Shown piece after piece: positions 1 through 34,871 of a stretch of 34,871 nt of DNA. Position 1 is the stretch's first letter. Each line of letters opens with the position of its first letter. Both the position numbers and the translations under genes were made by a program. Source of the stretch: Spirochaetia bacterium (lineage in GTDB: Bacteria; Spirochaetota; Spirochaetia; Treponematales; Treponemataceae); assembly GCA_022768685.1 (NCBI GenBank), contig JALEPQ010000117.1, positions 1 through 34,871 on the forward strand, in the 5' to 3' direction. The notes under the pieces are model-generated. The model did not search any database and was not told where the DNA came from. It worked only from the letters and a program-made list of their open reading frames with translations.

Positions 1-25
1 TCCGGTTTACAAAATTAAAGAACGT

Positions 26-156
26 TTAAATCAAACGCCGAAATGCCGTCGTTTGATTTAATTTAAAGTTTTTAGAAAAACTTTTTTATTTTCGTGTTCG
101 CTCAGGCGAACGAATTGCACATCCTCGGTTGTTGAAACAACCTGCGGTGTTCAATT
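26..156. repeat. Cluster of four consecutive hairpins in spacer
   Basis: The 193-base spacer at the window start holds four adjacent inverted repeats. The first is TTAAATCAAACG (26-37) with its exact complement at 50-61. The second is AAAGTTTTT (65-73) with 76-84, followed by a T run on the plus strand, so it could end plus-strand transcripts arriving from the left. The third is GTTCGC (96-101) with GCGAAC (106-111). The fourth is GGTTGT (127-132) with ACAACC (137-142), nested inside AATTG/CAATT. It lies downstream of the minus-strand gene ending at 194. Its G+C-rich stems contrast with the A+T-rich surroundings. It may be a dispersed repeat element, but only this copy is visible. Confidence 0.6.
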
Positions 157-193
157 TTAAGGAACTATTTATTTGCAGAAAGAATATTAAAAA

Positions 194-2260
194 TTACTTA
201 AGAGGAGAAAAATATCCCGTCTCATCTCTGCCACTTCTATTCAACAAATAAATTTCAGCTTCTACAGGTAAATATGTCAGTCCAAAATTTGCAGGTAAAG
301 TTGAAGTATATGACAGCTGATAAACACCTTGAGGTGCATTTATAATATTTTTTACAACCTCATTCAATCCCTCAGGTCTGAAAACATAGTAAAGTTCCCC
401 TGATGTATTATCAATTATATAAGAAAAACTTTCTGATGGAGCTGCATTGTTTAAAGTTACTCCACAAAAAATTATACTGTTATTATTCATGTATGCAGTC
501 AGTTCTGTAAGATTATATTTTTCAAATTTCAGCTGTTCACTGTCTGCACATCCAATAAAAATTACAGCTCTTTTTTTATTTGCGTTGATTAAATCATTTG
601 AAGCAAGACGTAATGCAAGATCAAAATTAACAGTTTCCGATAAAGGATTTTTAATAGCATTAAGACTGAAATTCTTAACTCTATCAGGATTTCCAACATA
701 TTCAGTTACAGGCATTAAAGAAGCACTAACAACTCTTAATACACCTTTGTCATTCATTGAGGCTACTATTTCTTTTACAGCATTTTCAATCTGTTCCTGA
801 TATAAAAGAGACTTTTTTGAACGGTCCAGAACTATAGTTATATCGGCTTCAGTATTATTAGATGCAGCTCCTAAAAATTTCAAGTTTGTTACAGGACGTT
901 TATTTTCTGTAATAAAAAAGTTTTCTTCCTGCAGTCCAACAACAGGCTGTCTATGTCTGTTTTCTGTTTTCAGCTCAATTGTAACTTCTGGAAATTTAGA
1001 AGCATCAATCTGTTCAATCTGAACAAAAAGCCCGCCTACAAGTTCCTGAACTTTAGACATTACATAAACTTCATTTGCCGTAAAATCAGTTACAATAAGA
1101 TTTCCGTTTACATCAGGTTCAGCTGTTGTTACCCTGGAAGGTGCATTTCCAGTTCTAACATATTCAAATAAAGCACCAGTTTCAGAATCAACAGATAGAA
1201 TTTTATTTTCATCACAAATTACAAGTGTATTATTCCAGATTTTTATAGATTCAGGTTTCTTAAAAGTTTTAGGTTCTACTAGTTCCCTTATAAAGTTACC
1301 AGAAAAATCAAATTCATAGATACAACCAATCTGATCATCAGCAACAAATATAAAATCTTTATATACACAAATACCTGTTGGACCTTTTAATCCTTTAAAA
1401 TTTCCCTGCTTACCACCAAAATTAAAAAGAGGATTTCCATCTTTATCAAAAACATCAATACGACGGTTTCCATAATCAGAAACATATATTCGTTCAAGAT
1501 TATCCTGAGCCAGGTAAAGAGGACCTACCATCTGACCATTTTTTCTACCTTTTTCACCAATGTATTTAATAAATTTACCTTTTTCAGAAAGGAGCGAAAG
1601 CCTATCTCCTGCATTTTCACTTACAAGAAGATTTCCATCTTTTAAGGAAATAACATCACAAGGCCGGTCAAAACCATTAACTGGTCCCGTAATTCTATTG
1701 ATTACCTTTCCATTTTGATTTATAAGCAGCAGTTCATTTGAATTGTAAGCCACAACCCACATTGTACCGTCAAGGTTAGTCTGTACAGAAACCGGCCCCG
1801 AATATATTAAATTCCCCTGAAAATCTCCAGGAAAAGCTCCTGATTCAGAAAGGCGCATAAGTTTTTCTGTAGAATCTCCTGTAACTCGTCTTTCCCGAAC
1901 AATTTCAATTTTATTTTCAAGTAAAAGTCCGCCGTATCCATTTTCCGAGGCAGACTGCCAGTATGACAAAGCAGAACCTTCCATACCAGACTTATAATAA
2001 GCTTTTCCCAACCAGTCTAAAATTAAAGTATCATTTGGAAGAAATGAAAGTGCCCTTTCAAACTGTAAAATAGATTCGTTATAAGCTCCCTTATAATATG
2101 CCTGTACTCCTCTACGAAATTCTTCAGAAGCAAATCCTTCAGAACTAGATCTGTTTCTATCATCATGAATTTTTAGCCCGGCATCACTAGTTGTATTCTG
2201 AGCAAAAACTAACGCGGAAAAAAATATTAGTGATATTACTGAAACTGATAATTTTTTCAT
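194..2260 (-). CDS. Secreted TPR / NHL-repeat / VWA-like protein
   Basis: A 688-residue protein with a signal peptide: Lys-Lys, then a hydrophobic stretch ending near FAQN, residues about 1-21. Residues about 45-105 look like tetratricopeptide repeats. Residues about 135-400 form several NHL/beta-propeller blades, recognisable by recurring patterns such as FDRPCDV, YVSDYGNRRIDVFD and GLKGPTGICVY. The C-terminal part (about 420-650) resembles a von Willebrand A-like fold. Its metal site is degenerate: DRSKKS where DxSxS is expected. It is the last gene of a four-gene minus-strand operon, 4 bases after the TPR gene, and probably acts in the periplasm as a protein-interaction scaffold. The exact function is unknown. 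Confidence 0.8.
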   Translation of the reverse strand: MKKLSVSVISLIFFSALVFAQNTTSDAGLKIHDDRNRSSSEGFASEEFRRGVQAYYKGAYNESILQFERALSFLPNDTLILDWLGKAYYKSGMEGSALSYWQSASENGYGGLLLENKIEIVRERRVTGDSTEKLMRLSESGAFPGDFQGNLIYSGPVSVQTNLDGTMWVVAYNSNELLLINQNGKVINRITGPVNGFDRPCDVISLKDGNLLVSENAGDRLSLLSEKGKFIKYIGEKGRKNGQMVGPLYLAQDNLERIYVSDYGNRRIDVFDKDGNPLFNFGGKQGNFKGLKGPTGICVYKDFIFVADDQIGCIYEFDFSGNFIRELVEPKTFKKPESIKIWNNTLVICDENKILSVDSETGALFEYVRTGNAPSRVTTAEPDVNGNLIVTDFTANEVYVMSKVQELVGGLFVQIEQIDASKFPEVTIELKTENRHRQPVVGLQEENFFITENKRPVTNLKFLGAASNNTEADITIVLDRSKKSLLYQEQIENAVKEIVASMNDKGVLRVVSASLMPVTEYVGNPDRVKNFSLNAIKNPLSETVNFDLALRLASNDLINANKKRAVIFIGCADSEQLKFEKYNLTELTAYMNNNSIIFCGVTLNNAAPSESFSYIIDNTSGELYYVFRPEGLNEVVKNIINAPQGVYQLSYTSTLPANFGLTYLPVEAEIYLLNRSGRDETGYFSPLK

Positions 2261-2264
2261 CAGA

Positions 2265-2942
2265 TTAACCTACTTTGTTTAAAGCCTTTATATGTTCCAG
2301 AATCTGAAGATTATTTGTATCAAGCTTTTCTGCTTGTTCCAGATACTGTTTTGCATCATCGTATAAGCCCAGCTTAAAATAAACCCATCCTAAAGAATCA
2401 AGACAGGCTGCCGACTTTGGAGAAGATTTTACCGCCTTTTTGCACAAAGATAAGGCTTTTGTTAAATCTTTATTTTCACAGGCAAGAACATAACCTAATC
2501 CATTAAGAGATGTAACATTTTCAGGATCTTCTTTTAATGATTTTTCATAGAATTCAAGACATTTTTGTGTATCTTTCTGTTCCCACGCAATAAAAGCAAT
2601 AGCAGCGTAAACAGAAGGAGTCATATATCCAGTTTCCAGCAATTTATTCAACTCAAATTCAGCAAGTCTTTTTCTACCGGAAATAGTATAAATAACGGCA
2701 AGAAGAAATCTGCATTGTAAAGAACGTTCCAATTGAGTTCCAGAAGTAACTACCTGCTCCAGAAAATTCAAGGCATCATCATATTGTTCAAGCCGTGTAT
2801 AACAAAGACCAAGGTAATAAGCTACTTCCATTTTATCAACTTCAGATTCTGGTGGAAGATCCAGAAAAAATTTCAATGCCTGAGAATATTTTTTATTTTT
2901 GTAAAGGAATATACCTTCATCTAACAGACCGCTTTCCTGCAT
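2265..2942 (-). CDS. TPR-repeat protein
   Basis: A soluble 225-residue protein made almost entirely of tetratricopeptide repeats. Characteristic segments include ALKFFLDLPPESEVDKMEVA, YYLGLCYTRLEQYDDALNFL and SLGWVYFKLGLYDDAKQYLE. No signal peptide is seen. I chose the ATG at 2942 because a GAGGTG ribosome binding site lies just upstream; an in-frame GTG three codons earlier is part of that site. It lies 24 bases after surE and 4 bases before the secreted TPR/NHL protein, which suggests co-expression. TPR proteins mediate protein-protein contacts; the partner cannot be told from the sequence. Confidence 0.8.
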   Translation of the reverse strand: MQESGLLDEGIFLYKNKKYSQALKFFLDLPPESEVDKMEVAYYLGLCYTRLEQYDDALNFLEQVVTSGTQLERSLQCRFLLAVIYTISGRKRLAEFELNKLLETGYMTPSVYAAIAFIAWEQKDTQKCLEFYEKSLKEDPENVTSLNGLGYVLACENKDLTKALSLCKKAVKSSPKSAACLDSLGWVYFKLGLYDDAKQYLEQAEKLDTNNLQILEHIKALNKVG

Positions 2943-2966
2943 TTTTCCCACCTCAATTTTTATATT

Positions 2967-3731
2967 TTACAGAGAAACACCATCCCCTTCAACCAGTATT
3001 CCAGAATCAGGATTAACTGAAACAAAAGATAAAGCTATATATCCTTCCTGCACAATACTAAAATCAGATTCACAATGATTTTCAACATCTTTAGAGGATC
3101 CTGGAATAAAAACAGAGTGAAGCTTTCCATCTTCTTCAACAATTTTTATTTTATCCCCATAAATTTTTCTACAGAGTTCTGAAGTTGTCTTTACACCTTT
3201 ATATGAATCTTGAGAAAGAGCGTTTACATTCAGAAAATAATCTTTACCAGCCGCCTTACATTTTTCTACAAGGGATTCAAGATTTTTCAGAACAAATTCT
3301 GCCATTGCATCAGTTTTAAAATCTCCCTTGCGAAAATCCTTATAATCAAAAAGATCTACACTAACAGCAATTGCAGGAACTCCAAGAAGAGCAGCCTGTC
3401 TTGCAGCAGCACAGGTTCCAGAATAAATAATATCCGTACCAAGATTTCCACCAAGATTAATTCCTGAAACTACACAATCAAATGAAACGTTAAAAAGATT
3501 ACTTTCTATTCCAACAAAAGCACAGTCTGCAGGATAACCTGAACATGTATAGTGATTTTCCTTTCGTTTTTCTAAAGAAAGAGATTTAAACATGGAAAGA
3601 TGGGAAGATACAGCACTTCTATTTCCATCAGGAGCAACTACATAAACATTATGTTTTTCTGACAGTTTTTTTATTAAATTCTGAATTCCCTCAGCATCAT
3701 ATCCGTCATCATTAGTAATTAAAACATTCAT
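2967..3731 (-). CDS. surE: 5'/3'-nucleotidase SurE
   Basis: 254 residues, the usual length for SurE. The family opening MNVLITNDDGYDAEGI carries the metal-binding Asp pair (D8, D9). The serine-rich metal-site segment SAVSSHLS (about 42-49) and the block SGINLGGNLGTDIIYSGT (about 89-106), with its conserved Asn and the glycine-rich turn, are intact, as is AAARQAALLGVPAIAVS. SurE is a divalent-metal-dependent phosphatase that acts on nucleoside monophosphates and, in some species, short polyphosphate; it is linked to stationary-phase survival. It sits 13 bases after the GHMP kinase and is probably translated from the same mRNA. Confidence 0.93.
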   Translation of the reverse strand: MNVLITNDDGYDAEGIQNLIKKLSEKHNVYVVAPDGNRSAVSSHLSMFKSLSLEKRKENHYTCSGYPADCAFVGIESNLFNVSFDCVVSGINLGGNLGTDIIYSGTCAAARQAALLGVPAIAVSVDLFDYKDFRKGDFKTDAMAEFVLKNLESLVEKCKAAGKDYFLNVNALSQDSYKGVKTTSELCRKIYGDKIKIVEEDGKLHSVFIPGSSKDVENHCESDFSIVQEGYIALSFVSVNPDSGILVEGDGVSL

Positions 3732-3744
3732 ACAAACAGAAATC

Positions 3745-4926
3745 CTACTCGTGAACTATAGAAACACCATCACTAGGTTCAACAATGTAAATATCTGGAT
3801 GAAAACCGAATATTTTTTCAAATTCATTAATCTTATCCCGGAATGTTTCAACATCACCTTCTCGCATGATTGCATACAAACAACGACCAAAACCTTTACC
3901 TGTAATTCGTCCACAAGTAACAGGATTACGGACATAATCTAATTTTGGTTCAAGTTCATTTACTCTTTTTAAAATCCAGTCAATTTCAGGACAGGAAATA
4001 TTATACATATCACGCATTGTCTCATGACTATGATTTACTGCCCTTGCAAACTTAAAGAAATCAGTTGATGCAAGTCCATCTCTAGCTTCAAGAACATCAT
4101 TATGTTCTCTGATTATAGACATTAATTTCCGATGAAGATCTTCACTTACCTGATCAAGCTGTTCATTTATATCTGTAATATCGTTTATATATCTCCAGCC
4201 ACCATAAATATTTGTTTTATGTTCACGTAAATCACCAAGAATCAATACATTCTGAGGTTCAAATAAAGAATCCTCTCTCCAGACAGAAACTCTTGGAACT
4301 TTTGTATCAACAAGTACGATTTTTTTATCTTCAAATGAATAGGGAATATAATCCCATGTATTTTTAAAATGATCTGTAATAAGAAGATTTCCTTTTTTAG
4401 AAAACATTGCTGAAAAATTATCTGCAATATAGTTATTCTGCTGTAAAAACAGACGGTTTCCTCTTTCCAAAACCTGCAGTAATTCCATATCAGAACAATT
4501 AAGATTAAAAAGATTTTTTATTGCTACTGATTCTGCAACCTTTATTGCAGTTGTGATGCCGAATCCTGCAGAAGGAAGAATCTCAGAATAAATGGTTATA
4601 TTCATTCCACCAATATCAAAACCACCTGAAGTAAAACCATATACAACAGATTTCAGTGCATTAGCCCATTTATCTTCTTTTTTGAATTTTAGGGATGTGA
4701 CAGTAGACCGCTTGCGCTCGTCAAGCTGATGAAAATAGATTTTTATAGTAGTATCTTTTCTTTTTGAAATAGCGATATAAACAGGCAGATTAACTGCCAT
4801 AGACAAAGTTTTGTCTTTAAAAAACCAGGAATGCTCACCTATAAGATGAAATCTACCTGGTGCTTTTGCAACAATCTCTGGCTTCTCCTCGTATTCCAAC
4901 TCGTGTGCATCATTTACTGCTTTCAT
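3745..4926 (-). CDS. GHMP kinase, galactokinase-like
   Basis: 393 residues, the length of a galactokinase. The N-terminal signature is PGRFHLIGEHSWF (about 23-35). It resembles the galactokinase motif GRxNLIGEHxDY, but has SWF where galactokinases have a TDY-like sequence that contacts the sugar. The phosphate-binding loop is LPSAGFGITTAIKVA, not the common GLSSSA form. Motif 3 is present as TGKGFGRCLYAI near residue 345. IADNF near residue 167 may carry the catalytic Asp. It is the first gene of the operon with surE and two TPR genes, divergent from lnt across 90 bases. A GGGGA sequence precedes the ATG. Fold and kinase class are fairly sure; galactose as substrate is not. Confidence 0.75.
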   Translation of the reverse strand: MKAVNDAHELEYEEKPEIVAKAPGRFHLIGEHSWFFKDKTLSMAVNLPVYIAISKRKDTTIKIYFHQLDERKRSTVTSLKFKKEDKWANALKSVVYGFTSGGFDIGGMNITIYSEILPSAGFGITTAIKVAESVAIKNLFNLNCSDMELLQVLERGNRLFLQQNNYIADNFSAMFSKKGNLLITDHFKNTWDYIPYSFEDKKIVLVDTKVPRVSVWREDSLFEPQNVLILGDLREHKTNIYGGWRYINDITDINEQLDQVSEDLHRKLMSIIREHNDVLEARDGLASTDFFKFARAVNHSHETMRDMYNISCPEIDWILKRVNELEPKLDYVRNPVTCGRITGKGFGRCLYAIMREGDVETFRDKINEFEKIFGFHPDIYIVEPSDGVSIVHE

Positions 4927-4978
4927 GGATTGGATTCCCCTATAACCTAAAATTTGTTGTAATTTATTTTTAGCATCA

Positions 4979-5007
4979 TTGATAAATTTACAATATATAT
5001 TTAAAAT
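4979..5007 (+). promoter_or_regulatory. Sigma-70-type promoter of lnt, possibly leaderless
   Basis: TTGATA (4979-4984), a 17-base spacer and TAAAAT (5002-5007). Only 9 bases separate the -10 box from the ATG at 5017, and there is no Shine-Dalgarno sequence. If this promoter is used, the mRNA would begin at or within a few bases of the start codon. Confidence 0.55.
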
Positions 5008-5016
5008 GATAATACA

Positions 5017-6768
5017 ATGAAATTGATTTTACAAGTTTTTTTATCTATTTTTTCAGCCCTCATACTGGCACTAGCTTTACCTAACGAAATTTATTTACTT
5101 GGAAGTCCATACTATACACTTTTTGCTTTAGTACCCTTTTATTATGCAATTTCAAAATGTACATCTTTTAAACGTTCTGCATTCCTGACTTTTCTTCTTA
5201 CAGGTTTCACTCATTTATTTTCAAGTTTCTGGCTTGCAAATTTTAAGGATTTTGCAGCATTAACTTTAGGAGCCTCTTCATTAGGCACTGCGGGAATAGG
5301 TTTTGGGATGGGTCTTCTTTTTTACCTGCCTTACTGTCTTAAAAAAAATAGTCTGTATGAAAACAGTCTTTCTCAAAAATTCTTAGACAGCCCTACATTC
5401 CGAATTATATATTTTTCAGCAGTTTATACTTGTTATGAATGGATTAAGTCTATCGGATTTTTAGGATATCCATGGGCAACACTTCCGGCAGCAATATTCA
5501 GGTGGCCAGTATTAATGCAGCTTGCGTCAATTACAGGAAGATATGGAATAACTTTCCTTCTTTGTCTTGTAAACGGCATTTTGGGAGAACTATATATACT
5601 TTACACAAACAATAATTATAAACAGGAAAAAAACAGAAACTTCAGTATAGCTGTAGTTTTTAGATTTACAGCTTGTTTATTTGCCTGTGCAATAGTATTT
5701 GGCTTATATGAATATAATAAAACTATAACACCTCAGAAAACACTTCAGACAGTTATTATCCAGCATAATTATGACAACTGGGATATGGGAAATGACAATG
5801 AAACTATTCTTGATCTGGAAGAACTGACTGAAGAACAGATAAAATTAATGAGAGAAGAAGAAGTCACCCCTCAACTTATTGTATGGAGTGAAGGAACTGT
5901 AAACAGACGATTTCCAAACGGAGAAAGCCATTACAAAAAATTTCCTGCAGAAAGACCTCTTTCTAAATTTATAAAAGAAATGAACACTCCTTTAGTAGCA
6001 GGAGGAGCTTTTACAAAAGATAAAGTCAATAAAATTTATTTTAATGCAGCAATCATGTATGATAAAAATGGTCAATACAGAGGTTATTACGGAAAAAATC
6101 ATCTTGTACCATTTGCAGAAGCTATTCCCGGTATGGAAATTCCTGCCATAAAGGATTTTATGTCTAAAGTAATAGGAATTTCCAGTGGATGGACACCTGG
6201 GGATCAATATGTATTCTTTGATATTCCCTGTACAGATTATCCTGCACGAAGATTACCTGCCACAAAGTACATAGATTTATCAGAATCTTATTCAACTCAA
6301 CTTGCCAAAGAAACAAAAACACCAACAGTAAGAATTGCTACGCCTATCTGCTATGATGATGCATTTCCAGACATAATGGGAAAACTCTGGAAATATGGAG
6401 CTGAATTATTTGTAAACCTTACAAACGATTCCTGGTCTCTGACAAAATCAGCTGAATATCAGCATTTTACAGTTGCAGCATACAGTGCCATAGAATACAG
6501 AACATCAATGATCCGTGCTACAAATTCAGGTTATTCTGTTGTATTAGACCCGCGGGGAAAAATCCTTACAGATTTACCTTTATTTGAACGAACAGGAACT
6601 TATTTTGAAGTGCCTGTATATCAGAGAACAACAACAATATACTCTCGTTTTGGAAACTGGTTACCTGAAATATTCATGATTCTCATAATTTGTTACGGAG
6701 TTTTTATTTACTGCAAACAGAACGATAAAAATTTTGTCAAGAAAAATAGTTTAAAAAAAATCTTATAA
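5017..6768 (+). CDS. lnt: Apolipoprotein N-acyltransferase
   Basis: 583 residues. The N-terminal half (about 1-235) contains multiple hydrophobic membrane segments, including YPWATLPAA typical of Lnt. The periplasmic C-terminal half is a nitrilase domain with a complete Glu-Lys-Cys triad: E292 in IVWSEGTV, K360 in YYGKNHLVPFAE and C445 in TPICYDDAF. A last membrane helix lies near 555-570. Lnt transfers the third acyl chain to the N-terminal cysteine of lipoproteins, a major surface class in treponemes. It is longer than usual (about 510), partly because of an insert of some 40 residues between the Lys and Cys (about 394-438). No ribosome binding site precedes the start. Confidence 0.93.
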   Translation: MKLILQVFLSIFSALILALALPNEIYLLGSPYYTLFALVPFYYAISKCTSFKRSAFLTFLLTGFTHLFSSFWLANFKDFAALTLGASSLGTAGIGFGMGLLFYLPYCLKKNSLYENSLSQKFLDSPTFRIIYFSAVYTCYEWIKSIGFLGYPWATLPAAIFRWPVLMQLASITGRYGITFLLCLVNGILGELYILYTNNNYKQEKNRNFSIAVVFRFTACLFACAIVFGLYEYNKTITPQKTLQTVIIQHNYDNWDMGNDNETILDLEELTEEQIKLMREEEVTPQLIVWSEGTVNRRFPNGESHYKKFPAERPLSKFIKEMNTPLVAGGAFTKDKVNKIYFNAAIMYDKNGQYRGYYGKNHLVPFAEAIPGMEIPAIKDFMSKVIGISSGWTPGDQYVFFDIPCTDYPARRLPATKYIDLSESYSTQLAKETKTPTVRIATPICYDDAFPDIMGKLWKYGAELFVNLTNDSWSLTKSAEYQHFTVAAYSAIEYRTSMIRATNSGYSVVLDPRGKILTDLPLFERTGTYFEVPVYQRTTTIYSRFGNWLPEIFMILIICYGVFIYCKQNDKNFVKKNSLKKIL

Positions 6769-6784
6769 ATTCTAGTTTTATCTC

Positions 6785-6847
6785 TTGAGTTCACTATATT
6801 TAGTGTAATAAAATACACTTATAAAAAAAATACACTATATTAATGAA
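6785..6847 (+). promoter_or_regulatory. nrd operon promoter with two NrdR boxes
   Basis: A promoter TTGAGT (6785-6790), 18-base spacer, TAAAAT (6809-6814) precedes nrdR. The spacer consists of an excellent NrdR box, TCACTATATTTAGTGT (6791-6806), matching acaCwAtATaTwGtgt. A second site, ACACTATATTAATGAA (6832-6847), has a perfect left half and a degenerate right half. It lies 41 bases downstream, about four helical turns, so both boxes face the same side of the DNA. This arrangement predicts repression of the whole nrdR-nrdD-nrdG operon by NrdR when ATP/dATP is bound. Confidence 0.8.
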
Positions 6848-6867
6848 AGTGAATTGAGGGGAAAGTT

Positions 6868-7356
6868 ATGCGATGCCCAAACTGTGGTAATCTGGAAGAT
6901 AAAGTTCTGGAATCCAGGACAATGATTAACGGAGAAAGCATCAGAAGAAGACGAGAATGTCTTGCCTGCGGCTACCGTTTTACCAGCTATGAAAGAATTG
7001 ATGAAAAACCTTTTATGGTCATTAAACGCGATGGAAGAAGACAGCCTTTTGACAGAAAAAAACTGGAAAAAGGTATTGAACGTGCTTTAGAAAAAAGACC
7101 ATTTTCAACTTCCATGGTAGAACAGATTTCCAACGATATAGAAGACGCTGCAATAAAACAGGGTCGTGAAACAAGAGAAATCTCCACAACGGATTTAGGA
7201 AATCTTGTTTTGGAAAAACTCAGTAAAATAGATAAAGTATCCTACATACGTTTTGCCTCAGTCTACAAACACTTTGAAAATCTTGATGAATTCATCACTG
7301 AAGTAAAAAACATAGAAAAAAAAAGTAAAAAATTAATTAATAAAGGTGATTTATAA
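6868..7356 (+). CDS. nrdR: Transcriptional repressor NrdR
   Basis: 162 residues, typical length. The N-terminal zinc ribbon has two Cys pairs, MRCPNC and CLAC, with the characteristic SRTMINGESIRRRREC stretch between them. Residues about 49-139 form an ATP-cone (KRDGRRQPFDRKKLEKGIER...), the nucleotide sensor. NrdR represses ribonucleotide reductase genes. A GAGGGG ribosome binding site precedes the start. The stop overlaps the nrdD start by one base (TAATG), so the two are translationally coupled. With NrdR boxes in its own promoter the operon is autoregulated. Confidence 0.96.
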   Translation: MRCPNCGNLEDKVLESRTMINGESIRRRRECLACGYRFTSYERIDEKPFMVIKRDGRRQPFDRKKLEKGIERALEKRPFSTSMVEQISNDIEDAAIKQGRETREISTTDLGNLVLEKLSKIDKVSYIRFASVYKHFENLDEFITEVKNIEKKSKKLINKGDL

Positions 7357-9470
7357 TGAGCGATCAGTCTATTTTCCCAGAATGGAGAAGTTTTCTAGGT
7401 TCCAGTTCTGACGTAGAAACACAAGGTGTAATAAAATCTGTAGTAAAACGTTCAGGTGAAATTGCAAAATACGACAGAACAAAAATTGAAACTGCAATTG
7501 GTAAGGCAATAGAAGCTGTAGAAAATAACAAAGACCCTCAGAGAGCAGAACATCTTACAGATCTGGTTGAAGAAAGAATCAGATTAAGAATGGCTGGAAG
7601 CAGAGCGCATTCCATTCCTGCAATCGAAGAAATTCAGGATATAGTTGAAGATGTACTGATTGAAGAAAAAGAAGTAAACGTTGCAAAAGAATACATTCTT
7701 TACAGAGCCCGCCATGAAGCCATCCGTGATACAAAAAAACTGATGATAGACATCAATACAACTATGGACGGCTATCTTGCTCAGAGTGATTGGCGCGTAC
7801 ATGAAAATGCAAATGTAAACTTTTCTTTGGGTGGTTTAATACTGCACAACTCAGGAACAATTACTGCAAATTATTGGCTAAACAACATTTATTCAAAAGA
7901 AATTGCAGAGGCACACAAAACAGCCGCTTTCCATATTCACGATCTTTCTATGTTTTCAGGATACTGTGCAGGATGGTCTTTACGTCAGTTGATTGCAGAA
8001 GGATTAGGCGGCGTTCCTGATAAAATTACATCAAAACCAGCAGCTCATCTTTCAACCCTTGTAAATCAGATTGTAAATTTTCTTGGCATTTTACAAAATG
8101 AATGGGCCGGTGCTCAGGCATTCAGCTCTTTTGATACTTATCTTGCCCCTTTTGTAAAAATTGATAATCTGACTGAAAAGCAGGTTCGTCAGTGCCTTCA
8201 GAATTATATTTATGGTGTAAATACTCCTAGCCGATGGGGTTCTCAGGCACCATTTACAAACATCACACTGGATTGGGTTTGCCCGGACGATTTAAAAAAC
8301 AAAAAAGCAATTGTAAGTGGAAAAGAACAGGATTTTACTTACGGTGACTGCCAGAAAGAAATGGATCTGATTAATAAAATATTCATTGAACTTATGATTG
8401 AAGGAGATGCTGAAGGCAGAGGATTTGCGTACCCTATTCCAACATATAACATCACAAAGGATTTCAACTGGAATTCAGAAAATGCAAAACTGCTTTTTAC
8501 AATGACAGCTCAATACGGAACTCCAAATTTCCAGAATTTTGTAAATTCAGATTTAAATCCATCTGATGTACGTTCAATGTGCTGCAGACTCCAGCTTGAT
8601 AAAAGAGAACTTCGAAGACGAGGTGGAGGACTTTTTGGCGCAGACGAATTCACAGGTTCAATTGGTGTTGTTACAATCAACCTCCCTCAGATTGGTTACC
8701 TTGCAAATAACGAACAGGAATTCTTTAAAAGACTGGATTATTTAATGGATCTTGCAAAAGAAAGTCTATGTATAAAACGTAAAGTCATTCAAAAGCTTTA
8801 TGATGGAGGATTGTTTCCTTATACAAGAAGATATTTAAAAACCCTCGTAAATCATTTTAATACAATCGGTTTATGCGGAATGAATGAATGCTGTTTGAAT
8901 TTCTGCGGAGTAGACATTTCAGACCCAACTGGAAAAGCCTTTGCAGAAAAAGTTTTAATCCACATGCGGGAAAAAATGCAGGACTATCAGGAAGAAACGG
9001 GAGATTTATTTAATCTTGAAGCAACACCTGCTGAATCAACATCTTACAGACTTGCCCGTCACGACAAGCAGCAGTTCCCTGATATCATTACAAGTGGAAA
9101 AGATGAACCTTTCTATACAAACTCTTCACAACTACCTGTAGATTACACAGCAGATGTTTTTGAAGCATTGGATCATCAGGAATCACTACAGACAAAATAT
9201 ACAGGTGGAACAATGTTCCATGTATACATGGGAGAAGCAATTAAAGACTGGAAGGCATGTGCAGATCTTGTAAAAACAATTTCAAACAATTACAGAATTC
9301 CTTTCTTTACAATTTCGCCTACATATTCCATCTGTAAAATTCATGGATATTTAAATGGGCAGCAATTTGAATGTCCAAAATGTAAAGCCGAAAAAGAAAA
9401 GGCTTTGATAGAAAAACTAAAGGAACTGGAAAAAGAAAAAGCTGTAATTTTATCTAAAAAACAAGCTTAA
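7356..9470 (+). CDS. nrdD: Class III ribonucleotide reductase, catalytic part lacking the glycyl loop
   Basis: 704 residues. An ATP-cone (about 25-115, KRSGEIAKYDRTKIETAIGK) is followed by the ten-stranded barrel of anaerobic ribonucleoside-triphosphate reductase. MCCRL (408-412) and GLCGMNECC are conserved catalytic-core landmarks. The zinc motif at the C-terminus is present: C660, H663, C673, C676 in CKIHGYLNGQQFECPKC. In ordinary NrdD proteins the glycyl radical segment (R-x-x-G-Y) follows this motif. Here the chain instead runs into a charged helix (KAEKEKALIEKLKELEKEK) and ends. The missing segment is encoded by the next gene. The enzyme reduces NTPs to dNTPs without oxygen. It probably needs the downstream small protein to be active. 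Confidence 0.93.
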   Translation: MSDQSIFPEWRSFLGSSSDVETQGVIKSVVKRSGEIAKYDRTKIETAIGKAIEAVENNKDPQRAEHLTDLVEERIRLRMAGSRAHSIPAIEEIQDIVEDVLIEEKEVNVAKEYILYRARHEAIRDTKKLMIDINTTMDGYLAQSDWRVHENANVNFSLGGLILHNSGTITANYWLNNIYSKEIAEAHKTAAFHIHDLSMFSGYCAGWSLRQLIAEGLGGVPDKITSKPAAHLSTLVNQIVNFLGILQNEWAGAQAFSSFDTYLAPFVKIDNLTEKQVRQCLQNYIYGVNTPSRWGSQAPFTNITLDWVCPDDLKNKKAIVSGKEQDFTYGDCQKEMDLINKIFIELMIEGDAEGRGFAYPIPTYNITKDFNWNSENAKLLFTMTAQYGTPNFQNFVNSDLNPSDVRSMCCRLQLDKRELRRRGGGLFGADEFTGSIGVVTINLPQIGYLANNEQEFFKRLDYLMDLAKESLCIKRKVIQKLYDGGLFPYTRRYLKTLVNHFNTIGLCGMNECCLNFCGVDISDPTGKAFAEKVLIHMREKMQDYQEETGDLFNLEATPAESTSYRLARHDKQQFPDIITSGKDEPFYTNSSQLPVDYTADVFEALDHQESLQTKYTGGTMFHVYMGEAIKDWKACADLVKTISNNYRIPFFTISPTYSICKIHGYLNGQQFECPKCKAEKEKALIEKLKELEKEKAVILSKKQA

Positions 9471-9547
9471 TCTGATTGATTTAAATATTTACACTCGGTA
9501 AATTCAGTTTGGGTGAAACCATAAAAAAGCGGGAGGATTTAAAAGTT

Positions 9548-10075
9548 ATGAAAACAAGAACTCTTGAACAGGTTGAACAGGAAATTGCAGAAACAAAAGC
9601 TGCACTTCAAAATGTACACGGAACTGAAACAGAAGTTTATGCTCGTATTGTCGGTTATTACAGAGCTGTAAAACACTGGAATAATGGCAAACGTGATGAA
9701 TTCAACCTTAGAAAAATGTTCACACTTGAAGATTCTAAAGTTACTGAATCTGAAAAAAATGTTGAAGTTAAAGCTGAAAATGTAAAAAAACAGGAATACA
9801 AAACTTCAAATCAAGATGAATATGTTTCTTATGAAATGTATACCAGAAAAACTTGTCCTAACTGTCCTCCTGTAAAGGAATTTATGGCTACTCTTGAAAT
9901 TTCAGGAAAATCAATTGATGTTGATACTAAAGAAGGATTAGCACAGGCTGCTAAAAACGGTGTGTTCGCCTCTCCTACAGTAATTTTCTACAATGCAGAT
10001 GGAAATGAAATTTCACGCTGTCACAATGTTGAAGAACTTGAAGCTATATTTACTAAAGTAGCTGCTATTGCATAA
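9548..10075 (+). CDS. Detached NrdD glycyl radical domain fused to glutaredoxin-like domain
   Basis: 175 residues from the ATG at 9548, which has GGGAGG at 9531-9536; an in-frame TTG at 9509 lacks such a site. Residues 1-25 are a predicted helix. Residues 29-58 (EVYARIVGYYRAVKHWNNGK, then RDEF) match the C-terminal glycyl radical segment of NrdD enzymes, with G36 the expected radical glycine. A charged linker (60-90) leads to a thioredoxin/glutaredoxin-fold domain (about 92-175). That domain has the redox pair C103-P-N-C106 and a likely cis-Pro at 143 (ASPTV). It sits 77 bases after nrdD in a different frame and its stop abuts the nrdG ATG. Inferred role: supply the radical loop, and possibly the reducing thiols, to NrdD in trans. 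Confidence 0.8.
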   Translation: MKTRTLEQVEQEIAETKAALQNVHGTETEVYARIVGYYRAVKHWNNGKRDEFNLRKMFTLEDSKVTESEKNVEVKAENVKKQEYKTSNQDEYVSYEMYTRKTCPNCPPVKEFMATLEISGKSIDVDTKEGLAQAAKNGVFASPTVIFYNADGNEISRCHNVEELEAIFTKVAAIA

Positions 10076-10825
10076 ATGAAAGACATTTCATTAGAAAAGC
10101 CTGCTGGGGTTCTGGTAAAAACTACTTGTGTAGATTATCCAGGAATGCTGGCAGGTTCTTTTTTTCTAAAAGGCTGTAATCTCCGCTGTCCATATTGTTA
10201 CAATTCAGATCTTGTAAAAGAAGGTTCTTCAAATCAAAACTTATCATCACTAAATGAACTTTTTAACCACCTGGAAAAAAGACAAGGGATTTTAAAAGGC
10301 ATTGCTATCAGTGGTGGAGAGCCTTTATTAAGTCCTTATACAAAAATCATAATAAAAAAAGCAAAAGAGCTTGGATACAAAATAAAGCTGGATACAAACG
10401 GTACTCTTCCAGAAAAACTTGAGGAGCTTTTATCAGATAAAGCTTTAATCCCAGATTTTATTGCCCTTGATATAAAGACTTCCCTTTCAAAATATAAATC
10501 TTTAATTTGTTCAGGCAATTCAATCTACTGTAAAATAGACAACTTTTTTGAAGACTCAATTGGAAAATCTATAAGACTTTTATCATCACTTTCCAGCGAA
10601 TCAAGAGAATTCCGCACTGTCCTTGTACCATCGCTTATAGGCAGGGACGATATAAAAAATATTGCATCTATACTTCCACAGAATGCTTCCTGGCAATTTG
10701 CTCAGTTCAAAAATGAAAACTGCCTGAATCCAGATTTTAACAAAATCATTCCCTATTCAGATAAGGAAATACAAGAATTAGTGGAATATGCCCAAAGTTT
10801 TATTTCAGGGGCACAACTCAGGTAA
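10076..10825 (+). CDS. nrdG: Anaerobic ribonucleotide reductase activating protein
   Basis: 249 residues. A radical SAM enzyme: the iron-sulfur motif CNLRCPYC (CxxxCxxC, about residues 34-41) and the SAM-binding ISGGEPLL (about 80-87) are both clear. The N-terminal TTCVDYPGMLAGSFFLKGC is typical of the NrdG/pyruvate-formate-lyase activase group. It uses SAM to abstract a hydrogen from the glycyl residue of the reductase, here predicted to lie on the preceding small protein. Its ATG directly follows the TAA of that gene, indicating tight co-translation. It converges with the DHH gene with a single base between the two stop codons. Confidence 0.92.
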   Translation: MKDISLEKPAGVLVKTTCVDYPGMLAGSFFLKGCNLRCPYCYNSDLVKEGSSNQNLSSLNELFNHLEKRQGILKGIAISGGEPLLSPYTKIIIKKAKELGYKIKLDTNGTLPEKLEELLSDKALIPDFIALDIKTSLSKYKSLICSGNSIYCKIDNFFEDSIGKSIRLLSSLSSESREFRTVLVPSLIGRDDIKNIASILPQNASWQFAQFKNENCLNPDFNKIIPYSDKEIQELVEYAQSFISGAQLR

Positions 10826-10826
10826 A

Positions 10827-11816
10827 TTACATTATTCTTGCAAATTCTTTTACTATCTGAGGAATCAATGTTTCAACTTTTCCATCACAACTCATACCAG
10901 ATGCATTTTTATGTCCTCCGCCACCAAATTTTGCAGCAACCTGAGAAACATCAATTTTATCTTGAGAACGGAACCCCCCAGTACAAGTTAAAGGAGTATC
11001 TTGCCTTAAAAAAACAACAGCTTCTACATCTTTTGCAGAAAGAAGCAGTTGATATAAAGAATCAGAATCTCTGCCTTCCTGACCATATTTTTTTGTATCA
11101 TCCATTGTTTCATAAGTAATCACAAGACGACCATCTAAATAACGTTCTGCCTTATCAAGTAAAACTCCAAGAAGCTTTCTTGTAGAATAAGGTTTACCAG
11201 AATTAATATTGATATAAGCAGCTCTTGGATCTGCACCATAAGAAACTAATCTGGCAGCTCCTTCAAAAACAGAAGCTGAATCATCTTTCAAGAATCTGAA
11301 AAAACCGGAATCTGTACACAATCCAAAGAAAAGCACTTTAGCAGTTTCCTTATCAATATTACCAATCATCTTTTCATGAAATAATTGAATTAAAAATGCA
11401 CAGGCAGGAGATTCAGAATTTATATAGCCTTCAGCCCTCTTTGGCAGACCTGAAGTTTTATGGTGGTCAATTACAAAAATATCCAGATTTGAAAAATCTC
11501 CATCAATTTCTCCAAGACGGCTTAACTCAGAGCAATCAACAATAATAAGACCTGTATTTTTTCTATCACTTTCATCTAAAAATGGCACTGTATTTGAAAA
11601 ATATTTTTCATAATATTTTATTTCATTTCTTTTAAAAGGGCCTGCAGATAATAATTCATATTTTTTACCATAGTGATTCAGTATAGCTTTTACACCAAGA
11701 CATGAAGCAATACAATCACCATCAGGTTCTTTATGGCCTGCAACTAAAAAATAATCATGCTTTTCAATGAAACTTCTAAACAATTCCACATCAGCTGTTG
11801 TTACATCTTTCATCAT
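10827..11816 (-). CDS. DHH/DHHA1 phosphoesterase, NrnA-like
   Basis: About 329 residues. Motifs in order: HKEPDGDCIAS (metal-binding Asp pair), IVDCSE, DHHKTSG (the DHH motif) and the C-terminal DHHA1 glycine-rich GGGGHKNASGMSC. The domain order and length fit the NrnA family, which degrades short oligoribonucleotides and/or pApA and 3'-phosphoadenosine 5'-phosphate. I start at the ATGATG pair (11816/11813) with GTGGAG just upstream; an upstream TTG is inside that site. The ribosome binding site lies directly behind the U-tract of an intrinsic terminator belonging to the preceding minus-strand gene, so expression may depend on read-through. Confidence 0.88.
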   Translation of the reverse strand: MMKDVTTADVELFRSFIEKHDYFLVAGHKEPDGDCIASCLGVKAILNHYGKKYELLSAGPFKRNEIKYYEKYFSNTVPFLDESDRKNTGLIIVDCSELSRLGEIDGDFSNLDIFVIDHHKTSGLPKRAEGYINSESPACAFLIQLFHEKMIGNIDKETAKVLFFGLCTDSGFFRFLKDDSASVFEGAARLVSYGADPRAAYININSGKPYSTRKLLGVLLDKAERYLDGRLVITYETMDDTKKYGQEGRDSDSLYQLLLSAKDVEAVVFLRQDTPLTCTGGFRSQDKIDVSQVAAKFGGGGHKNASGMSCDGKVETLIPQIVKEFARIM

Positions 11817-11828
11817 TAAACTCCACAA

Positions 11829-11863
11829 GAGAAAAAAAAAAGAGGGTTTATAAAACCCTCTTT
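11829..11863 (-). terminator. Intrinsic terminator between secreted-protein gene and DHH gene
   Basis: Read on the minus strand: stem AAAGAGGGTTT, short loop, AAACCCTCTTT, then a run of about ten T. It follows the gene ending at 11882 and ends immediately before the ribosome binding site of the DHH gene. Confidence 0.85.
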
Positions 11864-11881
11864 ACAAAATATATCAGAAAA

Positions 11882-12328
11882 TTAGAAAAGGTCCAACTCT
11901 TCAAGAGTATCTTTATCGGTTCCTTCAATCACCTTTCCATTTGAAACAACTGCCCAAATAGGATTAGATTTTTTCATTGGAGTATTCAATACAACTTTCA
12001 GGAATTCCCCGTCTTTTTTTACAATACAAAGATACGCATTATTCTGACCATACACATTTCTAAAAACCAGCTTTTTTGGACTTTCTTTATTACCTAAAGC
12101 CCATTTTTTTGGAATTACAGTTGTACCTACTCCCAGATGATTTTTCTGATAAACAACCAGATAAGCATCTCTTGAATCAAAAATCTTCAAAACTGGAACA
12201 TTTTCATAAGTCATATTAGTCCATTTTGAATCATCTTTTTCATAATATACAGTCTGTTCAGTTCCTTCTGCAAAACAATTTACAGCAAAAACAAACACAA
12301 ATGCTAAAACTAAAAAAATCCTTTTCAT
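11882..12328 (-). CDS. Small secreted protein of unknown function
   Basis: 148 residues. It begins MKRIFLVLAFVFVFAVNCFA, a signal peptide with either type I cleavage after CFA or, less likely, a weak lipobox with Cys at position 18. The mature part (about 128 residues) contains several beta-type segments (AYLVVYQKNHLGVGTTVIP, AYLCIVKKDGEFLKVVLN). I do not recognise a family. The second ATG (12328) is chosen because AAGGAG abuts the first ATG (12334) and is correctly spaced for the second. A strong promoter lies upstream and a terminator downstream, so it is probably a monocistronic gene. It is divergent from another unknown secreted protein. Confidence 0.75.
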   Translation of the reverse strand: MKRIFLVLAFVFVFAVNCFAEGTEQTVYYEKDDSKWTNMTYENVPVLKIFDSRDAYLVVYQKNHLGVGTTVIPKKWALGNKESPKKLVFRNVYGQNNAYLCIVKKDGEFLKVVLNTPMKKSNPIWAVVSNGKVIEGTDKDTLEELDLF

Positions 12329-12361
12329 ACGCATCTCCTTGATAGAAAACCACTTTACACT

Positions 12362-12389
12362 ATTATAAACTAAAAAAATTAATACTCAA
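12362..12389 (-). promoter_or_regulatory. Sigma-70-type promoter for secreted-protein gene
   Basis: Read on the minus strand: TTGAGT (12389-12384), a 16-base spacer, and a perfect TATAAT (12367-12362), about 34 bases ahead of the ATG at 12328. Confidence 0.65.
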
Positions 12390-12450
12390 GGAATTTAAAT
12401 AAATATGTAACAAATTCAAATATTCCGTTATTATTAAATAGAGGTTAAAA

Positions 12451-13173
12451 ATGAAAAAAATTATTATTGTTGCATTACTTATTTCCATGTCATTTTTTGC
12501 TTTTACACAGGAAGCAGATGAATACATTACAGAAGAAACTTCCCTAGAAAAAACTGAAAAAAAACCAAAAAAATCTATTTTCAGCTTTGGAAACAATAAA
12601 AAAGTTCTTGAAGCTTCAGAAGGTATTGTTTTTTCAAAAGGAATTACAGGTCAGTTAAAACAGCAGAGAGCTGATTATGTTATTAATCTTGATACATCAG
12701 AACCAGGATTTGGATCACCTTATTTAGCTTCTTATTCTTATATTTTTATGAATTCAGAAAGTGCTGCTTATTTTTCAAATGCGTTTGAACAGTATGAAAA
12801 AGATTTTGAAGCAAAAAGACTTGAACGAAAGGGATCCAAACTTTATAAAAAATATGGAAAATTTGATATTTCTGTAAAATGGGGAGCTGTAAAAATGCTC
12901 ACACCAAATTACGGAACAGGAAAAGGATTATTAGGTTATGAATTTGTAAATAAATCTCCATATTTTACATTAACTATTTATCCTGTTAAAAATAAATACC
13001 ATGAAAAAGAATCTACTGCACAGGAAGAATCTCCTACTTTCAAATTTTATTTTACAAAATCAGCTGCAAGACAATTAATTGAACATATGGATGCAGAAAA
13101 CGTAAATCAATTACTTATGCAGTTAAACGGCACAGAAATTCAGGATTCTGATTCAGAAAGTGATGAATATTAA
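12451..13173 (+). CDS. Secreted protein of unknown function
   Basis: 240 residues with a signal peptide (MKKIIIVALLISMSFFAFTQ, cleavage near residue 20). An acidic/lysine-rich segment (about 21-45) follows, then a folded region of alternating strands. The C-terminus is acidic (DSDSESDEY). No recognisable catalytic motif or family signature is seen. A GAGG sequence precedes the ATG by a few bases. It has its own terminator (13203-13238) and is transcribed away from another unknown secreted-protein gene, so both are probably short independent transcripts. Expected in the periplasm or at the cell envelope. Confidence 0.75.
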   Translation: MKKIIIVALLISMSFFAFTQEADEYITEETSLEKTEKKPKKSIFSFGNNKKVLEASEGIVFSKGITGQLKQQRADYVINLDTSEPGFGSPYLASYSYIFMNSESAAYFSNAFEQYEKDFEAKRLERKGSKLYKKYGKFDISVKWGAVKMLTPNYGTGKGLLGYEFVNKSPYFTLTIYPVKNKYHEKESTAQEESPTFKFYFTKSAARQLIEHMDAENVNQLLMQLNGTEIQDSDSESDEY

Positions 13174-13202
13174 TATTTTTTATAACCAATAAAATATTCC
13201 AC

Positions 13203-13238
13203 AAGGGAATTGTTCTTTTTGAACACTTCCCTTTTTTT
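13203..13238 (+). terminator. Intrinsic terminator after secreted-protein gene
   Basis: Stem AAGGGAATTGTTC (13203-13215) with GAACACTTCCCTT (13221-13233), one mismatch, five-base T loop, ending in a seven-T run (13232-13238). Confidence 0.88.
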
Positions 13239-13373
13239 ATATAAATATTACTGAAAAAATAATTATTACTTCCAGACATCAACTGGCATCTTATTTTAAG
13301 CACATCATACATTAACAAAGATTAATAATATTAACAGTCATTAAAAACTTAAAAAGTTATTACTCAATTTTAA

Positions 13374-13412
13374 CAAAAAAAAAGACCTTAAAACTGGATA
13401 AGTTTCAAGGTC
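13374..13412 (-). terminator. Intrinsic terminator of tRNA(CAT)
   Basis: On the plus strand, GACCTTAAAACT (13384-13395) pairs with AGTTTCAAGGTC (13401-13412), the one A/C mismatch becoming a U-G pair in the minus-strand RNA. The A run at 13374-13383 is the U-tract on the minus strand. Confidence 0.85.
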
Positions 13413-13418
13413 CTGTGT

Positions 13419-13491
13419 TAGCGACCAATGGGATTGAACCATTGACCGTACGGATATGAGCCGTATGCTCTACCAACTGAGCTAGGTCGCC
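13419..13491 (-). tRNA. tRNA with anticodon CAT (probably elongator Met)
   Basis: 73 bases, full cloverleaf on the minus strand: acceptor GGCGACC/GGTCGCT (first pair G-U), D-stem GCTC/GAGC, anticodon arm TACGG-CTCATAT-CCGTA, T-arm AATGG-TTCAATC-CCATT, discriminator A. CCA is not encoded. Anticodon CAT is shared by elongator Met, initiator Met and lysidine-modified Ile2. The paired first base argues against the initiator; Ile2 cannot be excluded. Confidence 0.92.
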
Positions 13492-13576
13492 GTAACGAGT
13501 GTTATAATGCCATTTATTATAAAAATAGTCAATAACTTTTTTTATATTTTAAAAAAAATATTAAAAAAAAATCACT

Positions 13577-13591
13577 TGGCACAAAAATTGC
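13577..13591 (+). promoter_or_regulatory. Sigma-54 (RpoN) promoter
   Basis: TGGCAC (13577-13582), five A, TTGC (13588-13591), giving GG-N10-GC, the exact -24/-12 spacing of sigma-54 promoters; the extended form TTGGCAC...TTGCT also matches. Transcription should start near 13603, about 30 bases ahead of the ATG at 13633. No other site of this quality was noticed in the window. A sigma-54 promoter implies an enhancer-binding activator; I did not identify its binding site. Confidence 0.85.
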
Positions 13592-13632
13592 TTATTAAAT
13601 TGCATATTTATTAAAAAAATGGAGTAAAAAAA

Positions 13633-14553
13633 ATGTACAAATTTAACCAAATCCCTTCCCGACTGAAAAACAATGATATTACAATTCATGAAGCTTCAAA
13701 TCTTATTGCAGAATTTGTTATTAAAAATCAGCCCTTATTCAATCTTGATTCTTATGATGATGATTTCAAATCTGAAATTTATCTGCGGATTCTTGAATCA
13801 GGAAGCAGAATTTTTTCCTCCTATGAACCTGAAAGCGGAAGTTTTTTTTCATATTTTTATTGCTGCTTATTATCCATGATTTCAACGCAGATCAAAAAAG
13901 AGGCAATAAAATCATTAAATTTCGCAGTCATATCAGATGAATGTATAAAAAATTATGATGAAAAAATCATTTCATACTCAAATATTAATACTGAAACTTA
14001 TGCCGCAGAAAAACAGAAAATTGAATCAACATTAAAAGGAAAACTATGTTATAAAACAACAAATATCAACAAAAAAGATAAAATGATTTTAGTAATAGCA
14101 CTTAAATCATCTTTTTTTATAACAGATGAACAAATAAAAAGAGTTGCAAAGATTTATAATCTGACATATTCAGAACTGTATGATGTAATTCAGAAATTAA
14201 AGGAAGATTTATTATATAAACAGGATAGAAAAACTATGTATGTAGAACGAAGAAACAAGGCTTATTACTATCACAAAAGATATGAAAATCAGATAGACAG
14301 AATAAAAAAATCAAAAGAAGAGTTGTGTAAAGAATCGTTATTAAAAAATTTATACAGAAAAAATGAATTACATGAAAAAAGATGGCAGAATTACAACAAA
14401 AAATTACAAAACGGTTATATTCACATACGACCTTCTAATAAAACAATTGCAGGAATACTTGGAATTTGTGAACGCCAGGTAGCGTACTATCTTTTTTGCG
14501 GAAAAAATACAAATAAAACAATAGAATCCTATGAAAAACCCATGAAAGTATGA
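13633..14553 (+). CDS. Sigma-70-like / DNA-binding protein under RpoN control
   Basis: 306 residues, very Lys/Asn/Tyr-rich. Residues about 42-92 (DDDFKSEIYLRILESG..F..YEPESGSFFSYFYCCLLSMI) resemble sigma-70 region 2, where a DDxxxEhhLR helix is followed by an aromatic G-S-F-x-x-Y segment. The middle (about 155-200) is helical and could be a region 3/4-like helix-turn-helix. The C-terminus (about 264-290, SNKTIAGILGICERQVAYYLF) is a convincing helix-turn-helix. A basic helical stretch (about 205-255) separates the two. A GGAG site precedes the ATG and a strong sigma-54 promoter lies upstream. I do not recognise the family by name; an atypical alternative sigma factor or transcription regulator is the best guess. 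Confidence 0.5.
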   Translation: MYKFNQIPSRLKNNDITIHEASNLIAEFVIKNQPLFNLDSYDDDFKSEIYLRILESGSRIFSSYEPESGSFFSYFYCCLLSMISTQIKKEAIKSLNFAVISDECIKNYDEKIISYSNINTETYAAEKQKIESTLKGKLCYKTTNINKKDKMILVIALKSSFFITDEQIKRVAKIYNLTYSELYDVIQKLKEDLLYKQDRKTMYVERRNKAYYYHKRYENQIDRIKKSKEELCKESLLKNLYRKNELHEKRWQNYNKKLQNGYIHIRPSNKTIAGILGICERQVAYYLFCGKNTNKTIESYEKPMKV

Positions 14554-14556
14554 TAA

Positions 14557-14585
14557 TTGTGAAACTCTTTTTTTTTCAGTAAAAT
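14557..14585 (+). promoter_or_regulatory. Sigma-70-type promoter of rdgB, possibly leaderless
   Basis: TTGTGA (14557-14562), 17-base spacer, TAAAAT (14580-14585). Only seven bases separate the -10 box from the ATG at 14593 and no Shine-Dalgarno sequence is present, as at lnt. Confidence 0.5.
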
Positions 14586-14592
14586 AAATGCT

Positions 14593-15249
14593 ATGAAAAT
14601 TTATTTAGCAACTGGAAATAAAAATAAAAAAAGAGAAATGGAAGAACTTCTTCCAGAACACGAGATTTTAATACCTTCTGATGAAGGTATTAATTTTGAT
14701 CCTGAGGAAACTGGAACCACATTTTATGAAAATTCCTTAATAAAGGCACGTACACTTTACGAAATTGTTCACTGCCCTGTTATTGCAGATGATTCTGGAA
14801 TTTCTGTTGATGCATTGAACAGCGTACCAGGAATTTATTCATCTCGTTTTGCCGGTCCAGATTTTCCTCAGGGAAAACCAGATGGTTCAAAAATTAGTCA
14901 GGATGAACAGAACAAATTCCTGATTGATATGACAAATAAAGTAATTGCGGAAAATAAACTCCCAAAAGGAGCATATCTGAATGGACCTCGTTCATGCCAT
15001 TATACTTGTGCCATGGTTCTTTATGCAGGAAATGACAGATTATTCGTTGCACAGGAAACCTTCGAAGGAACTTTAATTGAAGATATAAAAGACCAGGCTG
15101 GTAACGGTGGTTTTGGCTATGATCCTATTGTTTTTTTACCTGAATATAATAAGACTATAGCTCAACTGACTGCTGATGAAAAAAATGCAATTTCCCACAG
15201 AGGTAAGGCAGTTCGTTCTCTAAAACAGATTATAAATATTTTAAAATAA
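14593..15249 (+). CDS. rdgB: XTP/dITP diphosphatase (RdgB/HAM1)
   Basis: 218 residues against about 200 in the family. The opening YLATGNKNKKREMEELL is the Ham1 substrate-binding motif (T-x-N-x-x-K). Others are EETGTTFYENSLIKA, ADDSGISVDALNSVPGIYSSRFAG with the catalytic Asp pair, GGFGYDPIVFLPE and SHRGKAVRSL. It hydrolyses non-canonical purine triphosphates (ITP, dITP, XTP), keeping them out of nucleic acids. A short insert (about 100-130) accounts for the extra length. It lies between the sigma-like gene and the flagellin genes and has its own promoter. Confidence 0.94.
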   Translation: MKIYLATGNKNKKREMEELLPEHEILIPSDEGINFDPEETGTTFYENSLIKARTLYEIVHCPVIADDSGISVDALNSVPGIYSSRFAGPDFPQGKPDGSKISQDEQNKFLIDMTNKVIAENKLPKGAYLNGPRSCHYTCAMVLYAGNDRLFVAQETFEGTLIEDIKDQAGNGGFGYDPIVFLPEYNKTIAQLTADEKNAISHRGKAVRSLKQIINILK

Positions 15250-15268
15250 AAAAAAATTAATTTTTTAT

Positions 15269-15296
15269 TAAAGATTTTCTAAACTCCCTCCGAAAA
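15269..15296 (+). promoter_or_regulatory. Candidate FliA (sigma-28) promoter of first flaB
   Basis: TAAA (15269-15272), 16-base spacer, TCCGAAAA (15289-15296), compared with TAAA-N15-GCCGATAA. Six of eight -10 bases match. It would give a leader of about 150 bases before the ATG at 15453. Confidence 0.45.
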
Positions 15297-15313
15297 TTTA
15301 TAAGAGGTGTTAT

Positions 15314-15449
15314 GACTGTACATACTTCGTTGAAGGAAAACAGTCAGGCAACTTAGCAAAAATGTGTAGATGTAGCCTTGTAATAACATTTACGCATTTT
15401 TGCGTTATTAGAAGAAAGGATTCTTCTATTTATAATTCCAAGGAGGAAT
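15314..15449 (+). promoter_or_regulatory. Structured flaB leader with two CsrA-type hairpins
   Basis: Hairpins in order: GACTGT (15314-15319) with ACAGTC (15340-15345) and an inner CTTC/GAAG; TAATAA (15381-15386) with TTATTA (15405-15410) and an inner CGCA/TGCG; AGAAGAA (15410-15416), loop AGGA, TTCTTCT (15421-15427), a perfect 7-bp stem; ATTCC (15435-15439), loop AAGGA, GGAAT (15445-15449). The last encloses the Shine-Dalgarno sequence AAGGAGG. GGA exposed in a hairpin loop is the CsrA recognition feature, and a pair of such sites with one at the ribosome binding site is the arrangement on Bacillus hag mRNA. Confidence 0.7.
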
Positions 15450-15452
15450 ACT

Positions 15453-16313
15453 ATGGTTATCAACCACAACATGTCGGCAATGTTTGCCAATCGTAATCTC
15501 GGAGTAACTGGAACTAGTATCACAAAAGATATGGAAAAGTTATCTTCAGGAGAAAGAATCAACCGTGCAGGTGATGATGCTTCAGGACTTGCTGTATCTG
15601 AAAAGATGCGCAGCCAGATCAGAGGTTTGAATCAGGCTTCTACAAACGCTTCAAACGGCATTAGCTTTATTCAGACAACTGAAGGATATCTTCAGGAAAC
15701 AACAGATATTATGCAGAGAATTCGTGAACTTGCAGTTCAGTCTTCAAACGGTATCTACTCTGACGAAGATCGTATGCAGATTCAGGTAGAAGTTTCTGCT
15801 CTTGTATCAGAAGTTGATCGAATTGCAAGCACAGCCCAGTTCAATGGCATGAACATGCTTACTGGACGTTTCGCTCAGGCTACAGGAGAAAATTCTGTTA
15901 CTGCTTCTATGTGGTTCCACATTGGTGCTAACATGGATCAGAGAGTTCAGGTATTTATCGGAACTATGACAGCTGAAGCTCTTGGTGTTCGCGAAATTGG
16001 TACAGAAGAAAAGCTTTCTCTTGCCACACCGGAAGATGCCAACCGTGCAATCGGAACTATCGACGAAGCTATGAAAAAGATCAACAAACAGCGTGCTGAT
16101 CTTGGTGCTTATCAGAACCGTCTTGAAATGACAGTTAAAGGATTGGATATTGGAGCTGAAAACTTACAGGCTTCAGAATCTCGCATCCGTGATACAGACA
16201 TGGCTAACCAGATGGTTGAATTCACTAAAAACTCAGTATTACAGCAGGCTGGAACAGCAATGTTGGCTCAGGCTAACTCTCAGTCTCAGAATGTACTTAG
16301 TTTATTGAGATAA
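15453..16313 (+). CDS. flaB: Flagellar filament core protein FlaB (copy 1)
   Basis: 286 residues. The N-terminal [20 protein letters not shown] with [20 protein letters not shown] (D0/D1 helices), and the C-terminal [20 protein letters not shown] ending in NVLSLLR, are the conserved flagellin ends. The variable centre is very short, as in spirochaetal periplasmic core flagellins. There is no signal peptide, as expected for export by the flagellar type III system. It has its own long leader with predicted CsrA sites over the ribosome binding site, and is followed by a very stable hairpin (16409-16449), so it is probably a separate transcript from flaB copy 2. Confidence 0.96.
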
Positions 16314-16408
16314 GTTCAGGCAACTTATAAATAAGATGGCTGATGCAGCCATAAAATTGACTCACAGCCTCATTATAACTTGTCTTTACTGAGAAAGTAG
16401 TGTATTAT

Positions 16409-16449
16409 AATAAATATGAAATGCTGTAGTTTGGCATTTCATATTTATT
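16409..16449 (+). repeat. Perfect 16-bp inverted repeat after flaB copy 1
   Basis: AATAAATATGAAATGC (16409-16424) with its exact complement (16434-16449) around a nine-base loop. No U-tract follows, so it is a better candidate for an mRNA 3'-end stabiliser or Rho-type end than for an intrinsic terminator. Confidence 0.8.
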
Positions 16450-16575
16450 TGCACGGTGAACAAGTTCTTCTCTACTCTTTTTTACATCCCACACCATTGC
16501 AAATACATTTTTAGTGAATTTATATATGTTTTTTCAGAAACATATTGTTCTTTGACAAAAAATGTTCTTTATGTC

Positions 16576-16686
16576 TGTAAGTGACAGCAAGGACAATCAG
16601 ATTATAGCCAATTAGTCTGATTATTCCTGCTGTAATAGGTCTGAAACTAAGCTGGTAGGCGCAATACTACTTAGCCTTCACTTACA
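16576..16686 (+). promoter_or_regulatory. Predicted three-way-junction RNA in flaB copy 2 leader
   Basis: Outer stem: TGTAAGTGA (16576-16584) with TCACTTACA (16678-16686). Inside, arm 1 pairs 16585-16601 with 16616-16632 (17 positions, two mismatches). Arm 2 pairs CTAA (16647-16650) and GTAG (16655-16658) with CTAC (16667-16670) and TTAG (16671-16674). It lies 55 bases upstream of the flaB ATG. I do not recognise a known riboswitch class. Confidence 0.5.
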
Positions 16687-16740
16687 CAGGACTCAAAGCA
16701 CGAAGCTTTGTAGTATTAGTAAACATGGAGGGCATTAATT

Positions 16741-17589
16741 ATGATTATTAATCACAACATGAGTTCACTTTATGCTGATCGTGTATTGAACATTTCAAAT
16801 GAGTCAATCATGAACAACATGGAAAAACTCTCTTCTGGAGAACGCATCAATCGTGCCGGAGATGATGCTTCTGGATTAGCTGTATCTGAAAAGATGCGCA
16901 GCCAGATCCGCGGACTTAATCAGGCAAGCAAGAACATTGAAAATGGTGTTTCTTTCATTCAGACAACTGAAGGTTATTTGACTGAAACAACAGACATTTT
17001 ACAGCGTGTTCGTGAACTTGCAGTTCAGTCAGCTAACGGTATCTACAGCGATGAAGATCGTATGCAGATTCAAGTAGAAGTATCACAGTTGGTAGCTGAA
17101 GTTGACCGCATTGCCAGTCAGGCTCAGTTCAACGGTATGAATATGTTAACTGGAAGATTTGCTTCTGAATCAGACAGCATTATGCAGTTCCAGATTGGAG
17201 CTAATGTTGACCAGAATGCACGTGTATTCATCGGTACAATGACAGCTCAGGCTCTTGGTCTTAAAGGAGCTCAGGGTGGCGATGAACAGATTTCTATTGC
17301 AAGTCCTGAAGAAGCAAACATGACACTTGCTGCTGTTGATGCTGCATTAACAAGTGTAACAAAACAGAGAGCAGATCTTGGTGCTTATCAGAACCGCTTT
17401 GAATTAGCTGCAAAAGGTGTAAATATTGCTGCAGAAAACACTCAGGCATCAGAAAGCCGTATTCGCGATACAGACATGGCTTCAGAAATGGTTGAGTTTA
17501 CAAAGAACCAGATTCTCACACAAGCTGGTACAGCAATGCTTTCACAGGCTAACTCACAGTCACAGACAGTTCTTTCTTTATTGAAATAA
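16741..17589 (+). CDS. flaB: Flagellar filament core protein FlaB (copy 2)
   Basis: 282 residues, a paralogue of the preceding flaB with nearly identical N-terminal ([20 protein letters not shown]) and C-terminal ([27 protein letters not shown]) helices; the differences are concentrated in the middle. Treponemes build the filament core from several FlaB isoforms. A GGAGGG ribosome binding site precedes the start, without the strong CsrA-type hairpin seen at copy 1, so the two isoforms may be controlled differently. A clear intrinsic terminator follows (17641-17676). Confidence 0.96.
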
Positions 17590-17640
17590 GTCTGTAATCT
17601 TTCAAAGAGATTCCTGGATGTAGTCTTTTTGAATTTATTA

Positions 17641-17676
17641 AAAAGAAGGGGTGCGCCCCCCTTCTTTTCTTTTTTT
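17641..17676 (+). terminator. Intrinsic terminator after flaB copy 2
   Basis: AAAAGAAGGGG (17641-17651) pairs exactly with CCCCTTCTTTT (17658-17668) around a six-base loop, followed by a T-rich tract to 17676. Confidence 0.9.
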
Positions 17677-17730
17677 GTGGGAGACAAACACATTTAGTTT
17701 TAGTGTGTTTTATATACAAGGAGGGTACCA

Positions 17731-18120
17731 ATGAATACTATTAATAATTCTATGGTCCACATGGCAACGGAAGGCCTGTCTGTGTATAAGTCTGCAACAA
17801 CTAACACTTCTACGGAAAATAAAGCTGTTATAAAGCAGACAGCAGAACCAATTATTCAAAACAGATCTCAGGTAGCTCAAAATATCGAGCAAAATCTAGC
17901 AGAAATTCGTGAAGATTCTCAACAGCTTCAGAAAATGTCTGAAATGGTGTACGGTCGTAAACTTCAATTCAATGTTAATAAAGAACTTAAACAGGTTGTC
18001 ATTGCTATTGTAGACCAGAACACTAATCAGGTTATTAAGGAGATTCCATCTGAAGATATGCAGAAGTTAAAACTACGCATTAGAAAAGCTATTGGAAATT
18101 TGTATAATGAATTAGTTTAA
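17731..18120 (+). CDS. flaG: FlaG family flagellar protein
   Basis: 129 residues. The C-terminal half (about 60-129) is the FlaG domain: a helical lead, then LQFNVNKELKQVVIAIVDQN, TNQVIKEIPSEDMQKLKLRI, the typical strand-strand-helix pattern with the IKEIPSEE-like motif. The N-terminal half is low-complexity and probably disordered. FlaG influences filament length or assembly and is commonly encoded between flagellin and fliD, as here. A GGAGGG site precedes the ATG; fliD follows after 30 bases. Confidence 0.9.
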   Translation: MNTINNSMVHMATEGLSVYKSATTNTSTENKAVIKQTAEPIIQNRSQVAQNIEQNLAEIREDSQQLQKMSEMVYGRKLQFNVNKELKQVVIAIVDQNTNQVIKEIPSEDMQKLKLRIRKAIGNLYNELV

Positions 18121-18150
18121 CCTTCTCTTTTTTTTTACGATAATAATAAT

Positions 18151-20202
18151 ATGGCTGGAATTAATATACCGGGCGTTACAAATCAGTACAATACAAACGA
18201 AACTGTTGAAAAACTGATGAAAGTTGAGCGTATACCTCTTACAAGAGAACAAAATCAACTTGAAGAATATAAAGCTCAGAAAGACGCCTGGCGCGAAGTA
18301 AATGCAAATTTAACATCACTTAGAGATAGCACAAAATCTCTCTACTCATACGAAAATCCATTTAACAATAAATTGGCTACATCAACAGAAGAGAATGCCA
18401 TTACAGCTGAAGCTAACCGTAGTGCTGACTTTCAGGAATTTAAAGTTGATGTAATTCAACCTGCAACAGCAGACAGATTTCTAACATCAGAATTAAAATC
18501 AGATTATGAAGTTCCTTCCGGAATGTACACTTATAAAGTTGGTGATAAACAGATTAACATCAACTGGAAGGGAGGAAATCTAAAAAGTTTCTCTGATGCT
18601 ATTAACAAACGCAGCAACGGAGTTGTTAAATCAATGATTATAGGTTCAAGTGCAGGTAAAAAAACACTGTTAATTGAATCGCTTACAACTGGTAAAGAAA
18701 ACCGACTCATTTTTGAAAACAAAGCAAGAGATCTTGCCATTGAAACAGGGATGATATCACCAGCAAAGTCTGATACTGAAATCTTTGGCACAAAAACATC
18801 AGAATTAAGTGCTGTAAAAAATATAAATGATAACACAGGACTTCCACAGCTTTCCTTATCAAAGGTTTTGCTTACAGATGAAAATATAAAAGTAGAACCT
18901 AGAGGAGCCTTCTCCATCAATTTATCATCTGCTGCAAAAAAAGACGGAAACCATATTCAGTTTTCAATAAAAAGTTTCAAAACAGATGACATCACCCTTA
19001 AATTAAATGAAAAACCTGTAGAACCTGAAATTCCAGACTCAGGTTTTGCTGAATACAAAGGTATTGTCATAAAAAACAATCTTTTGGACATGAATTTAAA
19101 AACTTCCCCTGTTCCAAAAATTCCAGTGGAAAGTGTTTCAAACAACCAGGTTTTATTTGCAATAACAGATGATGGTTCTGAAATTGAAATTCCTTACGAG
19201 CAGAACTTTGATGGATCAGAAATTAAACTGGATATAGATTTAAAAGAATATCCAGGAATCAAATCTATTGCTGTAAAAAATTCCAATACAGACAGTTATT
19301 ATGAAATTTCTGAGTTTAAAGCTTTTAATCCATCTAAAACAAATGGATATATTCCTAATCACCCTATTACAGAGGCTGATGATGCCATCATAAAATATGA
19401 GGGCATTACTATTACCAGACCAGGTAATAAAATTGATGATGTGATTCCTGAAGTTACTTTAAATATAAAAGAAAAAACTGAAAAAACTGCTACAATAAGT
19501 ATAAAGCCTGATACAGAAGCTTCAAAGAATGCTTTAATTGAATTTGTGGGAAAATATAATCAGGCTGTAGCAAAAATTAACATATTATCTCAAAACAAAC
19601 CAGAAATTGTAGAAGAATTAGATTATTTGAGTGATGAAGAAAAGAAAACTCAGCGAGAAAAACTTGGTATGTTTGAAACTGATTTTTCTTTGACTAATAT
19701 TAAATCAAACATGCAGACAATTTTATCAACACAATACCCTTTTGATGATGATGCACAAATTATAATGCTCAGTCAGATTGGTATTTCCACAAATGCTTCT
19801 GGAGCAAGTGGCTCTTATTCCCAAAGCAGATTACGAGGATATCTGGAAATTGATGAAAAAAAACTTGACTCTGCACTGGAAAATCACCTGAATGAAATAA
19901 AAAACATTTTTGGTTATGATTCTGACGGTGACCTGATTATAGATTCAGGTATTGCCTATAAACTTGATAAACAGATTACAGCCTACACTCAGACAGGTGG
20001 AATTCTTGCATTAAAAACATCTTCACTGGATTCAAAAATAAAATCATCAGAAGCAAAGATTTCAAAACTTGAACTCCAAATGGATGAAAAAGAAGCTGAT
20101 TTAAGAATGAAGTATGGTCGTATGGAAGGTACACTAAACAGCCTTGAATCACAGCAGAATTCTATTTCTAATTTTACTAAACAACAAAATCGAAATAACT
20201 AA
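18151..20202 (+). CDS. fliD: Flagellar filament cap protein FliD
   Basis: 683 residues. The N-terminal FliD domain (INIPGVTNQYNTNETVEKLM...EQNQLEEYKAQKDAWREVN) and the C-terminal domain (IKNIFGYDSDGD...SGIAYKLDKQITAYT, then a coiled-coil tail SLDSKIKSSEAKISKLELQM) are clear. The long middle (about 100-480) is variable and beta-rich. FliD (HAP2) caps the filament and promotes flagellin polymerisation. No Shine-Dalgarno sequence precedes the ATG. Instead TTAA, 15 bases and TACGATAA (a weak FliA-type match, near 18116-18146) runs almost into it, so translation is either coupled to flaG or starts on a near-leaderless mRNA. Confidence 0.95.
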   Translation: MAGINIPGVTNQYNTNETVEKLMKVERIPLTREQNQLEEYKAQKDAWREVNANLTSLRDSTKSLYSYENPFNNKLATSTEENAITAEANRSADFQEFKVDVIQPATADRFLTSELKSDYEVPSGMYTYKVGDKQININWKGGNLKSFSDAINKRSNGVVKSMIIGSSAGKKTLLIESLTTGKENRLIFENKARDLAIETGMISPAKSDTEIFGTKTSELSAVKNINDNTGLPQLSLSKVLLTDENIKVEPRGAFSINLSSAAKKDGNHIQFSIKSFKTDDITLKLNEKPVEPEIPDSGFAEYKGIVIKNNLLDMNLKTSPVPKIPVESVSNNQVLFAITDDGSEIEIPYEQNFDGSEIKLDIDLKEYPGIKSIAVKNSNTDSYYEISEFKAFNPSKTNGYIPNHPITEADDAIIKYEGITITRPGNKIDDVIPEVTLNIKEKTEKTATISIKPDTEASKNALIEFVGKYNQAVAKINILSQNKPEIVEELDYLSDEEKKTQREKLGMFETDFSLTNIKSNMQTILSTQYPFDDDAQIIMLSQIGISTNASGASGSYSQSRLRGYLEIDEKKLDSALENHLNEIKNIFGYDSDGDLIIDSGIAYKLDKQITAYTQTGGILALKTSSLDSKIKSSEAKISKLELQMDEKEADLRMKYGRMEGTLNSLESQQNSISNFTKQQNRNN

Positions 20203-20219
20203 CCGGGAGAATTAATTAA

Positions 20220-20813
20220 ATGATTAACTTTTTTATGAACGGAAATCCTTTGGATGTTCAGCTTGAAAATGAAAAAACCGTTGGAGATATTTTTTATTCT
20301 TTTGAACAAACATGTGAAGAAAATGAAGCAGCAGTAATTGGAATTGTTGTTGACGACAAAAACATCACTTCTGATTTATTTGACGACATTAAAATTAAAT
20401 CAATAGACGATGTTAATAAAATCGAATTTACAGTGGTAACAAAAAATACAATAAAAGAATCTTTTGCAACTTTAGCAAAACTTTTTGATGAATTATCAGC
20501 AAAAATGGAAAATGTACCCGTAGATTTACAGAACGGAAAAAATAAAGAAGTAAGTGAATCAATAAAAAATCTTGCTGACAGCATTGATCAGTTCTGTCAT
20601 ATTTCCGTTCTTGCTACTTTATTCCCAGAAACATTTAAAATTACAACAATAAATGACATGAATTTCAATGATTTTTTTGCTGATTTATCAAGCATACTAA
20701 AAGATTTTGAAGGTGCCCTTGAAAACAATGATACTGTACTTATTGGAGACTTATCTGAATACGAAATTTGTCCAAGATTACAAAGTATTTCTAATTTTCT
20801 AAAAACCATGTAA
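20220..20813 (+). CDS. Unknown protein in flagellar operon
   Basis: 197 residues, acidic, soluble, predicted mostly helical after an N-terminal strand-rich part (MINFFMNGNPLDVQL...). It carries no motif I recognise. A GGGAG site lies upstream and it follows fliD by 17 bases, the slot taken by fliS in many bacteria. Size and sequence do not look like FliS, but a role as flagellar export chaperone or assembly factor is a reasonable guess from position. Treponema genomes usually have an unnamed gene at this place between fliD and the PilZ gene. Confidence 0.75.
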   Translation: MINFFMNGNPLDVQLENEKTVGDIFYSFEQTCEENEAAVIGIVVDDKNITSDLFDDIKIKSIDDVNKIEFTVVTKNTIKESFATLAKLFDELSAKMENVPVDLQNGKNKEVSESIKNLADSIDQFCHISVLATLFPETFKITTINDMNFNDFFADLSSILKDFEGALENNDTVLIGDLSEYEICPRLQSISNFLKTM

Positions 20814-20833
20814 AATAAGTATACAGGAGAGAT

Positions 20834-21928
20834 ATGAATTTTAATTATCAGGCAGGAACATCACCATTACAAGCTCGATCAAATTTCCCAGTAATTCCAA
20901 TGATAATTATTATTCTCATTGTCATTCTTGTATTGTTTTTAATCTGGTTTATTGCAAAAAAAATCAAAGATTATTACGCTTCTGACAAATACATTGAAAA
21001 AGAAACTAACAGAATTACTAGAAGAAATGATGTTGTAAAATTCTGTAAAGAACATGAACTTTCACAGCATGATTTTAACATTCTATGGAATGTCTGTAGA
21101 ATAACAAACTGTAAGAATATTCTGTACAGTTTCAAATCTAATTCACATGTGCTTGAAACTTTTAGAGAAGCATACAATCAGATGATAAATTTTGGAATGA
21201 CTGATCAGAAAATAAATGATTTTTTTGTGCTTCAGTATAAAATTGAAACTATTGTAGCAAAATTAAAGGGCATAAAATCAACTCATTCTATAGCTGTAGA
21301 TAAAATTGTTTTTTATATTACTGACATGGGAGAACAGCTGCCGCTTTTTGTATATAAAAATGAACGTGATGCATTCTTCCTGGAACTTCCTGAATTCTTA
21401 TATAAATCTCCTCGTCGTCCCAAATTACTGGTAAGACAAAGATTTACATATAAAACAGAAAACGGTCTTTCTTACAACTTTATTACACGAATAATCCGCT
21501 ACAATGAAGATACTTCTGCAAATAAGTTTCTCATGGTTGTAAGTCATACAGAACAACTGGAATGTACTTCTCAACGAAACTCAAAACGTGAATATATAGA
21601 AGTTGATGTAGGATTCTGTCCTGTAAAAAAGGAAAAAGATGATCCCCGCAAAAAATCTGATTATATTTATTCAACAAAAGTTTATAAAGGAAAGTTAACA
21701 AACTTCTCAGCAGGGGGATGCTGTATTCAGACAGAACTGCCTATTCTAGAAAATCAATGTATGTGTCTGTTTTTAAAGAATCTGGGAGTTACAGAAAAGG
21801 TAATTGGAATTATCAGACGAACAAGAAGACTGCAGAATGGAAAATATGCTCTTCATATTCAATTTATTGATATTTCAATTAAGACAACAAATAAACTTTA
21901 TACGTTGATTTACAAGTACGAAATATAA
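20834..21928 (+). CDS. Membrane-anchored PilZ-domain protein (c-di-GMP receptor)
   Basis: 364 residues. One N-terminal transmembrane helix (about 23-43, VIPMIIIILIVILVLFLIWF) is followed by a cytoplasmic helical region (about 45-160) and a YcgR-N-like beta region (about 160-245). A C-terminal PilZ domain has both c-di-GMP contacts: RNSKR (248-252, RxxxR) and NFSAGG (290-295, (D/N)xSxxG). It is therefore expected to bind c-di-GMP at the inner membrane and modulate flagellar function. It sits 20 bases after the unknown protein in the fliD operon and has a GGAGAG ribosome binding site. Confidence 0.9.
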   Translation: MNFNYQAGTSPLQARSNFPVIPMIIIILIVILVLFLIWFIAKKIKDYYASDKYIEKETNRITRRNDVVKFCKEHELSQHDFNILWNVCRITNCKNILYSFKSNSHVLETFREAYNQMINFGMTDQKINDFFVLQYKIETIVAKLKGIKSTHSIAVDKIVFYITDMGEQLPLFVYKNERDAFFLELPEFLYKSPRRPKLLVRQRFTYKTENGLSYNFITRIIRYNEDTSANKFLMVVSHTEQLECTSQRNSKREYIEVDVGFCPVKKEKDDPRKKSDYIYSTKVYKGKLTNFSAGGCCIQTELPILENQCMCLFLKNLGVTEKVIGIIRRTRRLQNGKYALHIQFIDISIKTTNKLYTLIYKYEI

Positions 21929-21975
21929 TACCTACTTGCGAACTCACGATTTTTAGGTTAATCTGAGAGAGTTAT

Positions 21976-22239
21976 ATGAGAGTTATTAAATTACAGAATT
22001 TACAAAGAGAAGAAGGTGAAATCTTTTATTTAAAGAAATACACTTGTGATGCTCACATTGAACTGCCAACTAACACAGAAATTGCACCGATTTCTTTTTC
22101 CATAGAGACAAGTCCTTTTGGGCAAAAAAATATAGAAATCACATTTGGAAAACCTCTAAACTACCCTTTACTTCCTGTAAAAAAAGCTCTTTTACAATAT
22201 ATTTTAACAGAAGAACTAGAAGGTAGATTACCTTGTTAA
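21976..22239 (+). CDS. Small protein of unknown function upstream of tsaE
   Basis: 87 residues; no signal peptide, no membrane helix. It is strand-rich in the middle (SFSIETSPFGQKNIEITFG). GAGAGAG lies before the ATG. The 3' end overlaps the tsaE start by seven bases, which together with fitting codon use supports a real gene. I do not recognise the family. Confidence 0.7.
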   Translation: MRVIKLQNLQREEGEIFYLKKYTCDAHIELPTNTEIAPISFSIETSPFGQKNIEITFGKPLNYPLLPVKKALLQYILTEELEGRLPC

Positions 22240-22667
22240 CATTCAAAACAAATACTCCAGAAGAAACTATAGAACTTGGCAGAAAGATTGGAAAATTATT
22301 AAAAAAAGGTGATGTCATTGCCATGCAGGGAACTTTAGCTGCAGGTAAGACAACAATCACAAAAGGAATTGCACAGGCTCTGAACATTGATGATACAATT
22401 ACAAGTCCTACATTTTGCTTAATCAGCGAATACTATGGAAAAATGCCATTGTATCACATGGATGTTTACAGACTGGAAGGTGGAGAGGATTTTATCAATC
22501 TTGGAACAGACGATATGATTTACGGTGAAGGAGTTTCAATCATAGAATGGTCAGAAAAAATCATGGATGAACTTCCCAAAAAAACTATCATTTTAAAAAT
22601 TACACCGGAAGATGACGGGTCCAGAACAATTACAATAGACAACTGGAAAAATGGAGATATTCAATGA
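22233..22667 (+). CDS. tsaE: tRNA threonylcarbamoyladenosine biosynthesis ATPase TsaE
   Basis: 144 residues from a TTG start; the next Met (residue 31) would remove the beginning of the fold. The Walker A loop GTLAAGKT (33-40) and the block TSPTFCLISEYYGKMPLYHMDVYRLEG are diagnostic; EWSEKI is the C-terminal conserved motif. TsaE drives the TsaB-TsaD complex that makes t6A37 on ANN-decoding tRNAs. It overlaps the preceding small gene and the tsaB start (ATGA), so it is translationally coupled to both. Confidence 0.93.
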   Translation: MLTFKTNTPEETIELGRKIGKLLKKGDVIAMQGTLAAGKTTITKGIAQALNIDDTITSPTFCLISEYYGKMPLYHMDVYRLEGGEDFINLGTDDMIYGEGVSIIEWSEKIMDELPKKTIILKITPEDDGSRTITIDNWKNGDIQ

Positions 22668-23335
22668 AAGCTTTAGCAATTGATTGTGCAGTTTCAAAAA
22701 TTATTATTGCAGCAAAAAATGATGAACATTCAGTTCATTGTGTTTATGACATTGGTATGAAACAGTCAGAAACAATTGTTCCAGCTATTGAATATGTTCT
22801 TACAAAAGCAGACTTAACTTTACAGGAATTAGATTATCTTACTATTACAGCAGGTCCCGGAAGTTTTACTGGTTTACGTTTAGGTTTTGCAGCAATTAAA
22901 GCAATTGAAATGACCTGTGATATTCCGGTTTATGGAATTTCTAGCCTGGAAGCCTATGAATATGCCTATACAGATTTAAATTTACCTGTATTAAGTTTAA
23001 TAGATGCTAACAAAGATAAATTTTATGCAAGAATATCTGATAGTAATTCAATTATTTTAGAAGACGGAGATTACGATACTGATTTTATTCTGGAAAAAGT
23101 TTCTGCCTTTGAAAAAATCATCATTGCAGGTCCTGATGCATTAAAATTTAAGCAGATAATGATTGATTCTGAATCAAAAACAATTGTACTTGTTTTAAAA
23201 AATCAGACATTACCAACAGAAGCATTGTTTGCAATTTCTGAATCAAAAATAGAAAAAAAAGAACCATCAATGAAAGATTTTGATGGTCCTGTCTATTTGA
23301 GAGCTAGTGAAGCAGAATTAAACTTAAAAAAATAA
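22664..23335 (+). CDS. tsaB: t6A biosynthesis protein TsaB
   Basis: 223 residues. An ASKHA-fold start (KALAIDCAVSKIIIAAKN) and the diagnostic GPGSFTGLRLGFAAIKA (about 66-82) identify TsaB/YeaZ, the inactive paralogue that scaffolds TsaD and TsaE. It overlaps tsaE by four bases. Its stop lies 18 bases from the convergent csrA stop; no intrinsic terminator is seen between them, so read-through antisense RNA across csrA/fliW is possible. Confidence 0.93.
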   Translation: MKALAIDCAVSKIIIAAKNDEHSVHCVYDIGMKQSETIVPAIEYVLTKADLTLQELDYLTITAGPGSFTGLRLGFAAIKAIEMTCDIPVYGISSLEAYEYAYTDLNLPVLSLIDANKDKFYARISDSNSIILEDGDYDTDFILEKVSAFEKIIIAGPDALKFKQIMIDSESKTIVLVLKNQTLPTEALFAISESKIEKKEPSMKDFDGPVYLRASEAELNLKK

Positions 23336-23353
23336 TTATATCAAATGAGTTGC

Positions 23354-23599
23354 TTATCTTTTTAATAAATCTGAAAGGGCACTGACTGCATCAATTCCAG
23401 ATATATTATTAGTATCATTATCTGCAGCAGCTTTATTTTCTGACTGAATTGCATCAAAAACTTCCTGACGAAAAACTTTTACATCACGAGGAGCTTCAAC
23501 ACCAATTTTTACCTGATCACCTTTAACATCAATCAGAGTAATTGTAATATCATTTCCAATTTTGATTTTTTCATCAATTTTTCTCGAAAGAATAAGCAT
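23354..23599 (-). CDS. csrA: Translational regulator CsrA
   Basis: 81 residues. [20 protein letters not shown] and [18 protein letters not shown] are the canonical CsrA core with the RNA-contacting Leu4/Arg6 and the distal VxRxE-like edge. The tail after residue 55 is longer than in E. coli, as is usual when FliW is present. CsrA dimers bind GGA hairpins in mRNA leaders; the first flaB leader in this window has two candidates. The start overlaps the fliW stop by one base, with GGAGGG inside fliW. It is the last gene of the flgN operon. Confidence 0.96.
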
Positions 23600-24042
23600 T
23601 ATTGCCCTCCTTTCTTTTTAAGCATATCCAGAATATCAACCTTAGTTGACCATCTGTTATCGCCAGAAATTGCCTGAATGCATTTTTTATTATTTTTATT
23701 AATAACTATTGGACCTGCAAAGTTGGCTGTAATGGGAGAACCATCACTTGGAACAGTGACAATTGTCATAATTATAATATCTTCAGGTTTTTTAATATCA
23801 ATTTTTGCAAGAGTTAAATCATCAATATCAGTTTCATATTCATTGCAAATTAAAAACGGATCAACAATTAAAAAGGCAAGATTTTTATCTTCAATGGACT
23901 GCAACCAGATAAATGGTTCATATTCACAATCAACTAAAGCAAATTTTGTGTAGTTTTCAAAACCAAACAGACCTTCTGGAATAGTAAGAAGTTTATCATC
24001 CGTGATTTCAACTTTATGCATATCTTTTGTTGTAATTTCCAT
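23599..24042 (-). CDS. fliW: Flagellar assembly factor FliW (CsrA antagonist)
   Basis: 147 residues. [20 protein letters not shown] and [20 protein letters not shown] are the family blocks; [20 protein letters not shown] is the conserved C-terminal part. In Bacillus FliW binds both CsrA and flagellin: when flagellin is exported, FliW is freed to sequester CsrA and relieve repression of flagellin translation. It lies 28 bases after flgL, with GGGGA before the start, and is coupled to csrA. Confidence 0.95.
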
Positions 24043-24070
24043 ATTATTTTTCCCCTATTCTTTTATTATT

Positions 24071-25315
24071 TTAGCGCATGTAATTTAATAAAGTAGAACT
24101 ATACATTTTTCCAGCCTGACTTAAAGTAGCCTGATTGGTATAATCCAGCATTTTCATATCTGTAATTGCTGAGGTAAAGTCCAAATCCCCTTCACGACTA
24201 ATCTGTTGTGTTACATCAAGAGCAACTTTTGATGAACGAGTAGCATTAAGTTGAGCACGTTCATATTCTGCACCAGATTTTGCAAGACGTGTTACAAGAC
24301 TGTTGATTCCCTGATCAACTGTTCCTAAAACTCTTGTACCAATAGCTTCACCATCTCCAGCAAGAAGAGCATTTCTTAAAGCAATTACAGAATCAAACAT
24401 GGAACCACCACTTACACGAACACCATCACCTAAATTATATGGAGGTTTCTGTGAAGAATCTTTTATAATTCCAAGTTCATTTAAAGTATTTCCAGAAATA
24501 TCTTCCAGCCAAAGTTGACGGGCATCTGTTGTAGAGAGATTAAGACTATTTTTTATAGGATCAAGACTTGCTTTTACAGCTGCATCTGAATTATTTATTT
24601 TACTTATAACAGCGTAAATATTATCCCCTTGATTTACTTTTATCTGAACACCATCAATTGCAATTATCTGGTCAGAAGGGGCCTGCCATGAAGAAGCATC
24701 TCTTGCACCAAAAAGCTGCTGATTTTCCGCCCAGAAAGTTTTGTTTCCTGCATTATCATTAATCAAATATTTATTTTCATCTATTTCAATACTGTTTACA
24801 TCAACATTACCTAAGTAACGTACATTTTGAATTAATGGAACTCCTGAACCATCCACATTCCCAAAATCCACATCAAAAGCTGTTGATTTTGTATTTGTTC
24901 CTGCAAAAATAGATTTTCCAGATGAATCAACTGCATTAGCATTCTGAACAAGTGCCTTTAAAAGTTCATCTACCTCAGAAGCCATATTTTTCATATCTTC
25001 TTTATTATAAATTCCATTAGCACCATTTACCGCAAGTTCACGAACTCTCTGCATAATTTCAAGAGAATCCTGCATGTAAGTTTCTCTTACAGTAAACTGA
25101 TCTGAAAGAGTAAGGGCATTTTTTTCAAAGGTATTAACACGATTTAAATAAGACTGATATCTTACAAGGTGACCAGCGGCAATAGGATCATCTCTAAGCT
25201 GCTGAATTTTCTGCTGACTTCCAATCTGATTATTTGCTTTATTTAATCTGGACTCCTGCAATCTTAAATTACTTTGAGTATTATTATTATTCATCTGTGA
25301 AGATATTCTTAACAT
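24071..25315 (-). CDS. flgL: Flagellar hook-associated protein 3 (FlgL)
   Basis: 414 residues. The N-terminal flagellin-like helix (MLRISSQMNNNNTQSNLRLQ ... LRDDPIAAGHLVRYQS) and the C-terminal D0/D1 helix (EGDLDFTSAITDMKMLDYTN ... MYSSTLLNYMR) identify FlgL, the junction protein between FlgK and the filament. A GGAGG site lies upstream. It follows flgK by 34 bases on the same strand. Confidence 0.94.
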   Translation of the reverse strand: MLRISSQMNNNNTQSNLRLQESRLNKANNQIGSQQKIQQLRDDPIAAGHLVRYQSYLNRVNTFEKNALTLSDQFTVRETYMQDSLEIMQRVRELAVNGANGIYNKEDMKNMASEVDELLKALVQNANAVDSSGKSIFAGTNTKSTAFDVDFGNVDGSGVPLIQNVRYLGNVDVNSIEIDENKYLINDNAGNKTFWAENQQLFGARDASSWQAPSDQIIAIDGVQIKVNQGDNIYAVISKINNSDAAVKASLDPIKNSLNLSTTDARQLWLEDISGNTLNELGIIKDSSQKPPYNLGDGVRVSGGSMFDSVIALRNALLAGDGEAIGTRVLGTVDQGINSLVTRLAKSGAEYERAQLNATRSSKVALDVTQQISREGDLDFTSAITDMKMLDYTNQATLSQAGKMYSSTLLNYMR

Positions 25316-25349
25316 TTATGTCCTCCTTAAAATCGTTTCTAAAATCAAA

Positions 25350-27224
25350 TTACACACCAAGTCTGTTAATAACAGTATCTAAAAGGCTGTCCCAAACTGT
25401 AATAAATTTTGCAGCAGCATTATATCCATGCTGAAATTTCATGATTTCTGCCAGTTCTTCATCAATATTTACACCTGAAATAGAATCTCTTAAATTTCGT
25501 AAGTCTCCCATAATGGCATTCTGACTAAAAAGATTTGTTTCTGCCTGTTCACCTTTTAATCCAACATTTGTTACAGAATCTGCAAAATAATCATCAAAAG
25601 TTTTCATGGAACCAATCATAACATTTGTATTTCTGATTGATGCAATTTCTACTGCTGCCCGACCATCCCCTGCATTTACTCTGCCTGTAGAATCTGTATA
25701 TCCGGCAGCAAGATTTTTTATATCATTTTTAATCAGACTGTTTACTTCAATGTATGCAGAAGGATTTGCCAAAGGTGCAACTGAAAATTCTGCATTTGTT
25801 GAAAGAGCATTTACTGCATCTGCAGAATTAAAATCATAGGCATTTTCTGCACCGTTTCCTTTTAATAAACCAGAATACCCTGCAAGAAAATATCCAGAAT
25901 CTTCTACATGGCGGATAACAAAATCAGGATTTTCAGAGGATGCTGAAGTGGCAGCTTTTAATACCAGATGATTATTTTTATCAAGATACGCTTTTACTTC
26001 ACTAGAAGAATCATTAATTCTTGCAATAACTGTCTCTACTGTATCAGTATGATAATATGGCACCTGTACATTTCCATTTGCACCATTAAATGTCATTACA
26101 CCTTCAAGACCAACCTGTTGCTGTTTATCTAATTCATTAGTACCTGAAAATCTGAACACATAAGATGAATCAAGCTGACCATCTCCGTTTCTATCAAAAT
26201 TACCATTTGAATTTTCAACGAAATCATGCTGAACAAAAAAATCTAAACCAGTATTATTATTTAATCCAACAGCATTTTTATGAATCTGATTTACCAGATC
26301 AGCAAAGTTCATTGTCATTGAGTTTAAAGACTGTAATTCCTGACGTACATCAACATCTCTAAGTTCAACAAGGGCACCTAGTTTACCACCTGAAAAATAA
26401 GCGTCATTACCAGTATCAGCCCAAACTAATTTGTCATAACCAGAATCATCATTTCCTGGAACCAGATCAATTTCCCTTGAAATAGCCCCCTGTACAATAA
26501 CACGACCATCTACGTGAACCATAAATTCATCTGAATCACGTGTATCTATGGTGACATTTACTAATTCAGAAAGTTTATCTACAAGTAAATCTCTTCTATC
26601 CATAAGATCATTTGGATTATCACCCATGGCTTTAGACTTAACAATTTCTTCATTTATATGTGCAATCTGTCTTGTATATGAATTTACCTGTTTTACAGTA
26701 GCTTCTATATCTCCCTGAATGATGTTACCAACACCACTTAATGCTTCAAATCTCTGCTTAATTGAATCAGTTAATGTAACACCACGAGTAACTACAGCCT
26801 GACGAGCAGCTTCACTTTCAGGATTCACAGATAATTCCTGCCAGCCTTCCCAAAATTTGTCCATATTAGAACGGATAGAAACATCGTATGGTTCATTGTA
26901 AATCTGCTCCAGCATGGTGTAATAGTCGCTTCTAGTCTGCCAGTAAGACTCAACATTAGCCTGACCGACAATTCTTTTATCTAGTAATTCATCTCTGATT
27001 CTATTTACACTCTGAAGATCTACACCCTGTCCAATCATTCCAGGACGTTCAGCTCTAGACAAATCTGGTTTGTAAAGAGGATCCATTTCTTTAATCTGAA
27101 CTCTCTGACGAGAATATCCTTCTGTATTGGCATTGGAAATATTGTGACCTGCAGTTGTAATTGCATCTGTATTCGCTATAATACTGCGTTTTCCTAATTC
27201 AATTCCCGAAAATGTAGATCCCAT
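25350..27224 (-). CDS. flgK: Flagellar hook-associated protein 1 (FlgK)
   Basis: 624 residues. The N-terminus has the rod/hook-family motif ANTDAITTAGHNISNANTEG followed by YSRQRV. The FlgK-specific segment MDKFWEGWQELSVNPESEAA is also present, and the C-terminal helix NIDEELAEIMKFQHGYNAAA ends with WDSLLDTVINRLGV. FlgK forms the first hook-filament junction. Its ribosome binding site ATAGGAG is duplicated 117 bases upstream, on the far side of a hairpin array (see separate entry). Confidence 0.95.
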   Translation of the reverse strand: MGSTFSGIELGKRSIIANTDAITTAGHNISNANTEGYSRQRVQIKEMDPLYKPDLSRAERPGMIGQGVDLQSVNRIRDELLDKRIVGQANVESYWQTRSDYYTMLEQIYNEPYDVSIRSNMDKFWEGWQELSVNPESEAARQAVVTRGVTLTDSIKQRFEALSGVGNIIQGDIEATVKQVNSYTRQIAHINEEIVKSKAMGDNPNDLMDRRDLLVDKLSELVNVTIDTRDSDEFMVHVDGRVIVQGAISREIDLVPGNDDSGYDKLVWADTGNDAYFSGGKLGALVELRDVDVRQELQSLNSMTMNFADLVNQIHKNAVGLNNNTGLDFFVQHDFVENSNGNFDRNGDGQLDSSYVFRFSGTNELDKQQQVGLEGVMTFNGANGNVQVPYYHTDTVETVIARINDSSSEVKAYLDKNNHLVLKAATSASSENPDFVIRHVEDSGYFLAGYSGLLKGNGAENAYDFNSADAVNALSTNAEFSVAPLANPSAYIEVNSLIKNDIKNLAAGYTDSTGRVNAGDGRAAVEIASIRNTNVMIGSMKTFDDYFADSVTNVGLKGEQAETNLFSQNAIMGDLRNLRDSISGVNIDEELAEIMKFQHGYNAAAKFITVWDSLLDTVINRLGV

Positions 27225-27232
27225 TTACTTTT

Positions 27233-27357
27233 CTCCTATTAAAACTCCGCGTTAGCGGCGAGCCAGGATGGCGAGTATCCAAGTTTATGAAGTGCAGAGC
27301 ACGAAATAAACTTGGTGATAAAAATTACACGGACGTAATTTTTATCACACCTCCTAT
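27233..27357 (-). repeat. Hairpin array between flgN and flgK, flanked by 7-base direct repeats
   Basis: Three adjacent hairpins: CCGC (27247-27250) with GCGG (27255-27258); CCAAGTTTAT (27279-27288) with ATAAACTTGG (27306-27315), nested around GTGC/GCAC; and GTGATAAAAATTAC (27315-27328) with its exact complement (27335-27348). CTCCTAT occurs on both sides (27233-27239 and 27351-27357). On the minus strand it reads ATAGGAG, and the inner copy is the flgK ribosome binding site. The array has the look of a small inserted repeat with target duplication. Confidence 0.65.
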
Positions 27358-27364
27358 ACTAGCA

Positions 27365-27802
27365 TTAATAAAGTTGATTTAAAACAACACTTTTTGGCTG
27401 TGGCTGAATAATTCTTCCATCTCTTGAATAATTTTTATTTCTGTTCTGAGGAACAGCTTTTTCCACAACATCCTGAACAAATGATTTTGCAATTGCTACA
27501 TAATCACCTAAAACTCTGTTTTCAACTTTACATTTCAAAAGTTTAGATCTTACCAACCGAATTGATTCCATAAGAGGTTTCAATTCATTTATTGAAAGAT
27601 TTTTTTGAATTTCATCACGTTTAATATCAAGTTTTTGAAATTCATCAGAAATCTGATTGATTACTGCAATTGAACTGATTAAGAATTCCCAGTTTTTTTC
27701 TGTAACTGCATTTCTTAAATCACTTTGCTTTATGGAAAGTTGATTTAATAAATTTTCCTCTTTTTCAAGTATCATTTTTAATTCATCAATTACAGATTCC
27801 AT
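27365..27802 (-). CDS. flgN: FlgN-like flagellar export chaperone
   Basis: 145 residues, predicted as two long helices with a coiled-coil character (MESVIDELKMILEKEENLLN ... SIKQSDLRNAV ... LMESIRLVRSKLLKCKVENR), then a short polar tail. Size, helical profile and position directly upstream of flgK fit FlgN, which keeps FlgK and FlgL unfolded for type III export. Sequence conservation in this family is low, so the call rests largely on context. GGAGG precedes the ATG. A FliA-type promoter lies about 40 bases upstream. Confidence 0.8.
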   Translation of the reverse strand: MESVIDELKMILEKEENLLNQLSIKQSDLRNAVTEKNWEFLISSIAVINQISDEFQKLDIKRDEIQKNLSINELKPLMESIRLVRSKLLKCKVENRVLGDYVAIAKSFVQDVVEKAVPQNRNKNYSRDGRIIQPQPKSVVLNQLY

Positions 27803-27837
27803 TTTTTAATCCTCCAATTTTAGACTACTTCACTTGA

Positions 27838-27863
27838 TTCTCGGTATTTAAAAAAAAGACTTA
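27838..27863 (-). promoter_or_regulatory. Candidate FliA promoter of flgN-flgK-flgL-fliW-csrA
   Basis: Read on the minus strand: TAAG (27863-27860), 14-base spacer, ACCGAGAA (27845-27838), compared with TAAA-N15-GCCGATAA (six of eight -10 bases match). Transcription would start near 27831, about 29 bases before flgN. It would place csrA and fliW in the late flagellar class. Confidence 0.5.
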
Positions 27864-27916
27864 ATAATTTTTTTTATTTTTTTCTATATTTTCATAAGAA
27901 ATAAATTTATAAAAAG

Positions 27917-28028
27917 CAGTAATATTCAGGGCTTTCGCATTATTGCGCGGTTTTGAATCACGCAACCGTGACTGGGAGCCAAAAATTCAGGATTTTTGTT
28001 TATAATACGGAAGCCCTGCAGTAATATT
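27917..28028. mobile_element. MITE-like element, copy A, with target-site duplication
   Basis: A 92-base element (27927-28018) ends in the inverted repeat CAGGGCTT/AAGCCCTG and is flanked by a perfect 10-base direct repeat CAGTAATATT (27917-27926 and 28019-28028). It has no coding capacity. Inside are small hairpins (CGCA/TGCG; CGGTT/AACCG; CAAAAAT/ATTTTTG). Its core is repeated nearly identically in inverted orientation at 34753-34829. It fills most of the gene-free stretch 27803-28125, which otherwise holds only the flgN and tRNA-His promoters. Confidence 0.8.
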
Positions 28029-28074
28029 AAATAAAGATACATGTATTTTCTTTATATTTTTTCACTTTTTACCC

Positions 28075-28103
28075 TTGACCAAAACTTATGTTTTTTGTAT
28101 ATT
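28075..28103 (+). promoter_or_regulatory. tRNA-His promoter
   Basis: TTGACC (28075-28080), 17-base spacer, TATATT (28098-28103), about 23 bases upstream of the tRNA. Confidence 0.7.
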
Positions 28104-28125
28104 TCTAAAAGTCGCTACGACATAC

Positions 28126-28198
28126 GGTGCCTGTAGTTCAGCGGTAGAGCGCCAGATTGTGGATCTGGTTGTCGTGGGTTCGATCCCCATCAGGCACC
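28126..28198 (+). tRNA. tRNA-His (GTG)
   Basis: Acceptor GTGCCTG/CAGGCAC, anticodon arm CCAGA-TTGTGGA-TCTGG giving GTG, T-arm GTGGG-TTCGATC-CCCAT. The extra G at 28126 can pair with discriminator C28198, the G-1:C73 pair that marks histidine tRNA. CCA is not encoded. Confidence 0.96.
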
Positions 28199-28201
28199 CC
28201 T

Positions 28202-28233
28202 AAAAGAACGGTTTTTTTAACCGTTCTTTTTTT
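28202..28233 (+). terminator. Intrinsic terminator after tRNA-His
   Basis: AAAAGAACGGTT (28202-28213) pairs exactly with AACCGTTCTTTT (28219-28230), five-T loop, T run to 28233. Confidence 0.9.
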
Positions 28234-28267
28234 ATGGCAGAGTTTTTTAACTCGCTATTGACCATTT

Positions 28268-28341
28268 GCGCCTGTAGCTCATCTGGATAGAGCATCGGTC
28301 TTCGAAACCGAGGGTAGGATGTTCGAATCATCTCAGACGCA
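28268..28341 (+). tRNA. tRNA-Arg (TCG)
   Basis: 74 bases. Anticodon arm TCGGT-CTTCGAA-ACCGA gives TCG; T-arm GGATG-TTCGAAT-CATCT. Acceptor GCGCCTG/CAGACGC has a C-A mismatch at the fourth pair; all other pairs hold. Confidence 0.92.
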
Positions 28342-28390
28342 ATATTTTTACTGAAAAATCAATTTTTTTGATAATTCGGTAAAAAAGCAC

Positions 28391-28419
28391 TTGATACAAA
28401 ATCTAATTTTAGATATAGT
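28391..28419 (+). promoter_or_regulatory. tRNA-Lys promoter within a palindrome
   Basis: TTGATA (28391-28396), 17-base spacer, TATAGT (28414-28419). The region 28391-28424 is also a two-part inverted repeat: TTGATAC with GTATCAA, enclosing ATCTAA with TTAGAT. Probably transcribes tRNA-Lys, -Leu and the first -Gly. Confidence 0.65.
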
Positions 28420-28434
28420 ATCAATCACTTACAC

Positions 28435-28507
28435 GGGCCATTAGCTCAGCTGGTAGAGCAACAGACTCTTAATCTGTGGGTCGCAAGTTCGATCCTTGCA
28501 TGGCTCA
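28435..28507 (+). tRNA. tRNA-Lys (CTT)
   Basis: 73 bases. Acceptor GGGCCAT/ATGGCTC, anticodon arm ACAGA-CTCTTAA-TCTGT giving CTT, T-arm GCAAG-TTCGATC-CTTGC, discriminator A. CCA is not encoded. Confidence 0.95.
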
Positions 28508-28531
28508 AAAAAGGTTGGAAAACCTTCATTC

Positions 28532-28611
28532 GCGAGAGTGGTGAAATTGGCATACACGCTAGACTTAGGATCTAGTGCTTCGGCGTGAGGGTTCAAGTCC
28601 CTCCTCTCGCA
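28532..28611 (+). tRNA. tRNA-Leu (TAG)
   Basis: 80 bases, class II with a short variable arm (TGCTTCGGCGT). Acceptor GCGAGAG/CTCTCGC, anticodon arm CTAGA-CTTAGGA-TCTAG giving TAG, T-arm GAGGG-TTCAAGT-CCCTC. Confidence 0.95.
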
Positions 28612-28637
28612 AGTTTACACTTGCAAACAATTTTTAT

Positions 28638-28709
28638 GCGGGAATAGCACAGTGGTAGTGCGCCACCTTGCCAAGGTGGATGTCGTGGGTTCGATCCCCA
28701 TTTCCCGCT
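28638..28709 (+). tRNA. tRNA-Gly (GCC), copy 1
   Basis: 72 bases. Acceptor GCGGGAA/TTCCCGC, anticodon arm CCACC-TTGCCAA-GGTGG giving GCC, T-arm GTGGG-TTCGATC-CCCAT, discriminator T. Identical to the copy 65 bases downstream. Confidence 0.96.
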
Positions 28710-28717
28710 CTATTGCT

Positions 28718-28737
28718 AAACTAGAAAACTAGTTTTT
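28718..28737 (+). terminator. Weak terminator-like hairpin after first tRNA-Gly
   Basis: AAACTAG (28718-28724), AAAA loop, CTAGTTT (28729-28735), then two more T. Short and A+T-rich, so termination would be partial. Confidence 0.4.
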
Positions 28738-28774
28738 ACTGTTGATCAGTATTTGACAGATGCAAATTAATTTT

Positions 28775-28846
28775 GCGGGAATAGCACAGTGGTAGTGCGC
28801 CACCTTGCCAAGGTGGATGTCGTGGGTTCGATCCCCATTTCCCGCT
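28775..28846 (+). tRNA. tRNA-Gly (GCC), copy 2
   Basis: Base-for-base identical to the tRNA at 28638-28709, including the T discriminator; a recent tandem duplication. A strong terminator follows. Confidence 0.96.
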
Positions 28847-28854
28847 CTAAAGCG

Positions 28855-28890
28855 AAGCGATTTGGATTTCATCTGAATCGCTTTTTTTTT
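28855..28890 (+). terminator. Intrinsic terminator of tRNA cluster
   Basis: AAGCGATT (28855-28862) with AATCGCTT (28876-28883), extended inward by two G-U pairs and GAT/ATC, three-base loop, then a T run to 28890. Confidence 0.88.
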
Positions 28891-28918
28891 GTATTATTAT
28901 TTTTAAGAGGTTATTACT

Positions 28919-30271
28919 GTGAAAATCACTAAAGAATTCACTAACTTAGAAAAATCAGCTGTTAAATTAACAGTTACAGTTGCAAAAAAAGATGTTGAAG
29001 CTTCATACAATGCAACACTTCAGAAGTATGTTAAAAATGTTCAGATTCCTGGTTTCAGAAAGGGTCATGTACCAGCAAATGTACTTGAACGTAAGTATGG
29101 TGATTCTTTAAAAGCTGACGCTATTGGTGAACTTATCGATAACTCACTTAATGAAGTTTTAAAAGACGAAACAGACAATCGCCCACTTCCATATTCTCAG
29201 CCAGTTATGGAAACAATGCCAGAATTAGACCTTACAAAAGATCTTACTTATACAGTTACTTACGATGTATTCCCAAAAGTAAGTGTAAAAGAATTCGCTG
29301 GTGTAACAATCAAAGAACCACAGGTAACAGTTGGTGAAGAAGAGTTAAATAACGAATTAAAAGCTTTACAGGAAAGAAATGCTACAGTATCAGACAAAAA
29401 AGATGCCACTGTTGCTAAAGATGACATTGTAACAATCAATTACTGTGAACTTGATGATAACGGTGCTGAAATTGCCGGATCACAGCGTGAAGATTTTGTA
29501 TTTACAGTTGGTTCTGGAGAAAACATCTATAAAATCGATGATGAAATCATTGGTATGAAAAAAGATGAAACAAAAGAAATCACTAAGAAATATAAGAAAG
29601 ATGACGCTGATGAAGAATTAGCTGGAAAAACAAAGAAAATTAAAGTTACAGTAAAAGCTGTAAAAGTTCGTGATTTACCAGCTCTTGATGATGAATTTGC
29701 AAAAGACTGCAGCGAAAAATACAATTCTCTTGCAGATATGAAAGCTGATATTTCTCGTAATCTTGAAACAGCAAAAAATCGCAAACTTAAAGAATTAAAG
29801 AGCAACTCATTGCTTTCTCAGCTTGTAGAAAAAAATCCATTTGATATTCCAGCATCTATGTTAAATGCAGAATTGGAAGGAAGATGGAATATGATGGCAC
29901 AACAGTTCCAGACAACTCCACAACAGCTTGAAAAAATGATTGTAGCTTCAGGTCAGACAAAAGAAGCAATGATTAACGAATGGACTGGTGACAGTGAAAA
30001 AATGCTTAAGGCAAGAATTATCGTTGATGCATTAATTCGTGAAAGAAATATTTCAGTTACTCCTGAAGAAGTTGAAGCACAGTATCAGGTAATTGCTGAT
30101 GAAGGTGGAATGGATGTTGAAGAAGTTAAGAAACACTACTCTGATCCACGTGCAAAAGAGTATTTAATTGATGATACAAAAGAAAACAAACTTTATGAAG
30201 AACTTTATAAAGAAGTAAAAGTTACTAAAGGTGACAAAGTTTCTTTCAAAGAATTATTCCAAATGAGATAA
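28919..30271 (+). CDS. tig: Trigger factor
   Basis: 450 residues from a GTG start preceded by AAGAGG. The ribosome-binding loop signature GFRKGHVPANVLERKYG (about 43-59) is intact. An FKBP-like PPIase domain (about 158-245, KDDIVTINYCELDDNGAEI ... FTVGSGENIYKIDDEIIGMK) and a long helical C-terminal chaperone domain follow. It binds at the ribosome exit tunnel and folds nascent chains. It precedes clpP and clpX, the classic tig-clpP-clpX order, but its own strong terminator makes it a separate transcript. Confidence 0.96.
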   Translation: MKITKEFTNLEKSAVKLTVTVAKKDVEASYNATLQKYVKNVQIPGFRKGHVPANVLERKYGDSLKADAIGELIDNSLNEVLKDETDNRPLPYSQPVMETMPELDLTKDLTYTVTYDVFPKVSVKEFAGVTIKEPQVTVGEEELNNELKALQERNATVSDKKDATVAKDDIVTINYCELDDNGAEIAGSQREDFVFTVGSGENIYKIDDEIIGMKKDETKEITKKYKKDDADEELAGKTKKIKVTVKAVKVRDLPALDDEFAKDCSEKYNSLADMKADISRNLETAKNRKLKELKSNSLLSQLVEKNPFDIPASMLNAELEGRWNMMAQQFQTTPQQLEKMIVASGQTKEAMINEWTGDSEKMLKARIIVDALIRERNISVTPEEVEAQYQVIADEGGMDVEEVKKHYSDPRAKEYLIDDTKENKLYEELYKEVKVTKGDKVSFKELFQMR

Positions 30272-30300
30272 TTTCTGTAAATTAGTTTGATTTATTTTAT

Positions 30301-30338
30301 ATACCGGTGGTTTATTTATAAATCACCGGTATTTTTTT
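30301..30338 (+). terminator. Intrinsic terminator after tig
   Basis: ATACCGGTGGTTTAT (30301-30315) pairs with ATAAATCACCGGTAT (30318-30332), 15 pairs with one G-U, then a T run to 30338. Confidence 0.92.
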
Positions 30339-30366
30339 GCTATGCTTTTATAAGAAAATTCATTAT

Positions 30367-30386
30367 ATTATCTGTATATAGATAAT
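30367..30386. promoter_or_regulatory. Palindrome upstream of clpP
   Basis: ATTATCT (30367-30373), six-base loop, AGATAAT (30380-30386), 27 bases before the clpP ATG. It does not match the CIRCE heat-shock element. It may be an operator or a leader hairpin; no regulator is identified. Confidence 0.4.
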
Positions 30387-30413
30387 TAATAATAGAGTTT
30401 TCAAGGAAACATT

Positions 30414-31016
30414 ATGAACGAACAGATGCACACATACGTTCCTAACATCTGGGAACGCACAGGAAACGGTGAAAGAGGATATGATCTTTTTTCTAGACTT
30501 TTAAAAGATAGAATTATTTTTATTGACGGCGAAATAAATGACGCTTCTGCAGATTTAGCTGTAGCACAGATTCTTTTCCTGGAATCAGAAAATCCAGATA
30601 AAGATATCAGTATTTATATCAACTCTCCAGGCGGTTCAGTCACAGCTGGACTTGCTATTTACGATACAATGAAATATGTAAAATGTGATATTCAGACTAT
30701 CTGTATGGGACAGGCAGCTTCAATGGCAGCAATACTTCTTGGTGGAGGAACAAAAGGAAAACGCTATGCTCTTCCTTCTTCAAGAGTAATGATTCACCAG
30801 CCTAGAGGTGGAGTTGAAGGTCAGGAAAGTGATATTTCAATTCTTTCAAAAGAAATTCAGAGACTAAAAAAACTTTCTATCCAGTATCTTTCAAATGATA
30901 CAAGTAAATCTTTTGACGATGTTGCAAAAGATATGGAACGTGATTTCTATATGTCTGCAGAAGATGCATTGAACTATGGAATTATTGACCATGTAATGCC
31001 TTCTAGAAAAAAATAA
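30414..31016 (+). CDS. clpP: ATP-dependent Clp protease proteolytic subunit
   Basis: 200 residues. Catalytic Ser in [13 protein letters not shown], His in [10 protein letters not shown] and the later Asp complete the triad; [20 protein letters not shown] is the family signature. Two heptameric rings form the degradation chamber and take substrate from ClpX. AAGGA lies upstream. clpX follows after 27 bases in the same operon. Confidence 0.96.
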
Positions 31017-31043
31017 TTTTGCAACATATTTTTGGAGAATAAA

Positions 31044-32318
31044 ATGAGACGTTTTGGACAAGACAACAGCAGCAAGAATTCATACTGTTTTTTCTGTGGA
31101 AACACAGCAGGAAAAGACAGACAGTTAATCGCAGGACCTTCTGGAACAACTTTTATCTGTAACAAGTGTGTTACTATATGTGAAAGTATTCTTGAGTCAC
31201 AAGCTGCTGAAATAACTCCAATTGAATTGGAGAATATGCCTACTCCTAAAGAATTTAAAGAATATCTTGATAGTTATGTTATTGGTCAGGAAGATGCAAA
31301 AAAAGTTCTTTCTGTTGCCGTATACAATCACTATAAAAGAATGTCCATTCCACAGAACAAAATGGTTGATGATTCAGCTGTAAAAATTGAAAAATCAAAT
31401 GTTCTTTTAATTGGACCAACAGGTTCAGGAAAAACTTTACTTGCTAAAACTTTGGCTCAGAAACTGAATGTTCCTTTTGCTATAGCAGATGCTACAACAC
31501 TTACAGAAGCAGGTTACGTTGGTGAAGATGTTGAAAATGTACTTTTAAAACTTATTAACGCTGCTGATGGAAATATTGAAGCTGCGGAACGTGGTATTAT
31601 TTTTATTGATGAAATTGATAAAATTGCACGCAAATCTGAAAATACATCCATTACAAGAGATGTAAGTGGCGAAGGTGTTCAGCAGGCTTTATTAAAAATT
31701 ATAGAAGGTACTGTTGCCAGTGTTCCTCCTCAGGGTGGAAGAAAACATCCTAATCAGGAAATGCTTCAAATTGACACCACAAATATTCTATTTATTCTAG
31801 GTGGTGCCTTTGTAGGATTAGACAAAATCATTGAACAGAGAACTTCAGCTCACTCTATGGGTTTTGGTTCTTCACTTGAACTAACAGCAGAAGAAACTGC
31901 AAATCTTTTAAGCCAGGTTACACCTGATGATCTTGTTAAGTTTGGTTTAATTCCGGAATTAATTGGACGTATGCCAATTACATGTGCTTTAAAAGAACTT
32001 TCAAGGGATGATTTAGTTTCTGTTTTAACAGAACCAAAAAATGCAATTACAAAACAATTTGAAGCTTCATTCGCAATTGATGATGTAGATTTAGTTTTTG
32101 AAAAAGAAGCTATTGAAGAAATTGCCGACGAAGCTATAAGGCAAAAAACTGGTGCACGTGGTCTGAGAACTATTGTTGAAAAAATGTTAATGGACATTAT
32201 GTTTGAAGTTCCTGATATTAAAGGAAAAAAGAAAGTTTGTATTTCTAAAGATGTAGTTTTACAAAAAGAAACTGATGTAAAAAAATTGATTCAGCCAGTT
32301 GCTGGTGAAATTGCATAA
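31044..32318 (+). CDS. clpX: ATP-dependent Clp protease ATPase subunit ClpX
   Basis: 424 residues. The N-terminal zinc domain has C15, C18, C39 and C42. The AAA+ module shows Walker [13 protein letters not shown], Walker [12 protein letters not shown], the pore loop within [10 protein letters not shown], and [19 protein letters not shown]. The IGF-type ClpP contact is represented by the segment around HSMGFGSS. I start at ATG 31044 because GGAG at 31034-31037 serves it; an upstream in-frame TTG is part of that site. It unfolds tagged substrates and feeds them to ClpP. Confidence 0.96.
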
Positions 32319-32351
32319 ATCTGAAAAAAGTACGCATACTATTTTTTGAAG

Positions 32352-32387
32352 AAGTCCCGTTTTGTTTTATAAACGGGACTTTTTTTT
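32352..32387 (+). terminator. Intrinsic terminator of clpPX
   Basis: AAGTCCCGTTT (32352-32362) pairs exactly with AAACGGGACTT (32371-32381), eight-base loop, T run to 32387. It does not work in reverse: no U-tract on the minus strand. Confidence 0.92.
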
Positions 32388-32435
32388 AGTATAACAAAAT
32401 TAAATTTTTTAATTATATTATATTTTTTAAGAAGA

Positions 32436-33536
32436 CTATTTAAGAAGTTCCAGAGTATTTTTTACAGTATCTTCCCAACTGAATTTTGAAGACCAATCAA
32501 GACCTTTTTTTATCATGTCATTTTTTAATTCAGAATTGGAAACAACTTTTTCCATAAGTTCAGATATTTCACTAATATTATCAGAATCAAAATATAAGGC
32601 TGCATCACCTCCAATTTCAGGCAGAGCTCCTTCACGGGAACACAATACAGGAAGTCCGCAAGCCATAGCTTCAAGAATTGGAAGTCCCACACCTTCACTT
32701 ACAGAAGGGAAAATACATGCTTCTGCAGCGCCATAAAGTTTTGGTAAACTGTCATGAGGAAAATAACCAACTATAAATATATCACTGGCATATTCACAAT
32801 TAAAAACCATATCATGAATTTTCTCACCATACTCCACCCCTTCTCCAGCTAAAACAAGGCGATGTGGTAAACCTGTTTTTTTCTTAAATATTTCAAATGC
32901 ACGAATTAATTCTTCATGTTTTTTTTCTGGACCAGAAAGTTTTGTTGCATATACAAAATAAGGTTTCTTTATGGCAAATGGATTTATATTTACAAATTCT
33001 TCATCACTTTCCAATGCAGGAAAAAAAAGTTTGTGGTCAATTCCATTACGTACTACTGTAATTTTTCCAGAATCAAATCCAAGAGAAATTAAATCTTTTT
33101 TTATAAAATGAGAAGCTGCAACAATAATCTGACAATGGCTCAATCCTTTTTTCAATTGTTTAATATATCTTTTTGAAAGTCCTGAAATCTGTCTGGAAAT
33201 AATGCCATTTACAACCACAAGTCCTTTTGTTTTAAAATCAACAGGGATTACATTTAGACAAGATGGATAAATTACAAAATCATATTTATTTTTTTTCAAA
33301 AAATACTTAATCTTACTTTTATGCCATTTTATTTCAGCAGATAATTTTGATGAAATATTTACAGAATTATATGGAAGCCCATTATTAGTAGTATAAGTAT
33401 AACGATCAACTTCAGCACCAAAAAGTTCAAACGTAAAATCTGAATTTTCTGGAAGATTTGAAATAAAATTTAATATATAAGACCCCAGTCCTGATTTTGC
33501 GTGATCACAACCAAAGGTATCAATTCCTACTTTCAT
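32436..33536 (-). CDS. Glycosyltransferase family 4
   Basis: 366 residues, GT-B fold. The N-terminal part holds GSYILNFISNL. The C-terminal donor-binding domain has KITVVRNGIDHKLFFP, KPYFVYATKLSGPEKKHEEL, and the retaining-GT4 block FPSVSEGVGLPILEAMACGL followed by PVLCSREGALPE with the two conserved Glu (EX7E). It probably transfers a sugar from a nucleotide-sugar during envelope polysaccharide or glycolipid synthesis; donor and acceptor cannot be told. It is a lone gene divergent from the helicase. A perfect TATAAT (minus strand, 33550-33545) lies 8 bases from the ATG with no Shine-Dalgarno sequence. Confidence 0.9.
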   Translation of the reverse strand: MKVGIDTFGCDHAKSGLGSYILNFISNLPENSDFTFELFGAEVDRYTYTTNNGLPYNSVNISSKLSAEIKWHKSKIKYFLKKNKYDFVIYPSCLNVIPVDFKTKGLVVVNGIISRQISGLSKRYIKQLKKGLSHCQIIVAASHFIKKDLISLGFDSGKITVVRNGIDHKLFFPALESDEEFVNINPFAIKKPYFVYATKLSGPEKKHEELIRAFEIFKKKTGLPHRLVLAGEGVEYGEKIHDMVFNCEYASDIFIVGYFPHDSLPKLYGAAEACIFPSVSEGVGLPILEAMACGLPVLCSREGALPEIGGDAALYFDSDNISEISELMEKVVSNSELKNDMIKKGLDWSSKFSWEDTVKNTLELLK

Positions 33537-33544
33537 ATTTCTAA

Positions 33545-33550
33545 ATTATA
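33545..33550 (-). promoter_or_regulatory. -10 box of glycosyltransferase gene
   Basis: Minus-strand TATAAT eight bases before the ATG; no convincing -35 box. It implies a leaderless or near-leaderless mRNA. Only 50 bases separate this gene from the divergent helicase gene. Confidence 0.4.
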
Positions 33551-33586
33551 GCGGTTTTCATTTTATTATGCTATATTTTTTAAGTT

Positions 33587-34723
33587 ATGGAAAAACTAGA
33601 AGCATTTAAACTTTTATCAGATGATATTGTACAAAAACTTGAAAATTTACAGATTACAAAACCCACTGCCGTACAAAATGAAATTATCCCAAAAATAATT
33701 GAAGGAAAAAACCTTATTTTCCAATCTGAAACTGGAACTGGAAAAACTTTTGCCTATCTTCTCCCATTGATTAATAAACTTGAGCAGGATCCAGATTTAA
33801 TTAAGACCAGAATTTTTGTAGTTGCTCCTACATTCGAATTGGCTTCTCAAATCAACACTGCATGTAAATCTATTACCAGCAGAAAGACAGCTCTTTTTAT
33901 TGGTGGAGCTCCTATAAAAAGACAGATAGAAACACTTAAGGAAAAACCTCAAATAATTATTGGAACAGCAGCTCGGTTGGTTGAACTTATAAGATTAAAA
34001 AAATTAAAAACTTCAGATGCATATACAATTGTATTTGATGAAACTGATCGTCTTGTTAAAAAAGAAACCTTTGAAGATACAAATGAGCTGCGTAATTTAA
34101 TGCCATTAAAAATTCAAGTCATTGCCTGTACAGCAACTATCACCAGGCAAACTAAAATTTTCTTTGGCGGGATTGATAATGTTATAATGCCACAGGAAGA
34201 TGTTTTGAAAAAGAGAATTTCTCACTGGGCAATTTATGCAGAAAACAGAGACAAAATAGACACATTACGTAAATTTCTTGCCGCAGAAAATCCTGGAAAA
34301 GCATTAATTTTTACAAGTCGTGCAGATCAAGTTGAAAATATTCACAGTAAATTAACATATAAAAAAATTGACTGCCTTTCTCTTCATGCAAAAACAGATA
34401 AACAGAAGAGAAAAAATGCAATTGACAAGTTCCGTTCTGGAAAAGCAAAAATTCTTGTTACAAGCGACCTTGCAGCAAGAGGCCTTGATATCCCGGAAAT
34501 TACCCACGTTATTCAGATGGATTTACCATCAGATGAAGATTTTTTTATTCATCGTTCAGGACGCACTGCAAGAGCCGGAAAAACAGGTATAAATGTTGTA
34601 ATTGGTGATGAGTTTGAAATGCGGCATTATGCATCCCTGGAAAAAAAACTTGGAATTAAAGTTTATCCTAAAGAACTGAGAAACGGAAAAGTCTGTGCTC
34701 CAATAATTGATGAAACCGACTGA
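33587..34723 (+). CDS. DEAD-box-like RNA helicase with DETD motif
   Basis: 378 residues, a minimal two-RecA-domain helicase. Motifs: Q (KPTAVQNEIIP), I (SETGTGKT), Ia (PTFELASQ), II as DETD where DEAD is usual, III as TAT where SAT is usual, IV (ALIFTSR), V (TSDLAARGLDIP) and VI (HRSGRTARAGK). No C-terminal RNA-binding extension is present, which separates it from DeaD/CsdA and DbpA. ATP binding and hydrolysis residues are all there (Lys of motif I, Asp-Glu of motif II, Arg of motif VI). It probably remodels RNA; the substrate is unknown. No Shine-Dalgarno sequence is seen; TATATT (33572-33577) is 9 bases upstream. Confidence 0.88.
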   Translation: MEKLEAFKLLSDDIVQKLENLQITKPTAVQNEIIPKIIEGKNLIFQSETGTGKTFAYLLPLINKLEQDPDLIKTRIFVVAPTFELASQINTACKSITSRKTALFIGGAPIKRQIETLKEKPQIIIGTAARLVELIRLKKLKTSDAYTIVFDETDRLVKKETFEDTNELRNLMPLKIQVIACTATITRQTKIFFGGIDNVIMPQEDVLKKRISHWAIYAENRDKIDTLRKFLAAENPGKALIFTSRADQVENIHSKLTYKKIDCLSLHAKTDKQKRKNAIDKFRSGKAKILVTSDLAARGLDIPEITHVIQMDLPSDEDFFIHRSGRTARAGKTGINVVIGDEFEMRHYASLEKKLGIKVYPKELRNGKVCAPIIDETD

Positions 34724-34740
34724 TTCATCTCATAAATAAT

Positions 34741-34870
34741 AAGTGGCAGGGCAAACGCATTATAAACAAAAATCCGATTTTTTGGCTCCCAGTCACGGTT
34801 GCGTGATTCAAAACCGCGCAATAATGCGCTACACGCTTTTTGTGGTATAGAAACTATTGAACTGCCGCTT
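34741..34870. mobile_element. MITE-like element, copy B (inverted), partly divergent ends
   Basis: In reverse orientation 34757-34829 matches the core of the element at 27936-28009 over about 73 bases with two substitutions and one single-base gap. The CAGGGC end is kept (34747-34752), but the other end differs. The wider stretch is bounded by AAGTGGCAG (34741-34749) and CTGCCGCTT (34862-34870), an 8-of-9 inverted repeat. The window ends one base later, so the true boundary is uncertain. Confidence 0.7.
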
Positions 34871-34871
34871 C

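Follow-up and report, generated by a model that had tools for sequence, protein, structure and literature searches.

A conserved sigma-54 promoter upstream of a diverged sigma-70-superfamily gene suggests a treponeme RpoN-to-sigma cascade

In the Lyme spirochete Borrelia burgdorferi, the Rrp2-RpoN-RpoS cascade places a sigma-70-type gene under a sigma-54 promoter (PMC3037356, PMC12655853). Another spirochete, Leptospira, possesses an EbpA-RpoN pathway that acts on amtB and lipoprotein genes rather than on sigma genes (PMC12655853). For treponemes, no RpoN-to-sigma cascade was found in the open-access literature; subscription papers could hold one. In Escherichia coli, sigma-54 promoters are found at rpoH and at the small heat-shock gene ibpB, where they are secondary to other promoters. 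Here, we examined a 34,871-nt stretch of DNA from a Spirochaetia bacterium (hereafter the window), for which a possible sigma-54-to-sigma cascade had been put forward. This proposal, which stays a prediction, is supported by a conserved promoter, by the presence of rpoN and of an activator, and by a canonical sigma gene carrying the same promoter. Our main reading, to which we give about two chances in three, is that the window gene is an RpoN target encoding a diverged member of the sigma-70 superfamily within an RpoN stress regulon.

The window's genome (G000) shares several traits with the Borrelia system: it belongs to a spirochete with few activators, and an Rrp2-type receiver-AAA activator is present. 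The rpoN gene was detected in 281 of the 291 genomes of the order, including this one, where a single full receiver-AAA-Fis activator is accompanied by two shorter candidates. However, Borrelia RpoS is a standard group-2 sigma, whereas the window protein comes from a sigma-like family that has diverged. In this genome, Borrelia rpoS has its closer counterpart in a canonical 281-aa sigma gene on contig C197, which also has a palindromic enhancer candidate. A canonical group-2 sigma gene behind a sigma-54 promoter, the arrangement that characterizes a Borrelia-type cascade, is found on C197 and not at the window gene. As in the Leptospira EbpA-RpoN pathway, a spirochete RpoN regulon would be associated with an enhancer-binding protein; as for rpoH and ibpB of E. 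coli, whose lineage is distant, sigma-54 would drive a small heat-shock gene as well as a sigma gene. In the same assembly, contigs C9, C69 and C99 carry two or three non-identical RpoD genes or gene fragments and may reflect a strain mixture.

The locus comprises the following features:

13419 to 13491, reverse strand: tRNA-Met gene (ARAGORN), divergent to the promoter; genomic context outside the proposed circuit
13577 to 13591, forward strand: sigma-54 -24/-12 promoter element TGGCAC-N5-TTGC, an exact match conserved before orthologs
13621 to 13624, forward strand: GGAG, ribosome-binding sequence
13633 to 14553, forward strand: open reading frame for a 306-aa putative diverged sigma-70-superfamily protein of a wide family

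The element, TGGCACAAAAATTGC, is an exact sigma-54 -24/-12 sequence with correct GG-to-GC spacing, and 41 nt separate the last base of TTGC from the ATG at 13633, in agreement with the original description of an ideal element at the right distance. The transcription start is predicted at about 13602. TGGCAC-N5-TTGC has a single exact match in the whole window and five in the 2.28-Mb genome, the reversed control pattern having two. Downstream of the window gene lie a Ham1-family gene and a flagellin gene. The latter, confirmed by Pfam (15453-16313), is followed by an open reading frame of similar size (16741-17589), both being shortly downstream of the sigma-like gene.

The predicted architecture of the protein is as follows:

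13633 to 13926, forward strand: residues 1-98, fold predicted as sigma region 2; D44, an acid at 48 and F71 are nearly invariant (AlphaFold2, VIA-align, column counts)
14071 to 14154, forward strand: residues 147-174, first of two HTH-like segments, read as region 3 or as the first half of region 4 (helices modelled at 147-158 and 165-174; distant homolog L203)
14167 to 14409, forward strand: residues 179-259, basic helical hairpin, long and antiparallel (helices modelled at 179-226 and 233-259)
14428 to 14529, forward strand: residues 266-299, C-terminal HTH resembling region 4.2, PSNKTIAGILGICERQVAYYL (model, hhalign, weak Sigma70_r4_2 matches)

AlphaFold2 modelled the full protein (30 orthologs, pLDDT 87.9) and the N-terminal domain alone (63 sequences, pLDDT 89.9). 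A sigma region 2 fold, which could have been lacking, was found in both models. When the N-terminal domain was compared with known structures using VIA-align, the best 14 matches were all sigma factors (Z 7.7 to 4.9 over 73-112 residues), the first non-sigma match coming at Z 4.9. SigK (Z 7.7 over 85 residues), sigma-E (Z 7.7 over 88), gp55 (Z 7.3 over 112) and ShbA (Z 7.3 over 108) were followed by SigI6, BldN, RpoS and SigA, with SigW also among the matches. Against sigma-E, the full model aligned at its two ends (Z 8.1), a hinge making the rmsd large. Foldseek gave no significant E-value for the full model or for the domain, the best sigma match being at 1.6. Since Z-scores are moderate and these E-values are not significant, the argument for region 2 rests on the specificity of the matches and not on their score. 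Furthermore, the columns of this region are strongly kept among 98 sequences: D44 in 89, D or E48 in 91, F71 in 93 and Y or F74 in 97. These positions occupy what we take, from established knowledge, to be conserved sigma-70 region 2.2 positions that contact the beta' clamp.

The rest of the protein is less conventional. The long basic spacer noticed initially corresponds to the hairpin, whose structural matches are of the coiled-coil type and nothing else. The C-terminal helix-turn-helix, also anticipated, appears in the model, its positions are likewise kept in the family, and hhalign aligns it, weakly, with region 4.2 of canonical treponeme sigmas. Moreover, the distant homolog L203 has a Sigma70_r4_2 match in the part corresponding to residues 147-174, and this model also has weak matches among members of the window family. 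Region 4 is non-standard, being split, duplicated or followed by the hairpin, in agreement with the first impression that no clear standard region 4 was present. In a short homolog, the sigma-70 model covers almost the entire protein; an insertion-split region 4 is thus plausible in the window family. The order of the segments is that of sigma factors.

Profile searches, suggested as a check, gave a divided answer. The window protein alone has nothing above the curated cut-offs (Pfam region 2 and region 4 models, NCBIfam TIGR02937), its Pfam search yielding only a sub-threshold HTH_28 match. At the level of the family, 12 of 30 orthologs match the sigma70-ECF model TIGR02937 (E up to 1, best 8.8e-10), one distant homolog exceeds its cut-off (2e-12; 47 bits versus 42.9) and a further homolog from the phylum reaches 3e-9. 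Two family members match PhyR_sigma-like weakly, and a PDB sequence search with the family profile returned weak HTH and SigA matches and nothing else. Within the genus, 84 of 85 good genomes carry the family, with orthologs at about 20-40% identity; within the order, 169 of 178 genomes do, a count that takes weak f3/f4 matches at face value. The family is absent from a 1.1-Mb Treponema pallidum-like genome and reaches across the whole phylum. It is a Spirochaetota family that is near-universal in the order.

Taken together, predicted structure and family-level profile matches support the view that the window protein is a diverged relative within the sigma-70 superfamily. Like ECF (group 4) sigmas, it shows a region 2 fold followed by an HTH, and several members and distant homologs match TIGR02937. 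Unlike them, proteins of the family are about 300 aa long and carry two HTH-like segments as well as the long hairpin, and the window member falls below the TIGR02937 cut-off. The window protein should therefore be labeled neither RpoS nor an ECF sigma. It likely works as a sigma factor itself. A serious if unlikely alternative is that RpoN drives the gene and that the product is a sigma-derived accessory factor, or a sigma mimic, that modulates another sigma; it would then bind RNA polymerase or DNA, PhyR-type sigma-like domains offering a comparison. The strong divergence, the non-standard region 4, the long basic hairpin, the two weak PhyR_sigma-like matches and the lack of a sigma profile match for the window protein alone would all suit such a factor. 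However, the conservation of region 2 (D44, D/E48, F71) and of the C-terminal HTH positions in sigma segment order, as well as a distant homolog above a sigma-70 superfamily cut-off, argue for a sigma factor. No target promoter of the window protein was found, and the neighboring genes searched have Pfam matches to DHH/DHHA1, Ham1 and flagellin only, with no anti-sigma among them.

The promoter element is conserved among orthologs. In oriented loci, an exact core lies no more than 150 bp upstream of the start in 16 of 30 orthologs (0.01 expected); allowing one mismatch raises this to 21 of 30 (0.12 expected). In a larger set, allowing one mismatch and 120 bp from the start, the element precedes 42 of 58 orthologs in the window's genus, where about 0.15 would be expected. 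Outside the genus, it precedes 13 of 23 orthologs from the same taxonomic family. Together, these make 55 of 81, with about 0.2 expected; the background rate, 0.0025 per 120 bp, was taken from the same loci. These counts are far above expectation and therefore indicate a real element and not a chance match. The consensus of the 55 sites, acTTGGCAC(G/A)NNNNTTGC(T/A), is the sigma-54 consensus. Treponema vincentii OMZ 806, the only named genome matched with the narrower family alignment, carries a one-mismatch site, TGGCATATATCTTGC, directly upstream of its homolog. The genes upstream vary between orthologs, and the -24/-12 element is what is kept. When the upstream regions of the family were searched for motifs, the tRNA neighbor dominated the result, and no other clear motif emerged after masking. 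In sister families, the element was found within 120 bp of the start in none of the 16 homologs tested, the protein itself being kept.

Other genes of the genome carry the same promoter. The C197 site is exact and located 39 bp upstream of the canonical group-2 sigma gene (L120:4393-5292), whose product has regions 1.2, 2, 3 and 4. Orthologs of this gene have a site within 150 bp in 14 of 15 cases in the family and in 9 of 10 in four other families. Contigs C120 and C135 each carry one exact site upstream of an Hsp20 gene (L118:3297-3843; L119:3658-4201), and 15 of 16 Hsp20 genes of relatives have such a site. The fifth exact match of the genome falls within the fmt gene of contig C59 and is presumably due to chance, as most matches within open reading frames of relatives also seem to be. 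In eight relatives, the intergenic exact sites mostly precede canonical sigma, Hsp20 or window-family genes; in other genera, they precede these same three types as well as PspA-like and peroxiredoxin-like genes, the last two recognized by eye. Since the canonical sigma gene carries the same promoter, the treponeme RpoN-to-sigma cascade, predicted and probably similar to that of the Lyme spirochete, does not depend on the window gene alone.

Several further sites were observed. In L272 (G298), one lies 63 bp upstream of a gene that looks PspA-like by eye, and in some treponemes (L150, L165, L190) sigma-54 sites also precede sigma genes of a second type, which resemble RpoH by eye. In the T. 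pallidum-like genome (L268, about 1496, reverse strand), a TTGGCATGGTTTTTGC site lies 25 bp upstream of a gene that is Dps/TpF1-like by eye, which suggests a remnant RpoN stress regulon lacking the window family. A recurring TGGCACGAAAGTTGC was rejected as a promoter because it belongs to a dispersed inverted repeat that mimics a sigma-54 site. This repeat, with arms TGGCACGAAAGTTGC and GCAACTTTCGTG, occurs in several treponeme genera (L140, L149, L151, L172, L180, L181), and no Rfam match was obtained in the four loci searched.

Comparison of upstream regions (L206-L265) revealed a palindrome, GTGTCA-N3-TGACAC, 84-253 bp upstream of the canonical sigma and Hsp20 promoters. With at most two mismatches, it is present at 21 of 27 canonical sigma genes (0.3 expected), and it was found at 11 of 27 Hsp20 genes (0 expected). 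Its position and shape are those expected for an activator site, making it a candidate enhancer. The predicted circuit formed by the canonical sigma, Hsp20 and this palindrome is kept across the order. Upstream of the window family, the palindrome was found in none of 96 cases at two mismatches; hence, either a different activator is used or activation needs no fixed site. Certain sigma-54 activators do work without an upstream activator site.

The lack of this shared enhancer at the window family, together with the absence of the element within 120 bp in about a quarter of the genus orthologs and in 16 of 16 sister-family homologs, could also mean that the element is real and secondary, transcription coming mostly from a sigma-70 promoter or from read-through to which RpoN adds. 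We consider this improbable, given that the element is conserved amid varied upstream genes and that sigma-70-like boxes around the window promoter are no more frequent than by chance. Finally, that promoter match and sigma likeness are both coincidental in an ordinary HTH protein, as the lone HTH_28 match might suggest, is refuted by these results, short of systematic error, with the element at 55 of 81 loci where about 0.2 were expected, 12 of 30 members matching one sigma superfamily model and structural matches specific to sigmas.

If the window gene is an RpoN target encoding a sigma-like protein, the following scheme can be proposed. In response to a stress signal, an AAA+ activator in the cell would act on the sigma-54 holoenzyme, opening it at the -24/-12 element, and the sigma-like protein would be produced as a result. 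This protein would bind RNA polymerase through region 2, with D44 and the acid at 48 turned toward the beta' clamp helices, and its HTH segments would recognize promoters, directing or modulating a second tier of transcription. The canonical group-2 sigma and Hsp20, which have the same promoter type, would act alongside it in one RpoN stress regulon. The window gene would be switched on by RpoN in the window's taxonomic family, and the canonical sigma and Hsp20 throughout the order. More tentatively, an order-wide RpoN circuit may have been joined, in the window's family, by a second, hairpin-split sigma subgroup captured via a different activator input. If true, one sigma-54 would control two sigma outputs.

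These data provide a concrete and testable RpoN regulon in treponemes, where the role of RpoN is little known. This regulon would include a canonical sigma, small heat-shock proteins and the sigma-like protein. All would share a defined promoter, and the canonical sigma and small heat-shock genes also a defined enhancer. Furthermore, the sigma-70 superfamily would gain a new diverged subgroup that was previously unrecognized. Hence, RpoN-to-sigma chains may be viewed as a general design of spirochetes rather than a peculiarity of Borrelia.

Follow-up and report, generated by a model that had tools for sequence, protein, structure and literature searches.

The locus described here raises the question of whether the leader of a Treponema flagellin gene could serve as an operator at which CsrA would repress translation and from which FliW would release it. 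The window, i.e. the whole stretch of 34,871 nucleotides that was analysed, corresponds to a single contig (G000:C104) from a draft genome of Treponema. It carries two flagellin genes, whose names were assigned from their position and their similarity to T. denticola usage, together with the genes coding for CsrA and FliW.

The flagellin locus and its regulators

15453 to 16313, + strand: flaB1, flagellin core protein of 286 amino acids, ATG at 15453 (NCBIfam flagellin models)
16741 to 17589, + strand: flaB3, the other flagellin of the cluster, with 282 amino acids (NCBIfam flagellin models)
23354 to 23599, − strand: csrA, 81 amino acids (Pfam PF02599, 3.5e-24)
23599 to 24042, − strand: fliW, 147 amino acids (Pfam PF02623, 5.8e-38; PDB 2aj7, 5dmb and 9p4g)

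The flaG and fliD genes are located downstream of the flaB cluster and a third flagellin gene, flaB2, is found on a separate contig. Relatives of flaB1 were detected in all 118 genomes of the genus that were searched. The fliW and csrA genes belong to a flgN-flgK-flgL-fliW-csrA cluster on the opposite strand from flaB1, in which the flgN match is below the Pfam cut-off and the csrA start codon overlaps the end of fliW. The initial annotation had placed fliW and csrA 8 kb from the flaB1 leader, and the measured distance is 7.9 kb, on the other strand. A perfect 14-bp hairpin is also present between flgN and flgK (27315-27348); its loop reads ACGGAC on the + strand only, opposite to flgN and flgK.

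Two GGA hairpins in the flaB1 leader

Upstream of the flaB1 start codon, two stem-loops are predicted as CsrA sites:

15410 to 15427, + strand: SL1, loop AGGA (hexaloop AAGGAT), the more upstream of the two predicted CsrA sites
15435 to 15449, + strand: SL2, loop AAGGA, the predicted CsrA site that overlaps the ribosome binding site

SL1 is formed by AGAAGAA-AGGA-TTCTTCT, with an eighth U-A pair at 15409/15428, and SL2 by ATTCC-AAGGA-GGAAT, the Shine-Dalgarno sequence AAGGAGG (15440-15446) being contained inside the latter. The hairpins are separated by 7 nt and the two GGA motifs by 24 nt. The positions, the loops, the inclusion of the Shine-Dalgarno sequence in SL2 and the 7-nt gap are exactly those described in the initial annotation. 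Both hairpins are present in the minimum free energy and centroid folds and still form when folding is extended to the full predicted leader; compared with dinucleotide shuffles, the z scores were -3.1 for a 101-nt fold and -5.2 for the 172-nt leader. At Rfam gathering scores the window matched tRNAs only, the flaB1 leader being far below them, and relaxed thresholds did not assign the leader to a family either.

The two strands of the window contain 34 GGA hairpins of at least 5 bp, which could favour the idea that the pair seen in this one AT-rich leader arose by chance or from base composition. When the 149-nt leader was shuffled 20,000 times with its dinucleotides preserved, any GGA hairpin of at least 7 bp was obtained 53 times and a GGA hairpin of at least 5 bp near the start codon 106 times, but the two together were never obtained (0/20,000). 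Among the 33 gene starts of the window, that of flaB1 is the only one with two GGA hairpins within the 100 nt that precede it. A chance origin is refuted by the comparative data, i.e. by conservation with covariation across the genus, the family and the phylum as described below, and its probability is negligible.

Conservation and covariation in the genus

Orthologues of flaB1, nearly all from the same genus, were collected by a whole-genome search and from GTDB contigs; the named relatives in these sets include T. bryantii, T. ruminis, T. parvum, T. socranskii and T. saccharophilum. Redundant leaders were dropped and 111 distinct ones were left. The motif TC[CA]ANGGAGGAA, present at SL2 in 111/111 distinct leaders, doubled as the pattern by which flaB1 leaders were recognised, and excluded 6 of 117 candidates that were at the flaB3 position or had flaB3-type leaders. 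The SL2 site reads CCA[ACT]GGAGGAA in 110 of the 111 leaders and CAATGGAGGAA in the remaining one. At SL1, the hexaloop ANGGAN was found in every leader (A at the first position in 111, GGA in 111), on a stem that has been rewritten to the point that 36 different 5' stem hexamers occur, and this invariant loop lies outside the ribosome site. Loss of the loop GGA or of the stems among close relatives had been named in the initial annotation as the observation that would speak against its reading, and all the leaders keep the GGA. The GGA-to-GGA spacing is 22-27 nt in 103/111 leaders; spacings of 53-55 nt in two leaders of the genus count against a two-site operator.

In an alignment of 68 distinct leaders, seven of the eight SL1 pairs change on both sides, standard pairs fill 92.6% of the pair cells against 76.2% after shuffling, and the covariation score of the whole structure is 0.484 against 0.177 for shuffled alignments, none of the 500 shuffles reaching it; sliding the partners gave no more than 0.119. 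RNAalifold recovers the same helices. The covariation that the initial annotation had suggested looking for in related treponeme leaders is strongly positive for SL1. For SL2 that check could not be informative: its four inner pairs hardly vary, so that covariation says little about this stem. The support for SL2 comes instead from the retained TTCC arm, which is dispensable for the ribosome.

Stable hairpins in leaders frequently protect mRNAs. SL1 could thus be an mRNA-stabilising hairpin and SL2 a mere ribosome-site hairpin or thermometer, CsrA being uninvolved, and the 5-bp stem of SL2 does by itself enclose the Shine-Dalgarno sequence. A stabilising hairpin, however, needs no invariant ANGGAN (111/111) on top of a freely changing stem, and a second GGA hairpin at a near-fixed distance of 22-27 nt is left unexplained. 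These observations make leader hairpins working independently of CsrA very improbable.

Other elements of the flaB1 leader

Three further elements are predicted upstream of SL1:

15269 to 15293, + strand: predicted sigma28-like promoter, TAAAG (15269-15273)-N16-CCGA (15290-15293)
15313 to 15346, + strand: SL-A, RNA fold TGACTGT...ACAGTCA with the inner hairpin CTTC-GTT-GAAG
15356 to 15403, + strand: SL-B, 18-bp hairpin with the apical loop AGCCTTGTAATA (15374-15385)

The TAAAG-N16-CCGA pattern was found in 97 of the 111 flaB1 leaders, with the same spacing in 95 of them and a spacing of 17 in 2; transcription of flaB1 would accordingly begin near 15300-15305. In SL-A, ACTTCGTNGAAG recurs in relatives. 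For SL-B, a set of 31 sequences shows two-sided changes at 10 of the 18 pairs. GCCTTG occurs in 107/111 flaB1 leaders, and 86 of the 107 folds place it entirely unpaired within the apical loop. SL-B gave no Rfam match, and no pairing partner was found for its loop GCCUUG. As CCUUG is complementary to CAAGG, the loops of SL1 and SL2 were examined as candidate partners. This pairing was rejected for want of covariation: GCCTTG is kept in leaders with ACGGA or ATGGA as the SL2 loop, and AAGGA is kept in some leaders devoid of GCCTTG.

CsrA and FliW

A single csrA was detected in the genome, as the only match found. The best PDB match of its product is 5dmb_D, the CsrA chain in the structure of the FliW-CsrA complex. 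By comparison with two reference sequences, which agree with the PDB alignments over the stretch covered by the latter, CsrA retains L4, R6, R44, I51, N55 and a C-terminal extension. In C. jejuni CsrA, N55 and V51 (V or I elsewhere) are required for FliW binding (PMC7829508). The genome therefore possesses both FliW and a CsrA of the FliW-binding type (N55, V/I51, R44, C-terminal extension). FliW was found in 54/54 high-quality genomes of the genus that were searched. Across the phylum, 144 of the 149 genomes sampled have a CsrA match, and none of the other five is a finished assembly.

The best explanation of these sequence data is that the flaB1 leader is, with high probability, a two-site CsrA operator at which repression of FlaB1 would be relieved by FliW. 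The CsrA-FliW-flagellin switch proposed in the initial annotation is supported by the comparative test and by the presence of CsrA and FliW with the needed residues. By analogy with established CsrA-FliW-flagellin systems, from which CsrA binding, repression, FliW relief and the bridging of both sites by a single dimer are inferred, a CsrA dimer would dock on the GGA of SL1 and that of SL2, 24 nt apart, and, once docked, would cover the Shine-Dalgarno sequence and block FlaB1 translation. During flagellin export, free FliW would bind CsrA beside its RNA pockets, CsrA would leave the leader and FlaB1 would be made; flagellin backing up in the cytoplasm would hold FliW and repression would return.

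Leaders of the other flagellar genes

The flaB3 leader presents a different arrangement:

16694 to 16710, + strand: hairpin CAAAGC-ACGAA-GCTTTG at the place of SL1, loop devoid of GGA
16723 to 16731, + strand: ACATGGAGG, the one GGA site, located at the Shine-Dalgarno sequence of flaB3

A C-A-H-G-A-N-G hairpin was found at the place of SL1 in 95 of 109 flaB3 leaders, and CATGGAGG in most of them. The stem of this hairpin covaries, and the H position of its loop is T in 46, A in 29, C in 20 and never G in these 95 leaders; the absence of G is suggestive and does not amount to a test, because the leaders share ancestry and the search pattern allowed any letter there. In other genera of the family, most flaB3 leaders have a GGA in the hairpin loop. 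In C. jejuni, when mutation M2 turned the SL1 GGA into UGA, CsrA bound less strongly and the FlaA level rose (PMC4894983); a lower sensitivity of flaB3 to CsrA is predicted on this ground. It is possible, though rather doubtful, that the leaders confer different CsrA sensitivities to flaB1 (two GGA hairpins) and flaB3 (one CsrA site), or that a different protein reads the flaB3 loop. If so, the leader difference would set the FlaB1:FlaB3 ratio in the mixed filament.

In the flaB2 leaders of the genus (L101, L178, L185 and L088), both GGA hairpins are absent and no Rfam match was obtained, so that not all the flagellins would be controlled in this way. Three of these leaders (L178, L185 and L088) share a AACGGGTGGTG stretch. 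The flaG leader contains a TTTGT-GGGAG-ACAAA hairpin (17674-17688), and stronger GGA hairpins are present in the relatives L161, L148 and L124. As a simple scan detected a GGA hairpin of at least 5 bp in only 15 of 39 flaG leaders, several of them chance-like, flaG is not claimed as a CsrA target.

Distribution in the family and the phylum

A covariance model, R1, was built from the flaB1 leaders. In its own genome, R1 gave one strong match of 71 bits, the flaB1 leader, the next match scoring 20 bits; the weak matches in this genome (E of 0.7 and worse) were taken as noise. Of the 145 family genomes, 140 gave an R1 match. In the set of 149 genomes spread over the phylum, 106 had a match at E of at most 1, most of these matches being weak. 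The stronger matches outside the family for which flagellin coordinates were listed are all located at a flagellin start. Twenty other stronger out-of-family matches were fetched: 16 open a flagellin gene according to tblastn, two more proved to be flagellins on inspection (one of them cut by a contig end), and the remaining two open a FlgN-like gene, identified by reading the sequence. In the latter leaders (L257 and L258, on contigs G277:C11 and G328:C60 of distant spirochetes), a two-hairpin GGA leader with a nearby CGCCGATA precedes the FlgN-like gene, which suggests that CsrA may control other flagellar operons.

In a 1.1-Mb genome of the family devoid of R1 match, a GGA hairpin and a ATTCCACGGAGGAAT site were recognised by eye (L220). 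In the distant relatives L211 and L216, the hairpin has no clear GGA loop, though their genomes have CsrA. Four small genomes of the same class, taken for Borrelia, have flaB leaders with a GGA hairpin and a GGAGG site; they differ from the present case by a single FlaB-type gene each, a larger spacing and little or no R1 match.

Comparison with known systems

The initial annotation had likened the leader to that of B. subtilis hag. That likeness stands, but the closest published arrangement among those compared is that of C. jejuni flaA, where two ANGGA stem-loops are proven CsrA sites repressing flaA (Dugar et al. 2016, PMC4894983), as established by gel shift, footprint and mutation, with compensatory changes among species (PMC4894983). 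Both leaders belong to flagellin genes and have in common two ANGGA stem-loops, the second one on the ribosome site, and compensatory stem changes; FliW is the CsrA antagonist in C. jejuni. The C. jejuni leader is 45 nt long and serves an external flagellum, whereas here a leader of about 150 nt is predicted, with two further hairpins, and several flagellins are present. In B. subtilis, a Gram-positive bacterium with external flagella, a CsrA dimer occludes the Shine-Dalgarno sequence of hag and FliW is the antagonist, as is predicted here; the fliW and csrA genes are adjacent in both organisms and are translationally coupled in B. subtilis (PMC6529632). The comparison with the hag leader is at the level of these described features.

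These systems also bear on the idea that CsrA binds the flaB1 leader mainly as a stability factor, or is titrated by it, rather than acting mainly as a FliW-relieved repressor of FlaB1. The flaA mRNA of C. jejuni is repressed by CsrA and also titrates it (PMC4894983), B. subtilis CsrA lowers the hag transcript levels as well (PMC6529632), and overexpression of CsrA in L. interrogans raised flaB mRNAs (PMC8668096), so that the sign of the control can differ between spirochetes. The location of SL2 on the ribosome site in all the leaders, however, fits direct repression, and the csrA/fliW overlap and the FliW-binding residues have been kept. A main role in stability or titration is consequently judged unlikely, and direct repression relieved by FliW is preferred.

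Among spirochetes, Borrelia burgdorferi CsrA is reported to repress translation of the periplasmic flagellin gene flaB (Sze et al. 2011, as cited in PMC3757020 and PMC9481697), and CsrA-FliW-flagellin control of a periplasmic flagellum was proposed in 2013 for Borrelia hermsii (PMC3757020). In Leptospira, gel shift revealed CsrA binding to a GGA hexaloop hairpin of L. biflexa flaB3 and L. interrogans flaB4; this hairpin is just upstream of the start codon and is the only site described, and the CsrA effect on flaB differs between the two species (PMC8668096). For T. denticola, which likewise has a flgN-flgK-flgL-fliW-csrA cluster, CsrA sites near the Shine-Dalgarno sequences of flaB1 and flaB2 were stated in 2022, in the discussion only (PMC9481697). 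In that species the flaB1 promoter is described as sigma70-like and that of flaB2 as sigma28 (PMC9481697), whereas the flaB1 leaders studied here have a sigma28-like promoter; flaB2 is credited with a CsrA site there (PMC9481697), whereas the flaB2 leaders here are devoid of the hairpins. Because of the C. jejuni, Borrelia, Leptospira and T. denticola cases and of the 2013 FliW model, flagellin control of this kind is already known from other bacteria, and the flaB1 leader provides a well-supported example of it in a spirochete. No description of a phylum-wide two-hairpin leader was found in the literature searched, most subscription journals being outside its scope.

Significance

The comparative evidence is strong that two-hairpin CsrA control of flagellin translation is widespread, and probably old, in Spirochaetota. 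The statement made in the literature for T. denticola becomes a set of defined and testable sites. The periplasmic filaments of this phylum combine several flagellins, and the difference between the flaB1, flaB2 and flaB3 leaders could help to set the flagellin mix.
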